Positions 1-64,000 of a stretch of DNA of 64,000 nt are shown in pieces (within the stretch, counting starts at the first letter, position 1; the number at the start of each line of letters is the position of its first letter). This DNA is from an uncultured Mycoplasmatota bacterium. Its GTDB lineage: Bacteria > Bacillota_I > Bacilli_A > RF39 > UBA660. The notes under the pieces are model-generated. The model searched no databases. It saw only the letters and a list, made by a program, of their open reading frames with translations, and was not told the origin of the DNA. Where the stretch lies: positions 62,001 through 126,000 of the forward strand of contig CAOJEH010000004.1 in NCBI GenBank assembly GCA_948434005.1, given 5' to 3'. A program made the position numbers and the translations under genes.

Positions 1-418
1 AAAAATAACTTAATAATAAAGGAATAACAAATAAGTAAGTTATATTTCCTGCTACCCAAACAACTACTTGAGAAAAAGTAAATATATTCATAGATAAAAT
101 AACTAGTAGTGACAATAAATATATAATTTTTTTATGCTTTGGATTGATTATTTTAATAAATAAAAATATTATACTTGTAATAATAAAAGAATTAACTATA
201 TTCCAAATAATTTTATGGTAAGTTAAAATATTTATTAATATTCTACTTATAAATCTACCTTCCCAAGCAAGATACATTCCAACAGCTTGACCAATAGAAT
301 GTCTTAGTCCTTGTGCTCCCTCAAGATAGTTACCCCAATCATCACCTGAGATAGGACTTAAACATAAAATTATAACAAAAAATATAAATATACTAATATA
401 AAATAATTTTTTCTTCAT
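1..418 (-). CDS. Multi-pass membrane protein, DUF6056-like (3' part outside window)
   Basis: The N-terminal 139 codons of a membrane protein that runs off the left edge. It starts at ATG 418 and reads MKKKLFYISIFIFFV, a first membrane segment, then an extracytoplasmic stretch with SPISGDDWGNY and YLAWEGRF, followed by two or more further hydrophobic segments. The GDDW and W-E-G-R-F motifs after the first helix resemble the DUF6056 family of polytopic proteins, which is often found near polysaccharide genes. The substrate is unknown. It lies downstream of glycosyltransferase and GtrA genes on the same strand, which supports a role in surface glycan assembly. The family call rests on motif memory; that it is a membrane protein is clear. 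Confidence 0.6.
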   Translation of the reverse strand, partial: MKKKLFYISIFIFFVIILCLSPISGDDWGNYLEGAQGLRHSIGQAVGMYLAWEGRFISRILINILTYHKIIWNIVNSFIITSIIFLFIKIINPKHKKIIYLLSLLVILSMNIFTFSQVVVWVAGNITYLFVIPLLLSYF

Positions 419-450
419 ACTATACACCTAATACAATTATAAATTATATA

Positions 451-475
451 TAAAAAAAAGCAAATATAATTTGCT
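451..475 (-). terminator. Rho-independent terminator after the 474-1238 gene
   Basis: On the minus strand AGCAAAT, a three-base loop and ATTTGCT form a hairpin followed by eight T. The stem overlaps the stop codon of the gene ending at 474, separating it from the membrane-protein gene at 418. Confidence 0.75.
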
Positions 476-1238
476 ATTTTACAAGTTCAATACTTTTAAA
501 AATATAATTATTATTTTCACTATCATAATTATATGTATATTTATAATTATTTACTTTTTCATAGTCAACTGTAATATCAAATGTATTCCCATCTATACCC
601 TGAATAACAGAATTATCATCATTAACGTTATATATCTTTCTACTAACTTGATCAAAATTAGCAACTGCTACATATATAAATATATTCTTATCAGTTTTTT
701 CAGCTTTAACTATATGTCTAATTGTTTTAAATTGACTACAAGTAGGATTACATGGTGAATCTGATTGTTCTCTATATACTTGATTAGCTGTATCATAAAA
801 TATGCTAGGGCATATATCCGTCATACTAGAATCATTTATTTGTACAGTTGTACCAAATAGAGTCTCTATAGCTTTTTGGAATTCTTCCTGACTAAATGTA
901 ATATTACTATCTATTTTTTTACCATAGGCTTCTTTTGCAACTAAAGCATTTCTATAGCTATCACTCATATCATCAACAGTAAGGCGAGCTTTCTTATATA
1001 AACCAGCTTCTATACCACAGCCTTTATCATAATCTATTCTAGAAATTAATTCATTAACTAAAGTACCTTTTGTATTTAATGAGACAACATTACTATTCTG
1101 ATTATCGTCTCCTTTATTTATATAAACAGTTAAATAGTAATAAGATAATCCTGCGCCAATTAATAAAAAAGCAACACAAAGTAAAAATACAATGAAACCA
1201 CTATTTTTTTTCTTTTCTCTTATCTCAACCTCTTCCAT
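474..1238 (-). CDS. Single-pass extracytoplasmic protein of unknown function
   Basis: A 254-residue protein that I do not recognise. An acidic/basic N-terminus (MEEVEIREKKKNSG) is followed by one membrane helix at about residues 14-36, then an extracytoplasmic domain of about 215 residues with four or more Cys (GCGIEAG, DICPS, PCNPTCSQF). The paired Cys suggest disulfides outside the cell. An upstream in-frame GTG at 1247 lies inside the SD (AGAGGTGGAG), so ATG 1238 is the likelier start. It sits between a putative surface-polysaccharide membrane gene and gtrA on the same strand. A cell-surface accessory role is inference. Confidence 0.7.
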   Translation of the reverse strand: MEEVEIREKKKNSGFIVFLLCVAFLLIGAGLSYYYLTVYINKGDDNQNSNVVSLNTKGTLVNELISRIDYDKGCGIEAGLYKKARLTVDDMSDSYRNALVAKEAYGKKIDSNITFSQEEFQKAIETLFGTTVQINDSSMTDICPSIFYDTANQVYREQSDSPCNPTCSQFKTIRHIVKAEKTDKNIFIYVAVANFDQVSRKIYNVNDDNSVIQGIDGNTFDITVDYEKVNNYKYTYNYDSENNNYIFKSIELVK

Positions 1239-1330
1239 ATTCTCCACCTCTATTATAATATACTATACATTTTTCTTATTTTCAATTCATAATTACAAAA
1301 CATATTAAAAAAAAGTATAATCTACTTTTT

Positions 1331-1804
1331 CTAATTCTTTTCTTCTAAAAACAATTTTCTTGTTATAAAATTGAATACCATTACAAAACAGGTTGCTACT
1401 ATTTTAGCTAATATATAATACATATTAAATAATTCCATTGTTAACCACATAATTAAGTCATTTAAAACAAGACCTATAGCACTAAACACTACAAATGTAA
1501 CAAATGTTTTTTTCTTATTTTTGCTCTCATCAACAGTAAACACCCAACGTATACTCGCAATGTAATTATATACTGTAGCAATACAAAAAGCTAAAGTATT
1601 AGCTATCAAAACAGGTATATGTAAATACTCTTTAAATACAAAAATACTAGCAAAATCAATTATAGTAGCAACTCCACCTACTATTATAAACTTAAAAATT
1701 TGAACAAATAACTTCTCTGTTTGTTTTTTTAACTTGATATGAAATAGTTTGAAAAATTTTAAAACAAATAATTCTGCTATATCTTTTTCTTTTTTATTTT
1801 TCAT
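1331..1804 (-). CDS. GtrA family membrane protein
   Basis: A 157-residue protein with four hydrophobic helices. The pattern FKFIIVGGVATIIDF, then YNYIASIRWVF and a C-terminal FNFITRKLF, is typical of the GtrA/DPMS-associated family, small proteins thought to help translocate undecaprenyl-linked sugars during glycan modification. ATG 1804 has an AGGTG at the right distance; the GTG at 1813 lies inside that SD. It lies 9 bases downstream of a GT2 glycosyltransferase, the usual GtrB-like partner, so the two probably act as one module. Confidence 0.88.
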   Translation of the reverse strand: MKNKKEKDIAELFVLKFFKLFHIKLKKQTEKLFVQIFKFIIVGGVATIIDFASIFVFKEYLHIPVLIANTLAFCIATVYNYIASIRWVFTVDESKNKKKTFVTFVVFSAIGLVLNDLIMWLTMELFNMYYILAKIVATCFVMVFNFITRKLFLEEKN

Positions 1805-1813
1805 AATATGCAC

Positions 1814-2737
1814 CTACTTCTTCGTATTTATTAAAATTAATTCGAATAATTGCCTATGTTTTCTAACTACCACTTCTAAAATTATACCACAAATAAATAA
1901 TAATATAGAAATAATTAGCATAAAACCAGAAAATATTAAAGTTAGAAATCTAGGAACTAAACCCGTTTTGAAATACTCTATAAATACTGGAGTACCAAAA
2001 GATATAGATATAATTAAAAATATTAGACTAATTAATCCAAAAAATGCTGCAGGTTTATAATCCCTAAATAATTTATAAATCATAGATAATACTTTAAAAC
2101 CATCCGAGTATGTATTTAATTTAGATTGACTTCCTGTAACTCTATCCTTATAATTAATTGGAATATCACTAATTAAAAAGTTTTTATCTAAAGCATGTAT
2201 AGTCATTTCTGTTTCTACTTCAAACCTTCTTGATATACAAGGAAAAGTTTTAACAAAATTATAACTAAGTGCACGATAGCCAGACATTACATCTTTAACA
2301 TTACTTTTAAAAATAATATTAATTAGTTTTTTAACTAATTTATTACCAAAGCCATGAAAACGGCGTTTATTTTCCTTAAAATATGTAGATGATAGTCTAT
2401 CTCCTATAACCATATCAAATTTCTTTTTTAATATGTAATTACACATTTTTTTAGCATCCTTACTAGGATATGTATCATCACCATCAACAAGTAAATAACA
2501 ATCAGCATCTATTTCCCTAAACATACGTCTAATAACATTACCCTTACCTTGTATATACTCATATCTAACAATAGCACCTGCAGCTTTAGCAATCTTATCA
2601 GTACCATCCGTAGAATTATTATCATAAACATAAATTAGAGCTCCTGGAAGAGCCCTCTTATAATCTTTAACTACTTTAGAAATAGTACCGGCCTCATTAT
2701 AACATGGTATTAATACTGCTACTTGATCTTTTTTCAT
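1814..2737 (-). CDS. GT2 glycosyltransferase, polyprenyl-phosphate type, two C-terminal helices
   Basis: A 308-residue family 2 glycosyltransferase. The N-terminal GT-A fold carries VLIPCYNEAGTI, the nucleotide-binding VYDNNSTDGTD and the metal-binding DGDDTYP near residue 95, resembling dolichyl/undecaprenyl-phosphate sugar transferases. Two membrane helices lie in the last 80 residues. It probably transfers a sugar from a nucleotide donor to undecaprenyl phosphate for the GtrA protein encoded just downstream. ATG 2737 follows AGGTGG at a good distance; the GTG at 2746 lies within the SD. Confidence 0.85.
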   Translation of the reverse strand: MKKDQVAVLIPCYNEAGTISKVVKDYKRALPGALIYVYDNNSTDGTDKIAKAAGAIVRYEYIQGKGNVIRRMFREIDADCYLLVDGDDTYPSKDAKKMCNYILKKKFDMVIGDRLSSTYFKENKRRFHGFGNKLVKKLINIIFKSNVKDVMSGYRALSYNFVKTFPCISRRFEVETEMTIHALDKNFLISDIPINYKDRVTGSQSKLNTYSDGFKVLSMIYKLFRDYKPAAFFGLISLIFLIISISFGTPVFIEYFKTGLVPRFLTLIFSGFMLIISILLFICGIILEVVVRKHRQLFELILINTKK

Positions 2738-2783
2738 TATAACCACCTACATTTATAAATACCCCATTACTATTTAATCTTTA

Positions 2784-3983
2784 TTATAATACATATCTTT
2801 TTAATTTCTTAGATATAACTTCATAAGCCTCATCCGACATATGCAAACCTTCTATAGTATATTCTAATTTTAAATTTCCTTCTTTATCTGATAACTCCTT
2901 ATACATATCAATATATGTTATATCATTTTCATCACAATATGATTTTATTCCCTTATTAATCTCGATAATATCTTCATTATTTCTATTTTTAACCATTTTA
3001 TGACTTATTTTTTCATTATCAGTATTATTAACAGGATATATAGACTGAATATACATTTTAGTATTAGGTTTCTTTTCTTTTATTTTTTCAACTATTGTTT
3101 TTATATTATCAATAATATAACTTGGATCTTTTTTTACAAGATCATTAGTACCTATTAATAAAAATATTTTCTTTGGCTCATATTTAAAAACCATAGAATC
3201 CAAATTATTTAATATATCATCTGTTTTATATCCAGAAATACCACTTTTAACTATAGGATAATTATAATATCTATTAAAATTATAATACTCTGTTATAGAG
3301 TCCCCTAAATAGATTATATCACCGTACTTGATATTCAATATTTGCTGCTTTTTTTGTAGTTTTACTACTTGTTTCTTTAACTGTTTTTCAGTAGCTTTAC
3401 TATGATTATAAGTACTAAAATGATATATATCAAATAATAAAATCAATAATAGTAATCCTATTAAAGATGATACTAATAATACAAAGTTAACTTTCTTCAT
3501 AACTACTTTTTTATGTTTTAATTTAATACTTTTAGAATTTGTTTTTTTACTAGATTCTTCTTTAATTTTATTTTTATCTATTTTTTTATCTTCTTTAGCA
3601 TCTTCTAATATATTTGAATCAAAGTTAAATTTTTGTTGTCTTGTTAAAGATAAATCTTCATCATCATAAAATGCTTTATTTTTATTAACTCTACTATTAG
3701 TAGTTCCACTTCTTTTTGTAACTGTTTTACTAGTAGACGTTGTAGTTCTTGTAAAGTTATCTTTTTTAACTTCGTCTTTCGGAGTAGTTCTTTTATTTAC
3801 TGGAGCACGTCTTGCTTTTTCTAAGACCTCATCAATAGATGTTTTAGAAATAGTTGACTCTTTATCATTAACCTTCCGAGTAGTAGTACTACTATTACGC
3901 TTAGGAACTACATCTTTAGAAGAGTTACCTGATCTAGTTGTACGACTAGTATTTTTTTTAATATTTGATGTATTATTAGCCAT
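2784..3983 (-). CDS. Membrane-anchored SGNH/GDSL hydrolase with disordered cytoplasmic N-terminus
   Basis: A 399-residue protein. The first 160 residues are low-complexity, rich in Lys, Thr, Ser and Asn and probably cytoplasmic. One membrane helix follows at about 163-185, then an extracytoplasmic SGNH hydrolase. Block I is YLGDSITEYY with the nucleophile Ser; LIGTNDL supplies the Asn block; the C-terminal EGLHMSDEAY supplies Asp/Gly and His of the DxxH type. Such enzymes deacetylate or acetylate-edit cell-wall sugars and glycans. Placement at the end of a polysaccharide block supports that. The exact ester substrate is unknown. Confidence 0.85.
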   Translation of the reverse strand: MANNTSNIKKNTSRTTRSGNSSKDVVPKRNSSTTTRKVNDKESTISKTSIDEVLEKARRAPVNKRTTPKDEVKKDNFTRTTTSTSKTVTKRSGTTNSRVNKNKAFYDDEDLSLTRQQKFNFDSNILEDAKEDKKIDKNKIKEESSKKTNSKSIKLKHKKVVMKKVNFVLLVSSLIGLLLLILLFDIYHFSTYNHSKATEKQLKKQVVKLQKKQQILNIKYGDIIYLGDSITEYYNFNRYYNYPIVKSGISGYKTDDILNNLDSMVFKYEPKKIFLLIGTNDLVKKDPSYIIDNIKTIVEKIKEKKPNTKMYIQSIYPVNNTDNEKISHKMVKNRNNEDIIEINKGIKSYCDENDITYIDMYKELSDKEGNLKLEYTIEGLHMSDEAYEVISKKLKRYVL

Positions 3984-4019
3984 ATAATCATCCCTTGTAT
4001 TAACATATCATTTATTGTA

Positions 4020-4048
4020 ATTATATCATTCAAAGTGTAAAATTCAAA
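4020..4048 (-). promoter_or_regulatory. Sigma-A type promoter for the SGNH hydrolase gene
   Basis: On the minus strand, -35 TTTGAA (4043-4048) and -10 TATAAT (4020-4025) are separated by exactly 17 bases, about 37 bases upstream of the ATG at 3983. Confidence 0.6.
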
Positions 4049-4093
4049 GTAAATACTTGTCTATTTACATTGAGTATACATTGTACACTATTT

Positions 4094-5101
4094 TTATTTT
4101 TCTGAATAAGCCTTTTTGTATTCTCCTGATAAAATGTTATCAATCCACTCAGTATTATTCAAATACCAATCTACTGTTTCTGAAATACCTTTTTCAAATG
4201 TATAAGTTCTATCCCAACCAAGCTCTTTTTCTGCTTTAGTGGAATCTATTGCATATCTTAAATCATGACCTTTTCTATCTTCAACAAAACTAATTAAATC
4301 TTCACTTTTACCCATTTGTTTAAGTATAGTTTTAACTACATCTAAATTATTCCTTTCAGAATGTCCACCTAAATTATAGACCTCTCCTACTTTTCCATTT
4401 CTAACAATTAAATCTACGCCTACATTATGATCTATTACATGAATCCAATCTCTTACATTAGTTCCTGTTCCATAAACTGGAATACTCTCATTCTTTAAAG
4501 CCTTAGAGATAACTACAGGTATAAGCTTTTCAGGAAATTGATAAGGTCCATAATTGTTAGAGCATCTACTAATTGTAGTTGGAAGACCAAATGTTCTATG
4601 GTATGCTCCAACTAGTAAGTCAGCTCCTGCTTTAGAAGATGAATATGGGCTTGAAGTATGTATTGGTGTATCCTCTGTAAAAAGTAAATCAGGCCTATCT
4701 AGTGGTAAGTCCCCATATACTTCATCAGTAGATACTTGATGATATCTTTTAATATTATATTTTAAAGATGCATCCATTAAAACTTGTGTTCCTAATATAT
4801 TTGTTGTTAAAAATATAGCTGGGTTCTTAATTGAGTTATCCACATGAGATTCTGCCGCAAAGTTTATTACAACATCAAACTTTTCAGTATCAAACAATTT
4901 ATCAATAAATTCCCTATCTGTTATATCACCTTTAACAAATTTATAGTTTTCCTTTCCTTCTAAATCTTTTATATTATTATAATTACCTGCATATGTTAAT
5001 GCATCTAGACATACAAAATAATCATTTGGATACTTATTAACTACATAATGCATATAATTGCTTCCAATAAATCCTGCTCCTCCAGTAACTAAAAATTTCA
5101 T
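4094..5101 (-). CDS. rmlB: dTDP-glucose 4,6-dehydratase
   Basis: A 335-residue short-chain dehydrogenase/reductase. It converts dTDP-glucose to dTDP-4-keto-6-deoxyglucose, the second step of dTDP-L-rhamnose synthesis. The Rossmann motif GGAGFIGSNY is at residues 7-16, followed by NFAAESHVDNS, STDEVYGDL (Thr and the catalytic Asp-Glu pair) and the active-site YSSSKAGAD tyrosine and lysine. The length is normal. ATG 5101 follows AGGAGTGATAGA. The other dTDP-rhamnose genes lie separately at 13.1-15.5 kb on the same strand, so the pathway is split by about 8 kb of other genes. Confidence 0.96.
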   Translation of the reverse strand: MKFLVTGGAGFIGSNYMHYVVNKYPNDYFVCLDALTYAGNYNNIKDLEGKENYKFVKGDITDREFIDKLFDTEKFDVVINFAAESHVDNSIKNPAIFLTTNILGTQVLMDASLKYNIKRYHQVSTDEVYGDLPLDRPDLLFTEDTPIHTSSPYSSSKAGADLLVGAYHRTFGLPTTISRCSNNYGPYQFPEKLIPVVISKALKNESIPVYGTGTNVRDWIHVIDHNVGVDLIVRNGKVGEVYNLGGHSERNNLDVVKTILKQMGKSEDLISFVEDRKGHDLRYAIDSTKAEKELGWDRTYTFEKGISETVDWYLNNTEWIDNILSGEYKKAYSEK

Positions 5102-5141
5102 TCTATCACTCCTCTATAATTAATATTATATCAAAATATAA

Positions 5142-5168
5142 AAATAAAACAACTTATATTAAGTTGTT
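5142..5168 (-). terminator. Terminator after the HD-domain gene
   Basis: Minus-strand stem AACAACTTA / TAAGTTGTT with a three-base loop, followed by TTATTTTTAT. It lies between the stop at 5179 and the start of rmlB. Confidence 0.7.
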
Positions 5169-5178
5169 TAATAGTAAT

Positions 5179-6063
5179 TTACTTCATCATACTACTAGTT
5201 ATATAGTGTCTTGTTGACTCAATTATTTTAGCTTTTCTTTTTTGATCTATTTCTGCTTTTGGTTTATACATATCCATATATTTATCTACCCATTTATCAT
5301 CTAATAAACTATAATCATCCATATCATAAATAAATCCAACATGAGAAAGAAAATGCCTAATTGGAGTATGTGGTTCTCCTTTTTTCTTTCTATCAATTGT
5401 ACCAATTGTCATAAGTTCACAGTAAGTTCCATCTGAAATATGAAGATCAGAAAGTTCATCTAAAGAAATACCAATAACAGTACTCATATCCTCTGCTAAG
5501 AAAGAATTCATAATAGAACTTTTATCTATTAAACGAATATCTTTAATTAAGCCTTTTCCTAACCTACTTTTGAAATACTCCATTGGTACTTTATAAGCGC
5601 CGTGATATCTAATACAATCTCTAATCAAATTACCATAGTCGTTAACTAAGTCTTCACTTACAAAATCATATATTTTATCAGAATTTGTAATAGTATCTCC
5701 ACCAAATAGATAATTAGCTCCAATTTCAGCATGATCTACTTTAAGTTTAAATACCGAATCCTTATTTTGACTCATAATCTCATCTATTCTGCCTATATCA
5801 TGTAAAATCCCTACTGTAGTTAATATCTTTTCTCTTTTATTAGAGTAATTATTATTAATAGATCTTTGTATACAAAGTCTTGGAACATCAATCATATGTC
5901 TGAATTTTCTTTCTGCTGTAGCTATTTTTCTTTCGTAATCTTTTATATCTTCAGCAGTTAAATCTGGATTAGTTAAACCTTCACTTAGTGAACCATACTT
6001 CATATTAGCGTAATTAACTAAAGAATCTAACGTATAAATACATTCTTCTAAGCCTCTTTCCAA
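5179..6063 (-). CDS. HD-domain phosphohydrolase; 5' end interrupted by an in-frame stop
   Basis: An HD-superfamily protein with ILHDIGRIDE (the His-Asp pair) near residue 88, DHAEIGANYLF and RYHGAYKVP, the usual order of metal-binding His residues. The substrate is not evident; HD enzymes hydrolyse phosphate esters including nucleotides. The open frame begins at TTG 6063 without a convincing SD. Upstream in the same frame, AAGGAGG with an 8-base spacer precedes GTG 6130-6132, giving 13 sensible residues (TNKNVRKFTIDQ after the start), then TAA at 6091-6093, then SISRLEEKF leading into this frame. The natural gene was therefore probably about 318 codons, with a nonsense change near codon 14. 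It may be a pseudogene, or may restart at TTG 6063. Confidence 0.75.
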   Translation of the reverse strand: MERGLEECIYTLDSLVNYANMKYGSLSEGLTNPDLTAEDIKDYERKIATAERKFRHMIDVPRLCIQRSINNNYSNKREKILTTVGILHDIGRIDEIMSQNKDSVFKLKVDHAEIGANYLFGGDTITNSDKIYDFVSEDLVNDYGNLIRDCIRYHGAYKVPMEYFKSRLGKGLIKDIRLIDKSSIMNSFLAEDMSTVIGISLDELSDLHISDGTYCELMTIGTIDRKKKGEPHTPIRHFLSHVGFIYDMDDYSLLDDKWVDKYMDMYKPKAEIDQKRKAKIIESTRHYITSSMMK

Positions 6064-6090
6064 AAATTTTTCTTCTAGTCTACTAATACT

Positions 6091-6093
6091 TTA
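6091..6093 (-). other. In-frame TAA between the SD-supported start and the body of the HD gene
   Basis: Codon 14 counted from GTG 6132. The flanking codons on both sides read in one frame, and the start upstream has the best SD of the locus. A CAA-to-TAA change would explain it. Confidence 0.75.
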
Positions 6094-6165
6094 TTGATCA
6101 ATTGTAAATTTTCTAACATTTTTATTTGTCACTTTATAAACCTCCTTATACTACATAAATTTATA

Positions 6166-7485
6166 TTAAACTTTATCTTTTCCTATTTTTCTTCTTCCAA
6201 TTGAATAATATACTATTTTAGCTTTTTTAACATCTTCCAAATCATAACAATTTCTACCATCATATATAATTGGCTTTTTCATATATTTTCTATATTTATT
6301 CAAATCATATGAAACTATTTCATCCCATTCTGTCATAATCATAGCAAAATCACATTTTTTAATAGCTTCATCGATAGTGTCATAATAGGAAACTCTATCT
6401 CCATATAATTTTTTAAATCCATCTAATACCAATGGATCATAAACATTAACTTCTGCTCCATATTCAAGAAGTACATCTACATTTGCTATTGAAACTGAAT
6501 CTCTTAAATCATCTGTTTTCGGTTTAAATGAAAGTCCTAAAACAGCAACTTTTTTTCCATTTAAATTATCAACAGTACTTAAAACCTTATCTAGTAGTAT
6601 TAAGTTTTGTTTTTGATTTGCATCTATAGTAGCTTTCACTGTCTTCATCTCACACCCATTAGTTTTGCCTAGATAATCAAATGCTTTAGTATCCTTTTTG
6701 AAACAACTTCCTCCAAAACCTATACCAGTCTTTAAAAAAGAATCACCAATACGTTTATCATAACTCATAGTTTTTGTTACTGCTTTAATATCAGCACCTG
6801 TTTTTTCACATAAATTAGCTACTTCATTAATATATGCTATTTTCAACGCTAAAAAATTATTAGCTGCATACTTTGCCATTTCTGCACTTTCCCTATCTAC
6901 TAGTAAATAAGGTGCACAATATGGAATTTTAGTTAATGGCTCATACAACTTTTTCATTATCTCTGTACTATATAAATCATCCGTACCTACTATTATTCTA
7001 GAAGGTAGTAACATATCCTTTACTGCGCTTCCTTGAGATAAAAACTCTGGATTACTAACTACATAGAATTTATGTTTACTATTATCATTTAACTTTTTTT
7101 CTACTTTATCACATGTACCAACAGGAACTGTTGATTTAATTACAACAACCTTATCTTTATTAGAAGATTTCTTTATACTATTAATAACATTAAAAACATA
7201 ATCTAAGTTAGCAGATCCATTACTTCTTGATGGGGTTCCAGTACATACAAAGATAACATCTGCTTTTTGATATGCTAACTTTTCTTCAGTAGTATAAGAT
7301 AGTCTATCTTTATTTTTATTTAATAATTCACCTAAACCATCTTCATATATTGGACTATTTCCGTCTTTTAATGAATTTATTTTCTTTTTATCAATGTCAA
7401 CACAAATAACAGTATGCCCAATATCTGCCAAACATACTGCTGTTGTTAAACCAACATAGCCAACTCCTGCAACTGCTATTTCCAT
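6166..7485 (-). CDS. ugd: UDP-glucose 6-dehydrogenase
   Basis: A 439-residue member of the UDP-glucose/GDP-mannose dehydrogenase family. It oxidises UDP-glucose twice with NAD+ to UDP-glucuronate, a precursor of acidic surface glycans. The N-terminal NAD motif is AVAGVGYVGL, with an acidic VDID at the end of the second strand. STVPVGT is present, and the catalytic Cys lies in GFGGSCFKKD near residue 260. The C-terminal UDP-binding domain contains LGLSFKPKTDDLRDS. ATG 7485 follows GGGGAGG. A related nucleotide-sugar substrate cannot be excluded, but the motifs fit Ugd best. Confidence 0.92.
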   Translation of the reverse strand: MEIAVAGVGYVGLTTAVCLADIGHTVICVDIDKKKINSLKDGNSPIYEDGLGELLNKNKDRLSYTTEEKLAYQKADVIFVCTGTPSRSNGSANLDYVFNVINSIKKSSNKDKVVVIKSTVPVGTCDKVEKKLNDNSKHKFYVVSNPEFLSQGSAVKDMLLPSRIIVGTDDLYSTEIMKKLYEPLTKIPYCAPYLLVDRESAEMAKYAANNFLALKIAYINEVANLCEKTGADIKAVTKTMSYDKRIGDSFLKTGIGFGGSCFKKDTKAFDYLGKTNGCEMKTVKATIDANQKQNLILLDKVLSTVDNLNGKKVAVLGLSFKPKTDDLRDSVSIANVDVLLEYGAEVNVYDPLVLDGFKKLYGDRVSYYDTIDEAIKKCDFAMIMTEWDEIVSYDLNKYRKYMKKPIIYDGRNCYDLEDVKKAKIVYYSIGRRKIGKDKV

Positions 7486-7512
7486 ACGAACCTCCCCAAC
7501 ATATGTTACTAA

Positions 7513-8391
7513 CTATTTTTTTACTGAATTTATATCTAAATTAAACTTTTTATATTTACATATATTATATATGAAGAATACATATATAGCAATAAGAAAT
7601 GTACATACTATAAAAAATAGATTTTTACTAATAAATAGAGCCAAAACTAAAATAATTCCATTTATTATAATATCCTTAATATATGAATACCAATTTTTAT
7701 GAGAAAGAATAAATTTTATTCTAAGCGCATCTTTTAGACCAATAAAGTACCTTGCAAGACCATATTTCGACTTTCCAAACATTCTTTTATGATGTTCTAC
7801 ATCTATTTCTCCAACTTTATATCCCATATCATTTACAAGAACTGTAATAAATCTATGTAAATTATCATATATTTTTAATCTATCTACTACTTCTTTTTTA
7901 AAACATTTAAAACCACAGTTATGATCATGTAAGTTCATACCAAATATTATATTTAATGATTTATTATAAACTTTTGAAGCTGTTCTTTTTTCTAAATTAT
8001 CTAGTCTTATTTTTTTGTATCCAGATACTAAATCATAACCTGACTCTATTTTTTCTATAAATCTACCGATTTCTTTTGGATCATCTTGTAAATCTCCATC
8101 CATCATAAAAACTAAATCAACATCATCTTTAATCATAGAAAAACCAACTTGTAAGGCTATAGATTTACCAGACTTTTTTAAATCAAGTAATTCTACATTA
8201 CTGTCTTTTTTTATAACTTTTTTAACTTCACTAACAGTATTATCTGTAGAACCATCACTAATAAAATAAATAGAATAACTACTAATCTTTTTCTTAAATT
8301 TACTAAAAGCATCCTTTAAGCGCTTATATAACTCTGCTATACTTTCTTCTTCATTATAACAAGGTACTAAAACCGCAATCTTATACTTCAT
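7513..8391 (-). CDS. GT2 bactoprenol-type glycosyltransferase
   Basis: A 292-residue glycosyltransferase with VLVPCYNEEESI, ISDGSTDNT, MMDGDLQDDP (metal-binding Asp residues) and NCGFKCFKKEVV, matching the GtrB/ArnC/dolichyl-phosphate-mannose synthase subgroup. Two membrane helices follow at about 235-280. The probable reaction is transfer of a hexose from UDP-sugar to undecaprenyl phosphate. It sits between ugd and galE, which supply UDP-glucuronate and UDP-galactose. It is distinct from the GT2 at 1814-2737, which is paired with gtrA. Confidence 0.87.
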   Translation of the reverse strand: MKYKIAVLVPCYNEEESIAELYKRLKDAFSKFKKKISSYSIYFISDGSTDNTVSEVKKVIKKDSNVELLDLKKSGKSIALQVGFSMIKDDVDLVFMMDGDLQDDPKEIGRFIEKIESGYDLVSGYKKIRLDNLEKRTASKVYNKSLNIIFGMNLHDHNCGFKCFKKEVVDRLKIYDNLHRFITVLVNDMGYKVGEIDVEHHKRMFGKSKYGLARYFIGLKDALRIKFILSHKNWYSYIKDIIINGIILVLALFISKNLFFIVCTFLIAIYVFFIYNICKYKKFNLDINSVKK

Positions 8392-8406
8392 AAAACATAC
8401 TCCTAA

Positions 8407-9408
8407 CTAATTATGATTCTCATAATTCCAAGCATCACGAACCATATCTTCTAATGTCTTTTCTGCAATAAATCCTAACTCTTCTTTAGCTTTATTAGGA
8501 TCTGAATAACATACAGCAATATCGCCTTCTCTTCTTCCAACTATTTTATAATTTATTTTTATTCCATTAGCTTTTTCAAAGGCATTAACCATATCTAGGA
8601 CACTATAACCCTTACCTGTTCCTAGATTATATATATATAAACCATTTTTTTCCCTATCTAACTTTTCTACTGCTTTAATATGACCTTTTGCTAAATCTAC
8701 TACATGAATATAATCCCTAACTCCTGTACCATCTGGAGTATCATAATCATTTCCAAAAATAGATAAACACTCTAATTTACCACAAGCAACTTTTGATATA
8801 TATGGCATTAAATTAGCAGGTATACCATTAGGTTCTTCTCCAATAAGACCAGAAGAATGGGCACCTATTGGATTAAAATACCTTAAAATGCATATATCCC
8901 AAGTATTATCAGATTTATATAAATCTTTTAGAATTTCTTCAACAAATAATTTACTAGTACCATACGGATTAGTAGTACCTCCAGTTTTACTATCCTCAGT
9001 TATAGGAATTGTATCAGGATCACCATATACCGTTGCGCTACTACTAAATACTAATCTTTTACAATTATTTTTCTTCATAGCAGTTAATAAAGTTAAAACA
9101 CTACTAACATTATTAGTATAATACTCAATTGGTTTTGATACAGATTCTCCTACTGCTTTATATGCTGCAAAATCTATTACACAATCTATTTCATTTTCAG
9201 AAAAAATTTTATAAAGTATACTACTATCTAGCATATCACCTTCATAAAACTTAATACTTTTTCCAGATATTTCTCTTATCTTATCTAATACTTCTTTTTT
9301 ACTATTACTAAAATTATCAAGTCCTACTACATTATATCCATTAGTTAAAAGTTCAACACATGTATGTGAACCTATATATCCACAACATCCTGTTACAAAT
9401 ATTTTCAC
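8407..9408 (-). CDS. galE: UDP-glucose 4-epimerase
   Basis: A 333-residue epimerase interconverting UDP-glucose and UDP-galactose using tightly bound NAD+. It shows [15 protein letters not shown] at the N-terminus, [18 protein letters not shown] and the catalytic NPYGTSK tyrosine/lysine, then RYFNPIGAH and [10 protein letters not shown]. The start is taken as GTG 9408, 6 bases after AGGTG. An in-frame GTG at 9417 lies inside that SD and would add three residues that the family lacks. It provides UDP-galactose for the adjacent glycosyltransferases. Confidence 0.95.
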
Positions 9409-9510
9409 AAAAATCACCTAGTACCAGTATACCATAAAAATAACTTTTTTTATAAGAAAAATAAGAATACTTTATTAGTAGCACTCCCATTTATTTTAAT
9501 GCATTAATTA

Positions 9511-9906
9511 TTATCTTTTCATAGCTTTATGTTTTAATTTACTCATAGCAAAGTACCTTTTTTTGTTTTCTTTTGTTTTACAAATAAAGCCTCCTAGTTC
9601 ATCTATAGATATTCCACCTATTTCCTTAATCTTGTAATATTTAGAATTACTCATAATTAATTCTGTTGGCTTTATTCCTCTTTCTTCCAAACCTTCTGGA
9701 TTTAATAAATAAAGATCTTCATAATCATCAGTAGCATATGAACCGCTACAACATAAATATAAATTATCAAATAAGTTCCCTGTAGTACCTAATAAATCTT
9801 CTTCTACTTCTGTTGTGCCAATAATTGTTGGTAAATATCCATTTTTATACATTTTTAACATTTTTCTAACAGAAACAACTTTATTTACAATTTTCACATT
9901 TCCCAT
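9511..9906 (-). CDS. Small conserved-looking cytoplasmic protein, function unknown
   Basis: A 131-residue protein I do not recognise. It has no signal peptide or membrane helix and is mixed alpha/beta by appearance, with LYLCCSGSYATDDYEDLYLL, a Cys pair next to Gly-Ser, and a basic C-terminus (KLKHKAMKR). ATG 9906 follows AGAGGTGAAAAA, so it is likely translated. It stands alone between galE and the YdjI-like gene, with a terminator upstream at 9973-9998. Confidence 0.6.
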   Translation of the reverse strand: MGNVKIVNKVVSVRKMLKMYKNGYLPTIIGTTEVEEDLLGTTGNLFDNLYLCCSGSYATDDYEDLYLLNPEGLEERGIKPTELIMSNSKYYKIKEIGGISIDELGGFICKTKENKKRYFAMSKLKHKAMKR

Positions 9907-9972
9907 TTTTTCACCTCTTCTTAATAATATTGTTCTTTATAATAAACCTTATCTAATATTTTGTCAAATAAT

Positions 9973-9998
9973 AAAAAAAGGCTCGTATAAGGAACCTT
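9973..9998 (-). terminator. Terminator after the YdjGHI-like cassette
   Basis: Minus-strand AAGGTTC / GAGCCTT stem (one T-G wobble) with a 7-base loop, followed by TTTTTTTATTATTT, just downstream of the stop at 10012. Confidence 0.7.
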
Positions 9999-10011
9999 TA
10001 TAAATATTTAT

Positions 10012-11100
10012 TTAAGCTACTTTATTTCCACACTTTGAACAGAACGCTCCATCTACTGGACTTCCACAATTAGTACAGAATTTTGCTCCATTTGTAGCTG
10101 CTGCTTGATTATTATTTTGACCTGGAGCACTATTAGTAGCAACTCCACCCATAACACCACCAGATGCCATATTCATCATACCAACACCCATAAAGCCATT
10201 AGCTGCACCTGAAGTATTATTTGCAGCATCCTGAACTGCATTTGCATAAGCTCCTGCAAGAGTACCTTGTTGCATTGCTCCATTAGCTGATAATTCATAA
10301 TTATCGATTTTCTTATTAGATTCATCATCAAGTGTAACTGATTCAACAACGAAACCTACAATACTTAAACCTCTATCTCTTATAGGTTGATCAAACACAC
10401 TTTCATCCATAAGTTTTTTAATTTCATCTGTAGAACTAGGTAAATCCATTGCTGGTGTTTTATATTTATCAGTACCTAACTCATTTAAAATATTTTGGAA
10501 TGACCCAATAACTTCAGATCTCATTTGCTCACAAATTTCTTCTTTTCTATATTCATCTGCAGTACCTGCTACTTTAGACATAAATACTGCTGGATCTGAT
10601 ATTTTAAATGTATATTTACCAAAACATTTAACTTGTACTCTTAGAGCAGTTTCCTTTCCAGTCATTTGATTTGGAATTGGATGTCCCCAATCTTGGAATG
10701 GTATTGGATTTGGAGTACCAAATTTATTATTCATAATTTCTTTTGCATTTAAGTAAAATACTGCTTGTTCTTTACTTGTAGCTCCATTATATACAAAACG
10801 AGTCCACATTTCTTTAAATACTGCACCAAATTGGCCTGCAAAAAAAGTTGGTGAAGAAGATTGATCAAAAGTATAAATTCCTTCCTCTGCAGTTGCATCT
10901 AAAATTTTACCACTTTCAAAAATAACTGCTATTTGTCCAGGTGATACCTGAATTGCACTATCTTTTGATATAATTCCATTAGGAGTAGATACCCTTTTCA
11001 TTAAAATATCTTGTCCTAAATCATCACATTTTATATAATCCTTCCATTGATCGTGTAGAGTGCTACCTACTGCCCCTACTGCTGCTTTAATTAATCCCAT
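10012..11100 (-). CDS. SPFH-domain protein with C-terminal zinc ribbon (YdjI-like)
   Basis: A 362-residue protein. The first 270 residues are a virion-core/SPFH-like domain as in Bacillus subtilis YdjI (QVSPGQIAVIFESGKI, RVQVKCFGKYTFKISDP, GLSIVGFVVESVTLD). A Gly/Ala/Met/Asn-rich linker follows, then a zinc ribbon with CTNCGSPV and FCSKCG. In B. subtilis the YdjI protein scaffolds a membrane-stress complex with YdjF (PspA-like), YdjG and YdjH. Here the two genes upstream are YdjG- and YdjH-like, in the same order. No PspA-like gene lies adjacent. ATG 11100 follows AGGAAAGAGG. Confidence 0.85.
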   Translation of the reverse strand: MGLIKAAVGAVGSTLHDQWKDYIKCDDLGQDILMKRVSTPNGIISKDSAIQVSPGQIAVIFESGKILDATAEEGIYTFDQSSSPTFFAGQFGAVFKEMWTRFVYNGATSKEQAVFYLNAKEIMNNKFGTPNPIPFQDWGHPIPNQMTGKETALRVQVKCFGKYTFKISDPAVFMSKVAGTADEYRKEEICEQMRSEVIGSFQNILNELGTDKYKTPAMDLPSSTDEIKKLMDESVFDQPIRDRGLSIVGFVVESVTLDDESNKKIDNYELSANGAMQQGTLAGAYANAVQDAANNTSGAANGFMGVGMMNMASGGVMGGVATNSAPGQNNNQAAATNGAKFCTNCGSPVDGAFCSKCGNKVA

Positions 11101-11128
11101 ATTATTAACCTCTTTCCTTATTTATTAT

Positions 11129-12007
11129 TTAAAATCCGTGGCCTCCGCCACCATGACTTCCGCCACTACTTCCACTGTGTGTAGAACTTCCTCCACCACT
11201 GCTTCTTTCAATTTTATGTCTAGTTGTATTAGATGATATTAATACATCACTAATACTTTTTATATTAACACTTTCTTTATTTAAATACTCTTCCGCTGTT
11301 GTTGCTTTTCTAACAAGTTTATTTTTACTTATTAAAATCCCCATAATTATTGCAGTTACAATAGCACTAAATACTATAGATACTACAACTGGATTAAAAC
11401 TACCTTTTCCATAACTAGAATTGTTTTTAGGAAAACCAGCTTCTGCATAGTCCCCAATTATCTCTATATAATCACTTGTACCTTCATAGTAATCTTGATC
11501 AGTCATATATTGATATACCTTATCAAGAGCCTCATCAATTCTATAATCATTATACATATCTATAGCAGTACCTGTTGTAGACATATATATTTCACGTGTT
11601 TGCATATCAATAAGAAATAAAACTCCATCTCTATTACTACTAATACCAAAATCATTATAATCATAAAAATCATCTGCATATTCCATTGGTGAAGCTTTAT
11701 TATTTTTATCAATAGTCACTATAACTAAATCCATATTATATGAATTAATATAACTATTTACTTTATTATATAATAACTTTTCTTCTTCGTCATCATATAA
11801 ATCTGCAAAATCATAAATCTTCTCTTTAGCATCTACAGCTGGAGTAGTTAAAATATTATTTCTATTTGAATCATTAACTTCTATCCAATCATTAATTAAA
11901 TAATTAGAATCTGTTCTTATATTAGTATTTGTACTAGCAGATACTAGTTTAATATTAAATATAAAACTTATAACTATAATAAAAACTATTTTTAAATATC
12001 TTTTCAT
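11129..12007 (-). CDS. TPM-domain membrane protein, YdjH/YgcG-like
   Basis: A 292-residue protein with a signal peptide (MKRYLKIVFIIVISF, cleavage after about residue 24). An extracytoplasmic TPM (YgcG) domain follows at about 55-190: VDAKEKIYDFADLY, VTIDKNN, DGVLFLIDMQTREIYMSTTG. One membrane helix lies at about 207-225. The cytoplasmic tail ends in repeated Ser/Gly/His (HSGSSGGSHGGGGHGF), typical of this family. It corresponds to YdjH in the B. subtilis ydjFGHI cassette and lies 4 bases downstream of the zinc-ribbon gene. A structural or protease-like role in membrane stress is inference. Confidence 0.82.
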   Translation of the reverse strand: MKRYLKIVFIIVISFIFNIKLVSASTNTNIRTDSNYLINDWIEVNDSNRNNILTTPAVDAKEKIYDFADLYDDEEEKLLYNKVNSYINSYNMDLVIVTIDKNNKASPMEYADDFYDYNDFGISSNRDGVLFLIDMQTREIYMSTTGTAIDMYNDYRIDEALDKVYQYMTDQDYYEGTSDYIEIIGDYAEAGFPKNNSSYGKGSFNPVVVSIVFSAIVTAIIMGILISKNKLVRKATTAEEYLNKESVNIKSISDVLISSNTTRHKIERSSGGGSSTHSGSSGGSHGGGGHGF

Positions 12008-12011
12008 ATTA

Positions 12012-13061
12012 TCAACCTCCTATCACCATAAGCACCAAGAAGGTTATTAATGCTATTCCTATAAATAATAAAATTGACATTATTATAGTTTTAGATACAT
12101 TAAGTGGAATATTACCTACTATTTCGCCAGTCTGCCCATTCATTGCAAAGGTATAAATTTTATCTTTATACTTAATATTTACCATCCAAACAGGTAATAA
12201 TATATAATCATCACTTATCTTAGTGAGTGCTATACTATTACTCGCAACTACTTTAGTTTGATGTACTACTGTAGCTTCAGTCATAGCTATTGTTGTATTC
12301 ATGGCCCTTGTATTAGCTCTTTCTATAGCTGTATTACTATCAACATCATACTTTTCTGCTAAAAACCCAGATAAATATGCATGATTATAATCAACTAAAT
12401 CATTAAAATCAAACGGTTCTATAGAATCCATTAAATCATCATCAAATCTTGAAGAACCATCTACTAAAATCCGACTAAAATACATAGAACTATCTCTCTT
12501 AACTAAATATTTATCAGTTTTTGTATATCTATAATTATAATCACTCCATGTTTTTATATCTGTAGCAGAAAAATCAATCTGACCAGATGCTTTTATATCA
12601 TATGTCCAAAATGGAATGTATACACCTGTTATCTTTTCTATATTTTCTTCCTTATTAAAAAATTTTGGCATTAAAATTCGACCCTTTGATAATCCTTTAA
12701 ATGCCTTTATAGCGTCTTCCTTAACTTTTTTAAATGGAATTATTTTAGTTGGTGATATACCGCCATCTATCTTATCTTTTAAAATAGTTGTACTTCCACA
12801 ATAAACACAGAAAGTTGCAGTAGTTTGCTCATCTGCCATAACTTCTGCTCCACAGTTTTTACAAGTATAAATATCTAAATTATCTAATTTTTTCTTAGGC
12901 GTAGTTTTCTTATTTGCTTTCTCACTTGATGCATTATTATATTTTTTCATCTCTTCTAAAGTAAACTTGCTGCCACAGTATTCACAATCCCATTTTTGAT
13001 TTTTAGGATTGAATGTGATTTTAGCACCACATGATGGACATTTATTGTCCAATACTTCCAC
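12012..13061 (-). CDS. Double zinc-ribbon membrane protein (YdjG-like)
   Basis: A 349-residue protein beginning with a TFIIB-like zinc ribbon (CPSCGAKI and CEYCGSKF), then a Lys-rich linker and a second ribbon (CKNCGAEV and CVYCGST). A beta-rich domain follows (KFFNKEENIEKITGVYIPFW, LPVWMVNIKYKDKIYTFAMN), and one C-terminal membrane helix at about 325-345. This layout is that of YdjG. It starts with GTG 13061. It is the first gene of the cassette with the TPM and SPFH genes, and the three products probably form one membrane complex. Confidence 0.83.
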   Translation of the reverse strand: MEVLDNKCPSCGAKITFNPKNQKWDCEYCGSKFTLEEMKKYNNASSEKANKKTTPKKKLDNLDIYTCKNCGAEVMADEQTTATFCVYCGSTTILKDKIDGGISPTKIIPFKKVKEDAIKAFKGLSKGRILMPKFFNKEENIEKITGVYIPFWTYDIKASGQIDFSATDIKTWSDYNYRYTKTDKYLVKRDSSMYFSRILVDGSSRFDDDLMDSIEPFDFNDLVDYNHAYLSGFLAEKYDVDSNTAIERANTRAMNTTIAMTEATVVHQTKVVASNSIALTKISDDYILLPVWMVNIKYKDKIYTFAMNGQTGEIVGNIPLNVSKTIIMSILLFIGIALITFLVLMVIGG

Positions 13062-13100
13062 TTTTTATCACATCCCATCTATAAAAATTATATCATACAG

Positions 13101-13126
13101 AAAAAGAATTAGTACTAATTCTTTTT
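13101..13126. terminator. Bidirectional hairpin at the end of the rml operon
   Basis: A 26-base perfect palindrome, AAAAAGAATTAGT and its complement, giving a T-run on both strands. It overlaps the stop codon of the rmlC-rmlD fusion gene at 13115. Confidence 0.8.
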
Positions 13127-14581
13127 AACTTGACGTAAACGCGGATTTCTTTTAATTAATTCTTCACAATAACGATCAACAGCATCTTGCCATGTTGGTA
13201 ACATAGTAAAACCAGCATCTACTAGTTTTTCTTTGCTTAATTTAGAGTTTCTTGGTCTTTCAGCTTGTTGAGGAAGAATTTTTTGATACTCTTCTGTTGA
13301 AACAGGAATTACCTTCATATCTATTCCATTGCTTTTAAATATATATTCTGCAAATTCTGCCCAAGAACAGAATCCATCATTATTAACATGATATGTACCA
13401 TATTTATCACTATGAGCCATTTCTACTAAACGGTTAGCTAAATCAACTGTATATGTTGGACTTCCTATTTGATCATCAACAACAGTTACTTCATTTCTAT
13501 TTTGAGATAAATTAATCATTGTTTTTATAAAATTATTACCATTAATTCCAAATACCCAAGAGATTCGTGTAATAAAATGTTTAGGATTGCGTCTTATTTC
13601 TTCTTCACCTTCGTATTTTGTTTTTCCATAAACACTCATTGGATTAATTACATCATCTTCTTTGTAATATCCATCTTTTTTACCATCAAAAACGTAATCA
13701 GTTGACATATAAATTACTTTGGCATCTACTTCCAAAGAAGCATCAACTATATTCTTAGTTCCTTCTACATTTACTAGACGTACTTTATCTTCTTCCTCTT
13801 CTGCTTTATCTACGGCAGTCCACGCAGCACAATGGAAAATGACATCAGGATTATAATCCTTTACTATTTTAAATACTTGTTCGCGATTTGTGATATCCAT
13901 CTCTTGAAGATCTAGTGCTAAATAATCATATTCTCCTCGTTGTTCTAATTCTCTAGCAATGTCATAACCTAATTGTCCATTATAACCTGTAATTAAATAT
14001 CTAGTTTTATCACATCTAAATTTAGTAGAGCAATCTTTTAAAGTGTCACGAACTTTATCTTTTTCTGATAGAATAAATTCTTTAATATCATATTTTTTCT
14101 TATATTCATCCCAAGGTATATTTAAAGCTGGATCACTCCATAAAATACCATCTTCATAACTCGGCATGTATTTATTATTTACAAAGTATTCAAACTCAGA
14201 ATTATCTTCTAAACATAAGTATGCATGTGCAAAGCCACGAGGTACATATAACATATTACCTTTTTCTGGAGTTAACTCTATAGCAAAGTATTTTCCATAA
14301 CTTGGAGAGTCAACTCTTATATCTACAACTACATCTAAAACTTTTCCTCGTACACATCTTACTACTTTTGCTTGGCAATAAGGATTTTTTTGAAAATGTA
14401 GTCCTCTCAAAACTCCTTTAACACTATCAGAATTACTAACTTGCTTAATTTCATGAAATCCAGCTTCTATTAATTGCTCAGAAGTAACAGATTTAAAGCC
14501 TCCTCTATTATCACCAAATCTCTTTGGAGTTAATACATAGCAATCTTGTAAATTTGTTTTTTCTATTTCCATATTTATCAT
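13115..14581 (-). CDS. rmlC-rmlD: Fused dTDP-4-dehydrorhamnose 3,5-epimerase / dTDP-4-dehydrorhamnose reductase
   Basis: A 488-residue bifunctional protein carrying the last two steps to dTDP-L-rhamnose. Residues 1-185 are an RmlC cupin: FGDNRGGFKS, VLRGLHFQ with the catalytic His, VVDIRVDSPSYGKY, YVPRGFAHAYLCL. Residues about 200-480 are an RmlD reductase: YLITGYNGQLGYDIA, HCAAWTAVDKAEEE, STDYVFDG and the YGKTKYEGE tyrosine/lysine, then RISWVFG. The join is a short charged linker (residues 185-200). It lies 27 bases downstream of rmlA. Start MINMEIEK at ATG 14581. Confidence 0.93.
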   Translation of the reverse strand: MINMEIEKTNLQDCYVLTPKRFGDNRGGFKSVTSEQLIEAGFHEIKQVSNSDSVKGVLRGLHFQKNPYCQAKVVRCVRGKVLDVVVDIRVDSPSYGKYFAIELTPEKGNMLYVPRGFAHAYLCLEDNSEFEYFVNNKYMPSYEDGILWSDPALNIPWDEYKKKYDIKEFILSEKDKVRDTLKDCSTKFRCDKTRYLITGYNGQLGYDIARELEQRGEYDYLALDLQEMDITNREQVFKIVKDYNPDVIFHCAAWTAVDKAEEEEDKVRLVNVEGTKNIVDASLEVDAKVIYMSTDYVFDGKKDGYYKEDDVINPMSVYGKTKYEGEEEIRRNPKHFITRISWVFGINGNNFIKTMINLSQNRNEVTVVDDQIGSPTYTVDLANRLVEMAHSDKYGTYHVNNDGFCSWAEFAEYIFKSNGIDMKVIPVSTEEYQKILPQQAERPRNSKLSKEKLVDAGFTMLPTWQDAVDRYCEELIKRNPRLRQVKKN

Positions 14582-14608
14582 AATTATATCCTATACCTCT
14601 CTTATATT

Positions 14609-15487
14609 TTAATCATCTAACTTACTAATCTCTAACAAATGTGCACCATAAGTATTCTTTTTCATTAAATCTGCCTGTTCTAGCAACTTTTCTTTTGATA
14701 ACCATCCATTTTTATATCCGATTTCTTCTGGACAACAAATAGTAATATTTTGATTTTCTTGAACCATACCTACAAAATTAGATGCATCAGATAAACTTTT
14801 AAATGTTCCTGTATCAAACCAACCATAACCCTCATTTAATGTAACAACTTCTAGCCTATCCTCATCAAGAAATAATTTATTTAAGTCTGTTATTTCTAAT
14901 TCACCTCTAGCAGACGGTTTTAACTGTTTTGCCTTTTCTATAACACTATTATCATAGAAATATAAACCTGTAACTGCATAATCACTTTTAGGATGTTTTG
15001 GTTTTTCTTCAATACTAATTACTTTACCTTCTCTATCAAATTCAACAACTCCGAATCTTTCAGGATCATGAACATGATAACCAAATACAGTAGCTCTATC
15101 ATTTTTTGCATTTTCTTTTGCTTTAGCTAATTCTTTTCTTAAACCAGAACCATAAAAAATATTATCTCCTAGTATCATTGCAACACTATCATTACCAATA
15201 AATTCTTCTCCAATTATAAATGCTTGTGCAAGACCATCAGGGGAAGGTTGTTCTTTATAACTTAAACGTATACCAAACTTAGAACCATCACCTAATAATT
15301 TTTTAAATCTAGGTAAATCCTCAGGAGTTGAAATTATTAATATATCTCTAATTCTTGCTTGCATTAAAACAGATAACGGATAATAAATCATTGGTTTATC
15401 ATAAATTGGCATTAACTGTTTAGATGTCACTTGTGTCAATGGATAAAGTCTAGTACCAGACCCTCCTGCTAAAATAATTCCTTTCAT
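14609..15487 (-). CDS. rmlA: Glucose-1-phosphate thymidylyltransferase
   Basis: A 292-residue nucleotidyltransferase joining dTTP and glucose-1-phosphate, the first step to dTDP-rhamnose. The signature is [15 protein letters not shown] at residues 4-18, with [25 protein letters not shown] (metal-binding Asp), [20 protein letters not shown] and YGWFDTGT. Its ATG overlaps the TGA of the upstream glycosyltransferase (ATGA), so the two are translationally coupled. The SD AAGGAGG lies inside the end of that gene. Confidence 0.96.
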
Positions 15488-16350
15488 TTTTTTAAACCTC
15501 CTTTAAAGAAACATCTTATATATAGAATTACTAATGATAATCTATTAGTAAAATCTAACCATTTTAACTCTTTCTCATTTGCTTCTAAATACTTATAAAC
15601 AAAGTATCTTTGACTTTTTTTAAGTTCTTTATATTTATTTATCCTATTAATATTTTTATCTATAGTAACAGAATGATCATGAATAATAACTACATTATTG
15701 TCTACTGCTACTTGATAATCCATCTCTTCTAATCTTTTAGAAAGTATTTGTTCTTCATAATATAAGAAAGTTTTTTCATCAAAATAATCTATCTGTCTTA
15801 AAGCTAGTCCACTTACACAAAAGAAACATCCTGATACCACTCCAACTATAGATAAGTCCTCTTTATAATGTGCTTCATCATATAAAATATGCTTTTTATA
15901 TTTTCTACTAACTAATGGTAAGTTAAATTTTATTTCATCCTTTATAGTAGGCATCATCCAGCCTCTATTTAAGCTCCTATTTTCAACTATAGTAGGTCCA
16001 ACTACTGCAATAGAATGCTTTCCAATATCACTACTTAGTTTTTCTAAATCCTCTTCTTTACTTATAATAATATCTGAATTAGAAAAGATTATATTACAAT
16101 CTTCTAACTTTTCAATAACTCGTCTTGCTCCAATATTAAGGCCTGCTGCATAACCTTTATTTTCCCTAGCTTCAATAATTTCTATTTTTTCATTTTCATA
16201 TTTTTTTAGATATTCTAAAGAATTATCTGTAGAACAATTATCTACAATAACAATTAAATCTAGACATTTATAATCCTTAATTTTATCTAATAAAAAACCA
16301 GTGGTTTTGCAATCATTATAGTTAACGATTACCATTCCTAATTTAGTCAT
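15484..16350 (-). CDS. GT2 rhamnosyltransferase-like protein
   Basis: A 288-residue family 2 glycosyltransferase. It has [37 protein letters not shown] and a metal site in SNSDIII, then [12 protein letters not shown] and FFYEEQ-like [15 protein letters not shown]. This is the WbbL/RfbF rhamnosyltransferase pattern. There is no membrane helix apart from a hydrophobic C-terminal stretch. It overlaps rmlA by four bases, so a dTDP-L-rhamnose donor is the natural inference. It ends in TGA, showing that TGA is a stop in this genome. Confidence 0.88.
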
Positions 16351-16424
16351 TTAAATCTCCTCTTATACATTTATTATAAAACAATTAGGTTATTAATGCA
16401 ACCGATAGAAAAAGATAATTAAAT

Positions 16425-16447
16425 AAAAAAAGGAAAAACTATTTCCT
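16425..16447 (-). terminator. Terminator after the 16439-18151 ABC gene
   Basis: Minus-strand AGGAAA / TTTCCT stem followed by TTTTTTATTT, overlapping the last codons of the gene. Confidence 0.65.
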
Positions 16448-18151
16448 ATTTTGTAATCTTTTATAATACATATTTTTCCTTATTAAATCAGTATGATTAC
16501 CTTCTCCTACTTTTCTACCTTTATTAATAATAATTAACTTATCTGCTCTTTTCATTAATTCTTTTTTATGAGTAATTACTATTACTGTATGATCATTACT
16601 TAAATCTAATAAAATATCAATTATACTATTAGTAGTTTTTGGGTCTAGTGAAGAAGTAACTTCATCAAATAATAATACTTTAGAGCCTGTAAGTAATACT
16701 CTAGCAAGTGATAATAATCTCTTTTGTCCACCAGATAAATTAGTAGAGTTTTCATCTAAAATAGTATCATATCCTTTATCTAGAGACATTATAAAATCGT
16801 GAATTCCTATCTTTTTACATACTTCTTTTTGAAAAGTATGATCTTTATTTACTAAATTCAAATTTTCCCTAATACTTAAGTTAAACATAAATGTATCTTG
16901 ATTAACTATAGATATTACTTTACTATAATCTTCTCTTTTTAAAGTATTAATATTATTTCCATCTAACAAAATATACCCACTATTAGGAGACCATAATCTT
17001 AATAACAAATTAAATATTGTAGTTTTTCCACTACCTGCCTTACCTGCTAAAACTGTTAAACAATTAGATTCAACCACAAAAGAAATATTTTTTAAAGTAG
17101 GTATTTTTTCATAAGAAAAATTAACTTTTTTAAATTCTATTACTCCATTAACATCATCTACTTTATTTATACATAATGAATTTGTGGTATCTGATTTATA
17201 CTCTAATATTTTATATATCCTTAATAAAGATACATTTTCATCTTCAATAGATGCTTCCTTATCCATAATTTCTATAGTGGAATTAAAAAAATTATCATAA
17301 TAAGATACTAATAATATAATAAGACCTATACTAATATTACCTTTAGAAATAGAAAATATAGAATATATAAATAGAAGAACTTTACCTAAATATATAATAC
17401 CCTTTAAAATACATTTTTGAATAATCATATACTTTCTTTTAGTTATATAAGCTTTTTGCCAATTTCTTCTATAAACACCAAATTTATGGTTAATACCCTT
17501 AGTAAAATTTAGGGATAATATATCTTTTAGACCAGATAAAACTTCTGATAATAGTCCTAATAACTTATCACTCCATCCTATTTGAACATCTAAATAATAA
17601 GCACTTTTTTTATTCATATAATGAGATGATAGAAGATATATTATCCCTAATAATAAAATACCTATCCCTACTATATAACTATTAATAAAAAAACATATTA
17701 AAATAATTATTATCTTTAAAGACCTAGTAATAATACCATAAAAATTATCAGCCATTTCAGATATATCTATTAAATCCATATTAATACTATTTATAATTCT
17801 ACCTTTTGGAATAGTTTTTTGATAATCATAATCAAATGTATATATTTTATCAACTATTTTTTTATGTAATGTTACATAATTATATTTTAAAAATCTAGAG
17901 TATGTAATACAATCAATTGTAGATAAAAACATAGATAAAATATATATAATAGTTAAAATAATTACATAGTAAATTGCAGTATTATAATACCCATTTGTAA
18001 TTAAATCTAAAACCCTTGATATAATAAAAGGGATAACTAAATCAAGTATATTTGAAAATAAAGCAGTTATATAAAATGGTATTAACTTACTTCTATCTTC
18101 TTTTATTAAACTATAATATCTTTTAAATATATAAATATTATCTTTTATCAT
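16439..18151 (-). CDS. ABC exporter, fused permease and ATPase
   Basis: A 570-residue type IV ABC half-transporter with six membrane helices in about residues 1-300 and an ATPase domain after 340. The Walker A is AGKAGSGKTT, the signature NLSGGQKR, the Walker B VLLFDEVTSSLD and the H-loop VITHKK, so the ATP site is complete and it probably works as a homodimer. The substrate is unknown. An AraC-type regulator with a GyrI-like ligand domain lies upstream on the same strand, which suggests an inducible drug or peptide exporter. It is a clear paralogue of the 41987 and 43686 proteins: all share IxNSI near residue 120 and the D-(E/D)-(V/I)-T-(S/T)-S-L-D Walker B. Confidence 0.9.
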   Translation of the reverse strand: MIKDNIYIFKRYYSLIKEDRSKLIPFYITALFSNILDLVIPFIISRVLDLITNGYYNTAIYYVIILTIIYILSMFLSTIDCITYSRFLKYNYVTLHKKIVDKIYTFDYDYQKTIPKGRIINSINMDLIDISEMADNFYGIITRSLKIIIILICFFINSYIVGIGILLLGIIYLLSSHYMNKKSAYYLDVQIGWSDKLLGLLSEVLSGLKDILSLNFTKGINHKFGVYRRNWQKAYITKRKYMIIQKCILKGIIYLGKVLLFIYSIFSISKGNISIGLIILLVSYYDNFFNSTIEIMDKEASIEDENVSLLRIYKILEYKSDTTNSLCINKVDDVNGVIEFKKVNFSYEKIPTLKNISFVVESNCLTVLAGKAGSGKTTIFNLLLRLWSPNSGYILLDGNNINTLKREDYSKVISIVNQDTFMFNLSIRENLNLVNKDHTFQKEVCKKIGIHDFIMSLDKGYDTILDENSTNLSGGQKRLLSLARVLLTGSKVLLFDEVTSSLDPKTTNSIIDILLDLSNDHTVIVITHKKELMKRADKLIIINKGRKVGEGNHTDLIRKNMYYKRLQNRK

Positions 18152-18190
18152 ATAACCACCCGATTCTAATATCTCATAAAAGATAATAAT

Positions 18191-18225
18191 AAAAATGACA
18201 TTTTATATATTAAAAATGTCATTTT
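18191..18225 (-). terminator. Strong terminator after the AraC-type regulator
   Basis: A 13-base perfect stem (AAAATGACATTTT and its complement) with an 8-base loop, followed on the minus strand by TTATTATTA. It overlaps the stop at 18219 and would uncouple the regulator from the ABC gene. Confidence 0.75.
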
Positions 18226-19004
18226 ATAGAAATTAATAATTCTACATAATCATTATAATATTTTTCTATTACAGGAATATCTCTAATCTTAAATTTTAAT
18301 GATTGAATATATTCATTATAAGACTTTATTATTTTATTAGTTATATCAATAGATTTAAGAGATGATGTTGTAAATGAAATATAATTAGATTGTGGTAATT
18401 CTATTTTTATAAGTCCCTCTACTTCTTTTTCAATTAAGCAATAATATATAGAGGAATTATCATCTTCCCTATATAAAAAACCATACCTATTCACTTCATT
18501 AAAAATAGGATACTTCTTCTTTACCTCTTTCCAAAATTTTGGTATATCTTTGTTTTTAGTATCAAATTTAATTCTTTTACCAACACCATATAAAACTATC
18601 TTTTTATTATAATAAATATTATACTTAATATCTTCACTCATTAGATCTTGATTAAATACTTTTTTAGGAAAAAGTTTAAAAGAAAAATTATCTTTTACTA
18701 CATTTTTAGGAGATAAACCATGAAACTTTTTAAAAGCTCTAGTAAATGCTTCTGAAGAGCTATAGCCATACTTTAAAGCTACATCTATTACTTTAGATCC
18801 GCTTTTTAAATCATCTACACAAATACTTAATCTTCTATTTCTAATATATTCTGATATACCACAACCTACAAGAAGTGGAAAAATATTTTTAATAACTAAT
18901 TCATTAAGCCCTGTTAGTTTTGATAAATCTCTTACCTTAATATTACTTAATAAATTATCTTCAATATAAGTAATAATAGAATTCATCTGTTTATAAATAT
19001 TCAT
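18219..19004 (-). CDS. AraC-family regulator with GyrI-like effector domain
   Basis: A 261-residue regulator. Residues about 1-105 form two AraC helix-turn-helices: VRDLSKLTGLNELVI, then VALKYGYSSSEAFTRAFKKF with HGLSPKNV. Residues about 130-261 resemble the GyrI/AraC effector-binding domain that senses small amphipathic or cationic compounds (as in Rob and BmrR). The N-terminal placement of the HTH fits this subclass. ATG 19004 follows GGTAGTGG; the ATG at 19019 lacks an SD. It probably controls the downstream ABC exporter. Confidence 0.85.
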   Translation of the reverse strand: MNIYKQMNSIITYIEDNLLSNIKVRDLSKLTGLNELVIKNIFPLLVGCGISEYIRNRRLSICVDDLKSGSKVIDVALKYGYSSSEAFTRAFKKFHGLSPKNVVKDNFSFKLFPKKVFNQDLMSEDIKYNIYYNKKIVLYGVGKRIKFDTKNKDIPKFWKEVKKKYPIFNEVNRYGFLYREDDNSSIYYCLIEKEVEGLIKIELPQSNYISFTTSSLKSIDITNKIIKSYNEYIQSLKFKIRDIPVIEKYYNDYVELLISIK

Positions 19005-19129
19005 AATACCACTACCCATTTATATAATATCATAAAATTATAAAAATACATATTTACGTAAAGAAAAAGATTACTTATATCTATTTGTATAATAATATTA
19101 TATAATATAAATAAGGATAAGGTGGTTAT

Positions 19130-20947
19130 ATGAAAGAAAAAAGAAAGACTAAAAATAATAAACATATAATATGTAATACACTATTAATAATATCTCTTAT
19201 CAGTGCAGTTACTAATTTTATTATAAATATACTATGTAGAAATAATAAAGATATACTAATAAATATAGTTAGTAGTATTCTTTTATGTATATTTGTAATA
19301 TTTTATATAATATCATCTATTACTAATAATAAAAGAAATAAGTCTTCTATAGTAATTTCTTCTATAGTTTTAATACTATTTAATATAGTACAAATAAGTA
19401 ATAATTTAAATTTAGTATCTCCTATAAAAATAAATACGATACCAGACTTTCAAAATAAAAGTTTAATAGACGTTATTAAATGGAGTGAAAAAAACAAAGT
19501 TAAAATAGATCAAATATATGAATATAGTGATACTATAGATGAATATAAAATTATAAATCAAAATAAAAAAGATATTTCTACTAAAGGCTTAAAGAGTTTA
19601 ACCGTATCAGTAAGTGAAGGCCCTAATCCTGATAAGGAAGTAATCCTACCTGATATGGAAACTTGGGATGCTGATAGAGTCTTAAGTTTTATAAAAAAGA
19701 ATTTCCTAAATAATGTTAATATAGAATTTATATTATCAGATAAAGAAAGAGATACAGTAATTGAACAATCTAAATCAGGTACTATTAAAAGAAGTGATGA
19801 ATTAAAACTAACTTTCTCTCTAGGAGAAGAAGAAGGCTTAGAAGAAGTTAAACTAATTGATTTAACAAATAAGAGCCAATTTGAAGCAGAATTTTATTTA
19901 AAAAGACACGCTATAAAATATGATATTGAGAAAGAATTTTCTAATAAAATAACCCGTAATAATGTAATAAGTACAAATAAAAAAATTGGTACAAAGTTAA
20001 AACCAAATAGTGATGAAGATAAATTAATCCTTAAAATTAGTAAAGGTAAAAAAATAAAGGTACCAGATTTAAAAAAATATAGTATGCTAGAAATTACTAA
20101 GTGGGTAATTGAAAACAAATTGAAATTAGAGTTTAGTAATAGATATGATGATTCTATAAAGACTAATAAAGTTATAGACGTTAATTACAATAATGGTGAT
20201 GAAATAGAAGAAAAAACACTTATAAAAGTTACTATTTCTAAAGGAAAACTCGTAATGTTATCATTTGACTCCTTAGATGAATTTAAAAGTTGGGCTAATA
20301 AATATAATATTAATTATGAAGAGAAATTTGAATTCAGTAATGAGATTCCAAAAGGAAAAGTTATAAAGTATTCTCATAAAACTGGTGATACTATAAAAAA
20401 TGGTGATACAATAGCTGTTACAATATCTGAAGGAAAGAAAACTAAAGTACCAAATGTTTTAGGAAATACTAAAAGTGAAGCAATTAAAAAGCTTGAAAAG
20501 GCTAAATTAAATTACAACATAGTTTATGAAAATAGTAATGAAGAAAAAAATAAAGTTATAAAGCAATCTCTTGCAAGTGGTTCAGAAGTTGGAGAAAATG
20601 CAACAATTACTCTAACTTTAAGTAATGGAAAGAAACCTGTAAATAATAATTCTAGTAGTTCAAATAAACATAATAATCAAGGAAGTAATAGTGGAAATAC
20701 TAAACCGCAAGAAACCTGTGATAGAAGTAAAACTATTACTATCACTTTCCAAGGTTCGCTAAATGGTTCAAGTTTAAGTGATACATCAGCAAACTATAGA
20801 AGGGCCTATCCAAATATCAAATTTTCCTTTGTAGGGAAAGCAAGTGACATAGGAAATAATGGTATGGTACATAAAGACAGTACCTCAAAAGGTAGTTTTG
20901 AAGCAAACTATTGTGATACTTATACAATTTACATTGTACAAAATTAG
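19130..20947 (+). CDS. Membrane protein with six PASTA domains and no kinase domain
   Basis: A 605-residue protein with three membrane helices in the first 95 residues, then about six PASTA repeats from about residue 104 to 503. Several are recognisable by their ending (VTISKGK, VTISEGK, LTLSNGK) and by VPDL/VPNV at the start. An Asn/Ser-rich linker (504-535) leads to a C-terminal domain with two Cys that could form a disulfide. PASTA domains bind muropeptides and beta-lactams and normally belong to Ser/Thr kinases or PBP2x-type proteins; neither catalytic part is present. A wall-sensing or scaffolding role is inference. The start follows AAGGTGG. Confidence 0.85.
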   Translation: MKEKRKTKNNKHIICNTLLIISLISAVTNFIINILCRNNKDILINIVSSILLCIFVIFYIISSITNNKRNKSSIVISSIVLILFNIVQISNNLNLVSPIKINTIPDFQNKSLIDVIKWSEKNKVKIDQIYEYSDTIDEYKIINQNKKDISTKGLKSLTVSVSEGPNPDKEVILPDMETWDADRVLSFIKKNFLNNVNIEFILSDKERDTVIEQSKSGTIKRSDELKLTFSLGEEEGLEEVKLIDLTNKSQFEAEFYLKRHAIKYDIEKEFSNKITRNNVISTNKKIGTKLKPNSDEDKLILKISKGKKIKVPDLKKYSMLEITKWVIENKLKLEFSNRYDDSIKTNKVIDVNYNNGDEIEEKTLIKVTISKGKLVMLSFDSLDEFKSWANKYNINYEEKFEFSNEIPKGKVIKYSHKTGDTIKNGDTIAVTISEGKKTKVPNVLGNTKSEAIKKLEKAKLNYNIVYENSNEEKNKVIKQSLASGSEVGENATITLTLSNGKKPVNNNSSSSNKHNNQGSNSGNTKPQETCDRSKTITITFQGSLNGSSLSDTSANYRRAYPNIKFSFVGKASDIGNNGMVHKDSTSKGSFEANYCDTYTIYIVQN

Positions 20948-20970
20948 ATCAGTAAATTACTGATCTTTTT
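20946..20970 (+). terminator. Terminator between convergent PASTA and MazF-HTH genes
   Basis: Perfect stem AGATCAGTAA / TTACTGATCT followed by TTTTTCTTT on the plus strand. It begins inside the PASTA stop codon and reaches into the 3' end of the convergent gene. Confidence 0.8.
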
Positions 20971-21685
20971 CTTTATACTCTATAGTATACCCCAAACTAT
21001 CTAATATATTTAATAATGTGTTTAATTGAGGAGAATTTTTACCCTTTTCTATTTTAGCAAGCATAGGTTGCTTCATTCCAATAATACTAGCCAATTGTCT
21101 TTGAGATAGTTTCTTGTTGTTTCTAAGTTTACTTATTTCTTCTAATAATTCAAATTCTTTTTCTATAATGTTTTTTTCTTTTTCAATATACTTATTTATC
21201 TTTATAGTATTCTTATCATATTGATTACAATATTGTTTATAAAACTCAATATTTTCTTTTGGAACACAGCCTATTCTAAAAGATATCATATCACCATCAA
21301 TTACATATAAATAATCTGTTTTAACAATACTATCCTTATCAAGATTATTATCAGTATCCTTCTTTAAAAGAACATTTTGAGAATACTTTAATTTATTTAA
21401 ATTAGAAGATATTAATAAACAGAAGTAATCAAGAGGAATCGCATAATTATTTTTCTTTATAATAACAAATAAATGATCTTTTCCTAGTCTTTTATCTTCA
21501 TATTGAAACTTAGGAACAAATACAATATCTCCTACTTTATAATTTCTTTTAGTTGTTGATTCCTCAACAGCATAATAAATTTCTGGTATTCCAAAATATC
21601 CAACATTATCATCTTCTTCAAATACTGCGTCTTCAAACTTAACTACCCTATTTTCTTCATACATCTTTTTAATATACTTATCCAT
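20957..21685 (-). CDS. MazF/PemK-like domain fused to a C-terminal XRE helix-turn-helix
   Basis: A 242-residue protein. Residues about 45-165 have the MazF/PemK outline: KVGDIVFV, GKDHLFVII at the position of the usual G-x-R-P-V-L-V-I, CLLISSNL, LDKDSIVKTDYL and IGCVPKENIEFY. The catalytic Arg of MazF appears replaced (KDH) and the Thr by Ser, so RNase activity is doubtful. Residues about 180-235 form an XRE HTH (KKLSQRQLASIIGMKQPMLA, then IEKGKNSPQLNTLL). No separate antitoxin gene is adjacent. An inverted repeat sits inside its own promoter, so it probably represses itself. Confidence 0.75.
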   Translation of the reverse strand: MDKYIKKMYEENRVVKFEDAVFEEDDNVGYFGIPEIYYAVEESTTKRNYKVGDIVFVPKFQYEDKRLGKDHLFVIIKKNNYAIPLDYFCLLISSNLNKLKYSQNVLLKKDTDNNLDKDSIVKTDYLYVIDGDMISFRIGCVPKENIEFYKQYCNQYDKNTIKINKYIEKEKNIIEKEFELLEEISKLRNNKKLSQRQLASIIGMKQPMLAKIEKGKNSPQLNTLLNILDSLGYTIEYKEKDQ

Positions 21686-21705
21686 ATTATTCCTCCATTA
21701 AAAAT

Positions 21706-21734
21706 ATGATAGCATATTCGCTATCGCATTACAA
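21706..21734 (-). promoter_or_regulatory. Promoter of the MazF-HTH gene with embedded operator
   Basis: On the minus strand, -35 TTGTAA (21729-21734) and -10 TATCAT (21706-21711) are 17 bases apart. The inverted repeat GATAGC-N6-GCTATC (21708-21725) lies in the spacer and -10, where a bound HTH protein would block polymerase. Confidence 0.65.
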
Positions 21735-21745
21735 GAAATATAAAT

Positions 21746-21779
21746 ACAAAAAACAAAGTAGACTAATTATCTACTTTGT
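21746..21779 (-). terminator. Terminator after the GH73-type wall hydrolase gene
   Basis: Minus-strand ACAAAGTAGA / TCTACTTTGT perfect stem with a 7-base loop and a following TTTTTTG tract. It overlaps the stop at 21771. Confidence 0.8.
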
Positions 21780-24700
21780 AACCTTTAATTCTACTCTATA
21801 TCGTTTTTTATAATTTACATTAAACTGATATTTCTTATTATTTATAGTTGCTTTAATAGTACTTAAATCTCTAAATAATTGTTCATTAAGTTCACCAATA
21901 TCTTCTAAATTAGAAATAGTATTAATATAGATACTATATTCCCCTACTTCTAAATTACTAATATCTATTTGTCCTTCATACCAAGCATTTTCTTTAGATA
22001 ATTTATCTGATACAGGGAGTTTTACTTCATATAGTTTTTTTTCTGCATTTTCTAATTTATAACTATAAGTTTTATATGTACTAGTATTTTCAAAAATAAT
22101 TTGTCTTTTCACTTTATTACTGCTAGATAAATCCATACCAGAACTAAATGAATTACCATATAAATATAACTTATTATTTATAAATTTTATATCTTCATAT
22201 TGACCATATTGATTTGCTAAAGCATTAGTCGTTTTATTAGCTAATTTATTACTTCTAATTACTAATTCTAAATCACGATGAGTAGAGAAATAATTATTTC
22301 TAGTTAATAAATATTTAGATTTAGTACTATAAGTTTTTACTTGTTCACTATATAATTGATTACTTACAATTGTTTTAGAAAAGTATTTATCATTTGATGC
22401 TTCTATATACATCTTGTAGTCTCCATCTGGTATTTTATCAACTGTTATTTCTCCAGAAAACCAAGCATACTTATAATTCTTTTTATCATTAGATGGAACA
22501 GAATACGGAATATCAGAATTATTACTAATTCTATTTAAATCTTGTTTATAAACAGTACCATTATTAATATTTTCAAACAATATTTTATAACTAATATCAG
22601 TATTTAAATCATTATTAATTCCATCTATTGTAGAATAACCTTTTATTATTAATTTATTTGAAGATTCTTTTAAATATTCTAATTCAAATCTACCAGGTTT
22701 TTCTTCTAAGATAATTTCTGCTACTTTGATATTGATAGTTTTTACTACTTTATTACCATAACTATCTGTTACTTGATACGTAACTTTATAGTCCCCTACT
22801 ACTTTAGTATTAACTGTATTTTCTATAACTTTTATATTCTTAGTTATATCTCCATCTTCTCTATCTGTTGCAGAGATACCACTTAATTCATTGAAATTAG
22901 AATTTAGAGAAATAGTCTTATCACTAGCAGTAATAACAGGTTCACTATCTTTAACTACTGATACAATTCTTTCTTTAGTAGTTTTACCTCCATTACTATC
23001 AGTAACTTCATATACTACTTTATAAGTACCTACTACTTTAGTATTAACATTATTAGATGTAATTTTAATCTTACTTGTGATATCTCCATCTTCTTTATCT
23101 AATGCTTTAACGTTAGACATTGCATTAAATGTAGAACCTATTTTAATTTCGATATCATCTGCAGTTATAGTCGGTTTAGAATTTTCTTTTACTACAACTT
23201 TAATTGTCTTTGTAACAGTAGCGTTTTCTTTATCAGTAACACTATAAGTAACTTGATACACACCTGGTATAGATGTATTAACATTATTAGATGTAACTTT
23301 AATCTTACTTGTAATATCTCCATCCTCTGGATCTGTTGCTTTAACATTAGACATTACATTAAAGCTTGTACCTTGCATTATTTCTTTATCACTTGCAACA
23401 ATAACAGGATTATTATTTTTAACTTGATGTTTACAAGTTTCAATATGCGCGATAGGCTCTTTTGCTAATATATAACCATATGAATTTGTATTAGAATCTA
23501 AACTTACAGGAATTTTATACCATAAAACTCCATTTTTTGTTGTAGATGAAACTATAGGAAAATAAGAATTAGTATATTGCCCCCCTATTTTATATTTAGC
23601 ATCATCTATAGGTTCACTTACTACCCATTCATAATATCCTGCACTATCAAGAACTTGTTTTCCATAATCACTATTTATAAATCTTATTGATGATGCACTT
23701 ACCCAATGTTTTTGATCATTCATATAATCTGATGTTATTAAATAAGCAACAACCTCACGATTTTTATTATACGCAGCACTATAAACCATAACTAGTTTAT
23801 CTTTTAAAACCTTTTTACCTGTTTTTGAAGTTAGGGATGAGTCATAATAATAATTAGTATCATTATTTAAAGTAGCAACTTTTGGTTTTAAAACTGTATT
23901 TTCTACATATAAATCATATGTATATTCGCTATCAATATAAGAAGTTACACTATTTGGATTTGTATATCCATATTTACCTTTATTTATTTTTAATACATCA
24001 CTTTTTCTTACATATACATAGTTAGTATTCCAGTTATACCCCTTATTATAATCACTACTACTACCTACTAAATTACCATTTGAATCAATGTTCATATCAC
24101 TCATTACTTTATAATGGTTATCAGTCTCACCAACTATCACTAATTGGTCATTAGCCTCTGGATATACGTATATTTTTTTTGCTTCATTTGGATTAAAATA
24201 TGCATTTGTAGCTTTTTTAACAATACCCAATTGATAGTAGTTATAGTCATTTAAGCCATAATACTTATCAAAAGAATAATAGTTAGCAGCCATCTTCTCA
24301 CTCCAATAAGCATCTGTTGCATATTTTACATTCATACCATTTTGCTTATCCCCAAAAGCAGGTCCAAAATATCTCCAATCAGTAGCATAACTATAACCAT
24401 AATTATTCCACTTAGAAGCATATCCATATATACTAGCAGCAAAAGTAGCATAATAAGTAGCACTCTGTGTCGGAGAAGAGTCTACAGCATTAAGACCAAA
24501 TCCATTATGTTTATTTATAGATAAATTACTAGTACCATTACCAGTTTCATTACGGCTTAAACTATAAGATAAAATAGCATTTATTCCATGTATTTGTTGT
24601 GAATTATAAAAGTATAGGCCTTTTCCATATAAACTACTAGCAGAAGATTTAGCTTTATCACTATAAGAATCATATGAATATCCTAATACTTTTCTAGTAT

Positions 24701-25475
24701 ATTCATCTATATTGATACTAGAATAAGTTGTTTTAGTATGATTAGATAAATACATATAATAATTATAGTAAGGATTAGATTTATTAACAGCACTATTGTT
24801 ATTACCTTTTTTATAATCTTTTATCATATCCATTCTATTTTTATAAAAATAGATTCCATCATAACTATAATAAGTTCCTGTTCCTAACATTTCAGGCTTA
24901 GGACCAATTGTTCTTCCTGAACTAGAGTTATAATTATGTCTAATTGAATCATTTGTAATACTATAGCTGGCACTACCCTTTACCCAGTTTAGTGGCACAA
25001 TCACATAATCATTCTTTCCTATCCATCCTGTAAAATTAACAACTTTAACTTTAGCCGCATAATTAGTTGGATTTATTTCTATAAAAGCTCCATCATCGGC
25101 TCCATAGCCATGAGGATTAATTGCCATATATTGTCTTGTATTTAATGAAGATGATTCATAAAAATAAATTAAACTATTAGAAGTTAGTGTAAAATCAACT
25201 AATCCGTATTGAGCATCTACTATTCTTGTAGTACTACCTGTTTCATCAAAAATAATTAAATCACTAGCTCCATTAGAAGTCATTGCGCGTTTAGCATCAT
25301 TATAAGTATTATAACAACCAACTTTATCTGCTATACCATCTGTGTGAGCTCCTGCAAGTTCAAACTTAGGACACATATGTCTATTTGCATATTGTGAAGG
25401 TGTAAGTGCATATGTATTCTTAGGTATAAATATAAATGTCAAAACAAATACTATAAAATAATATCTCTTTTTCAT
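21771..25475 (-). CDS. Secreted multidomain cell-wall hydrolase (GH73-type glucosaminidase, three DUF5011-like Ig domains)
   Basis: A 1234-residue secreted protein with a signal peptide cut near residue 24 (IPKNTYA). After an N-terminal region, a LytD-like beta-N-acetylglucosaminidase domain lies at about 285-430, with the likely catalytic Glu in SLSRNETGNG and then NKHNGFGLNAVD. SH3-like stretches follow at about 430-650. Three Ig-like repeats come next at about 690-930, each with DxEDGDIT and a terminal TYxVTD. Two copies of a further module close the protein (YAWFSGEI and NAWYEGQI with the IPDGDY/LEVGEY turns). No LPxTG motif is present. ATG 25475 follows GGAGGTG; the ATG at 25490 overlaps that SD. 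Confidence 0.87.
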   Translation of the reverse strand: MKKRYYFIVFVLTFIFIPKNTYALTPSQYANRHMCPKFELAGAHTDGIADKVGCYNTYNDAKRAMTSNGASDLIIFDETGSTTRIVDAQYGLVDFTLTSNSLIYFYESSSLNTRQYMAINPHGYGADDGAFIEINPTNYAAKVKVVNFTGWIGKNDYVIVPLNWVKGSASYSITNDSIRHNYNSSSGRTIGPKPEMLGTGTYYSYDGIYFYKNRMDMIKDYKKGNNNSAVNKSNPYYNYYMYLSNHTKTTYSSINIDEYTRKVLGYSYDSYSDKAKSSASSLYGKGLYFYNSQQIHGINAILSYSLSRNETGNGTSNLSINKHNGFGLNAVDSSPTQSATYYATFAASIYGYASKWNNYGYSYATDWRYFGPAFGDKQNGMNVKYATDAYWSEKMAANYYSFDKYYGLNDYNYYQLGIVKKATNAYFNPNEAKKIYVYPEANDQLVIVGETDNHYKVMSDMNIDSNGNLVGSSSDYNKGYNWNTNYVYVRKSDVLKINKGKYGYTNPNSVTSYIDSEYTYDLYVENTVLKPKVATLNNDTNYYYDSSLTSKTGKKVLKDKLVMVYSAAYNKNREVVAYLITSDYMNDQKHWVSASSIRFINSDYGKQVLDSAGYYEWVVSEPIDDAKYKIGGQYTNSYFPIVSSTTKNGVLWYKIPVSLDSNTNSYGYILAKEPIAHIETCKHQVKNNNPVIVASDKEIMQGTSFNVMSNVKATDPEDGDITSKIKVTSNNVNTSIPGVYQVTYSVTDKENATVTKTIKVVVKENSKPTITADDIEIKIGSTFNAMSNVKALDKEDGDITSKIKITSNNVNTKVVGTYKVVYEVTDSNGGKTTKERIVSVVKDSEPVITASDKTISLNSNFNELSGISATDREDGDITKNIKVIENTVNTKVVGDYKVTYQVTDSYGNKVVKTINIKVAEIILEEKPGRFELEYLKESSNKLIIKGYSTIDGINNDLNTDISYKILFENINNGTVYKQDLNRISNNSDIPYSVPSNDKKNYKYAWFSGEITVDKIPDGDYKMYIEASNDKYFSKTIVSNQLYSEQVKTYSTKSKYLLTRNNYFSTHRDLELVIRSNKLANKTTNALANQYGQYEDIKFINNKLYLYGNSFSSGMDLSSSNKVKRQIIFENTSTYKTYSYKLENAEKKLYEVKLPVSDKLSKENAWYEGQIDISNLEVGEYSIYINTISNLEDIGELNEQLFRDLSTIKATINNKKYQFNVNYKKRYRVELKVTK

Positions 25476-25506
25476 AATATACACCTCCATTATCTTACAT
25501 AGATTG

Positions 25507-25562
25507 TATCACATTTACATTTACATTTGTACATAAAAAGTAAATAAAAGTGTAAATTTACA
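25507..25562. promoter_or_regulatory. Cluster of TGTAAA/TTTACA elements between the wall-hydrolase and LCP genes
   Basis: The divergent intergenic region holds ACATTTACATTTACATTTGTACA-type repeats (TGTAAATG repeated on the minus strand) and the 12-base palindrome TGTAAATTTACA about 30 bases away. These look like binding sites for a response regulator of the WalR/PhoP type, but spacing does not match either consensus cleanly. Confidence 0.35.
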
Positions 25563-25586
25563 GTGCTATGTATTTATAATTTAAGG

Positions 25587-25615
25587 TTGAAAAAAAGTAG
25601 AAAATTAGATATACT
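25587..25615 (+). promoter_or_regulatory. Promoter of the LCP gene
   Basis: -35 TTGAAA (25587-25592) and -10 TATACT (25610-25615) with a 17-base spacer, 34 bases upstream of the ATG at 25650. Confidence 0.65.
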
Positions 25616-25649
25616 ATATAATAGTTAGAATAAATCTGGAGGTTATAAT

Positions 25650-27638
25650 ATGTCAGAAGAATTTGAAAGCGTAGAAGAAATAAGAGAAACAAGGGAATCA
25701 AGATATAAAAGAAAAAAATCAAGTATAGTAGCTTTAATATTTTTTATAGTATCTTTAGTTGCTAGTGGATTTTTAATTTATAATATATTTTTACTAAATA
25801 GTATTGAAAATTTAATTAGATATATATCTATAGGTGTACTTCTATTAATAGATTTAATTTCATTTATTAAAATGAGATCAGTATGGAAAAATAAAAAAAG
25901 TAAAAAGAAGAAAAAGAAAGAATCAAAAAGAATTGGCTTTATATCTTTCTTAATAATATATTCACTTATATGTATATTACTAGGAATGGTAATTTCATAT
26001 TTCTTAGGAACTATAAACAATTTAAATAAAAAGTACGTAGTATACTCATCTGGTTTAGTAACTTTAAGTGATAATGAAGCTAAAAAAATAAATGATGTAA
26101 AAGACTATAAAATAGGAATATTAAAAGATAAAAAGTCCCCCGAAGGTTATATAATTCCACAAGAGATTATAAAAGAGCATAAATTACACGATAATAATGA
26201 TATTACAGAATATGAAAGTTATACAGAAATGATTGCAGATTTATATACTAAAGATTTAGATGCTTTATTTATATCAACAGACTACCCAAGTATGTATAGC
26301 AATCTAGCTGGTTATGAAAACATAAAAGATGAAACTAAAATAATTATTTCTAAAGAAAAGAAAATGAAAAAATCTGATACTTCAGATGAGGAAACTGCAT
26401 CAACTGGTAAATCTATAAATGAACCATTTACAATGCTATTAATGGGAATTGATTCAACAGATGAGGTTTTGGCTAAAAACGCTGTTGCTAATGGAGATTC
26501 ATTAATACTTATAACCTTTAATCCAAAGACATTAAATGCAACAATGTTATCTATACCTAGAGATAGTTATGTTCCAATTGCTTGTTGGCCAAGTAAAGAA
26601 GAAAATAAAATAACTCATGCTGCTGCTTATGGAAATGATTGTATGATTAATACCATAGAAGATTTTCTAGATATTGATATTGATTATTATACAAAGATAA
26701 ACTTTAAAGGATTAGTTAAACTAGTTGATGCCTTAGGTGGTATTGATGTTGATGTTCCTGCTGATTTATGTACAGATGATTCATCACGTGGTGGAGAAAT
26801 TTGTATAAAAGAAGGAAAACAACACTTAAATGGTGAAGAGGCATTAGTTCTTTCTAGAAACAGAAAACAACTAAAAAATGGAGACTTTGATCGTGGTCTA
26901 AATCAACAATTAGTTATTCAAGCAATGTTAGAAAAAATTAAAGCCTTAAAGAGCGTAAAACAATTTACTAGTGTATTTAATACCGTATCAAATAGTATAG
27001 ATACTAATCTAACTGATAAACAAATCCTTTCATTCTATAGTGTTGCTAAAGATATCGTAAAAACAGGACTAAGTAGTAATAGTTCTAATATAGTTAATAT
27101 TCAACAATTATATTTACAAGGTCATGGTGCTATGATTTATGATAAAAGAATGAGAATGGAATTATATGATTATGTTCCAAACACACACAGTATAAAAGAT
27201 ATAGTTAAAGCAATGAAACAAAATCTAGGATTATTAAAGTCATCAAAAACTAAAACATTTAAATTTTCTATTAACAAACCTTATGAAAAAGAAATAATAG
27301 GATATGGTCCATATAAGTCAACATTTGATTCTTCAAAATATAAAACAAAACCTACCAATGAAGATAAGGATAAAGATAAAAAAGATAATGAAGAAAAGCA
27401 AAGCAGTTCTAAAGTAAAATATGGTTGTACAAATAAGACTGCGACTAATTATGACCCTACTGCAACTGATGATGACGGTTCATGCATTGTTAAGAAAACA
27501 TGTGGCACAAACGAAGAATTAGGCGCTGATGGAGTTAGTTGCGTTTGTAAATGGGGATATGAAAAAGTAGACGGAATTTGTACAGAAAAACCGAAAGATC
27601 CAACACCTCCAACAGAACCGACTATCCCAGATGAATAA
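25650..27638 (+). CDS. LytR-CpsA-Psr (LCP) family protein with Cys-rich C-terminal extension
   Basis: A 662-residue membrane protein with three helices in the first 125 residues and a basic loop (KKSKKKKKKESK). Next comes a region at about 130-235 resembling part of a solute-binding domain (VKDYKIGILKDKKS, YTEMIADLYTKDLDALF). The LCP domain is at about 258-480: LLMGIDSTDE, NGDSLILITFNP, LSIPRDSYVPI, INFKGLVKLVDALGGIDV, ALVLSRNRKQL with the phosphate-binding Arg residues. LCP enzymes attach lipid-linked glycans to peptidoglycan, matching the glycan genes in this window. The C-terminus has a thrombospondin-3-like repeat (CTNKTATNYDP...DDDGSC) and six or more further Cys. Confidence 0.9.
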   Translation: MSEEFESVEEIRETRESRYKRKKSSIVALIFFIVSLVASGFLIYNIFLLNSIENLIRYISIGVLLLIDLISFIKMRSVWKNKKSKKKKKKESKRIGFISFLIIYSLICILLGMVISYFLGTINNLNKKYVVYSSGLVTLSDNEAKKINDVKDYKIGILKDKKSPEGYIIPQEIIKEHKLHDNNDITEYESYTEMIADLYTKDLDALFISTDYPSMYSNLAGYENIKDETKIIISKEKKMKKSDTSDEETASTGKSINEPFTMLLMGIDSTDEVLAKNAVANGDSLILITFNPKTLNATMLSIPRDSYVPIACWPSKEENKITHAAAYGNDCMINTIEDFLDIDIDYYTKINFKGLVKLVDALGGIDVDVPADLCTDDSSRGGEICIKEGKQHLNGEEALVLSRNRKQLKNGDFDRGLNQQLVIQAMLEKIKALKSVKQFTSVFNTVSNSIDTNLTDKQILSFYSVAKDIVKTGLSSNSSNIVNIQQLYLQGHGAMIYDKRMRMELYDYVPNTHSIKDIVKAMKQNLGLLKSSKTKTFKFSINKPYEKEIIGYGPYKSTFDSSKYKTKPTNEDKDKDKKDNEEKQSSSKVKYGCTNKTATNYDPTATDDDGSCIVKKTCGTNEELGADGVSCVCKWGYEKVDGICTEKPKDPTPPTEPTIPDE

Positions 27639-27650
27639 TTAGCATAATAA

Positions 27651-27685
27651 AAAAACAGTTCAAATTTAATGAACTGTTTTCTTTT
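27651..27685. terminator. Bidirectional terminator between LCP and DUF5684 genes
   Basis: Stem AAAACAGTTCA / TGAACTGTTTT with a 7-base loop, followed by CTTTTT on the plus strand and TTTTTTT on the minus strand, serving the two convergent genes. Confidence 0.8.
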
Positions 27686-28107
27686 TAAGCCTTGTTTTCA
27701 GGTAATCCTACATATTGTGAATTTCCTAATCCTAATATTAACATAAATATTGAATTAAGAAAAATTAATCCCACTGCAAATCCAGAACTTTTTCCAAATG
27801 CCTTAGCAAGATTAATATTAAGCATAATCATAAGTACTATCATAGCAAATGCATTTACAACAGGTATTAAAGCAAGTAGTAATAATAATGGATTTAATCC
27901 TGCTATTTGGAATAATACTACTACATTATATATTGGTATTATTGAAGCCCATCCTGGTTTTCCAGCTTTAGTAAATAATTTCCACATGGCAACAACACTT
28001 ATAACATAAGCAATTAAACTAATTATAATAATTGTTGCTAACATTGTTCCCATAGCTGCTCCTGCTATTGCTGTACTGCTTGAATCTACAGATACATTAT
28101 AATACAT
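27685..28107 (-). CDS. Small polytopic membrane protein, DUF5684-like
   Basis: A 140-residue membrane protein with three to four helices. The conserved core WKLFTKAGKPGWASIIPIYN followed by LLLLALIPVVNAF and INLAKAFGKSSGFAVGL is the DUF5684 pattern, seen in many Bacillota small membrane proteins of unknown function. ATG 28107 follows AAAGGAGGAG at a good distance; the ATG at 28140 would place this SD inside the gene. It lies alone, downstream of the nucleotide-pool operon. Confidence 0.8.
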   Translation of the reverse strand: MYYNVSVDSSSTAIAGAAMGTMLATIIIISLIAYVISVVAMWKLFTKAGKPGWASIIPIYNVVVLFQIAGLNPLLLLLALIPVVNAFAMIVLMIMLNINLAKAFGKSSGFAVGLIFLNSIFMLILGLGNSQYVGLPENKA

Positions 28108-28183
28108 ATTAAGCACTCCTCCTTTATTATAATTTATCATATAAATTATAAACCGTCAAAACAAATAAAAAATACATCTATAT

Positions 28184-28726
28184 TTATAGCGTATTTTTAT
28201 CATTCCAAATTTTATTTATGTGTTGACTAAGGGCCATTATAAAGGCAGTTTTTGTTAAATCAACTCTGCTAACTATTCCATTAGTGATAAAACTAATTCC
28301 ACCTTTACCACTTCTTAAGTCATTTTGTTCAAATATTTTATCCATAACTTTACCTAGTTCTGTTGATACTATTTCATCTACATATTTATCAGGTACCGGA
28401 AAAGCAGGACTAGTTCCCCAGCTTTCATAACCATTTTTATCCTTTATAACTGCAATATTAATATTTACCCATTTGCCTAATAAATTAGTTATACCAGATT
28501 CTATACCTAAAAAGTAATCCGCATCAATTTCATTTTCTAAAGCATAGTTCATTAAATTATTAACACGATTTCTAGCACCCTCATAAATTTCATCATTTAC
28601 CGGCTGATCACTAACGTCTGAAGAAACTGAAATATCTATAATATCAAAATCATCAAAATAGTTTTTAAGAGCTTCTTTAGCGCCTTCTATTTTCCCCGGA
28701 TTTTTTGTTGCAATTAAAGCCTTCAT
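28184..28726 (-). CDS. yjjX: DUF84 family NTPase (inosine/xanthosine triphosphatase)
   Basis: A 180-residue protein with the family start ALIATKNPGKIEGAKEAL, then SDVSDQPVNDEIYEGARNR, FLGIESGITN and RSGKGGISFITNG. The family hydrolyses non-canonical purine nucleoside triphosphates (ITP, XTP) to keep them out of nucleic acid. It is the last gene of the run nrdD-nrdG-dut, 20 bases after dut, so all four products serve the nucleotide pool. The symbol is by homology to the E. coli family member. Confidence 0.85.
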   Translation of the reverse strand: MKALIATKNPGKIEGAKEALKNYFDDFDIIDISVSSDVSDQPVNDEIYEGARNRVNNLMNYALENEIDADYFLGIESGITNLLGKWVNINIAVIKDKNGYESWGTSPAFPVPDKYVDEIVSTELGKVMDKIFEQNDLRSGKGGISFITNGIVSRVDLTKTAFIMALSQHINKIWNDKNTL

Positions 28727-28746
28727 TACATATCTCCTTAACTATA

Positions 28747-29202
28747 TTACTTATTTGTAGATCCAAATCCTCCGGTACGAACACCAGAAGCATTATCATC
28801 ATCTGTAATTAAATATTTTTGGAAGATAACTTGTCCTATTATATCACCTTTTTTAACTTCTAAATCATGATCAGAAAAGTTAAAATATTGGAAATAGAAA
28901 TGACCTTCGTTAGATTCATTATTATAATAATCACTATCGATTATACCTATACTATTTGCCATAACAAAACCTTTTTTAGGTCCACTACTTCTATTAACTA
29001 ATACATAATACTCATCTTCTTTACAATAAGCTTTTAATCCTGTCGGAATAAGTGTTGGCTTTGTCCCAAATTTATAAGCAGGGATCACTACATCCTCTGC
29101 AGCTTCCACATCATAACCTGCAGAATGTTTTGTTTTCCTAACAGGTAAATTAATTCCTTTATCCTTATACTCTTCTACTATTTCGAAACCTCTTTCACGC
29201 AT
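28747..29202 (-). CDS. dut: dUTP diphosphatase
   Basis: A 151-residue trimeric-type dUTPase, hydrolysing dUTP to dUMP and pyrophosphate. Motif 1 SAGYDVEAAED, motif 2 NRSSGPKKG, motif 3 GIIDSDYYN (catalytic Asp and the uracil-recognising beta hairpin), motif 4 IIGQVIFQKY and the C-terminal motif 5 RTGGFGSTNK are all present. It overlaps the end of nrdG by eight bases, so expression is coupled to anaerobic dNTP synthesis. A short acidic insert (NNESNEGHFYFQY) follows motif 3. Confidence 0.94.
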   Translation of the reverse strand: MRERGFEIVEEYKDKGINLPVRKTKHSAGYDVEAAEDVVIPAYKFGTKPTLIPTGLKAYCKEDEYYVLVNRSSGPKKGFVMANSIGIIDSDYYNNESNEGHFYFQYFNFSDHDLEVKKGDIIGQVIFQKYLITDDDNASGVRTGGFGSTNK

Positions 29203-29743
29203 TTACTTTTTCTCCTTCTCTATCCATTTTATATTCTACTATTTTTTTTCTTCTTATGCTTTTCTTTACATCTATTATTCTCTGATTCGAACTTCCTCTA
29301 AAATACAATGTTCTATTAAGTAGACTCTCTACAAATCTACCATCTATTAATACATCTATATAAGATAGAAATTCTCTTGTAAAATCATTTTCTTTATACA
29401 TTTTATCCATAATTTCTTTGTCAAATGTATAACCTGTATAGCACCAAATACTTTTATTAGGATATTTATCTTTTACCTTTCTAAGCAGTGATAATAATCC
29501 CTTCTGATTATTTGGCCACATAGGCTCTCCACCTAATAGAGTTAATCCGTTTATAAAATCATTATCTAAATAGTCAAGAATTTCTTGTTCTTCTTTTTCT
29601 GTAAATAATTTTCCATAGTCATAAGCTTGCGCTTCTTCATTAAAACATCCCTTACAATGATGAGGACATCCACTAACGAAAAGAGAAACTCTAATTCCCT
29701 CTCCATTAGCTATATCATAATTTTTAATCTCAGCGTAATGCAT
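29195..29743 (-). CDS. nrdG: Anaerobic ribonucleotide reductase activating protein
   Basis: A 182-residue radical-SAM enzyme that installs the glycyl radical on NrdD. The [4Fe-4S] motif CPHHCKGC (CxxxCxxC) follows RVSLFVSG; LLGGEPMWP is the SAM-binding GGE. It starts 8 bases after the nrdD stop and ends in TGA inside dut. Length and motifs are normal. Confidence 0.95.
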   Translation of the reverse strand: MHYAEIKNYDIANGEGIRVSLFVSGCPHHCKGCFNEEAQAYDYGKLFTEKEEQEILDYLDNDFINGLTLLGGEPMWPNNQKGLLSLLRKVKDKYPNKSIWCYTGYTFDKEIMDKMYKENDFTREFLSYIDVLIDGRFVESLLNRTLYFRGSSNQRIIDVKKSIRRKKIVEYKMDREGEKVNA

Positions 29744-29751
29744 AACATCTC

Positions 29752-31875
29752 CTATAGATGAGTTACTCTAGACTTAATTTCTTTTGTCTTGCCTACATTC
29801 CAGAAATTTTCGCCTAAGTAACCACAAGTACGTCTTGCGACATTCATCTTTCCTTTATCTTTATTACCACAATCTGGACATTCCCATTCAAAATCATCAT
29901 TTATCTTTATTTCGCCTGTATATCCACAAACATGGCAATAGTCAGACTTTGTATTAAATTCAGCATACTGAATATTATCATAAATAAACTTAACTACATC
30001 TTCCATAGCCTTTAAGTTCTTTTCCATATTTGGAACTTCTACATAAGAAATACATCCACCTGATGAAATAGGTTGGAATTGACTTTCGAATTTAAATTTA
30101 GTAAACGCATCAATTTTTTCTCTTACATCAACATGATAACTATTAGTATAGTATCCCTTGTCAGTAATATTCTTAATAGTACCATATTTTTCTTTATCAA
30201 TTCTTGCGAAACGATAGCATAAACTTTCAGCTGGAGTTCCATATAATGCAAAGCCAAGACCAGTTTCTTTCTTCCAATCATCACATTTTTTACGCATATG
30301 CTTCATAACTTTTAGAGCAAATTGTTCTCCTTCTGGATCAGTTTGAGGAACACCCTTTATTAACATTGTTAACTCATATATTCCAATATATCCTAAAGAT
30401 AATGTAGAATAACCACCTTTAAGATATTTATCAATCTTTTCACCCTTTTTAAGACGTGCTATAGCTCCATATTGCCAATGAATTGGAGAAGTATCACTAT
30501 ATGTACCAAGTAGTGCCTCATGTCTACACATTAAGGCTTCACGACAGATTTCTAATCTCTCATCAAATAACTCCCAGAATTTATCTTCATCTTTTTCTGC
30601 AGCAAGTGCAATTTGAGGTAAATTGATAGAAACAACACCTTGATTAAATCTACCTTCCCATTTATAATTACCATCTTTATCTTTCCATGGAGATAAGAAG
30701 CTTCTACATCCCATTGGGCTAAATACACATCCTTTATAATTTTCGCGCATTTGTTTAGCACTAATATAATCTGGATACATTCTCTTAGCTGAACATCTAA
30801 CTGCAAGTTTTGTTAAATAATCATATTTTCCACCTTTTAAGCAGTTATTTTCATCAAGTACATATACAAGTTTAGGGAATGCTGGTGTAACATAGACACC
30901 TTTTTCATTTTTAATACCTTCATATCGTTGACTAATTACTTCTTCAAATAACATCGCATTTTCTTCAATATATGGGTCATCATCTTTTAAATGCATAAAT
31001 AAAGTTACAAAAGGAGATTGTCCATTAGTTGTCATTAATGTATTTATTTGATATTGAATAGTTTGTACTCCAGCTTTTACTTCATCTCTTAATCTATCCA
31101 TTGCAAGAGATTCAATATCTTCAGCTGATAAGTTTTTGTGTTTTTTCTTAATTTGTTTTAAGAATTTATCTTTACTCTTCTTAATATATTTTCCTAAGTG
31201 AGATAAGTCAACAGATTGTCCTCCATACTGATTAGAAGCAACTGCTGCTATTATTTGAGTAGTTACTGTACAAGCAACTTGGAAACTCTTTGGGGACTCA
31301 ATCATTTTTCCGTTCATAACAGTTCCATTATCTAGCATATCTTCAATATTTATTAAACAACAGTTAAATATTGGTTGTACAAAATAATCTGCATCATGGA
31401 AGTGAAGCATACCTTCATCATGAGCTTTACTAATTTTTTCAGGTAGTAAAATTCTACGTGTTAAATCACGTGATACTTCACCAGCTATATAATCCCTTTG
31501 AGTTGAAGCTAAAGTAGTGGATTTATTAGAGTTTTCTTCAGCTAACTCTTTATTAGAATTCTTAATTAAACTTAAAATAGATTCATCTGTAGTATTAGCT
31601 TTTCTAACCAATGCTCTTGTATATCTATATGTAATATACTCTTTTGCCAAAGCATATTTTCCTAATCCCATTATTTTTTCTTCTATTAAGTCCTGAATAT
31701 CTTCAACAAGCATTCTTTTCTTATTAAGTCCTTCAATATACTTAATTATATTCTCAATTTGGCGATCTGTAACCCTATCATCTTCAGGTACACAAATATT
31801 TGCCTTTCCTACTGCTATTCTTATTTTTTCTCTGTCATAGCTAACACTTTTTCCGTCTCTTTTAATGACCTTCAT
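29752..31875 (-). CDS. nrdD: Anaerobic (class III) ribonucleoside-triphosphate reductase
   Basis: A 707-residue reductase making dNTPs from NTPs under anoxia. An N-terminal ATP-cone (VIKRDGKSVSYDREKIRIAV) occupies about 1-90. The catalytic core contains FHDADYFVQPIFNCCLI and YGTPAESLCYRFAR. A C-terminal zinc site is CHVCGYT and CPDCGNK, and the glycyl-radical loop RRTCGYLGENFWNVG carries the radical Gly. The protein is full length. ATG 31875 follows AAAAGGAGAGG. The upstream region carries a Crp/Fnr-type palindrome centred at -41.5 from the predicted start of transcription. Confidence 0.96.
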   Translation of the reverse strand: MKVIKRDGKSVSYDREKIRIAVGKANICVPEDDRVTDRQIENIIKYIEGLNKKRMLVEDIQDLIEEKIMGLGKYALAKEYITYRYTRALVRKANTTDESILSLIKNSNKELAEENSNKSTTLASTQRDYIAGEVSRDLTRRILLPEKISKAHDEGMLHFHDADYFVQPIFNCCLINIEDMLDNGTVMNGKMIESPKSFQVACTVTTQIIAAVASNQYGGQSVDLSHLGKYIKKSKDKFLKQIKKKHKNLSAEDIESLAMDRLRDEVKAGVQTIQYQINTLMTTNGQSPFVTLFMHLKDDDPYIEENAMLFEEVISQRYEGIKNEKGVYVTPAFPKLVYVLDENNCLKGGKYDYLTKLAVRCSAKRMYPDYISAKQMRENYKGCVFSPMGCRSFLSPWKDKDGNYKWEGRFNQGVVSINLPQIALAAEKDEDKFWELFDERLEICREALMCRHEALLGTYSDTSPIHWQYGAIARLKKGEKIDKYLKGGYSTLSLGYIGIYELTMLIKGVPQTDPEGEQFALKVMKHMRKKCDDWKKETGLGFALYGTPAESLCYRFARIDKEKYGTIKNITDKGYYTNSYHVDVREKIDAFTKFKFESQFQPISSGGCISYVEVPNMEKNLKAMEDVVKFIYDNIQYAEFNTKSDYCHVCGYTGEIKINDDFEWECPDCGNKDKGKMNVARRTCGYLGENFWNVGKTKEIKSRVTHL

Positions 31876-31905
31876 AATTTACCTCTCCTTTTACCTTACA
31901 CATAA

Positions 31906-31948
31906 ATCATATTCCTATTTTTTCTAAAATAGTGTTGCAATTGCAACA
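31906..31948 (-). promoter_or_regulatory. nrdD promoter with Crp/Fnr-type operator at -41.5
   Basis: The perfect 16-base palindrome TGTTGCAATTGCAACA (31933-31948) is centred at 31940.5. On the minus strand a -10 element TATGAT lies at 31906-31911, putting +1 at about 31899 and the palindrome at -41.5. No good -35 lies 17 bases from this -10. This is the geometry of a class II activator promoter. Confidence 0.6.
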
Positions 31949-31963
31949 ATTTTACATTATAAT
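31935..31963 (+). promoter_or_regulatory. Promoter of the Crp/Fnr-type gene, -35 inside the palindrome
   Basis: -35 TTGCAA (31935-31940) and -10 TATAAT (31958-31963) with a 17-base spacer. The -35 is part of the palindrome, so the bound regulator would repress its own gene. Confidence 0.65.
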
Positions 31964-31992
31964 TTAATTAGCAAAAAGGAAGGTGCTTCAAA

Positions 31993-32631
31993 ATGCTTGA
32001 AAAACAAAAGATTTATGAAAATATAGGCGAAAAAGATATTAAAAAAATTTTACACACTTTACAGTCTACGACACTTTTATATAAAAATAATCAATCTATA
32101 GCATATTCAATTGGTAATAGAAATATCATAGGAATAATCGAAGAAGGCAATGCTAATTTAATAAGATTTGATTTTGATGGAAAAAGAACTATTATAGAAG
32201 AAATGAGTAAAGATGATATATTTTCAGATATGTTTTTATCAACTGATAGTAGTGAATTATCAGTAGTTGCAACAACAAATTGTAAAGTGACTTTTATCGA
32301 ATATAATGAATTAATTAAGGAATGCACTACCAATAATAAAATTGCCCCTATTTTATTAAATAACTTGATTCAAGTAATGTCTAGAAAACTAATAAAAAGA
32401 AATGAAAGAATTGAACTATTAACAAGAAGAAGTATTAGGGACAAACTCCTTCACTATTTTGAATTAGAAGGGAAAAAGGCTAACTCAAAAACTTTCAATC
32501 TAAACTATTCATATACAGACTTAGCAGATTATTTATCAGTTGATAGAAGTGCTATGATGAGGGAGTTAAAAAACTTAAAAGATGATAAACTAATACAAGA
32601 TATAAACAAAAAAATAACAATATTATACTAA
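31993..32631 (+). CDS. Crp/Fnr-family transcription regulator
   Basis: A 212-residue regulator with a cyclic-nucleotide-binding-like beta barrel at about 20-115 (IIGIIEEGNANLIRFDFDGK), a dimer helix, and a C-terminal winged helix. In the latter, YTDLADYLSVDRSAMMRELK is the recognition HTH. It lacks the N-terminal Cys cluster of Fnr; only Cys97 and Cys111 are present, so it is not a classical [4Fe-4S] sensor. It is divergent from nrdD across a shared palindrome, and anaerobic control of nrdDG is the likely role. SD AAGGAAGGTG. Confidence 0.87.
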   Translation: MLEKQKIYENIGEKDIKKILHTLQSTTLLYKNNQSIAYSIGNRNIIGIIEEGNANLIRFDFDGKRTIIEEMSKDDIFSDMFLSTDSSELSVVATTNCKVTFIEYNELIKECTTNNKIAPILLNNLIQVMSRKLIKRNERIELLTRRSIRDKLLHYFELEGKKANSKTFNLNYSYTDLADYLSVDRSAMMRELKNLKDDKLIQDINKKITILY

Positions 32632-32656
32632 AAAAAGAGGCTATCCTCTTTTTTGA
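32631..32656. terminator. Bidirectional terminator
   Basis: AAAAAAGAGG-CTAT-CCTCTTTTTT, T-runs on both strands, between the convergent regulator gene and the gene ending at 32641. Confidence 0.85.
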
Positions 32657-34041
32657 TTTTTTCTATACTGTTTAGCTTTATTTATCTCATATTCATACCT
32701 ATACTTAAAAGGTATTACATATTCAAATTCTTTTAAACAATCACCTAACATTTTAGACCATTCTTTTTTATCTTCATCTGAAGATACTATTGCCTCTTGA
32801 TATATTTCATCCATTTCTTTTATTTGGTCTTCTATTCCAAGTTTTTCACCATAATATATAAATCTATCGTGTTCAGCCTCAAATCGTTTAATAGGATTTT
32901 TTTTTTTTTTTAATCCTCTATCAAATAACGTTTCAATAGTTCTTACTTCTTCACCCATTTCCAGCATAGTTCCTGCACAATAATACACTTCTTCAATACT
33001 TAGTTCTCTTACTGGCATTTTACTACGCATATTAAATAACTCTTCTACTTTTTTCCTAAGTTTTTTATATTCTTGTTGACTAATAACAAAACTTACAGCC
33101 TGAATATCTTTATATGCTTTAGTTAAATTCTTCTTACTCACTTCTTTTATAAGAAAATGTCTAGTAATACTTCTTATTTTCGGACTAACACCTAATCCTG
33201 TCAATGCTGAATTTATTTTATTTACATCATTAGTATCAAAATCTTTTAAATGACCATCATCATCTAATTTATCAAAATAGTGTTCTTTTACTATCCTATG
33301 ATCATCTAAAAATTTATCTACATAATGAACCCCATCACTAACAGACGATAATTCAGTCATAAAGCTTTTTATTCTTTTTTCTAAATCTGTTAAATCTTTT
33401 TTATCACTTGTATATATATAATCATATTCACCTATACTAATATCAGCAATATCCTTATCAGTTAAACCATTTTTATTAGCAATAAAAGGTAATGAGAATT
33501 TAGGATTTTTACTGCTTTGCTCTAAAATTTTTGCACTTATATTTCTTTTTATTACTTCCATTATAATAGAAACATAATCTAGCTTTGGAATATCTACTCT
33601 TGACAATCTATCAGTAAAATCAGAAATATCAACAAATACGCTTTTATTATTTGACCAATATTCAAAAGGTACATTAATTAAATCACATACTGATAATAAA
33701 TCATCAATATTATATAATATTTTAGCTGACTCCATAATAAAAGTATAATTAACTTCTGCATGATGCTGCATAAATACAGAATCATTAAATATATCTATAA
33801 GTTTTGCAAAATAGTCCATAAACTCCTGATTAGAATAATCAATAATCGATTCTTCTGCTGAATCCATACTTTCAGAGATTATTAACTCACAACTTTTTCT
33901 AATCCCACTAATATCTTTTTTAGGTGCTACCTTAGAAGCCAAATTCACATATAAATTAAAAATATCATTAATTGTTCTTGGAATTATTCTTTTCTTGGCA
34001 TCTCTTAAATCTTTCTTAATAACATCACTATTAAATACCAT
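32641..34041 (-). CDS. Large helical cytoplasmic protein of unknown function
   Basis: A 466-residue protein I do not recognise. It has no signal peptide or membrane helix and is rich in Lys, Asp, Ile and predicted helix throughout (LRDAKKRIIPRTINDIFNLY, SFVISQQEYKKLRKKVEELF). No catalytic motif is obvious. ATG 34041 follows GGGAGTGA. The coding strand contains a run of 15 A (32897-32911 on the plus strand as T) encoding Lys residues in GLKKKKNPIKRF, a likely slippage site. It is flanked by terminators and is probably monocistronic. Confidence 0.65.
   Translation of the reverse strand: MVFNSDVIKKDLRDAKKRIIPRTINDIFNLYVNLASKVAPKKDISGIRKSCELIISESMDSAEESIIDYSNQEFMDYFAKLIDIFNDSVFMQHHAEVNYTFIMESAKILYNIDDLLSVCDLINVPFEYWSNNKSVFVDISDFTDRLSRVDIPKLDYVSIIMEVIKRNISAKILEQSSKNPKFSLPFIANKNGLTDKDIADISIGEYDYIYTSDKKDLTDLEKRIKSFMTELSSVSDGVHYVDKFLDDHRIVKEHYFDKLDDDGHLKDFDTNDVNKINSALTGLGVSPKIRSITRHFLIKEVSKKNLTKAYKDIQAVSFVISQQEYKKLRKKVEELFNMRSKMPVRELSIEEVYYCAGTMLEMGEEVRTIETLFDRGLKKKKNPIKRFEAEHDRFIYYGEKLGIEDQIKEMDEIYQEAIVSSDEDKKEWSKMLGDCLKEFEYVIPFKYRYEYEINKAKQYRKNQKRG
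32897..32911 (-). repeat. 15-base homopolymer (poly-A on the coding strand)
   Basis: Fifteen consecutive T on the plus strand inside the 466-codon gene, about 380 codons from its start. One-base gain or loss would truncate the last quarter of the protein. Confidence 0.9.
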
Positions 34042-34125
34042 AAAATCACTCCCATTTTATTTTAATAATTGGTATTGCTCACTTCAAGTTGTATATTATA
34101 CCATAAATACATAAAAAATGCAATT

Positions 34126-34147
34126 AAAAAGAAGCAAAGCCTCTATT
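34126..34147 (-). terminator. Probable terminator after the CDF transporter gene
   Basis: Minus-strand GAGGC-TTT-GCTTC short stem (one G-T wobble) followed by TTTTTAATTG, overlapping the stop at 34143. Confidence 0.5.
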
Positions 34148-35012
34148 TCTTAATAATACTGTTAGTAACATATATAGTCACATATTTAATATTTAATGAT
34201 CTATGTCTTATTATATCCTTTTTAATTCTATTCTCTATTCTTGTTACTTGTCTTAAACTAAGTTTAGAATCAAGCACAAGATTCAACTGTAATTTATAAT
34301 AAGATCCATATTTTATTAAACTTATTTCCGTATCTTTTACACCTTTTATATTCTTTATAAAGCTATTAACTTTATCTACTATATCAGGATCTTCTTCTAC
34401 TTCTCCAATAAGTGATAATGAATTATCTACTATTATAGTAAAAGCTGTCTTTAAAACTATTATTCCTATCAAAATAGAACCTACTATATCAGAGTATTTT
34501 AATAGTCCAAACTTATCAGAGAACTGAAGTAATATGGTAATTATAAATACTCCTATAGTAGAATATAAATCAGCTTTAGATTCTTTTACTGATGTAATTA
34601 GTACCTGACTATTTATTTTATCTCCTATCTTATGCATTATAACTATAGCTATAAGTTTTAATAAGAATACCACAACAAGTAATATTAATACACTACCCGG
34701 TGGTACTACAAGTCTTTTAGAAAAACTACTAATAACTATATAAATACCTAATAATAAAAGCACTATTCCTACAAATAAATTAGTTAAATACTCAACTCTT
34801 CCAAAACCAAAAGGATGATATTTAGTTGGTTTCTTTCTAGATATTTTAGCGCCTATCAAACATACAATATCCGTAATAAAATCACTAAATGTATGCATAC
34901 CATCTGCAAATAGGGAGCCTAGATTAAAAATTATTCCTCCAACAATCTTTATAACTGCAATTATTAAGTTATTAATCATACTATAGATTAGTGTTTTAAA
35001 TTCAAGTTTCAT
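34143..35012 (-). CDS. Cation diffusion facilitator (CDF) metal transporter
   Basis: A 289-residue proton/metal antiporter of the inner membrane. Six helices span about residues 8-205. The first site helix has LFADGMHTFSDFITD (Asp, His and Asp in the usual positions), followed by the family loop KKPTKYHPFGFGRVEYL. In helix 5 the second half of the site reads ESKADLYST, that is Glu-xxx-Asp instead of the His/Asp-xxx-Asp of zinc or manganese transporters. A cytoplasmic ferredoxin-like C-domain closes the protein. It lies 36 bases after nadK on the same strand. The metal is uncertain. Confidence 0.87.
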   Translation of the reverse strand: MKLEFKTLIYSMINNLIIAVIKIVGGIIFNLGSLFADGMHTFSDFITDIVCLIGAKISRKKPTKYHPFGFGRVEYLTNLFVGIVLLLLGIYIVISSFSKRLVVPPGSVLILLVVVFLLKLIAIVIMHKIGDKINSQVLITSVKESKADLYSTIGVFIITILLQFSDKFGLLKYSDIVGSILIGIIVLKTAFTIIVDNSLSLIGEVEEDPDIVDKVNSFIKNIKGVKDTEISLIKYGSYYKLQLNLVLDSKLSLRQVTRIENRIKKDIIRHRSLNIKYVTIYVTNSIIKK

Positions 35013-35048
35013 CTTATTACCTACCTTAACTAGTATTGTATCATATCA

Positions 35049-35843
35049 TTATAAGATTTTTTCATTAATCTTCCTAGTATAATCATAATTTGTCATTTTT
35101 AAACACCTTATTTTTTTCTTTACCGAGTTGTTTACTGCTTTTACATTTTCAAATACTTCATGTTCCCCATCTGCAGTAATCAATATTTTCTTATTTTCAT
35201 AACTTGGTGAAATAGTAATTATTCTTTCTTCTGGCATTACTATTGAGTTAGATATTGAACGATATGAATCACTACTAATTGGTCCCATAGGAGTAACTTG
35301 TAATGTATGTAGTTCATTATATACTATTGCACCATTATAACTACGATTTTGAGCAGTAGAACCAAATGATGTTGCAACAAGTAAACCATCCCCTATAAAC
35401 CTACCTAATAATTGTTCATTAACAAGAATCGTTGTTTGTAACTTTCCTAATTTAGAATCTCTAATAATCATTTCATTTAAAGAATATTTCTCACAAACAT
35501 CATCATCTGTAATAATTTCTGTTCTTAACGTACCTATATCTTCTATCTTATAATCATCTTCATATAATTTTTGTATAAAAGTATCCATTTCATTTGGGTA
35601 TATATCTTGAACAAAACCAAGTGTACCTGTATTAACCCCAACATAATATATACCTTCATCAAAAGAACACTCTTTTACCATATGTAAGAAAGAACCATCT
35701 CCACCTACTGCAATCGCTAAATCAAAATTATTTTGATCAATAAGATAACCAAAAACTTCTAATTTTTTTGCCAATTGTTCACTAAAAGCTACTGATTTAT
35801 CATTATGATTAGGAAATAATCCTATTCTTTTTATTTTACTCAT
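35049..35843 (-). CDS. nadK: NAD kinase
   Basis: A 264-residue ATP-NAD kinase making NADP+. It carries AVGGDGSFLHMVKE (the GGDG motif, Asp as catalytic base), YVGVNTGTLGFVQD and LNEMIIRD, and GDGLLVATSFGSTAQNRSYNGA (the usual TPTGSTAY-like segment reads SFGSTAQNRS here), then TPMGPIS. The start is ATG 35843. It follows nrtR after three bases and is the last enzyme of the NAD run. Confidence 0.94.
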   Translation of the reverse strand: MSKIKRIGLFPNHNDKSVAFSEQLAKKLEVFGYLIDQNNFDLAIAVGGDGSFLHMVKECSFDEGIYYVGVNTGTLGFVQDIYPNEMDTFIQKLYEDDYKIEDIGTLRTEIITDDDVCEKYSLNEMIIRDSKLGKLQTTILVNEQLLGRFIGDGLLVATSFGSTAQNRSYNGAIVYNELHTLQVTPMGPISSDSYRSISNSIVMPEERIITISPSYENKKILITADGEHEVFENVKAVNNSVKKKIRCLKMTNYDYTRKINEKIL

Positions 35844-35846
35844 ACC

Positions 35847-36668
35847 TTACCTCCTATATTTAAATAAAGCGCTAGGTCTATGTCCCTCCCCTGTTTGTAC
35901 TTTATCTGTTTTTTCTACTTTATCGACAATTATTCTCCTAAATGCAGGATCTAATAATTTCTTATTTAAAATAACTTCATAAACTTGTTGCAAATCACCT
36001 AAAGTAAAATATTCTGGCATCATATTAAATACTATATCTGTATAATTAATTTTATTTCTTAATCTCTCTATTCCTGATACTATGACAATAGAATGATCAA
36101 AAGCAAGATAATCATTTTTTACTTCTTCAAATTTATATCTATCTGTTGTTCTTTCTCTTAACTTTTTGCTTATTTCAATAGAAAAATTAACACTACCATT
36201 ATCAAGTGTAACACTAATACTATCTTCATCCTCATCATAAAATATAATATCGAACCATGATGCATTATCACTAATTTTTTGATCTAGTCTATTTTTATCC
36301 ACTAAAGCAATATAAGATGTTGAAACAACTCTCATTCTAGGATCTCTATTAATATCATCAAACGTATATAATTGTTCTAGATAGATATTAGATAAATTAG
36401 TTTCTTTTTTTAATACCCTTTTTGCACACTCTTCTAATGTTTCTTCCTTAGGATTAACAAACCCACCAGGTAGGCACCACATATCTTTATAAGGATAATC
36501 ATTCCTTTTAGCAAGTAAAATACTCATCATTTTCTTACTTGTTTTACGATAATTATCTTGTTTCCTAGAAGATACACTAACTAATAAAATATCAGTAGTC
36601 ATAGATAATCTTTCAAATTCATTTGGATTATAATTCTTTAAAAACTCTTCTTCTGTATTATATTGCAT
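35847..36668 (-). CDS. nrtR: NrtR-type regulator: degenerate Nudix domain plus winged HTH
   Basis: A 273-residue protein with an N-terminal Nudix domain and a C-terminal winged helix (FTLGDLQQVYEVILNKKLLD, then PAFRRIIVDKV), the NrtR architecture: a repressor of NAD genes whose Nudix fold senses ADP-ribose or related NAD metabolites. The Nudix box GGFVNPKEETLEECAKRVL keeps the first Glu but reads RVLKKE where REUxEE is expected, so hydrolysis is probably lost. ATG 36668 follows GAGGTG; the GTG at 36677 lies in that SD. It is surrounded by nadK, pncC, nadD, nadE, pncB and pncA. Confidence 0.88.
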   Translation of the reverse strand: MQYNTEEEFLKNYNPNEFERLSMTTDILLVSVSSRKQDNYRKTSKKMMSILLAKRNDYPYKDMWCLPGGFVNPKEETLEECAKRVLKKETNLSNIYLEQLYTFDDINRDPRMRVVSTSYIALVDKNRLDQKISDNASWFDIIFYDEDEDSISVTLDNGSVNFSIEISKKLRERTTDRYKFEEVKNDYLAFDHSIVIVSGIERLRNKINYTDIVFNMMPEYFTLGDLQQVYEVILNKKLLDPAFRRIIVDKVEKTDKVQTGEGHRPSALFKYRR

Positions 36669-36710
36669 AATTTTCACCTCTTATTTATAAATTAATTATA
36701 ACACATTACT

Positions 36711-37175
36711 TTATAATATAGAGGATAAAATATCAATAACTTTTTGAATAACTAATTCTTTATTATCAGCTCTAGTTTTATCTAAGACTTCAAGTTTTTC
36801 ATTATAATATTTATCTTTGTCACTATCATAAATACTAATAAATACAATATTATCTTCACCATATTGATTATTAGGATCAACTCTATTTAGTTTACCAGTA
36901 ATACCAACACCATAATTACTTGAAGTAAAGATACTAATATTTTTACTCATTTCTTTAGCAACTTCCATAGAATATACACTATATTTATCAATTACTTTAC
37001 TAGATACGCCCATCTTTATTTTAAATTCATTAGAATAGGTCACTGCACTAAATTTTAATACTTCACTTGCTCCTTCAATATTTGTAATAGCATTAGCAAT
37101 TCCACCACCTGTACAAGATTCCATTGTTGATATTGTTTTTCCTAATTTTGTTAATTTTTCTATAATTTCTTTCAT
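36711..37175 (-). CDS. pncC: CinA C-terminal-type protein, NMN amidohydrolase (PncC-like)
   Basis: A 154-residue protein with the CinA C-domain motifs: ISTMESCTGGGIANAIT, FSAVTYSNEFKIKMGVS, YSVYSMEVAKEM and YGVGITGKL. PncC deamidates nicotinamide mononucleotide to nicotinate mononucleotide, recycling NMN. The active Ser lies in ESCTGG. The usual TGxAGP loop reads ITGKLNRVDPNNQ, so it is somewhat divergent. ATG 37175 follows GAAGGA; the longer frame to 37235 lacks an SD. Context in the NAD run supports the PncC role. Confidence 0.85.
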   Translation of the reverse strand: MKEIIEKLTKLGKTISTMESCTGGGIANAITNIEGASEVLKFSAVTYSNEFKIKMGVSSKVIDKYSVYSMEVAKEMSKNISIFTSSNYGVGITGKLNRVDPNNQYGEDNIVFISIYDSDKDKYYNEKLEVLDKTRADNKELVIQKVIDILSSIL

Positions 37176-37240
37176 TATATATCCTTCTTCCATTTTATTA
37201 TAAAATATTCTATCATATATAAAATTAATATTCAAAGTTT

Positions 37241-37798
37241 TTACATTCCATACAAGCTTTTATTTTTTATATACTCTCTTACTTTAGAATCTAGATATTT
37301 TTTATCTTCATTATTCTTTAAAGTATTTCTTACTAAAGTAGATGATATATTACTCATTGGTATATTTGCTTCTACTACATTTTTAAATCTACTATTTATT
37401 TGATAACAATTTCTTTTAATCACTAATAATTGATAATTATTTAGTATATATTGATAATTCTTCCACGTAGTAATCTGATCTAGGTTATCACTTCCACATA
37501 TAAAGTATATAGAGTCATTTGGAAAAAGTTCTCTAAAATAATCTAGAGTCTCATAAGTATACATAAGAGAGCTTTGCATCTCAACATCAGATACCAAAAG
37601 ATTAGGATTATCACTAGTCATAATCTTTAACATCTCATATCTATATTGTGAATCAATCAATCCTTCCTTTTGATAGCAATTACCAGTTGGCACATAAATT
37701 ACTTGATCAAGATAACCTTTATTAATTAAATTAATAGCTATATCTTTATGCATTTGATGAGGAGGATTAAAGCTTCCTCCAAATATACCAATTTTCAT
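37241..37798 (-). CDS. nadD: Nicotinate-mononucleotide adenylyltransferase
   Basis: A 185-residue enzyme joining ATP and nicotinate mononucleotide to give deamido-NAD. It has GIFGGSFNPPHQMHKD (GSFNPPH-xx-H) at the N-terminus, YVPTGN, FICGSDNLDQITTW and the C-terminal SSTLVRN (ISSTxIR motif). Start ATG 37798 follows AGGGTG. It lies 9 bases downstream of nadE. Confidence 0.94.
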   Translation of the reverse strand: MKIGIFGGSFNPPHQMHKDIAINLINKGYLDQVIYVPTGNCYQKEGLIDSQYRYEMLKIMTSDNPNLLVSDVEMQSSLMYTYETLDYFRELFPNDSIYFICGSDNLDQITTWKNYQYILNNYQLLVIKRNCYQINSRFKNVVEANIPMSNISSTLVRNTLKNNEDKKYLDSKVREYIKNKSLYGM

Positions 37799-37807
37799 AT
37801 TATCACC

Positions 37808-38566
37808 CTACCTTCTATAAGTTGGAATATTAAATTTGTGTAAATTAGCCTCATGCATTCTTTTTATTTTTTTTGCAACATCTTTATCTAGGTTTTCATC
37901 ATCTTCCATATACTGTACTACTTCACTGTACTTAAATCCTAGTTTATCTTCATCAGTCTGATTAGATAACCCATCTGCAGGATCTTTATATAATACCTTT
38001 TCTCTAATATTTAAGTACTCACCCATCAAAATGACTTCTTCAACAGTATAATCACTAATTGGTGCGATATCATGGACAGAATCTCCTCCTTTAGTAAAAT
38101 AACCTACAAATAATTCACATTTATTAGATGTTCCTGCGACTAAATAAGTTTTTCCTCTTAATGCACTATATAAAGCTGCTAGATAGTATACTGTTGCCAT
38201 CCTAAGTCTTGGTTTTAAATTAATATCACTATTTTTTACCTCCTCTTCACTAAAATTACCTAGTTTCGTAACTTCATCTTTAAAGGTATCAAAAACAGTA
38301 GTAAGATCAACATCTAAAAGTTGAAATCCTAAATCTTCACTAATTAATTTAGCATCACTTTTATCTTCTTCTTTAGAATGACATGGCAGTGTTACTCCAA
38401 TAACATTTTCAGGACCTAACGCACGAGTCATTAAAGCTGCAACTACGGCTGAGTCCTTTCCTCCACTAATTCCTAAAACAGCTCCCCCTAAATTATTTTC
38501 TTTATAATAATCTCTAATAAAATTTATAATATTATTTACTTCTTTTTCAGCATTAAAATTTTTCAT
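37808..38566 (-). CDS. nadE: NH3-dependent NAD synthetase
   Basis: A 252-residue synthetase converting deamido-NAD to NAD with ammonia and ATP. The P-loop is LGISGGKDSAVVAAL. LAGTSNKCELFVGYFTKGGD, DIAPISDYTVEEV and KDPADGLSNQTDEDKLG are family hallmarks. There is no glutaminase domain, so free ammonia is used. Its start overlaps the Nudix gene by 14 bases (translational coupling). Confidence 0.96.
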   Translation of the reverse strand: MKNFNAEKEVNNIINFIRDYYKENNLGGAVLGISGGKDSAVVAALMTRALGPENVIGVTLPCHSKEEDKSDAKLISEDLGFQLLDVDLTTVFDTFKDEVTKLGNFSEEEVKNSDINLKPRLRMATVYYLAALYSALRGKTYLVAGTSNKCELFVGYFTKGGDSVHDIAPISDYTVEEVILMGEYLNIREKVLYKDPADGLSNQTDEDKLGFKYSEVVQYMEDDENLDKDVAKKIKRMHEANLHKFNIPTYRR

Positions 38567-39200
38567 TTTTACCTCTCCTCTTTATATATTTTTTTGATTT
38601 TTCTAATGTATATTTTGATTGCAAATCACTAATATAACCTTGATCCATCAGTTCAAACGCCTCATCTATAGTGCATTCAAAATATCTAATAATCTCATCT
38701 TTATCTAAATTTTGACTTTTTTTCTTGCAACAATCAAAGGCTAAGAAACTAAAATTATAAGCACTACTGCAACCTTGATCTTGATAAAAACTATCAAGAA
38801 ACTTTATTTTTCTAGGAACATAGCCAGTTTCTTCTATCAGTTCACGTCTCGCAGCGTCAATTGGTTCTTCACCTATCTCAATATATCCAGCGGGAAGTTC
38901 TACACATACGCTTTCTTTGGTATTATTTCGTGGTTGTATAACAAGAACAATTTGATTATCAATAGTTAGAGGGACAATAATAGATGCATTTCCATCATTC
39001 CCTCCTTTAATAACTTTCTCTCTAGAAATTGTTCTTCCATTAGCTAACTGATATTTATACTTTTCTACTTGAATAAATCCTTTTCTTTGCACCGGTTGAT
39101 TATTTTTATCATAGATAAATTCTTCTGGTATCAAACGTCTTTTGATTGTCTTTAATTCAGAAATATACGTGTTTAATTCCTCTAATTTTTCTTTTCGCAT
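38553..39200 (-). CDS. Nudix hydrolase, ADP-ribose pyrophosphatase-like
   Basis: A 215-residue Nudix enzyme with a complete box, GYIEIGEEPIDAARRELIEE followed by TGY, preceded by VCVELPAGY. This is the NudF/ADP-ribose diphosphatase subgroup: it cleaves ADP-ribose to AMP and ribose-5-phosphate, recycling the product of NAD breakdown. It overlaps pncB by 19 bases and nadE by 14, deep inside the NAD operon, which strengthens the assignment. It may also set the level of ADP-ribose sensed by NrtR (inference). Confidence 0.88.
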   Translation of the reverse strand: MRKEKLEELNTYISELKTIKRRLIPEEFIYDKNNQPVQRKGFIQVEKYKYQLANGRTISREKVIKGGNDGNASIIVPLTIDNQIVLVIQPRNNTKESVCVELPAGYIEIGEEPIDAARRELIEETGYVPRKIKFLDSFYQDQGCSSAYNFSFLAFDCCKKKSQNLDKDEIIRYFECTIDEAFELMDQGYISDLQSKYTLEKSKKYIKRRGKNEKF

Positions 39201-40675
39201 GGACTTTTCACCTTTTGATAACCAATGTTTTCCATAGCTGTTTGTGATGCATTATTCATAGCTTCATATAACATATACTCTTTTAAATTTCTCATTTTTT
39301 CTGATAGATCAACATAATAAGTATGTGGATTATCAATATCAGTAATTCTATCTGTTAGGGTTTGATATTCTTCTTCACAATATGCTTGTTTTTCTCTTAA
39401 TGTAGGAACTTTATAAACAAGCTCTCCATTTTTAAAGATTGGTACTTGTAACTCTCTTACTTTATAATCAGTAATCTCCGTTTTCTTCCAAGGATCTCTA
39501 TCAGATACTAGTGTATATTTTTCTTCTGGAATAATTTCATCAGCCCTTGCAATAACATCTCCCAAAACTTTTCCATTATCAAAGTCATAGAATCGATAAA
39601 CTTTTTTAACACCTGGATTAGTAGTTTTTACGGTATCTCCACTAACCTTTATTTTAGGAATTATTTCTCCATCTTTTTCAACAGCAACTAATTTATAAAC
39701 TCCACCAACTCGCTCTTTACTTGCAGCAATATTATCTCCAGCTCCAATAGAATCAATAACTGCTCCTTTATTTAACATATTTGTAATTGAATATTCATCA
39801 AGACCATTAGATAAGCAAATTGTTGCATCAGGATATCCTGCATCTACTAGCATTTGTTTAGCAGCTTTTGATAAATAAACTAAATCTCCTGAATCAATTC
39901 TAATTCCTTTTAATTTATATCCATTTGGTTCAAGATACTCTTTGCTTACACGAATTGCATTAGGAATACCACTTTTCAATGTATCAAAAGTATCTACTAA
40001 AAATACACAGTTATCTGGGTGGCTTTTTGCATATGACAAAAATGCTTCATACTCACATTCTGATTCTTGTATTAACGAGTGTGCCATAGTTCCAAGAACT
40101 GGGATACCATACTTTTTACCTGCATATACATTACTCGTTCCAGCGCATCCTCCAATATAGGCATGCTTACTTGCTTCAATTGCGGAATCAATTCCGCGAG
40201 CACGTCTAGCTCCAAACTCCATTACAGGAATTTTCTTAGCAGCACTAGTTACTCTTTTAGCTTTAGTTGTTACTAAACTTCCGTGATTAAAATTAGCAAG
40301 TAGAGCAGTTTCTATAATTTGAGCTTCTACCATATTAGCACGTACAGTAAGTACCGCTTCATTTGGAAATGCTGCAGTTCCATCTGGCATAGCATAAACA
40401 TCTCCTGTAAATTTTAAATCCTTCAAATATTCAAGAAACTCTTCACTAAAACTTCCTGTTGTTCTAAGAAAATCAATATCATCTTCTTCAAATTTAAAAT
40501 TTTTTAAATATTCTATTGTCTCTTCTAATCCTCCTGTCATTAAATATCCTCCATTAAATGGATTCTTTCTGAAAAAGATATCAAAATATGCTTTTTCATC
40601 CTTCTTTCCTTGATCGAAATATGTTTGAGCCATAGTTAACTCATAAAAATCTGTCATCATTGTTTTATTATTCAT
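39182..40675 (-). CDS. pncB: Nicotinate phosphoribosyltransferase
   Basis: A 497-residue enzyme converting nicotinate, PRPP and ATP to nicotinate mononucleotide. It contains MMTDFYELTMAQTYFD, FRKNPFNGGYLMTGG, EFGARRARGIDSAIEAS, GTMAHSLIQ with the phosphorylated His, GIRIDSGDLVYLSK and GAGDNI. ATG 40675 follows AAGGAGAG. A start at 40702 would read through this SD. It is the first gene of the long NAD operon, preceded by degenerate NrtR-like boxes. Confidence 0.95.
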   Translation of the reverse strand: MNNKTMMTDFYELTMAQTYFDQGKKDEKAYFDIFFRKNPFNGGYLMTGGLEETIEYLKNFKFEEDDIDFLRTTGSFSEEFLEYLKDLKFTGDVYAMPDGTAAFPNEAVLTVRANMVEAQIIETALLANFNHGSLVTTKAKRVTSAAKKIPVMEFGARRARGIDSAIEASKHAYIGGCAGTSNVYAGKKYGIPVLGTMAHSLIQESECEYEAFLSYAKSHPDNCVFLVDTFDTLKSGIPNAIRVSKEYLEPNGYKLKGIRIDSGDLVYLSKAAKQMLVDAGYPDATICLSNGLDEYSITNMLNKGAVIDSIGAGDNIAASKERVGGVYKLVAVEKDGEIIPKIKVSGDTVKTTNPGVKKVYRFYDFDNGKVLGDVIARADEIIPEEKYTLVSDRDPWKKTEITDYKVRELQVPIFKNGELVYKVPTLREKQAYCEEEYQTLTDRITDIDNPHTYYVDLSEKMRNLKEYMLYEAMNNASQTAMENIGYQKVKSPCEKKN

Positions 40676-40704
40676 AATTATCTCTCCTTTTCTTTTAAAC
40701 AATT

Positions 40705-40770
40705 TATTAATAACATTTTTTAAAAATTATAGAATATCCCTGTATTCTTATTATCATTTTGTTAATATCA
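40705..40770 (-). promoter_or_regulatory. pncB upstream region: -10 with two NrtR-box-like elements
   Basis: On the plus strand a half box TATTAATAACA (40705-40715) lies between the SD and a minus-strand TATAAT -10 at about 40727-40732. A degenerate 25-base full box (40746-40770; arms TCTTATTATCA and GTTAATATCA) lies just upstream. They match the two pncA boxes over most arm positions, but the -35 is poor. Confidence 0.45.
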
Positions 40771-40797
40771 TATATCTAAAAAAATATGACTACCATT

Positions 40798-41391
40798 TTA
40801 TTTAATTTTCTTTACTAGTTGTATACCTTGTTGTTTCATTAATAATTTTGCTGCATCTACATAGTTTTGTCTTTCTTCTTCTGCAAAAGTTGCGATAGCA
40901 TCTTCATGTACTATAATTTCTACATCTCGATTCCACTGATTAAGGTAATTAGCTAGACCCATTGTCCCATTTGCTACACAAATATCTGTACAACATCCCA
41001 CTACATCGACCTTTCTTATATTTGAAGAATCCTGAATTAAATTTCTAAAATCAGGCGTTTCCATAAAACTTGTAGAGTTCTTTTCAATACTAACTGTATC
41101 TTTCTGATTTTCAAATTGTTTTAACTCATCAATTACTAGTTCTTCTCCAGTTCCTCTAATACAGTGTAGTGCCCCTCCAAATCTTTTATGTTCTACTGAA
41201 CTTTCTTCATGGGTATCTTTAATAAAAACAATTAAATTACCCTGTTCCTTCGCTTCTTTAATTAACTCGATCTGTCTAGGAACAATCTCACCTATTTTTG
41301 GATCTGCTAAATCTCCTTTCTTTACAAAGCCATTAACCATATCAACTATAATTAACATTCCTTCATACATTTCTAAATTTTTAATTTTCAT
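40798..41391 (-). CDS. pncA: Nicotinamidase
   Basis: A 197-residue isochorismatase-fold amidase turning nicotinamide into nicotinate. The catalytic triad is visible: Asp in IIVDMVNGFVKKG, Lys in IVFIKDTHEESS, and Cys in VGCCTDICVANG (second Cys of the pair). HCIRGTGEEL and the FMETPDFRN loop fit the family. It sits two bases after an uncharacterised gene and shares its NrtR-boxed promoter, feeding PncB. Confidence 0.93.
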   Translation of the reverse strand: MKIKNLEMYEGMLIIVDMVNGFVKKGDLADPKIGEIVPRQIELIKEAKEQGNLIVFIKDTHEESSVEHKRFGGALHCIRGTGEELVIDELKQFENQKDTVSIEKNSTSFMETPDFRNLIQDSSNIRKVDVVGCCTDICVANGTMGLANYLNQWNRDVEIIVHEDAIATFAEEERQNYVDAAKLLMKQQGIQLVKKIK

Positions 41392-41392
41392 T

Positions 41393-41791
41393 TTATATTC
41401 CTCCTTTAATTTTTTGTTTTTCTAATTTTTTCATACTTACAGTTATTCCACTAAAGTATGCATAACTACTTCCTTGATCCCAAATATAAGCACCTGATGA
41501 AATTCCAGCATCATAACTTATATCTGAAACTTCATAGCCTTCATTTCTAAGAACTATCCTAAATACTTCACTAACCTCATCGTTAGAAAGTTTTCTTTCA
41601 GACTTAATCTTTTCGTTACCAATATTGATACTATTAGTTAAGTTAATATGAACATTAGCACATTCAATATTAGAAAATCTTTGTGATCCTATACTTGTAG
41701 TAATATCTATTTTTGCATCACTCCCTTCTACTTCCTTATAATAGGATTCCAATACTTTTATAGTATTTTCTTTATTAAACTTAGCCTTCAT
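41393..41791 (-). CDS. Uncharacterised protein leading the nicotinamidase operon
   Basis: A 132-residue soluble protein that I do not recognise. The N-terminal half is charged, with IDITTSIGSQRFSNIECANV. The C-terminal half has SYDAGISSGAYIWDQGSSYA and then YFSGITVSMKKLEKQ, mostly beta by appearance, with one Cys. SD AAGGAGG and ATG 41791 are excellent. It is the first gene after the promoter carrying two 25-bp palindromes, and pncA begins one base after its stop. Co-control implies a role linked to nicotinamide salvage or NAD homeostasis, but no activity can be named. Confidence 0.75.
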   Translation of the reverse strand: MKAKFNKENTIKVLESYYKEVEGSDAKIDITTSIGSQRFSNIECANVHINLTNSINIGNEKIKSERKLSNDEVSEVFRIVLRNEGYEVSDISYDAGISSGAYIWDQGSSYAYFSGITVSMKKLEKQKIKGGI

Positions 41792-41805
41792 ATAAACCTC
41801 CTTAA

Positions 41806-41830
41806 TGTTATTATCAAAATATTAATAACA
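41806..41830. promoter_or_regulatory. Candidate NrtR operator 1
   Basis: A 25-base imperfect palindrome with outer arms TGTTATTA (41806-41813) and TAATAACA (41823-41830), directly upstream of the SD of the pncA operon. Confidence 0.65.
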
Positions 41831-41861
41831 TAAACTAAAATTTTACAAGTTTTTTCTCACT

Positions 41862-41886
41862 TGTTAATAACAGTATATTAATAACA
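41862..41886. promoter_or_regulatory. Candidate NrtR operator 2
   Basis: A second 25-base element with arms TGTTAATAACA and TATTAATAACA. Its right half is identical to operator 1 over TATTAATAACA. It covers the -10 of the pncA promoter, the expected position for a repressor. Confidence 0.68.
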
Positions 41887-41900
41887 TACAAAAATGTCAA
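41872..41900 (-). promoter_or_regulatory. Promoter of the pncA operon
   Basis: -35 TTGACA (minus strand, 41895-41900) and -10 TATACT (41872-41877), 17-base spacer: a consensus-grade promoter overlapped by candidate NrtR operator 2. Confidence 0.8.
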
Positions 41901-41920
41901 CACTTTTTTTAAATTTTTTT

Positions 41921-41947
41921 CAAAAAAAAATAGCATATAGCTATTTT
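41921..41947 (-). terminator. Terminator of the exporter operon
   Basis: Minus-strand AAAATAGC / GCTATTTT stem with a 5-base loop, followed by TTTTTTTTTG, 40 bases after the stop at 41987. Confidence 0.8.
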
Positions 41948-41986
41948 ATCTTTATATATCAACGTTTTATATAATTAATTTTTTTA

Positions 41987-43693
41987 TTATTTTTGTAATG
42001 TTTTATAATAATCATTATCCTTTATTAGTGTTTTATGATTACCTCTACCAACTAAACGACCTTTATCAATAACTAATATATCATCAGCTATTTTCATTAA
42101 ACTAGGCTTATGTGTAATCATTAAAATAGTATGATCTTTCTTTAAATCTTTTAATATTTCCATAACTTTTTTAGATGTATTAATATCAAGAGATGATGTA
42201 ACTTCATCAAATAATAATACTTCTGACTTTGAAAGTAATGTTCTAGCAAGTGCGATTAATTGTTTTTCTCCGTTAGATATATTAGATGCATCACTAACTA
42301 ATTTAGTATTATATCCATCTGGTAGACTCATTATATAATCATGAACACCCGCCCTTTTGCAAGCCTCTTCTTGATTCTTTTTATTAGAATCAACTAAATT
42401 CAAGTTTTCCCTTATACTCATATCAAATATAAATGGTTTTTGAGTAACAATTGAAACATTAGAAGAATAAACCTCTTTTGTATAATCATATATACTTATA
42501 TCATCTAATAAAATGCTACCTTTACTGCATTTATAGAGTCTAAGTAATAATCTAAATATTGTAGACTTACCACTTCCACTCTTTCCTACTATAGCAGTAA
42601 ATGAATTAGGTTTTATTTTAAAACTAACATTCTTTAAGATCTCTTCCCTATCATAGGTAAATGATACATTTGTAAAATCTATTTTACCATCTATAAAATC
42701 TTCATCTACATTACCAAAATTCATAATATTTTTATTTTTATAATTTAATAATCTATAAATTCTATCTACACTTATAGATTCTTCTGACATCCCATTTAAT
42801 TTTGCAAATGTATAATCAATTCTCTCTTCAATAGCTTCAAAATAACCTATAACTAATACTAGTGTTCCAACTTTATATTGACCTTTTAATATTAAATATA
42901 TTGCTATAAAATAGACTAATACCTTACCAAAAGTTAGAATCATAGGTGAAAGAACTATAGATTTATCATAGTATTTTCTCATAGGAAAGAAATTTTTTCT
43001 CCAATTCTTCTTACTCTCTTCTAAATACTTCGATAAGTCCTCCTTCATATTAAATGATTTAACTTCAATATTACCATCCAATACTTCACCCATAAGTTCA
43101 GAAATATCATCATTATATTTTCTTTCTTTTTCTAAATAATAGTCTCTTAACTTTAGATTTTTACTAATAGATATAAAATAAATTATAAGAAGGATAAAAG
43201 TAATAATCCCCATATAAATACTAACTGAAGAAAGAATTATTAAAGAAATAGTAATAGCAGTAATATAACAAATAATATCAAATAATTTATCAGGTATTTG
43301 CATAGCTTCTCCTACGTCTTTAAAAGCTGTATTTACTATAAATGAAGACTTAATGTTTTTAGAAAAATCCTCATCATAAGAAGTTACTTTATCAAGAATT
43401 AATTTTTGTAGTTTATTATGAGTATAAACGGCATGATTACCATAGGCTACATAGTTAGAATGATGAAATACTACATAAAGCAAGCTACAACCTAAGAATA
43501 CTAATACATACATATAAGCACTATTAAAATCCTTTGTAGTTACAGCATCTATTATCTTAGATGCTACAAGAGGAATAGTAAGCATCATCATACTTCTTAA
43601 AAATCCAGATAATGCTAAAAGAAATAAATGCTTTTTACTATTAGCACCCAAAGAAAAGTATTTTTTAGCTATTTTAATATATCTCTTAATCAT
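41987..43693 (-). CDS. ABC exporter half-transporter A (degenerate signature motif)
   Basis: A 568-residue permease-ATPase fusion with six helices in about 1-300. Walker A is VGKSGSGKST and Walker B VLLFDEVTSSLD with the catalytic Glu, but the signature reads NISNGEKQ instead of LSGGQ. ATG 43693 has a GGGGTG SD and overlaps the upstream gene by eight bases. It almost certainly pairs with the 43686 product: the degenerate signature here faces that partner's weak Walker B, giving one active and one impaired ATP site as in TmrAB/TM287-288-type exporters. The substrate is unknown. Confidence 0.9.
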   Translation of the reverse strand: MIKRYIKIAKKYFSLGANSKKHLFLLALSGFLRSMMMLTIPLVASKIIDAVTTKDFNSAYMYVLVFLGCSLLYVVFHHSNYVAYGNHAVYTHNKLQKLILDKVTSYDEDFSKNIKSSFIVNTAFKDVGEAMQIPDKLFDIICYITAITISLIILSSVSIYMGIITFILLIIYFISISKNLKLRDYYLEKERKYNDDISELMGEVLDGNIEVKSFNMKEDLSKYLEESKKNWRKNFFPMRKYYDKSIVLSPMILTFGKVLVYFIAIYLILKGQYKVGTLVLVIGYFEAIEERIDYTFAKLNGMSEESISVDRIYRLLNYKNKNIMNFGNVDEDFIDGKIDFTNVSFTYDREEILKNVSFKIKPNSFTAIVGKSGSGKSTIFRLLLRLYKCSKGSILLDDISIYDYTKEVYSSNVSIVTQKPFIFDMSIRENLNLVDSNKKNQEEACKRAGVHDYIMSLPDGYNTKLVSDASNISNGEKQLIALARTLLSKSEVLLFDEVTSSLDINTSKKVMEILKDLKKDHTILMITHKPSLMKIADDILVIDKGRLVGRGNHKTLIKDNDYYKTLQK

Positions 43694-45428
43694 TATCAAA
43701 CACCCCTATCCTACTTGGAGATTTTCTAGATTGTAACATCTGATATATTTCATTACTATTTATAAGTTTATTATGACTACCTATATCTACTATCTTTCCT
43801 TTATCCATAACTGCTATTACATCTGCTTCTCTCATCAACTCAGGTTTTTTAGTAATCATTATAATAGTATGATCACGTTTTAAATCTTTAATAAGTTTAG
43901 GAACAAGTTTTGCTGTATCAGGGTCTAGTGACGTTGTAATATCATCTAAAAGTAATACTTCACAATCTGTAAGTATCGTTCTAGCAATAGAAATCATCTG
44001 TTTTTGTCCACCCGAGATATTACTTCCATTTTCTCTCAAAATAGTATTATATCCATTTGGAAGCGAATCTATAAAATCATGTATTCCTGCTCTTTTACAA
44101 GCTTCTATTTGATTTTTAATATTAGTATCTACAAAGTTCAGATTTTTTCTAATACTCATATTAAATATAAAAGGTCTTTGAGTTACAACTCCAACATTTT
44201 TTGTATACCCTTCTTTAGAAAAGTCAAAAATATTAATATTATCTAATGTAATTTTTCCTCTACTAGGTCTATTAAGTCTTAATATTAAATTAAATAATGA
44301 AGTTTTACCACTTCCTGCTTCACCTACTATTGCAACTACTTGATTATGATTAACCTTTAAATTGATATTTGAAAGTATTTTGTTATTATTAATTTCAAGT
44401 GATACATTCTTAAATTCAATTGCACCATAAATATCATTAGTTTCAATATCACCAAATACATAATCACTAGAATTATAATTTAGGATATTATTTACCCTGC
44501 TAACAGAAGTATTAATTTCTCTTAAATCTGCAGTTGCAGAGGTTACATCATCTATATAAACACCTAGTTTTTCATGATAAGTTATAACTAATATTAAAAT
44601 ATTTAATTCAAAATAACCCTTAGATACTAAGTAAATAAGTACAGCATATAAAATCACTCTAAATATATACATAAGCAATTTAAAATCATTATCTCTAACA
44701 GTAGCATAATGTCTTTTAGTAGTATACTCTTTAGTAAACTTTTTTTGAATTAAATTTAATTTATCTTTAAGTTTATCTAACATATTAAATGTTTTAATTT
44801 CTTGAAGTCCTAGTGCTATTTGAGTTAATAAATTACTATACTTATCATCTTGTATAACTACTCTATTATGATAAAAATTAACCTTTCTATCTGAAGTATT
44901 TTTAATACCTATATATAAAATTACATATAAAACAAATATTAAAGATACATATATATTGCAAAAAGCTATAATTACTAATACAACAATTAGTTGCACTAAA
45001 CCTGTAATAATTTCTATAATAGAATCATTAGCATCTCCAATATTTATAATATCAGAATCTATAGAATTCATTATTCTACCTTTACTAATAACTCTAGTAA
45101 AATTATTATCTACAGTAATTAATTTATTTAAAACCTTAGTAGCTAATTTATCATAACAAAGATTAACATTATAAGCATATATCCTATAATTAATATATAA
45201 AGATAAATAATGAAGTAAATAAACTAATGTAAATATCCCTAATGATATATAAGTCATTTTATCATTACCAAGTGTTAAATATCTAATTATCTCTGATGCT
45301 ATTAAAGGTAATAATATTTCAAATCCTTTATAAAAAATTGCAGATAAAAGATTTATTACAATATACTTAGTTTTCATTTCAGCTAATTTTAAATATTCTT
45401 TAATAAAATAAATATATTCTCTTATCAT
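43686..45428 (-). CDS. ABC exporter half-transporter B (Walker B Glu to Asp)
   Basis: A 580-residue permease-ATPase fusion. Walker A is VGEAGSGKTS, the signature NISGGQKQ is intact, and Walker B reads VLLLDDITTSLD, where the catalytic Glu is Asp. The H-loop position reads MITKKP rather than ITHKP, so His is also lost. This marks the non-catalytic site half of a heterodimer with the 41987 product. It overlaps that gene by eight bases and follows the MFS-like gene after nine, so the three form one operon. Confidence 0.9.
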   Translation of the reverse strand: MIREYIYFIKEYLKLAEMKTKYIVINLLSAIFYKGFEILLPLIASEIIRYLTLGNDKMTYISLGIFTLVYLLHYLSLYINYRIYAYNVNLCYDKLATKVLNKLITVDNNFTRVISKGRIMNSIDSDIINIGDANDSIIEIITGLVQLIVVLVIIAFCNIYVSLIFVLYVILYIGIKNTSDRKVNFYHNRVVIQDDKYSNLLTQIALGLQEIKTFNMLDKLKDKLNLIQKKFTKEYTTKRHYATVRDNDFKLLMYIFRVILYAVLIYLVSKGYFELNILILVITYHEKLGVYIDDVTSATADLREINTSVSRVNNILNYNSSDYVFGDIETNDIYGAIEFKNVSLEINNNKILSNINLKVNHNQVVAIVGEAGSGKTSLFNLILRLNRPSRGKITLDNINIFDFSKEGYTKNVGVVTQRPFIFNMSIRKNLNFVDTNIKNQIEACKRAGIHDFIDSLPNGYNTILRENGSNISGGQKQMISIARTILTDCEVLLLDDITTSLDPDTAKLVPKLIKDLKRDHTIIMITKKPELMREADVIAVMDKGKIVDIGSHNKLINSNEIYQMLQSRKSPSRIGVFDND

Positions 45429-45437
45429 ATTACACCT

Positions 45438-46619
45438 CTATTTAATAGCTTCCTTTTTCCTATAATAAATTAATAAATAGGAAAATGCCATTTGAAAAAT
45501 CATAAAAAATGCAGATAATCCTAACATACTAGGAAGACCATAATTATAAGTAATTCCTGCAAAGAATAATCCTATAGCCTCACCAATCATAGAAATTAAA
45601 TATCTAATATCAGCAAAAAATAACTGATACTTTTTATCTATTCTATTAATATATGGAGCCTCAATAATATTCTCATAAGCAGTAGATATTAATATAGACC
45701 AAGTAATTGCAATAAATACTACTAAAAGACTATTAGATAAAAATGCTAATAAATAAAATAAAAATCTAATTCCAAATTTTATACTTACTGTAATATAATC
45801 GTTTTTTGGTGTTAAATATTTTAAAGCAATAATTCCTATAAAATCAGCAACTAATCCAATAAGTAATAAATAAGTAGTCGCACCACCATCTGAAAATTTT
45901 AACCCGTTAGTTAACATTAACATTTTTAAGCCTAATCCTGTGGACATTGCAATATGGCTAGTTAACATATACATTAAAGATAATCCATTAATTTTATCTT
46001 TAAATAAATATTTAAATGAAATACTAGAATTTACTTTACCTACTTTAACTTTAACAGTTACAAATACCCAATATGATATATAAATAAAAATAATTGCGAA
46101 GAAAAGACAAATATTATAATTAATTGTTAAATGAAGTAATTTTTTGCCAATAAATAAACCCCCGAGTAAAATACCAACATCCATAAACAAGTATTCTACA
46201 AGTTTTCTTTTAGAATACATTGTATCACTTACTTCTATTGTTATAATAAATGGATAAATACTAGATATAATAATTTTTTCTAAAACAACATCTAAAATAA
46301 TTAAAATATCTACTAATAATTTTATATCTGTATGATGAAAAAGTTTTAATAAATATAGAAAACACATTACAATAATTTTGAAAAATAACATCTTTCCTAT
46401 AAACTTTTGTATATTATTAAGTTTTAGTTTTATCGCACACATAAAAAGAGCAATTGCACTAAAAAAGGCACCTACACTTAAGACATTACTAATTTGTTCT
46501 ACTAAAAAATTATTATCTTGCAACCATAATTGTCTAAAATTACCCCATAGTCCTATTCCAATACTAAAGAAAGCTAGTGCTATTAATATTTTAGTTTCTA
46601 CTTTATGTTTTTTTCCCAT
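45438..46619 (-). CDS. Major-facilitator-like membrane protein
   Basis: A 393-residue protein with about 11-12 hydrophobic helices and an MFS-like order (LWGNFRQLWLQDNN after helix 1, a central basic loop near SKRKLVEYLF, and VKVGKVNSSISFKYLF in the middle). Motif A is not clear, so the assignment to the superfamily is moderate. It is the first gene of the operon with two ABC half-transporters; ATG 46619 follows TAGGTG. An efflux or uptake role with those exporters is inference. Confidence 0.72.
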   Translation of the reverse strand: MGKKHKVETKILIALAFFSIGIGLWGNFRQLWLQDNNFLVEQISNVLSVGAFFSAIALFMCAIKLKLNNIQKFIGKMLFFKIIVMCFLYLLKLFHHTDIKLLVDILIILDVVLEKIIISSIYPFIITIEVSDTMYSKRKLVEYLFMDVGILLGGLFIGKKLLHLTINYNICLFFAIIFIYISYWVFVTVKVKVGKVNSSISFKYLFKDKINGLSLMYMLTSHIAMSTGLGLKMLMLTNGLKFSDGGATTYLLLIGLVADFIGIIALKYLTPKNDYITVSIKFGIRFLFYLLAFLSNSLLVVFIAITWSILISTAYENIIEAPYINRIDKKYQLFFADIRYLISMIGEAIGLFFAGITYNYGLPSMLGLSAFFMIFQMAFSYLLIYYRKKEAIK

Positions 46620-46676
46620 ACAAAACACCTACACTACTCTATACTAATAATTATAACTTATCAATTATTATTTCAA

Positions 46677-46698
46677 AATAAAAAACTACCATAGTAGT
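46677..46698 (-). terminator. Minus-strand terminator upstream of the exporter operon
   Basis: ACTAC-TATG-GTAGT hairpin (minus strand) followed by TTTTTTATTTT. It would stop minus-strand transcripts entering from the gene-poor region at 46.7-47.1 kb. Confidence 0.65.
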
Positions 46699-46837
46699 CA
46701 ATTATTTACACATATTTTTATATATTAAAAATTTAAATTAATTATAAAATTATCGATATTAAAACAAATGCTTGATATAGTATCTTTGGAATATTTAATC
46801 GTTGAGTGCTTGCCAACTTTCATGTGAAAGGAGGCTG

Positions 46838-46927
46838 ATGATATGCATAAGAAAGATTTTTTTGCTTCTTTCTCTTATTCTGATTATCTTCCTACTCATA
46901 GCCTTACTTTTTACTTTTGTAATATAG
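46838..46927 (+). CDS. Candidate type I toxin: 29-residue hydrophobic peptide
   Basis: A short frame encoding a peptide that begins MICIRKIFLL and continues as one membrane helix (LSLILIIFLLIALLF) to FVI. It resembles Ibs/TxpA-class type I toxins in size and character, not in sequence. SD AAAGGAGG (46827-46834) is only 3 bases from ATG 46838. The same SD is 8 bases from ATG 46843, which opens a different 41-codon frame (to 46968; MHKKDFFASFSYS...). Which frame is used is unresolved. The SD is partly paired in a CTTTC-ATGT-GAAAG hairpin. An antisense RNA covers the 3' part. Confidence 0.45.
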   Translation: MICIRKIFLLLSLILIIFLLIALLFTFVI

Positions 46928-46940
46928 TAAACTATCATAA

Positions 46941-47051
46941 GAAAAAAGCACTCAATTTACTTTCGTAGATTAAGTGCTAACCAAATCTTTGGTGAACACT
47001 CAACAAGGAAAGGTTAAGTATTCCCTTTTTATTTTATGCAAGTTTCCCTGA
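46941..47051 (-). ncRNA. Candidate antisense RNA antitoxin
   Basis: A promoter at 47059-47087 on the minus strand would start an RNA near 47051. It ends at a strong terminator formed by AGCACTTAAT / ATTGAGTGCT followed by six T at about 46941. The transcript, about 110 bases, is antisense to the 3' part of the plus-strand peptide mRNA, as in TxpA/RatA-type pairs. An internal ACCAAAGATTTGGT hairpin is visible. Confidence 0.55.
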
Positions 47052-47058
47052 CATATTA

Positions 47059-47087
47059 ATAATAGCATATAAATCTTTCTTTTACAA
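47059..47087 (-). promoter_or_regulatory. Promoter of the antisense RNA
   Basis: -35 TTGTAA (47082-47087) and -10 TATTAT (47059-47064), 17-base spacer, on the minus strand between the UDG-like gene and the terminator at 46941. Confidence 0.6.
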
Positions 47088-47109
47088 GTTTATTATTTAC
47101 AATTTTTTA

Positions 47110-47775
47110 TCACAATCTACTCTTATCCTTTATAGAATCAATAATATACTTTATATCTTCTATAGACTTATCTATATTAAATCTACCATTACCTACTGGA
47201 TAGTATACTGAATAAAAATCATATTCTTTATTATTAATTTTCCTAATAAATTTCTTTTTACGACATTGAGATACAGAGATTTTTTCATCTAAAACAATAG
47301 ATGATACCTGATTACCAAATAAAATAATTACTTTTGGATTTATAATTTGTATTTCCTTTTTTAATAGCTCTAAATATTCCATATATACACTATTAGGTAA
47401 CTCTCTAGCATCTACTTGAGTACATTTACCTAAATTAGTAATGAAATATTTATGCTGTTCTACATCTTTATAAACTTCTAAAGCAAATTCTTCACTCCAT
47501 TCACTACCCTTTATAGACTTAATTTTTTTATAAATATTCTTATCTAATAAATCTAAGCTATAAAATAAATCCCAAATATTCTTAGTACCTATCCATGGCG
47601 ATCTAATACCTTCCCAACTCTTTTTAGATGCAATATTTCTACCTGTAGGATTCATAAAAACAAAACAGATATCAGGATTACTAGAACAGCCTCCATTATA
47701 TATAGAGTTTAATTCTTTTGCCCCAAACCTTTCTTGTAATTTATCATACTTTGCATTTAAATCTTCCAACTTCAT
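47110..47775 (-). CDS. Uracil-DNA glycosylase superfamily protein
   Basis: A 221-residue protein with the UDG-fold outline. ICFVFMNPTGRN occupies the place of the G-E-x-P-G water-activating loop, YFITNLGKCTQ the second strand, INPKVIILFGNQVSS the fold's central strand, and YYPVGNGRFN the H-P-S-type DNA loop. The catalytic acid of true UDGs is not obvious, so uracil excision cannot be assumed. ATG 47775 follows AGGTG; the GTG at 47784 lies inside the SD. It follows the DUF4153 gene by 15 bases. Confidence 0.75.
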   Translation of the reverse strand: MKLEDLNAKYDKLQERFGAKELNSIYNGGCSSNPDICFVFMNPTGRNIASKKSWEGIRSPWIGTKNIWDLFYSLDLLDKNIYKKIKSIKGSEWSEEFALEVYKDVEQHKYFITNLGKCTQVDARELPNSVYMEYLELLKKEIQIINPKVIILFGNQVSSIVLDEKISVSQCRKKKFIRKINNKEYDFYSVYYPVGNGRFNIDKSIEDIKYIIDSIKDKSRL

Positions 47776-47790
47776 ATTATACACCTAATT

Positions 47791-49431
47791 CTATTTCTCA
47801 AGTAAGTATCCTGAAATATTATAACTTAATATTCCATCATTTTCTAAGTCATATCTTATCGTTATACTACTTATAACTAGCTTTTTATATTTATCAATTA
47901 CAATTTCATTATGGCTCTCAACATATTCCCTAAAGTTATCCTTATTTTTAATATAATCTAGTATTTCATTAGATAAATCAACTTTATCTATTACATTATA
48001 ATCACGATTAATATATAATTCTACTTCCTCAAAATCTTCTTTTTTTAATATCTTATCATATTGCTTACTACGTGCTTTAACTAAACTAATCTTACTATAA
48101 CCACTGACATCAAGCTCATGTATTAAAAGTGTTGCAAAGTAATTCTTTTTACTAGCTATCTGTGAACATCTAACTCCGTCATAGCATTTATAACTGCACT
48201 TATTAAAGCTTTTAATTACTTCTATATCTTTATCAGTTAATAATTTATGAACCTCTTTTCTATCTTTTCTTACCAAATAATAATAAGCACCCAATATCTT
48301 TTGTTTTTCCTCTTTTGTATAATAATCTTTCTTCTTATAAATATTTAAATTATGATATTGACTATAATCAGATATACTAGACATATTAATAACAGGTATT
48401 ATTGTAGAAATAACTATAAGTATAACAAATATAAATAAAATTTTATCTTCTTTTTTTCTATTAGCAATATAAATTACAATATAAATAATTTCTAAGATAA
48501 TAAACATAATACACAAATATCTAGCTTCAGTAATACCATTATGATATATTCTAGTACCTATAGAATATATTTGTAAGAATATAAAAGGTATAAATAATAA
48601 TGGTAGTTTACTATTTATTTTATCAAGTATATTTTTTTCTTTATAAAAACTATTAGCGGTCCATATAGGATATCCTATAACAAATAATGAAGTTAATATT
48701 CTAAATATTTCGTTAGATGGTATATCTCTTAATATAATGATTTTAAGTATATATACATAAATAATTATAAATGAAACAATAACAAGAGGCTCTAATACAT
48801 ACCTCATAACAGTCTTCATATACTTATTATCATCTTTTTTAATATTTATAAACGAGTTTATAATACATGGAAAATAATAAAGTCCAAATAATAATATCTC
48901 TAATCTAACAAATAAATCAAAGCTATAATCTTCTAATATTAATAAAGTAAACACACTTGAAATAATAGATAAACCAATAGCTAAAATAGCGTAAATTATA
49001 CTTGTTTTAAATAGTTCAATAAACACTCCACACACGTATTCATTAAATTTCTTCTTTGTTTTTTTATAATTATAATAAATTGCTGTAATAACTAAAGATA
49101 TAGTATAACAAAAAGTAACTCTCTTTATAAAATAAAGACTATTTTGAGAAATATCTTTTATATTTAGAAAACATGTAAAAGCAACTGCTATTAATACTCC
49201 TATAATATATAAGAAATATTTCTTTTTATTTTTAAATATAGTTTCTATAAAAAATGAAGAACAACAAAATATTAGAAGAAACTCATTTATATATTTCATA
49301 ATATCTTCCAAAGAATTACTATCTATAAATACTGCATTCATGATAGTAAGAATAAATACTGTAATTATTGTGATAGGAAACTTATCTATAATCTTTTTAA
49401 AATTAGTAAATGTATTTTTTATTTTATTCAT
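47791..49431 (-). CDS. DUF4153-like polytopic membrane protein
   Basis: A 546-residue protein with about 11 membrane helices in the first 370 residues and a soluble C-terminal domain of about 175 residues. The DUF4153 hallmarks are FPCIINSFINIKK, VMRYVLEPL, YPIWTANSFY and NGITEARYLC. The family is widespread in Bacillota; the function is unknown. The C-domain contains KCSYKCYDGVRC, a Cys cluster that might bind metal or form disulfides. It lies between the MBL hydrolase and UDG-like genes with 10- and 15-base gaps, so the three probably share a transcript. Confidence 0.8.
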   Translation of the reverse strand: MNKIKNTFTNFKKIIDKFPITIITVFILTIMNAVFIDSNSLEDIMKYINEFLLIFCCSSFFIETIFKNKKKYFLYIIGVLIAVAFTCFLNIKDISQNSLYFIKRVTFCYTISLVITAIYYNYKKTKKKFNEYVCGVFIELFKTSIIYAILAIGLSIISSVFTLLILEDYSFDLFVRLEILLFGLYYFPCIINSFINIKKDDNKYMKTVMRYVLEPLVIVSFIIIYVYILKIIILRDIPSNEIFRILTSLFVIGYPIWTANSFYKEKNILDKINSKLPLLFIPFIFLQIYSIGTRIYHNGITEARYLCIMFIILEIIYIVIYIANRKKEDKILFIFVILIVISTIIPVINMSSISDYSQYHNLNIYKKKDYYTKEEKQKILGAYYYLVRKDRKEVHKLLTDKDIEVIKSFNKCSYKCYDGVRCSQIASKKNYFATLLIHELDVSGYSKISLVKARSKQYDKILKKEDFEEVELYINRDYNVIDKVDLSNEILDYIKNKDNFREYVESHNEIVIDKYKKLVISSITIRYDLENDGILSYNISGYLLEK

Positions 49432-49441
49432 AATTACTCCT

Positions 49442-50089
49442 CTATAATTCTATACTTTCTTCTATTTCCAAAACTTTATAATTTATATTAAATTTTTTAA
49501 AATTATCTTTCATATATTCTAAATTAGTAGGATACATTTCATTATCCATATGAACAGGTAGTACAAATCTAACACCTAATTCTTTAGAAAATAAAGCTGC
49601 CTCATAACTAGACATCGTTAATCCATGTGCTGTAATAGGTAAAGCTACTACATCAGCCTTATAATTATTATTAAAACAAATAGTATCACTAGTTATATAA
49701 AATCTGATATTGCTATCATCAATAATATAGCCAACATTTTCAAAAACTTCTTTACCATCTTTTAATAAAGGATTATAACCGTGAATTGCTTTAACAACTT
49801 CTATTTTGATATCATCTAGAGAGATAATATCACCTTCTTTAATAATATTTATTTTTAAATCAGGATAAGTATTTTTTACTTCTAAAGTAGAATAAATCGT
49901 TGTATCTATATTCTTTAAAACATTATAATTTACATGATCTGGATGTTTATGTGTTAATAATATTATATCTACATTATTCCATATATCAAAATACTCATCT
50001 TTGTATTTTAAACTTCCTGCATCAATTAGTATTTTTTTATTATTAGTTTCAACTAATAAACAAGATTGTGGATATTTTGTAATCTTCAT
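49442..50089 (-). CDS. MBL-fold metal-dependent hydrolase (UlaG/COG2220-like)
   Basis: A 215-residue metallo-beta-lactamase fold protein. It starts with a substrate-loop pattern (YPQSCLLVETNNKKILIDAG), then the metal motif LLTHKHPDHVN (HxHxDH-like), KAIHGYNP, FYITSDTI and the C-terminal VLPVHMDNE. This is the UlaG-like subgroup of diverse hydrolases acting on phosphodiesters or lactones. The substrate is unknown. Start ATG 50089 follows AGGAGATGA. Confidence 0.85.
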   Translation of the reverse strand: MKITKYPQSCLLVETNNKKILIDAGSLKYKDEYFDIWNNVDIILLTHKHPDHVNYNVLKNIDTTIYSTLEVKNTYPDLKINIIKEGDIISLDDIKIEVVKAIHGYNPLLKDGKEVFENVGYIIDDSNIRFYITSDTICFNNNYKADVVALPITAHGLTMSSYEAALFSKELGVRFVLPVHMDNEMYPTNLEYMKDNFKKFNINYKVLEIEESIEL

Positions 50090-50176
50090 AAAATCATCTC
50101 CTATTAGTAATATTATAACATTAATTTATTTTAATGTGATATAATTATTTAAAAGTATTATATAGGTGATAAAAAT

Positions 50177-50584
50177 ATGAATAATAAAAGACCTTATATA
50201 GGAGTAGATGCAATTATATTTAATGAGAAAAATGAAGTGTTATTAATTCATAGAACAGGTAAGAATTTCTATGGATATTGGGGATTAGTATCAGGAATGG
50301 TAGAAATAAATGAAGATATCAAAATAGCTTTAAAAAGAGAAGTATTAGAAGAAATCGGTGTAGAAATAGAAGATATTAAATATACTGGAAAATATTATGA
50401 CAAAATAGGAAGGCATCCTACAAAGACTGTTATATGCCTACCCCATATTTGTAAAATAAAAGGCACACCACAATGTATGTCAGAATGTGATGAGGTAAAA
50501 TGGTTTAATAAAGAGGAAGTAAAAAATATGGAACTTTCTTATGATCATAAAAAAATGCTAATGGATATAGGCTGGTTAAACTAA
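50177..50584 (+). CDS. Nudix hydrolase (MutT-like)
   Basis: A 135-residue protein with a complete Nudix box, GMVEINEDIKIALKREVLEE followed by IGV, preceded by FYGYWGLVSG. Motif spacing matches small NTP/dinucleotide pyrophosphatases. The substrate cannot be told from the sequence. The gene is monocistronic; SD TAGGTGA. Confidence 0.88.
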   Translation: MNNKRPYIGVDAIIFNEKNEVLLIHRTGKNFYGYWGLVSGMVEINEDIKIALKREVLEEIGVEIEDIKYTGKYYDKIGRHPTKTVICLPHICKIKGTPQCMSECDEVKWFNKEEVKNMELSYDHKKMLMDIGWLN

Positions 50585-50585
50585 A

Positions 50586-50616
50586 TTGACAAATATTGAT
50601 ACTATGATGCTATACT
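50586..50616 (+). promoter_or_regulatory. Remnant promoter of the decayed membrane gene
   Basis: TTGACA (50586-50591) and TATACT (50611-50616) are intact in sequence but 19 bases apart, wider than optimal. Confidence 0.45.
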
Positions 50617-50643
50617 TCAAATATAAAATAAAAGGAGAAATTT

Positions 50644-50969
50644 ATAAAAAAAGAGAAAATTATAAGAAATATATTAATAATACTTACATTCATAGGATTA
50701 GGTATTAATGTATTAGTTCATACTAATCAAGTATATAGTTGCACACAAGATACAATGCTATTAAGTACCATCTTAATAAGTACTCCATTTATGATATTAC
50801 TTTATAGTGATTATATTTAAATTGGATTTTTAGTATTTGGTATGGTGTTTTAAGTATTAAATCCAAAAAAGAAAGAATAGTAAAACTATCCCTTTTTATA
50901 ATTTCAATTCTAATTACTATAGATTGGTTAATAACTTATTATATAGTAAAAATACTTAATATAGCATAA
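50644..50969 (+). pseudogene. Decayed small membrane protein gene
   Basis: After AAAGGAG with a normal spacer, the place of the start codon holds ATA. The frame then reads KKEKIIRNILIILTFIGLG and ends at TAA 50818-50820. From about 50812 a shifted frame continues sensibly (LNWIFSIWYGVLSIKSKKE, then two hydrophobic stretches) to TAA 50967. Together this is a roughly 108-residue protein with three or more membrane helices. A lost start codon plus one frameshift indicate a pseudogene; a terminator follows immediately. Confidence 0.7.
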
Positions 50970-50997
50970 AAAAACTCAGTAATTACTGAGCTTTTTA
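50968..50997. terminator. Bidirectional terminator
   Basis: CTCAGT-AATT-ACTGAG perfect hairpin (50975-50990) with CTTTTT on one side and AAAAAAA on the other, serving the plus-strand remnant and the minus-strand fic gene. Confidence 0.85.
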
Positions 50998-51011
50998 TAT
51001 AGAATATTTTA

Positions 51012-52154
51012 TTATAGATATCTATCTATTTTTAAATGTTTTACTTTACTTTTATCAATACTAATCAATTCTTTATTTAGTTCAATATTAAAATTATGTT
51101 TACCACTATCTATATAGCTTTTAGTATCACTTGTTCTTACAAATATTTTCTTTTCTATTAAAGGCATTATTCTTTCCTCTATAACAACACCTAATCTTTT
51201 ATGATCATTATAACTATTATAAGTTGTTGCCAAATCTTTAGCAGTTAAATTACTATTAGTTGTTAAAAGGTATTCTATCATCTGTAAATCTACTTTAGAT
51301 AAATGAACCTCTGAATTACTATTAATATTTTCTATTATATATTCTTTTTCTAATTCAAGTAATGTATTTTGTAGCATATATCTTAAAAAGAATGTGATAT
51401 CATCATTATCTCTTGTTATAATAAGATTTCTTTCATAATCTGCTTTTGAAAATGCAATTGCTCTATTAAAAATAATATAAGGAAAACTTTTTTGATTTAG
51501 TAAATACCACATAGCAACTGTTCTACTAGTTCTACCATTAACATCTGGATATGGATGAATATGAACAAAATAGAAATGAATAATTTGTGATTTTATAAAA
51601 CTATTTATCTCACTATCATTTAAAGTATCACTATGAATATAATCTAAAAGATAATTAACATAACTTTCTATATCTTCAGATTTAACGCCCTCATAATAAT
51701 TATTACATAAATTAGACCCTCTTAGTATATATACTGGCTTTTCTCTATAATATTCTCCCATGCTAGTAGAATCATAATTATCTAGGATATCATCACTTAA
51801 TAATGAGTATAGTTTTCTTAAACTTTCTTTATTAATATCACTATTTGATAATATATATTTATAACCGTGATATAGATTAATAATTCTCTTCTTTTCACGT
51901 TCTGCTAACATAGACTTTTCTTTTATAACCTCATCTATTAATGACAAATCATCAGTAATACCTTCTATTGTATTATTAGCTTTAATTTCTTGTGACATCA
52001 TAGCATGTTTAGCAAATGAAAGTGTCCTCATACTATCCATATGATCTAAAAATCTTAAAATGTCATCTTTATACGGCTCTAAGTAATGATAATTAACATT
52101 TAATCTTCTTTTATCACCTAGTTTTAAATATAAAAAATCATAATTATCACTCAT
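51012..52154 (-). CDS. Fic family protein
   Basis: A 380-residue Fic-domain protein, a family that transfers AMP or other phosphates to target side chains. The motif FYFVHIHPYPDVNGRTSR matches HPFxxGNGRxxR, with Phe to Tyr and the first Gly to Val. KANNTIEGITD near residue 60 resembles the class II inhibitory helix (S/T-xxx-E-G), with Asn at the Ser position. The Glu that blocks ATP binding is kept. A winged-helix-like segment (VDLQMIEYLLTTNSNLTAKDL) follows after about residue 275. There is no adjacent antitoxin. SD GGAGGTG. Confidence 0.88.
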   Translation of the reverse strand: MSDNYDFLYLKLGDKRRLNVNYHYLEPYKDDILRFLDHMDSMRTLSFAKHAMMSQEIKANNTIEGITDDLSLIDEVIKEKSMLAEREKKRIINLYHGYKYILSNSDINKESLRKLYSLLSDDILDNYDSTSMGEYYREKPVYILRGSNLCNNYYEGVKSEDIESYVNYLLDYIHSDTLNDSEINSFIKSQIIHFYFVHIHPYPDVNGRTSRTVAMWYLLNQKSFPYIIFNRAIAFSKADYERNLIITRDNDDITFFLRYMLQNTLLELEKEYIIENINSNSEVHLSKVDLQMIEYLLTTNSNLTAKDLATTYNSYNDHKRLGVVIEERIMPLIEKKIFVRTSDTKSYIDSGKHNFNIELNKELISIDKSKVKHLKIDRYL

Positions 52155-52164
52155 AAAACACCTC

Positions 52165-52192
52165 CAAAAAAGAAGAAAATAACTTTCTTCTT
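52165..52192 (-). terminator. Terminator of the MarR/ABC exporter operon
   Basis: Minus-strand AAGAAGAAA / TTTCTTCTT stem followed by TTTTTT, located between the ABC stop at 52223 and the SD of the fic gene. Confidence 0.75.
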
Positions 52193-52222
52193 AAAAATCA
52201 CGAATATTATAACACACATTTA

Positions 52223-54382
52223 TTAAAGTTCAAACTGAGAATTATATAAATCTGCATAAAATCCTTTTTTCTTCATTAACTGATTATGATTACCTGTTTC
52301 TATAATATTACCATCTTTCATAACTAAAATTAAATCTGCATTTTTAATTGTAGATAATCTATGTGCGATAATAAATGAAGTCTTTCCAACAGTTAATTTA
52401 TCCATGGCTTTTTGAACTAATTCTTCTGTTCTTGTATCAACATTAGATGTAGCTTCATCTAAAATTAAGAACGGTGCATCTTCTATCATACCACGTGCTA
52501 TAGTCAAAAGCTGTTTTTGCCCCTGACTAATAGAATCATTATCACTTAAAACTGCGTCCAATCCACCAGGTAATGTTTTAACAAAATGATCTACACCAAC
52601 TGTTTTTAAAGCCTTCCAAATTTCTTCATCACTTACATCTTTTTTATTAAATTTGATATTATCTCTTATAGTACCATCAAATAACCAAGTATCTTGTAAA
52701 ACCATTACAAATAAATCATGAATATTTTCTCTTGTTAAATCTTTTGTTGAAATTCCATCTATTAAAATTTCTCCATCTGATATTTCATAAAACTTCATAA
52801 GTAAATTGACCATTGTAGTCTTTCCAGCGCCAGTAGGTCCAACAATTGCAATCTTCTCACCAGATTTAGCTTTAGCATTAAAATCATTTATTATAACCCT
52901 ATCATCATTATATGAAAATTTAACATTTTTAAACTCTATATTACCTTTTGTTTTATTTCTATCAAGGCTTTTTTTAATTGATTTTTGATTAGACATTTCT
53001 TCTTCATCTAAAAATTCAAATACCCTCTCACCTGCAGCTGCACTTGATTGTAATCCAGTCATTGCTTGAGCAATTTGAGAAAGTGAATTAGAAAACATTC
53101 TTACATATATCATAAATGCTACTATAACTCCAAAAGATATAATATTATTCATTGTAAGAAGAGCTCCTACAATACATACTGCAACATAGCCAAAGTTACC
53201 AATAAAACCCATAATAGGATGCATTAGGCCAGATAGAAATTGACTCTTCTTATTATATGTATATAAATTTTTATTATATAAATCAAATTCCTTTGAAGCT
53301 GTCTTTGTACCATTATAGACTTTAACTATATTATGTCCAGAATAAATTTCTTCTATATGTCCATTTAGTTTTCCTAACTCTATTTGTTTTTGATTAAAGT
53401 ATTTTTGTGATTTAGTTAATATTATAAACATAAGAAAGAAGCCAAATAAACTAGAAACTATAGCTGTTAAAGCCATTATCCAATCAGTATAAAACATCAT
53501 TATAATAGAACCAATTAGTAAAGTAATACTAGTAACAAGAGTTCCCATACTTTGATTCATATTCATAGCAATAGAATCAACATCATTAGTAACCCTAGAT
53601 AAGATATCACCTGTTTCATTATTATCAAAATAACGAAGTGGTAACTTATTTATCTTCAAAGTTATCTTTGTTCTTAAATCTCTAGCAAAATTATTAGAAA
53701 CTGTACATAACAAAAACCCTTGAATGTAACTAAATACTGCACTACATAAATATAAGAATACAAGTAATAATCCAATTGATTTTACTTTTTCTAAATTAAT
53801 TTTAGGTTTTACTATATTATATATTGATTTAGGTAACTTATCTAAACTAGAAATCATTTTATTAGAATCTTTTTCATTCTTTATAGAATTTAATATCTTT
53901 AAACACTCTAATTGATCTTTACTATTTATCAAAGTACCATCTACTTTTATATCATCTAAAAGTATAAGCATAACGCTATCAGGAATTAAAGATACTATTT
54001 CCTCTTTATTAATACTATTTGAACTTATCTTATTAATAACTTCCTGAAATTGTAATTTATCTTCATTACTAATACTGTTTGATGTCATAATTTGTGGTAT
54101 TTTCTTAGCCATATTATCTTGGTTATTCATACTTTTACTAATTTTAGTAGTTATTTCAGTAAGCTTTTTTGTATTAGGACTAATTCCTTTTGTAATTGTA
54201 TCTGTTAAATCTGATAATTTATTAGGAGCAATTAAAGCTAAAATTGCACTAACCATAGCAAGAAAAATTGAAATACTAAGTAGTAAGTGCCATTTTTTTA
54301 AACTACTAAATAATTTTTTTATAGCGCCTTTAAAATCCTTAGATTTTTCAGGAGCTCTTCCTCTAGGTCCAGGTCTAGGCAT
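52223..54382 (-). CDS. ABC multidrug exporter half-transporter with large extracytoplasmic insert
   Basis: A 719-residue permease-ATPase fusion, about 130 residues longer than usual. The extra length is a hydrophilic insert at about 55-205 between helices 1 and 2, predicted outside. The ATPase has Walker A VGPTGAGKTT, signature SISQGQKQ, Walker B LILDEATSNVD with catalytic Glu, and H-loop IIAHRLST. It is the catalytic-site partner of the 54375 product, which it overlaps by eight bases. The N-terminus is Pro/Gly/Arg-rich (MPRPGPRGRAP), a common feature of this exporter family. Confidence 0.92.
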   Translation of the reverse strand: MPRPGPRGRAPEKSKDFKGAIKKLFSSLKKWHLLLSISIFLAMVSAILALIAPNKLSDLTDTITKGISPNTKKLTEITTKISKSMNNQDNMAKKIPQIMTSNSISNEDKLQFQEVINKISSNSINKEEIVSLIPDSVMLILLDDIKVDGTLINSKDQLECLKILNSIKNEKDSNKMISSLDKLPKSIYNIVKPKINLEKVKSIGLLLVFLYLCSAVFSYIQGFLLCTVSNNFARDLRTKITLKINKLPLRYFDNNETGDILSRVTNDVDSIAMNMNQSMGTLVTSITLLIGSIIMMFYTDWIMALTAIVSSLFGFFLMFIILTKSQKYFNQKQIELGKLNGHIEEIYSGHNIVKVYNGTKTASKEFDLYNKNLYTYNKKSQFLSGLMHPIMGFIGNFGYVAVCIVGALLTMNNIISFGVIVAFMIYVRMFSNSLSQIAQAMTGLQSSAAAGERVFEFLDEEEMSNQKSIKKSLDRNKTKGNIEFKNVKFSYNDDRVIINDFNAKAKSGEKIAIVGPTGAGKTTMVNLLMKFYEISDGEILIDGISTKDLTRENIHDLFVMVLQDTWLFDGTIRDNIKFNKKDVSDEEIWKALKTVGVDHFVKTLPGGLDAVLSDNDSISQGQKQLLTIARGMIEDAPFLILDEATSNVDTRTEELVQKAMDKLTVGKTSFIIAHRLSTIKNADLILVMKDGNIIETGNHNQLMKKKGFYADLYNSQFEL

Positions 54383-56138
54383 TTTCTAACTCCTCCTTTG
54401 AAAGCTGCGATAAAGCAATTTCTTTATAAACTTCACAACTTTTTAATAATTCTTTATGATTTCCAATACCAACACATTCTCCCTTATCAAGTACAACTAT
54501 TTTATCAGCATTTATAATAGTTCCAATTCTTTGAGCTACTATCATACTAGTTGCATTTTTAGTATACCTTTTTAATTCCTTTCTTAATAAAGCATCAGTT
54601 TTAAAATCTAGTGCTGAAAATGAATCATCAAAAATATATATTTCAGGATCTCTTGCTATAGCTCTTGCAATTGCTAATCTTTGTTTTTGTCCACCAGATA
54701 CATTAGTACCACCACGTGCAATATGTGAATCATACGTATTTTCCATGTTACTAACAAATTCTGTTCCTTGAGCAACATCTATAGCTTTTTTAATTTTTGC
54801 TTTAGTTATTTCTTCTTTTCCATTTTCACCATATGCTACATTTTCAGATACTGTCGCTGTAAACATAAAAGCTTTTTGTGGGACATATCCTAATTTATTA
54901 TTTAATGAAGACTGCTTATAATCTTTAACATTAATACCATCTACTAGTACTTCGCCTTCTGTCGCATCATAAAATCTTGGTACTAAATTAATAAGTGTTG
55001 ATTTACCACTTCCGGTTGAGCCTATAAACGCAATAGTCTCACCCTTATTAACTTTAAATGATATATTTTTGAGTAAATATTCATCTGCATCAGGATATTT
55101 AAAAGAAACATTTCTAAACTCTACAGTTCCACTTTCCCTAGAATTAGATCCATCAAGTTTTCCATCAGTTATAGATAATTTTTCTAATAGAACTTCATTA
55201 ATACGTTTAGCTGAAATATTTGCTCTTGGTATCATCATAAATATCATTGCAAGCATTAAAAATGACATAATTACTTGCATTCCATAACTAGAAAAAACTA
55301 CCATATCACTAAATAAAGTTATTTTATCAGTCATAGATGCTTTCTCTATCAAATAAGCTCCAATAAAATAAATTCCCAAAGTCAGACCATACATTACTAT
55401 ATTCATAATAGGATTTAAAATCGCAAAGCATCTTTGATTAAATAACTGCGTATTTGTAAGTTTATTATTAACTTCTTCAAATCTTTTCTCTTGAAACTTT
55501 TCAGCATTAAAGGCTCTAATTACTCTTATACCAGTTAAATTTTCTCTAGTGACACTATTCACTTTATCAATTAACTTTTGAACAATACTAAATCTCGGAA
55601 GTACTATAATCATAAGTACTATAACAGTTGTAAGAAGTAAGATAACACAGCCTCCTGTTAATGTACTTAACTCTATACTTTTATTAAGTATTTTACTAAT
55701 AGCCCAAACCGCCATAATAGGCGCCTTAATAAATGCTTGAAGTCCCATCGCTATAAGCATTTCTAATTGACCAACATCATTTGTTGTTCTAGTAATTAAA
55801 CTACTAGTTCTAAATTTTTTCATCTCAGCAGTACTAAATTTAGAAACCTTATCAAAAATCAATTTTCTAATAGACATAGAAAAACTAGATGAAACATTAG
55901 CTGCAAAATAACCAACAAATATTGCAGTAGCTAAACTACCAAAAGCACATAAAAGCATAAAACTCCCCTGTTTTATAATCTCCTCCATAGTACTATTATC
56001 AGTTTGAATCAGTTTAGTTATTTCACTCATATAATCAGGTAATCTCAACTCTAAAAATACTTGAAAAAAAACTAAAATAATACAAATCAAAATAATAAGT
56101 AAATCTTTTTTTGTAAAATTTTTAAATAATTTTATCAT
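54375..56138 (-). CDS. ABC multidrug exporter half-transporter (non-catalytic Walker B)
   Basis: A 587-residue permease-ATPase fusion. Walker A is IGSTGSGKST, the signature NVSGGQKQR, Walker B IYIFDDSFSALDFKT with Asp for the catalytic Glu, and the H-loop reads IVAQRIGT with Gln for His. These are exactly the changes of TM287/LmrC-type partners, so with the 52223 product it forms a heterodimeric exporter. ATG 56138 is 8 bases from GGAG; the ATG at 56144 would be only two bases away. Controlled by the MarR gene just upstream. Confidence 0.93.
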   Translation of the reverse strand: MIKLFKNFTKKDLLIILICIILVFFQVFLELRLPDYMSEITKLIQTDNSTMEEIIKQGSFMLLCAFGSLATAIFVGYFAANVSSSFSMSIRKLIFDKVSKFSTAEMKKFRTSSLITRTTNDVGQLEMLIAMGLQAFIKAPIMAVWAISKILNKSIELSTLTGGCVILLLTTVIVLMIIVLPRFSIVQKLIDKVNSVTRENLTGIRVIRAFNAEKFQEKRFEEVNNKLTNTQLFNQRCFAILNPIMNIVMYGLTLGIYFIGAYLIEKASMTDKITLFSDMVVFSSYGMQVIMSFLMLAMIFMMIPRANISAKRINEVLLEKLSITDGKLDGSNSRESGTVEFRNVSFKYPDADEYLLKNISFKVNKGETIAFIGSTGSGKSTLINLVPRFYDATEGEVLVDGINVKDYKQSSLNNKLGYVPQKAFMFTATVSENVAYGENGKEEITKAKIKKAIDVAQGTEFVSNMENTYDSHIARGGTNVSGGQKQRLAIARAIARDPEIYIFDDSFSALDFKTDALLRKELKRYTKNATSMIVAQRIGTIINADKIVVLDKGECVGIGNHKELLKSCEVYKEIALSQLSKEELENA

Positions 56139-56174
56139 TATCATAACTCCAATCTCTATATTATATTTATAATC

Positions 56175-56621
56175 TTATTTATTATACTTATTTATATTAT
56201 TTTCCATTTTATCAATAACTCTTCTAAATATCTCCAACTCTTCATATGTTATATCTTTATTAATTATCTTACTTAATTCAATTATTTTTTCCTTTGTTCT
56301 AAGAAACTCTTTTTTTGCGACTTCATTTAAAATAATTTGTTTACTTCTTAAATCATTTTTATCAGTAATCCTTTTAATTAACTTATTTTTTTCCATAGTT
56401 ATTAAAACCCCAGATACTGTTGCCCTACTCAAGTTCAATATCTTTTCTAAATCCCTTTGATATACTTTTCTATCACTATTTAGGATATATTCAATAATTT
56501 CTATTTGAGTAGGTGTTATTTTAAAACATTTTATATTATTATCATAAGATAGTTTATTAATAATCAACTTATTAATTAATTTTATCTTAAATAAGATATT
56601 ATCATCCTTAATATAAATCAC
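56175..56621 (-). CDS. MarR-family regulator (start codon uncertain)
   Basis: A winged-helix regulator of about 146-149 residues: TPTQIEIIEYIL, then VYQRDLEKILNLSRATVSGV as the recognition HTH, and MEKNKLIKRITDKNDLRSKQI as the wing. It is the first gene of the ABC exporter operon, presumably its local repressor. The frame opens at GTG 56619-56621, but this GTG is part of the SD AGAGGTG. The codon at normal spacing (56610-56612) is ATT, followed by KDDNILFKIKL. Either an ATT start or an unusual GTG is used. Confidence 0.85.
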   Translation of the reverse strand: MIYIKDDNILFKIKLINKLIINKLSYDNNIKCFKITPTQIEIIEYILNSDRKVYQRDLEKILNLSRATVSGVLITMEKNKLIKRITDKNDLRSKQIILNEVAKKEFLRTKEKIIELSKIINKDITYEELEIFRRVIDKMENNINKYNK

Positions 56622-56645
56622 CTCTATTTGTAAGCTGCCTTACTA

Positions 56646-56674
56646 ATTGTATAATAATATTAATTTATTGTCAA
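56646..56674 (-). promoter_or_regulatory. Promoter of the MarR/ABC exporter operon
   Basis: -35 TTGACA (56669-56674) and -10 TACAAT (56646-56651), 17-base spacer, on the minus strand. The spacer AATAAATTAATATTATT is nearly self-complementary and could hold the MarR operator. Confidence 0.78.
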
Positions 56675-56675
56675 A

Positions 56676-56697
56676 CAAAAAAAGCATATAAATGCTC
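56676..56697 (-). terminator. Terminator after the HD gene at 56698
   Basis: Minus-strand AGCAT-TTAT-ATGCT hairpin followed by TTTTTTTG; the T-run abuts the -35 of the next operon. Confidence 0.75.
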
Positions 56698-57162
56698 CTA
56701 GTATTTTTTAATATATGTTAACATTTCCCACATAGCACATATCTTATCAGCTATACATACGATAACACTTTCTTTATATTTAGGGAGTCTTATATTGAGT
56801 GGAAACATATGTCTTACTATAATATCTCTTTCTATTGGATTTAATAGGAAATCTTTTTCTGCATTATCAAGTGCTTTTTTAGCATGACTAAATCCATGAA
56901 GACGATGACTATCATCTTTTACATGCCAATCATATCTAAAATAATCATGTAATAAAGCTCCTCTAACTAGAGCTCTTCTATTTACTTTTAATCTAAGTTT
57001 TTTTGAAATATACATACTAAGACAAGCAACACCAAAAGAGTGTTCAAAAACACTAACTTTAGCATGTTGTAAACATAACTTTTCTATATCAATATTCTGT
57101 GATGTAATAATATCTTTACCATGATATATTACAGCACTTTCCATATTAGTTAATTTTCTCAT
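56698..57162 (-). CDS. Small HD-domain protein
   Basis: A 154-residue HD-superfamily protein with VFEHSFGVACLSMYIS (first His), RGALLHDYFRYDW (the His-Asp pair), HGFSHAKKAL and IVRHMFPLNI, then CIADKICAMWEML. The motif order is that of small metal-dependent phosphohydrolases, the substrate unknown. It follows uppS by about 86 bases. SD TAGAGG. Confidence 0.82.
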   Translation of the reverse strand: MRKLTNMESAVIYHGKDIITSQNIDIEKLCLQHAKVSVFEHSFGVACLSMYISKKLRLKVNRRALVRGALLHDYFRYDWHVKDDSHRLHGFSHAKKALDNAEKDFLLNPIERDIIVRHMFPLNIRLPKYKESVIVCIADKICAMWEMLTYIKKY

Positions 57163-57247
57163 AATAAAACCTCTAATATAATTATACTATAACTATACAT
57201 ATATATAAAGTCTTAAGTTAACAATTAGTGTAAATGTTACAAATAAT

Positions 57248-57958
57248 TTACTTAGTAATAACATTACCAAATTTTCTATTTCTTTTTTGAAAACTATCAA
57301 TAGCTTTATCAAATTCACTCTCTAAAAAATCCGGAAACAAAGTATCTGTAAAATAAAATTCTGCATAAGACATTTGATATAACATAAAATTACTTACTCT
57401 ATATTCACCACTAGTCCTAATTAATAGATCAATTGGATCTAAATCTTGATATAAGTATTTATAAAAAGAATCCTTATTAAGATCATCTATAGACAAAATT
57501 CCATTTGAAACATCATTAATTATTCTTTTAGATGCATCTACTATCTCTTCTTGTCCACCATAATTTAGACATATATTTAAAATTCCATTTTTATTATTTT
57601 TCGTATTACTAGAAATATATTCCATAGCATCTATAACATCATCTCTTAATGGATGCTTTCTCCCAGAAAATATTACTCTAATACCCTCTTTATCAAAAAT
57701 CTTCATTTTACTTTTAAACATTTTAATAAACAAATTCATTAAATAATTAACTTCTTCTTCACTTCTTTTAAAATTATCAGTTGAAAAAGCATATACACTA
57801 AGTACTTTAACCCCTCTTTTGATAGCATGAATCGCTAGTTTTTCCATAGTTTTACTACCCTCTAAGTGCCCCGCAGTTCTTTTCTTACCTCTTTTAGTAG
57901 CCCATCTACCATTACCATCCATTATAATCGCTACATGATTTGGAATATTTTCTTTCAT
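57248..57958 (-). CDS. uppS: Undecaprenyl diphosphate synthase
   Basis: A 236-residue cis-prenyltransferase making the C55 lipid carrier used for peptidoglycan and for the surface glycans encoded at 1-16 kb. Motifs are VAIIMDGNGRWATKRG (catalytic Asp), GHLEGSKTM, YAFSTDNFKRS, NICLNYGGQEEIVDA and LLIRTSGEYRVSNFMLYQMS, then EFYFTDTLFPDF. Length is normal. ATG 57958 follows AAAAGGAG. Confidence 0.95.
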   Translation of the reverse strand: MKENIPNHVAIIMDGNGRWATKRGKKRTAGHLEGSKTMEKLAIHAIKRGVKVLSVYAFSTDNFKRSEEEVNYLMNLFIKMFKSKMKIFDKEGIRVIFSGRKHPLRDDVIDAMEYISSNTKNNKNGILNICLNYGGQEEIVDASKRIINDVSNGILSIDDLNKDSFYKYLYQDLDPIDLLIRTSGEYRVSNFMLYQMSYAEFYFTDTLFPDFLESEFDKAIDSFQKRNRKFGNVITK

Positions 57959-58147
57959 ACATTAACTCCTTTTTAACTATTTATTTAGTTATAAATAAAT
58001 ATTCTACCTCAGTATAACATTTTTTTATTAAGTTAGGTATATATTTTTTTATAAATACTATTTTAATATTTTTATAATATCTAACAAAGTAAAGTCAGCG
58101 TAGCAATCTACTATTATAATTTGCTTTTTAGCTTCACTAAATATTTC

Positions 58148-58640
58148 TTATATTTTAGAATGTGAATCATATATTTGTACTTTAAAATATATTTCACTTA
58201 CTTTCTTATTTTCAAAAAATATACCAAATGATTCTTTTAAAAATGCAATACTAGTATCATGCTCAATTATCTTTGTCTCAATATTAAATAGTCTGCATTC
58301 ATTATTTCCAATATAATGTCTCATAACTACAAATGCATCCATTATAGTAATACTAATCTTAGCAGCTATTGGAGTTTTTATAATAGATGCTAGCATTGAT
58401 ACACACTGTTCTGTAAAAAACTAAGCGTTGGTCTAGATATACTGGAAAAACTTATGGTCGAAATCTTCGACTACAATTCATTATACTCTACTATATTCCA
58501 AGAAAACTTCTCAGATAATTTAATAGGATTATTTTTGACTGTTTCATTAATTCTTTATATTTCAATTCCATATAATTTAGCTAAATCATTATCCAACATC
58601 GCTTGTTTTTCTCTTACTTCATATATCGTATTTTCTATTT
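58148..58640 (-). pseudogene. ORF6N-domain (phage-type) pseudogene
   Basis: On the minus strand from about 58640 the translation reads TIYEVREKQAMLDNDLAKLY, then GIEI, a TAA (58555-58557), RINETVKNNPIKLSEKFSW, a TAG (58471-58473) and SKIST. In another frame it continues as FTEQCVSMLASIIKTPIAAK and the helix to KIIEHDTSI, ending at 58148. This is the ORF6N order (DLAxLY, RINExVK, FTEQGVxMLS) known from phage and mobile-element antirepressor-like proteins. Two stops and one frameshift mark it as dead. It begins within the end of dinD. Confidence 0.75.
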
Positions 58641-59444
58641 TTTCTTTTCTTTTTCTATTTGTTTTAAACTCTTTTTAGGTGTTGGTAATTTTTCTGGCAT
58701 TACTCCACCTTGATCCTCTATAAATTTTCTAATATCTTTTCCCATTTTATAATGTGTTCTATTAGCATTATTTTCACCATCTACATTATCCCTTTTTAAT
58801 TTTGATTCAGTTTGTGTAATACGAAATAAATTTGCTGCTAGTTCTTCACTTTTCATATTATCTAAAATATCTTCCCTGTAACGAAGTCCCTTTCTTTTGG
58901 CAATATCATTAGCAGTTTCACCATTATATAATCCTCTATATCCAGCATTATGAAATTTATCAAAATTTTTAACTCCACAATTTTTAGCCACTTGATTTAA
59001 TGAATAATTTCCTCTTTTTGTTAAATTTCTTTGATAAAATCTTTTTTCATCTTCTGTTAGTAGAGAATATTCTTTTTCAGTTAGTTCTTGACGCCTTGTT
59101 TGAATAGCAAAATATGTTTGAGCAAGAGCAACAACTTCTTTTCTAGGGTCTGAATTTTGTGCAACTAAATAACAGGCATATCTAGACAAATGATAATCTA
59201 ATTTATATTTAGTTGTTACCCCAGCTTTTACGATTTTCCTGACCTCAGGAAAATGGTCTAAAACTATATTATTGCTATTTTCACAAGCATTCATTGCGCT
59301 CTTTATTACTTTATGAAAATTTTCCCATTTACTATATTTTAACAAAACCATTAGTTCTCTAGCTTCCCAATATTCATTACCATATTCATCAATATGTTTA
59401 ATATCTTCAAACATTTTATCCTCATAGTTTTCTAATTTATTCAT
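58635..59444 (-). CDS. dinD: DNA-damage-inducible protein D homologue
   Basis: A 269-residue protein with a BRO-N-like N-terminus (EYGNEYWEARELMVLLKYSK followed by WENF), VTTKYKLDYHLSRYACYLV and LAQTYFAIQTRRQELTE, then the DinD-specific GVKNFDKFHNAGYRGLYNG and FRITQTESKLKRD. E. coli DinD is SOS-induced and inhibits RecA in vitro; homologues often travel with phages and islands. The decayed ORF6N gene directly downstream suggests both came with a mobile element. ATG 59444 follows GGATGGTG. No clear LexA box was identified. Confidence 0.86.
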   Translation of the reverse strand: MNKLENYEDKMFEDIKHIDEYGNEYWEARELMVLLKYSKWENFHKVIKSAMNACENSNNIVLDHFPEVRKIVKAGVTTKYKLDYHLSRYACYLVAQNSDPRKEVVALAQTYFAIQTRRQELTEKEYSLLTEDEKRFYQRNLTKRGNYSLNQVAKNCGVKNFDKFHNAGYRGLYNGETANDIAKRKGLRYREDILDNMKSEELAANLFRITQTESKLKRDNVDGENNANRTHYKMGKDIRKFIEDQGGVMPEKLPTPKKSLKQIEKEKKK

Positions 59445-59485
59445 TTTTTCACCATCCATTTATCATTAAATATATAATTACATTT

Positions 59486-59514
59486 AAAAAACCCTCTAAT
59501 TTATTATTAGAAAG
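59486..59514 (-). terminator. Terminator after the DUF4186 gene
   Basis: Minus-strand CTTTCTAAT / ATTAGAGGG stem (with wobbles) followed by TTTTTT, just beyond the stop at 59534. Confidence 0.65.
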
Positions 59515-59533
59515 CTTTCCACTTTTTAACATA

Positions 59534-59893
59534 TTATTTTGTCATTTCATTTTTAATCCAAGTCAGTATAAGATTAACAACATATTCCTTTTGATAGGAA
59601 GTTAATTCTACATTTTTAGGAAACTTATGCCATTTATATAAACAACTTCTACAACATGTAGCAGTTGCATGCTGAGCGATAAAAACAGGATGACCTTTAG
59701 TGGGCGTTTGCTTACCATCTGATAAAATCTCTTTAGGAGCCAATCTCTTAGATACAAATTCAAAAGCATGTTTATATATTACAGAAAGACCCTTTTCATC
59801 TATATATTCCCTATCCTTATCATTTAGATGAAAACTATTTCTGAACTTAGATTTAGACAACCTAATAAGAATATTTTCTATATCCTTTTGCAT
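59534..59893 (-). CDS. DUF4186 family protein
   Basis: A 119-residue protein with the DUF4186 core: FRNSFHLNDKDREYIDEKG, then KRLAPKEI, PTKGHPVFIAQHATATCCRS and CLYKWHKFP. The His and Cys cluster suggests a metal site. The function of the family is unknown. ATG 59893 has a GTGGTG SD; the longer frame to 59950 would add a hydrophobic stretch not seen in the family and overlap the upstream gene. It follows the MacB-type transporter by 49 bases. Confidence 0.82.
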   Translation of the reverse strand: MQKDIENILIRLSKSKFRNSFHLNDKDREYIDEKGLSVIYKHAFEFVSKRLAPKEILSDGKQTPTKGHPVFIAQHATATCCRSCLYKWHKFPKNVELTSYQKEYVVNLILTWIKNEMTK

Positions 59894-59942
59894 TATATCA
59901 CCACTTAAATTATATAATAGAAAAAGAAAGATAAATATCTTT

Positions 59943-62492
59943 CTATTCACTTCTTAAAGATTCAACTGGATCTTTTTTACTTGCTATCTTAGCTGGAATT
60001 AAACCTGCAATCATAGTAAGAACTACACTTATAATTATTAATATAATAGCTCCTCCAACTGGTAATTTAGCAATATTATTTATATCCACTATATTTTTAA
60101 TAATAATATTTATTGGAATATTTAGAAGTACTGTTACTAATATACCTAATACTCCTGCGACAAAACCTTCTATTAATGTCTCTGCATTAAATACACGTGA
60201 TATATCTTTCTTAGAAGCTCCTATTGCTCTTAATATTCCTATTTCTTTAGTTCTCTCAATTACTGAGATATAAGTAATTATAGCAATCATTATAGATGAA
60301 ACAATTAAACTTATAGCTACAAATGCAATTAACACACTACTAACAACATTTACTATTGTAGATACAGATGACATCATAATTCCAACCATATCAGTATACT
60401 CTATTTTATCCTTTTCTTTTTTACCCTTATTATATTCTTTTATTATATTAGTAATCTCTTCTTTAGAATCAAAATCTTTTGGATATATATTAATAGTATC
60501 TGGATTATCTGGATCTGATATACCAAGCTTTGTTATATTTTCTTCATAAGTTGCAGTAGCATTTTCAGTATATGATTTCATATAATCAGCAAGTTCAACC
60601 TCACTCATATTTTGCATTGCAAGCATTTGCTCACTAGTTAAACTATTAATATCAAACTTAGAATTTTCTTGAAATTTAGTACCTGTAAATACATTTATAT
60701 CTTTATTATTCTTTTGTTCTTTAGCAATTTCTTGATCATCTATTTTTTCAATTAAATGCTTCATAAGTTCAGGTCTATATAAAACTATACCTGATGATGT
60801 AGTATTAACAATCGCATCATCATTAGGTTTAATAATTCCAACAATTTTTATCTCTTCAGCATTAGTGATAACATCTTTCATATAATCATTATCATCACTC
60901 ATATCTACCCACAAATTATTCTTCTTTTGATAAAAATCAGTATTTAAAACTAATTTGTAAGTAAGGCCTATTAAATCTTTTGTATCATATGAATTTTCTT
61001 TAAACTTAACCTTTTTGCCACTAGTCATATTAGAAAACTGTTCTTTCAATTCATCTTGTGAAAGTATACCTAAACTATATAAAGTATAATCAGGTATTTC
61101 AAGATTTTCTCCTACTACTAATACTAACTCATTATAATTTTTAGGCCATGTTCCATCTACCAATTCATATTGTTGTTTATTTAGATTATCATTATCAATC
61201 ATTTCACTAAATACATTATAATTTGACATATATCCACTATAAGCACTAGATATACCATCAGTACCCATACCAATTGAATCAAATACGGTTGTAGGATTTA
61301 CTCTAGTTATATTTTCAGTATCATTTTTATATAGATTTAGAGTAACATTATAACCATATTGAATACTAGTAGTATATTTCTTAATATCAGATTTATCACT
61401 CTCAATATATTCTTTGAAAGACTTAATATCATTTCTTTTTACTTGTTCAGACATAGAAGTAAACATATCACCGATTATATTAAACGAATGTACTTTATCA
61501 TCTTTGTACTCTTTACTTTCATTTTGACCAGATAATTGTTTAATCATTTCAGACATATCTACAGATTCTTTTTCTATTGTTAAAGGATAGGAACTTAGAG
61601 TTTCTTTTTCTGTATTATCTATATAATTTTGTATACCATTAGATAAAGATAATATTAAAGATATACCAATAATACCAATCGATCCTGCAAAAGCCGTTAA
61701 AATAGTTCTACCTTTTTTAGTCATTAAGTTATTTAATGATAAAGATAAAGCCGTTCTCATAGACATACTTTTCTTTTTACTCTTTTTAGCCTTTTCTAAT
61801 TCTTTTTCTTCATTCTTATATGGATTACTATCACCTAAAATAACACCATCTTTTAGTTCTATAATTCTAGTAGAATAAGACTCTGCTAGTTCCTTATTAT
61901 GAGTAACCATAATAACTAATCTATCTTTAGCTACTTCTTTTAATAAATCCATAATTTGAGTACTTGTCTTAGAATCAAGTGCCCCAGTAGGTTCATCAGC
62001 CATAATAATTTCAGGATCATTTACTAATGCACGTGCTATCGCAACTCTTTGCATTTGCCCACCAGATAATTGATTAGGTCTTTTATTAATATGTTTTTCT
62101 AACCCTACTTCTTTTAAAGCCTTTTTAGCACGACGTTTTCTTTCCTTAGAAGAAACACCTGATAAAGTAAGAGCAAGCTCAACATTGGATAAAATAGATT
62201 GATGAGAAATCAAATTATAACTTTGAAATACAAAACCAACACGATGATTTCTATAAGTATCCCAATCTTTATCTTTATACTTTTTTGTACTAACATTATT
62301 AATAATTAAATCACCTGTAGTATACTTATCAAGACCTCCAATAATATTTAATAAAGTAGTTTTACCAGAACCACTAGGTCCTAAGATTGATACAAATTCA
62401 TTCTTCCTAAAACTGATACTTACACTATCTAATGCCTTTTGTTTAAAACTATCAGTTTCATATATTTTACTTATCTTTTTTAAGTCTAACAT
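59943..62492 (-). CDS. MacB-type ABC transporter, ATPase fused to FtsX-like permease
   Basis: An 849-residue protein. Residues about 1-225 form a LolD/MacB-type ATPase (Walker A LGPSGSGKTT, signature LSGGQMQR, Walker B IIMADEPTGALD, H-loop MVTHNKEL). A linker leads to membrane helix 1 at about 265-285, a large extracytoplasmic domain at about 290-690, and three C-terminal helices in the FtsX fold. The conserved EIGILRAIGASKKDI lies between helices 2 and 3, and LIPAKIASKKDPVESLR closes the protein. Type VII ABC transporters are mechanotransducers for antimicrobial peptides or lipoproteins rather than classic pumps. The substrate is unknown. Confidence 0.92.
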   Translation of the reverse strand: MLDLKKISKIYETDSFKQKALDSVSISFRKNEFVSILGPSGSGKTTLLNIIGGLDKYTTGDLIINNVSTKKYKDKDWDTYRNHRVGFVFQSYNLISHQSILSNVELALTLSGVSSKERKRRAKKALKEVGLEKHINKRPNQLSGGQMQRVAIARALVNDPEIIMADEPTGALDSKTSTQIMDLLKEVAKDRLVIMVTHNKELAESYSTRIIELKDGVILGDSNPYKNEEKELEKAKKSKKKSMSMRTALSLSLNNLMTKKGRTILTAFAGSIGIIGISLILSLSNGIQNYIDNTEKETLSSYPLTIEKESVDMSEMIKQLSGQNESKEYKDDKVHSFNIIGDMFTSMSEQVKRNDIKSFKEYIESDKSDIKKYTTSIQYGYNVTLNLYKNDTENITRVNPTTVFDSIGMGTDGISSAYSGYMSNYNVFSEMIDNDNLNKQQYELVDGTWPKNYNELVLVVGENLEIPDYTLYSLGILSQDELKEQFSNMTSGKKVKFKENSYDTKDLIGLTYKLVLNTDFYQKKNNLWVDMSDDNDYMKDVITNAEEIKIVGIIKPNDDAIVNTTSSGIVLYRPELMKHLIEKIDDQEIAKEQKNNKDINVFTGTKFQENSKFDINSLTSEQMLAMQNMSEVELADYMKSYTENATATYEENITKLGISDPDNPDTINIYPKDFDSKEEITNIIKEYNKGKKEKDKIEYTDMVGIMMSSVSTIVNVVSSVLIAFVAISLIVSSIMIAIITYISVIERTKEIGILRAIGASKKDISRVFNAETLIEGFVAGVLGILVTVLLNIPINIIIKNIVDINNIAKLPVGGAIILIIISVVLTMIAGLIPAKIASKKDPVESLRSE

Positions 62493-62562
62493 AACTACCT
62501 CCTCATAACATAAGTCTATATAATTATATCACAAATAAAGAAAAATTATTATTAAAGTTTTA

Positions 62563-62597
62563 CAAAAAAAGAAGACTTATAGTAAATTAAGTCTTCT
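62563..62597 (-). terminator. Terminator after the large surface protein gene
   Basis: Minus-strand AGAAGACTTA / TAAGTCTTCT perfect stem with an 8-base loop and a following T-run, 87 bases beyond the stop at 62684. Confidence 0.8.
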
Positions 62598-62683
62598 AGG
62601 CTCTACTTTGATATTATCAAGTGAATTAATATTTTTATATCTTGAATATTATATAGAAATTTATATATTAAGTCTATAATAAA

Positions 62684-64000
62684 TTAGGAAGTTGCACATG
62701 ACAAATACATATCTGTGCCCGAGCCATCCGATTTCCCTAAATTAAAAGTAATACCATTTTTTGTATGTTGATTTCCACAGTTACACCAAGTAGTCCCATT
62801 AGTACATTTATCAGTCTTGCCATATACTACATCACCAGTATTATATTTACATGTTGTTTTACCATCTTTAGTAGTACAGCCAAAGTCTCTTGAAGCTCTA
62901 CATCTACAATAAATCGAACTAGCATCAACATATGTACTAGCCAAGTTGCCTAATTTATCCTCACATTCAAATTTTGTATGTTTATCACCATTAGTTAAAT
63001 AATGATAACTCATAACTGCACGTCCTCCGGCTGTCGTCCATCTGCGGTTTACTCTTTTTTCTGTACCTTCTCCTGGAACAAACATCTGATTTCTTTCAAA
63101 ATCAGCATCAAAAGTGTCAGTATTAACACCTGTGTCGTCATCCTCGCAATATACCTTTCTTGGCATTTCATTATGAGAACCATTATTATTAAAGCCACTA
63201 TGTCCATTTGTATCATAATAAATTCGAGGTACATGTGTATCTATATATATATGTGCTTTTGTGCAAAGAGTACTATTTCCAGCATTATCAAAAACTTCAT
63301 ATTGAGCAGTACTATATCCGTGAGCATATATATCAGGATAATCATTTCTAAACTTATTTTCGGCTCCAGTTGCGCCAGTAGTATGTAAATAAGCTAAATA
63401 ATAGCAGTTACTACCATTTTGTTCTTTGCAAGAAACTTCATACTGATAACCAAAACTTCCACAATAAGTTTTTCCTTTATAATAAGTAGTTGGTCCCTCC
63501 GTATCACACCCATTCTTTTTAATAACACATTCTGGCTTAGCTGTATCAACTTTGGCCCAATCATAACAAGATGCAGTTTTCCCAGCATTATCAACTAAAA
63601 TACCATAAACAAACTGATTAGTGCCATTTCCTAGAAGAATTTTTGAATCAGTTGTTTGATCATTTGGCCAGTCTTGATATTTGATTTTAGTTGTTGCTTT
63701 TCCACTAATAGTTGGAGAATTCTTAAATTCTACTGATGCATTAACTGGTTGATTAAACCACCCTGTTGATTGACCATTTAGTATAGAATAAGACTTATCA
63801 TAATTTATTTTACATTCTGGATTACTCTTTTCTAACTTTACACTAGTACTACAAATATTCAAATTTCCTGCTTTATCCCTTACATGACCATACCATGTTG
63901 TTCCTTTTGTTTCTTTTTGTTGATAACTTGTGATATTTTCAATATGTTTTTTTGATACTGAGGTCGGAAATTCATAAGAAATATCTGTTAAGTATTGATC
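62684..64000 (-). CDS. C-terminal part of a large Cys-rich extracellular repeat protein (5' end outside window)
   Basis: An open frame of 439 codons running off the right edge; an internal TTG at 63860-63862 is not the true start because the frame continues to 64000. It contains repeated Ig-like modules joined by VDTAKPECVIK- or IDTHVPRIYYD-type linkers, each with an aromatic core (TWYGHVRDKAGN, FVYGILVDNAGK, QYEVFDNAGN) and frequent Cys suggesting disulfides. The C-terminal 80 residues are Cys-rich (YCRCRASRDFGC, NGTTWCNCG). No LPxTG or membrane anchor is visible at the end. Probably a secreted or wall-bound adhesin-like protein. Confidence 0.72.
   Translation of the reverse strand, partial: DQYLTDISYEFPTSVSKKHIENITSYQQKETKGTTWYGHVRDKAGNLNICSTSVKLEKSNPECKINYDKSYSILNGQSTGWFNQPVNASVEFKNSPTISGKATTKIKYQDWPNDQTTDSKILLGNGTNQFVYGILVDNAGKTASCYDWAKVDTAKPECVIKKNGCDTEGPTTYYKGKTYCGSFGYQYEVSCKEQNGSNCYYLAYLHTTGATGAENKFRNDYPDIYAHGYSTAQYEVFDNAGNSTLCTKAHIYIDTHVPRIYYDTNGHSGFNNNGSHNEMPRKVYCEDDDTGVNTDTFDADFERNQMFVPGEGTEKRVNRRWTTAGGRAVMSYHYLTNGDKHTKFECEDKLGNLASTYVDASSIYCRCRASRDFGCTTKDGKTTCKYNTGDVVYGKTDKCTNGTTWCNCGNQHTKNGITFNLGKSDGSGTDMYLSCATS

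Follow-up and report, generated by a model that had tools for sequence, protein, structure and literature searches.

Between positions 46753 and 47087 of the window (the whole 64,000-nucleotide stretch that was analysed), in a short intergenic gap, lie two convergent predicted transcription units, a short mRNA on the plus strand and an antisense RNA on the minus strand. The original prediction, a candidate type I toxin-antitoxin locus, was built on a Shine-Dalgarno (SD) site, two short plus-strand frames, a minus-strand promoter and a hairpin followed by a T run, all of which are present where it had placed them. The elements that we recognise at the locus are as follows.

46753-46781, plus strand: toxin promoter, -35 TCGATA, 17-base spacer and -10 TATAGT (pattern match; position and spacing as in the TTGTAT-17-TATAAT of relatives)
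46762-46773, unstranded: LexA-box-like operator AAACAAATGCTT, one mismatch to AAACAAATGTTT (12.1 bits with the lexA/recA-promoter matrix)
46788-47039, plus strand: predicted toxin mRNA, from G46788 to a U-rich end at about 47036-47039
46788-46816, plus strand: 5′ arm of the end-to-end helix (folding, covariation)
46801-46810 with 46946-46955, plus strand: alternative pairing of the 5′ arm (folding, covariation)
46817-46830, plus strand: local hairpin CUUUC/GAAAG over the beginning of the SD site (folding)
46827-46834, plus strand: SD site AAAGGAGG (sequence; conserved in alignment A2)
46838-46927, plus strand: 29-codon frame from ATG 46838, holding the hydrophobic toxin segment LLLSLILIIFLLIALLFTFVI and out of phase with the homologous start
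46843-46968, plus strand: 41-codon frame from the homologous start ATG 46843, out of the toxin frame from the T run 46857-46863 on
46857-46863, plus strand: run of seven Ts, site of the frame break (alignment A2 column 91; pairwise comparison with L152/L195)
46941-46978, minus strand: antisense terminator hairpin and U run (folding, alignment)
46941-47052, minus strand: antitoxin antisense RNA, read from 47052 to 46941, about 110 nt (covariance model R1, folding)
46989-47024, plus strand: 3′ arm of the end-to-end helix, directly before the mRNA U tract (folding, covariation)
47036-47052, minus strand: antisense 5′ hairpin CAGG-GAAA-CUUG, family consensus CAAGGAAACUUG (folding, alignment)
47059-47087, minus strand: antitoxin promoter TTGTAA-17-TATTAT with TG before the -10, an extended -10 (pattern; equivalent promoter in relatives)

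The predicted overlap of the two RNAs is about 46941-47039, so that the antisense RNA covers the 3′ half of the mRNA. The adjoining minus-strand region (41987-46628) encodes two ABC exporter half-transporters and another multi-helix membrane protein, apparently unrelated to the locus.

As a bare sequence pattern the locus is unconvincing. The stretch is AT-rich, and the 23 promoter-like matches found in 2 kb are near the expectation from shuffled sequence (17.3 +/- 4.6), while a simple terminator scan of the same 2 kb returned no terminator. We accepted the locus as real because of its folding and its comparison with relatives.

In the window's own genome, a DNA search turned up further full-length copies that are 70-71% identical, along with many partial matches; each of the 9 genus genomes searched, this one among them, contained relatives. 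With the conserved 5′ end of the antisense RNA as anchor, we gathered 37 copies. Full-length members share one order of elements: -35 and -10, a start about 7 bases after the -10 (GGAA, GGGAA or GGATA), a leader, the SD site and a hydrophobic frame of 25-30 codons, then the antisense terminator, the 3′ arm, the U tract and the convergent antisense promoter. The search for related loci that the original prediction had proposed therefore yielded a conserved peptide frame, a conserved antisense promoter and terminator, and compensatory changes. Its single candidate stands as a locus; that this is one copy of a multicopy family, and that it carries a LexA box, had been missed.

Matches to the covariance model R1 (E <= 0.01) occur in 72 of 98 genomes sampled across the taxonomic family, with up to 20 per genome; in the sample from the order they occur in 138 of 193 genomes, every one within that same family and with 1 to about 20 copies each. 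Outside it, the class and phylum samples gave two single matches only. The own genome (G000) has 15 matches, of which we count 11 as distinct loci: those at the end of contig C1 recur in mirrored order on C9, probably because one contig is redundant, and copy counts there are to be halved. The relatives come from metagenome assemblies of uncultured Bacilli and Clostridia, mostly from gut and rumen.

The antisense RNA (47051-46941) has a folding z score of -4.7. It scores 95.1 bits with R1 over 46942-47052 on the minus strand, in a model built from the relatives plus the window copy, which is one of its 25 training sequences; by this score the antitoxin gene of the window copy appears intact. 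Compensatory double changes are seen at 11 of the 20 pairs in the consensus structure of antisense alignment A1. The proposed minus-strand promoter and terminator bounding an RNA of about 110 bases, themselves predicted features, have conserved equivalents in the relatives. No named family had been recognised at the outset, and Rfam, Pfam, NCBIfam and PADLOC indeed gave no match: Rfam 15 gave nothing at the gathering threshold and chance matches only at permissive ones (best permissive hit an unrelated family, E 0.42), and searches of the peptides against Pfam, NCBIfam, PADLOC and PDB were negative, for peptides so short and hydrophobic that assignment by sequence search is not feasible. In many copies (for example L002, L003, L024 and L031) an imperfect inverted repeat of the ACGACTT...AAGTCGT type, with varying arms, overlaps the antitoxin -35, as a possible terminator or operator; it is absent from the window copy. 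A CIRCE-like reading of the terminator stem was dropped because other subfamilies are without it.

The sense RNA (46787-47036) has a folding z score of -5.9, with its ends paired. The earlier suggestion that GTTGAGTGCT can pair with both AGCACTCAA and ACACTCAAC held: this pairing belongs to a 28-pair helix whose 5′ strand begins with the first nucleotide of the predicted mRNA, and covariation is seen for either alternative. The closure of the mRNA from end to end by this long-range helix had been overlooked. In 28 of 28 copies, pairing sets in at nucleotide 1 to 3 and joins the first bases to those immediately preceding the U tract. The helix region comprises 17-29 pairs; 22 of 280 shuffled controls reach 17. 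From this onset within the first three bases, together with the position of the -10, we infer the mRNA start at 46788. In alignment A2, compensatory changes occur in 20 of the 28 helix pairs and 87.9% of cells pair; a covariation score of 0.452 compares with 0.08-0.15 for slid and 0.246 for shuffled controls. The scored structure is that of the window copy, which favours these values somewhat. The alternative, in which the same 5′ element pairs with the arm beside the stop codon, is the one that RNAalifold independently prefers, with compensatory changes in 6 of 8 pairs. Because both pairings show compensatory changes, the 5′ element stays complementary to two partners, which would fit a folding switch between the nascent and the full-length mRNA. 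The SD site, which had been described as lying partly in a local hairpin, is predicted to be mostly paired in 24 of 24 copies, and the hairpin at 46817-46830 folds over its beginning.

Hydrophobic peptides behind an SD site are conserved in at least five diverged subfamilies (MNKKDFLILSLVILIFLLVLLLFIVLI-like, MTKREFSLFIIILLLFLVVIILLLK-like, MRKQEKYLCSIIILLIIVILIILIKIVPTV-like, MKTKTFVVKVLKLIAIILFLLIIMIVVIKK-like and MKKKDLLISFLILIIILLVVSIMILCIKK-like). Substitutions are mostly silent, with a mean dN of 0.16, a mean dS of 1.02 and a mean dN/dS of about 0.16 in subfamily A, and mean dN/dS of about 0.13-0.5 in the others. These ratios, well below 1, indicate that the peptide of the family is under purifying selection.

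The window copy departs from this pattern. Its frame from ATG 46838 gives a hydrophobic product of 29 aa (MICIRKIFLLLSLILIIFLLIALLFTFVI), and its frame from ATG 46843 a non-hydrophobic one of 41 aa. The former had been proposed as the toxin, with its gap of 3 bases between SD and ATG named as the weak point. Both frame and gap are as described; as a toxin start, ATG 46838 is not likely, and the homologous start is ATG 46843. In L152, from another genus, the equivalent of this start leads in frame through a 27-aa hydrophobic peptide. One extra T in the run 46857-46863, found in the window copy only among the 24 aligned mRNAs of A2, places the hydrophobic stretch in the ATG 46838 frame. By comparison with A2 and L152, the awkward spacing would therefore come from this run: either the window toxin is frameshifted or the draft assembly is wrong at 46857-46863. 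The type I reading of the original prediction accordingly holds for the family of loci and only in part for the window copy, whose toxin frame appears broken.

Furthermore, the -10 TATAGT is weaker than the TATAAT of the relatives, and this and the operator mismatch suggest decay of the toxin arm, pointing the same way as the frame break. The window copy thus appears to be a recent casualty with its antitoxin gene intact. We lean slightly towards regarding it as a relic that has lost a working toxin and kept its antitoxin, now perhaps an orphan still able to silence related copies in trans. Other orphan-like antitoxin loci (L012, L035, L037 and L042) agree with a relic; against it count the possible assembly error in the T run, the intact copy from another genus (L152/L195) that is 91% identical to the window copy across 334 bases, and the high score of the antitoxin with the family model. 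This question concerns the window copy only and is compatible with a type I family, intact copies of which occur elsewhere in the own genome. Lesions of the toxin arm together with a good antitoxin score are also seen in L012, L026, L042 and L048, in a sample anchored on the antitoxin and hence open to ascertainment bias. At L012 (G000:C7:45000-46100), L035, L037 and L042, antitoxin RNA genes stand with the toxin part truncated or replaced; these may be orphan antitoxins with a silencing effect in trans on related copies.

Next, we consider the toxin promoters. The lineage has LexA and RecA, and its lexA and recA promoters carry AAACATTTGTTTG and AAACAATTGTTCG. With a matrix made from these promoters alone and a cut-off of 8 bits, a box was found in 42 of 70 toxin promoters versus 0 of 37 antitoxin promoters and 0.8% of shuffled promoters, the copies sharing ancestry so that the promoter matches are not independent events. 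All 42 boxes lie 26-28 bases before the start; that of the window lies at 26, and its score corresponds to p ~0.001 per shuffled promoter. The strict box RAACAWWTGTTYG is confined in the entire own genome to recA, lexA, two toxin loci (L002, and L003 on both duplicate contigs) and one additional site; genus-wide it is also found before ruvA (gene read by eye) and many toxin genes. From the placement of these boxes, SOS control of toxin promoters appears well supported. A strict LexA box at G000:C7:45482 (L200:1501) stands beside a gene that resembles by eye a DUF1848-type protein, next to an orphan antitoxin; the gene is possibly a further SOS gene.

About 40% of the sampled toxin promoters are without a LexA box, and some instead have a different element, TTGTTCGMTTGYTW, upstream of the toxin promoter, which defines a second promoter class. 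Six matches to it occur in the own genome, all at toxin loci of the family (G000 C1:309439, C1:309802, C3:149125 and C6:94414, with duplicates on C9), and the reversed control gave none.

Many single-helix peptides of this size are regulators, and purifying selection and SOS boxes are compatible with such a role too. The product could then be a non-toxic, stress-induced small membrane peptide regulating a transporter or enzyme, its antisense control being incidental. We consider this unlikely: up to about 20 paralogues per genome with diverged subfamilies, toxin arms broken beside intact antisense arms (window, L012, L026 and L048) and a double lock on translation are all typical of toxins.

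The genes beside the sampled loci are varied and mostly ordinary, with no common function. A uracil-DNA-glycosylase-like gene neighbours the window copy; we take it to be incidental because only 2 of 80 loci around that gene's relatives hold a copy. Phage and plasmid collections and viral contigs contained no relatives, apart from a few short, partial plasmid matches. L152/L195 adjoins genes resembling by eye those for a relaxase, a holin and an endolysin. L152/L195 and the window copy match at 91% but have unrelated flanks, which suggests that copies can move between genera. At L056:5382-6546, four antitoxin-model matches about 350 bases apart on one strand form a tandem array. A MITE-like non-autonomous mobile element would also be multicopy and dispersed, and its imperfect terminal inverted repeats could mimic an end-to-end helix of an mRNA; the unrelated flanks between genera and the several copies in a row in L056 are in keeping with this. 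We nevertheless judge it highly improbable, because compensatory changes keep the pairing while the subfamily sequences diverge, the peptide is under purifying selection, the conserved promoters are external to the repeats, and the sampled loci have no transposase as a shared neighbour.

Taken together, peptide conservation, promoter elements, covarying RNA structures and box positions, all read from sequence, point to a lineage-specific type I toxin-antitoxin family (probability about 0.85), in which a membrane peptide would be encoded by a folded-shut mRNA, countered by an antisense antitoxin and often linked to the SOS response through the toxin promoter. The sense transcript would encode a single-helix membrane peptide of 25-30 residues, presumably toxic, and the primary transcript would be folded shut, with its SD site in a hairpin and its 5′ end paired with its 3′ end. 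The antisense RNA of about 110 nt, presumably made constitutively from its own promoter, would pair with the 3′ half of the mRNA, presumably leading to decay by an RNase III-type double-strand RNase. With the LexA box at about 60% of sampled toxin promoters and at no antitoxin promoter, DNA damage would raise the mRNA above the antisense RNA and so release the toxin. A more far-reaching reading, which we put forward tentatively, is that type I toxins triggered by the SOS response have multiplied and are diversifying across a whole family of uncultured gut Bacilli. The second class of toxin promoters would answer to another regulator of its own, implied because every TTGTTCGMTTGYTW match in the own genome falls at a locus of the family, and related copies would be buffered in trans by orphan antitoxin RNAs.

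We file the loci as a new, previously uncatalogued family that belongs to the known type I kind and combines its features in an unusual way. Apparently new here is that the LexA box of lexA, recA and ruvA also stands at many toxin promoters of a multicopy type I family. Genomes of 1-1.5 Mb that carry up to about 20 copies, together with rich natural covariation, make the family a ready data set on how toxin mRNAs fold shut and how antisense specificity diverges; a connection of DNA damage with dormancy or death in these uncultured gut bacteria also becomes testable.

Multicopy chromosomal type I families are familiar from E. coli (ibs/sib, ldr/rdl and hok/Sok), and the 5′-3′ pairing of the mRNA resembles that of hok, whereas the antisense geometry and sequence of these systems are unlike those of the present family. 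To our knowledge, none of them is SOS controlled. Among open-licence literature we found no report of LexA-controlled type I toxins for a Gram-positive relative or for this lineage. LexA boxes have been described for E. coli tisB, symE and dinQ (PMC5848175, PMC4147584). The pairs tisB/IstR-1 and dinQ/AgrB share with the family a single-helix peptide of 27-29 residues, a LexA box at the toxin promoter only, an RNA antitoxin and a structured mRNA (PMC8309996, PMC4147584, PMC5848175); IstR-1 and AgrB, however, come from genes adjacent to that of the toxin and base-pair with the 5′ region of the latter, whereas the family antisense is cis-encoded and overlaps the 3′ half. The C. difficile pairs, CD0977.1-RCd11 and relatives, likewise occur several per genome in a Gram-positive gut bacterium, but have toxins of 34-47 residues, are prophage-borne and use sigma-A and sigma-B promoters, with LexA/SOS not mentioned (PMC7699646); the loci of the family are instead scattered among ordinary chromosomal genes. 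In B. subtilis, bsrG/SR4, txpA/RatA and yonT/SR6 are convergent pairs overlapping at their 3′ ends with antisense RNAs of about 100-120 nt, and yonT/SR6 also has extended -10 promoters; they differ in their longer toxins, LexA control is not described for them (PMC5848175, PMC4147584), and the family is without an Rfam match. Judged by its elements, the family would thus combine a TisB/DinQ-like way of working, with a short peptide and LexA at the toxin promoter only, with the 3′ overlap of bsrG/SR4 and txpA/RatA.
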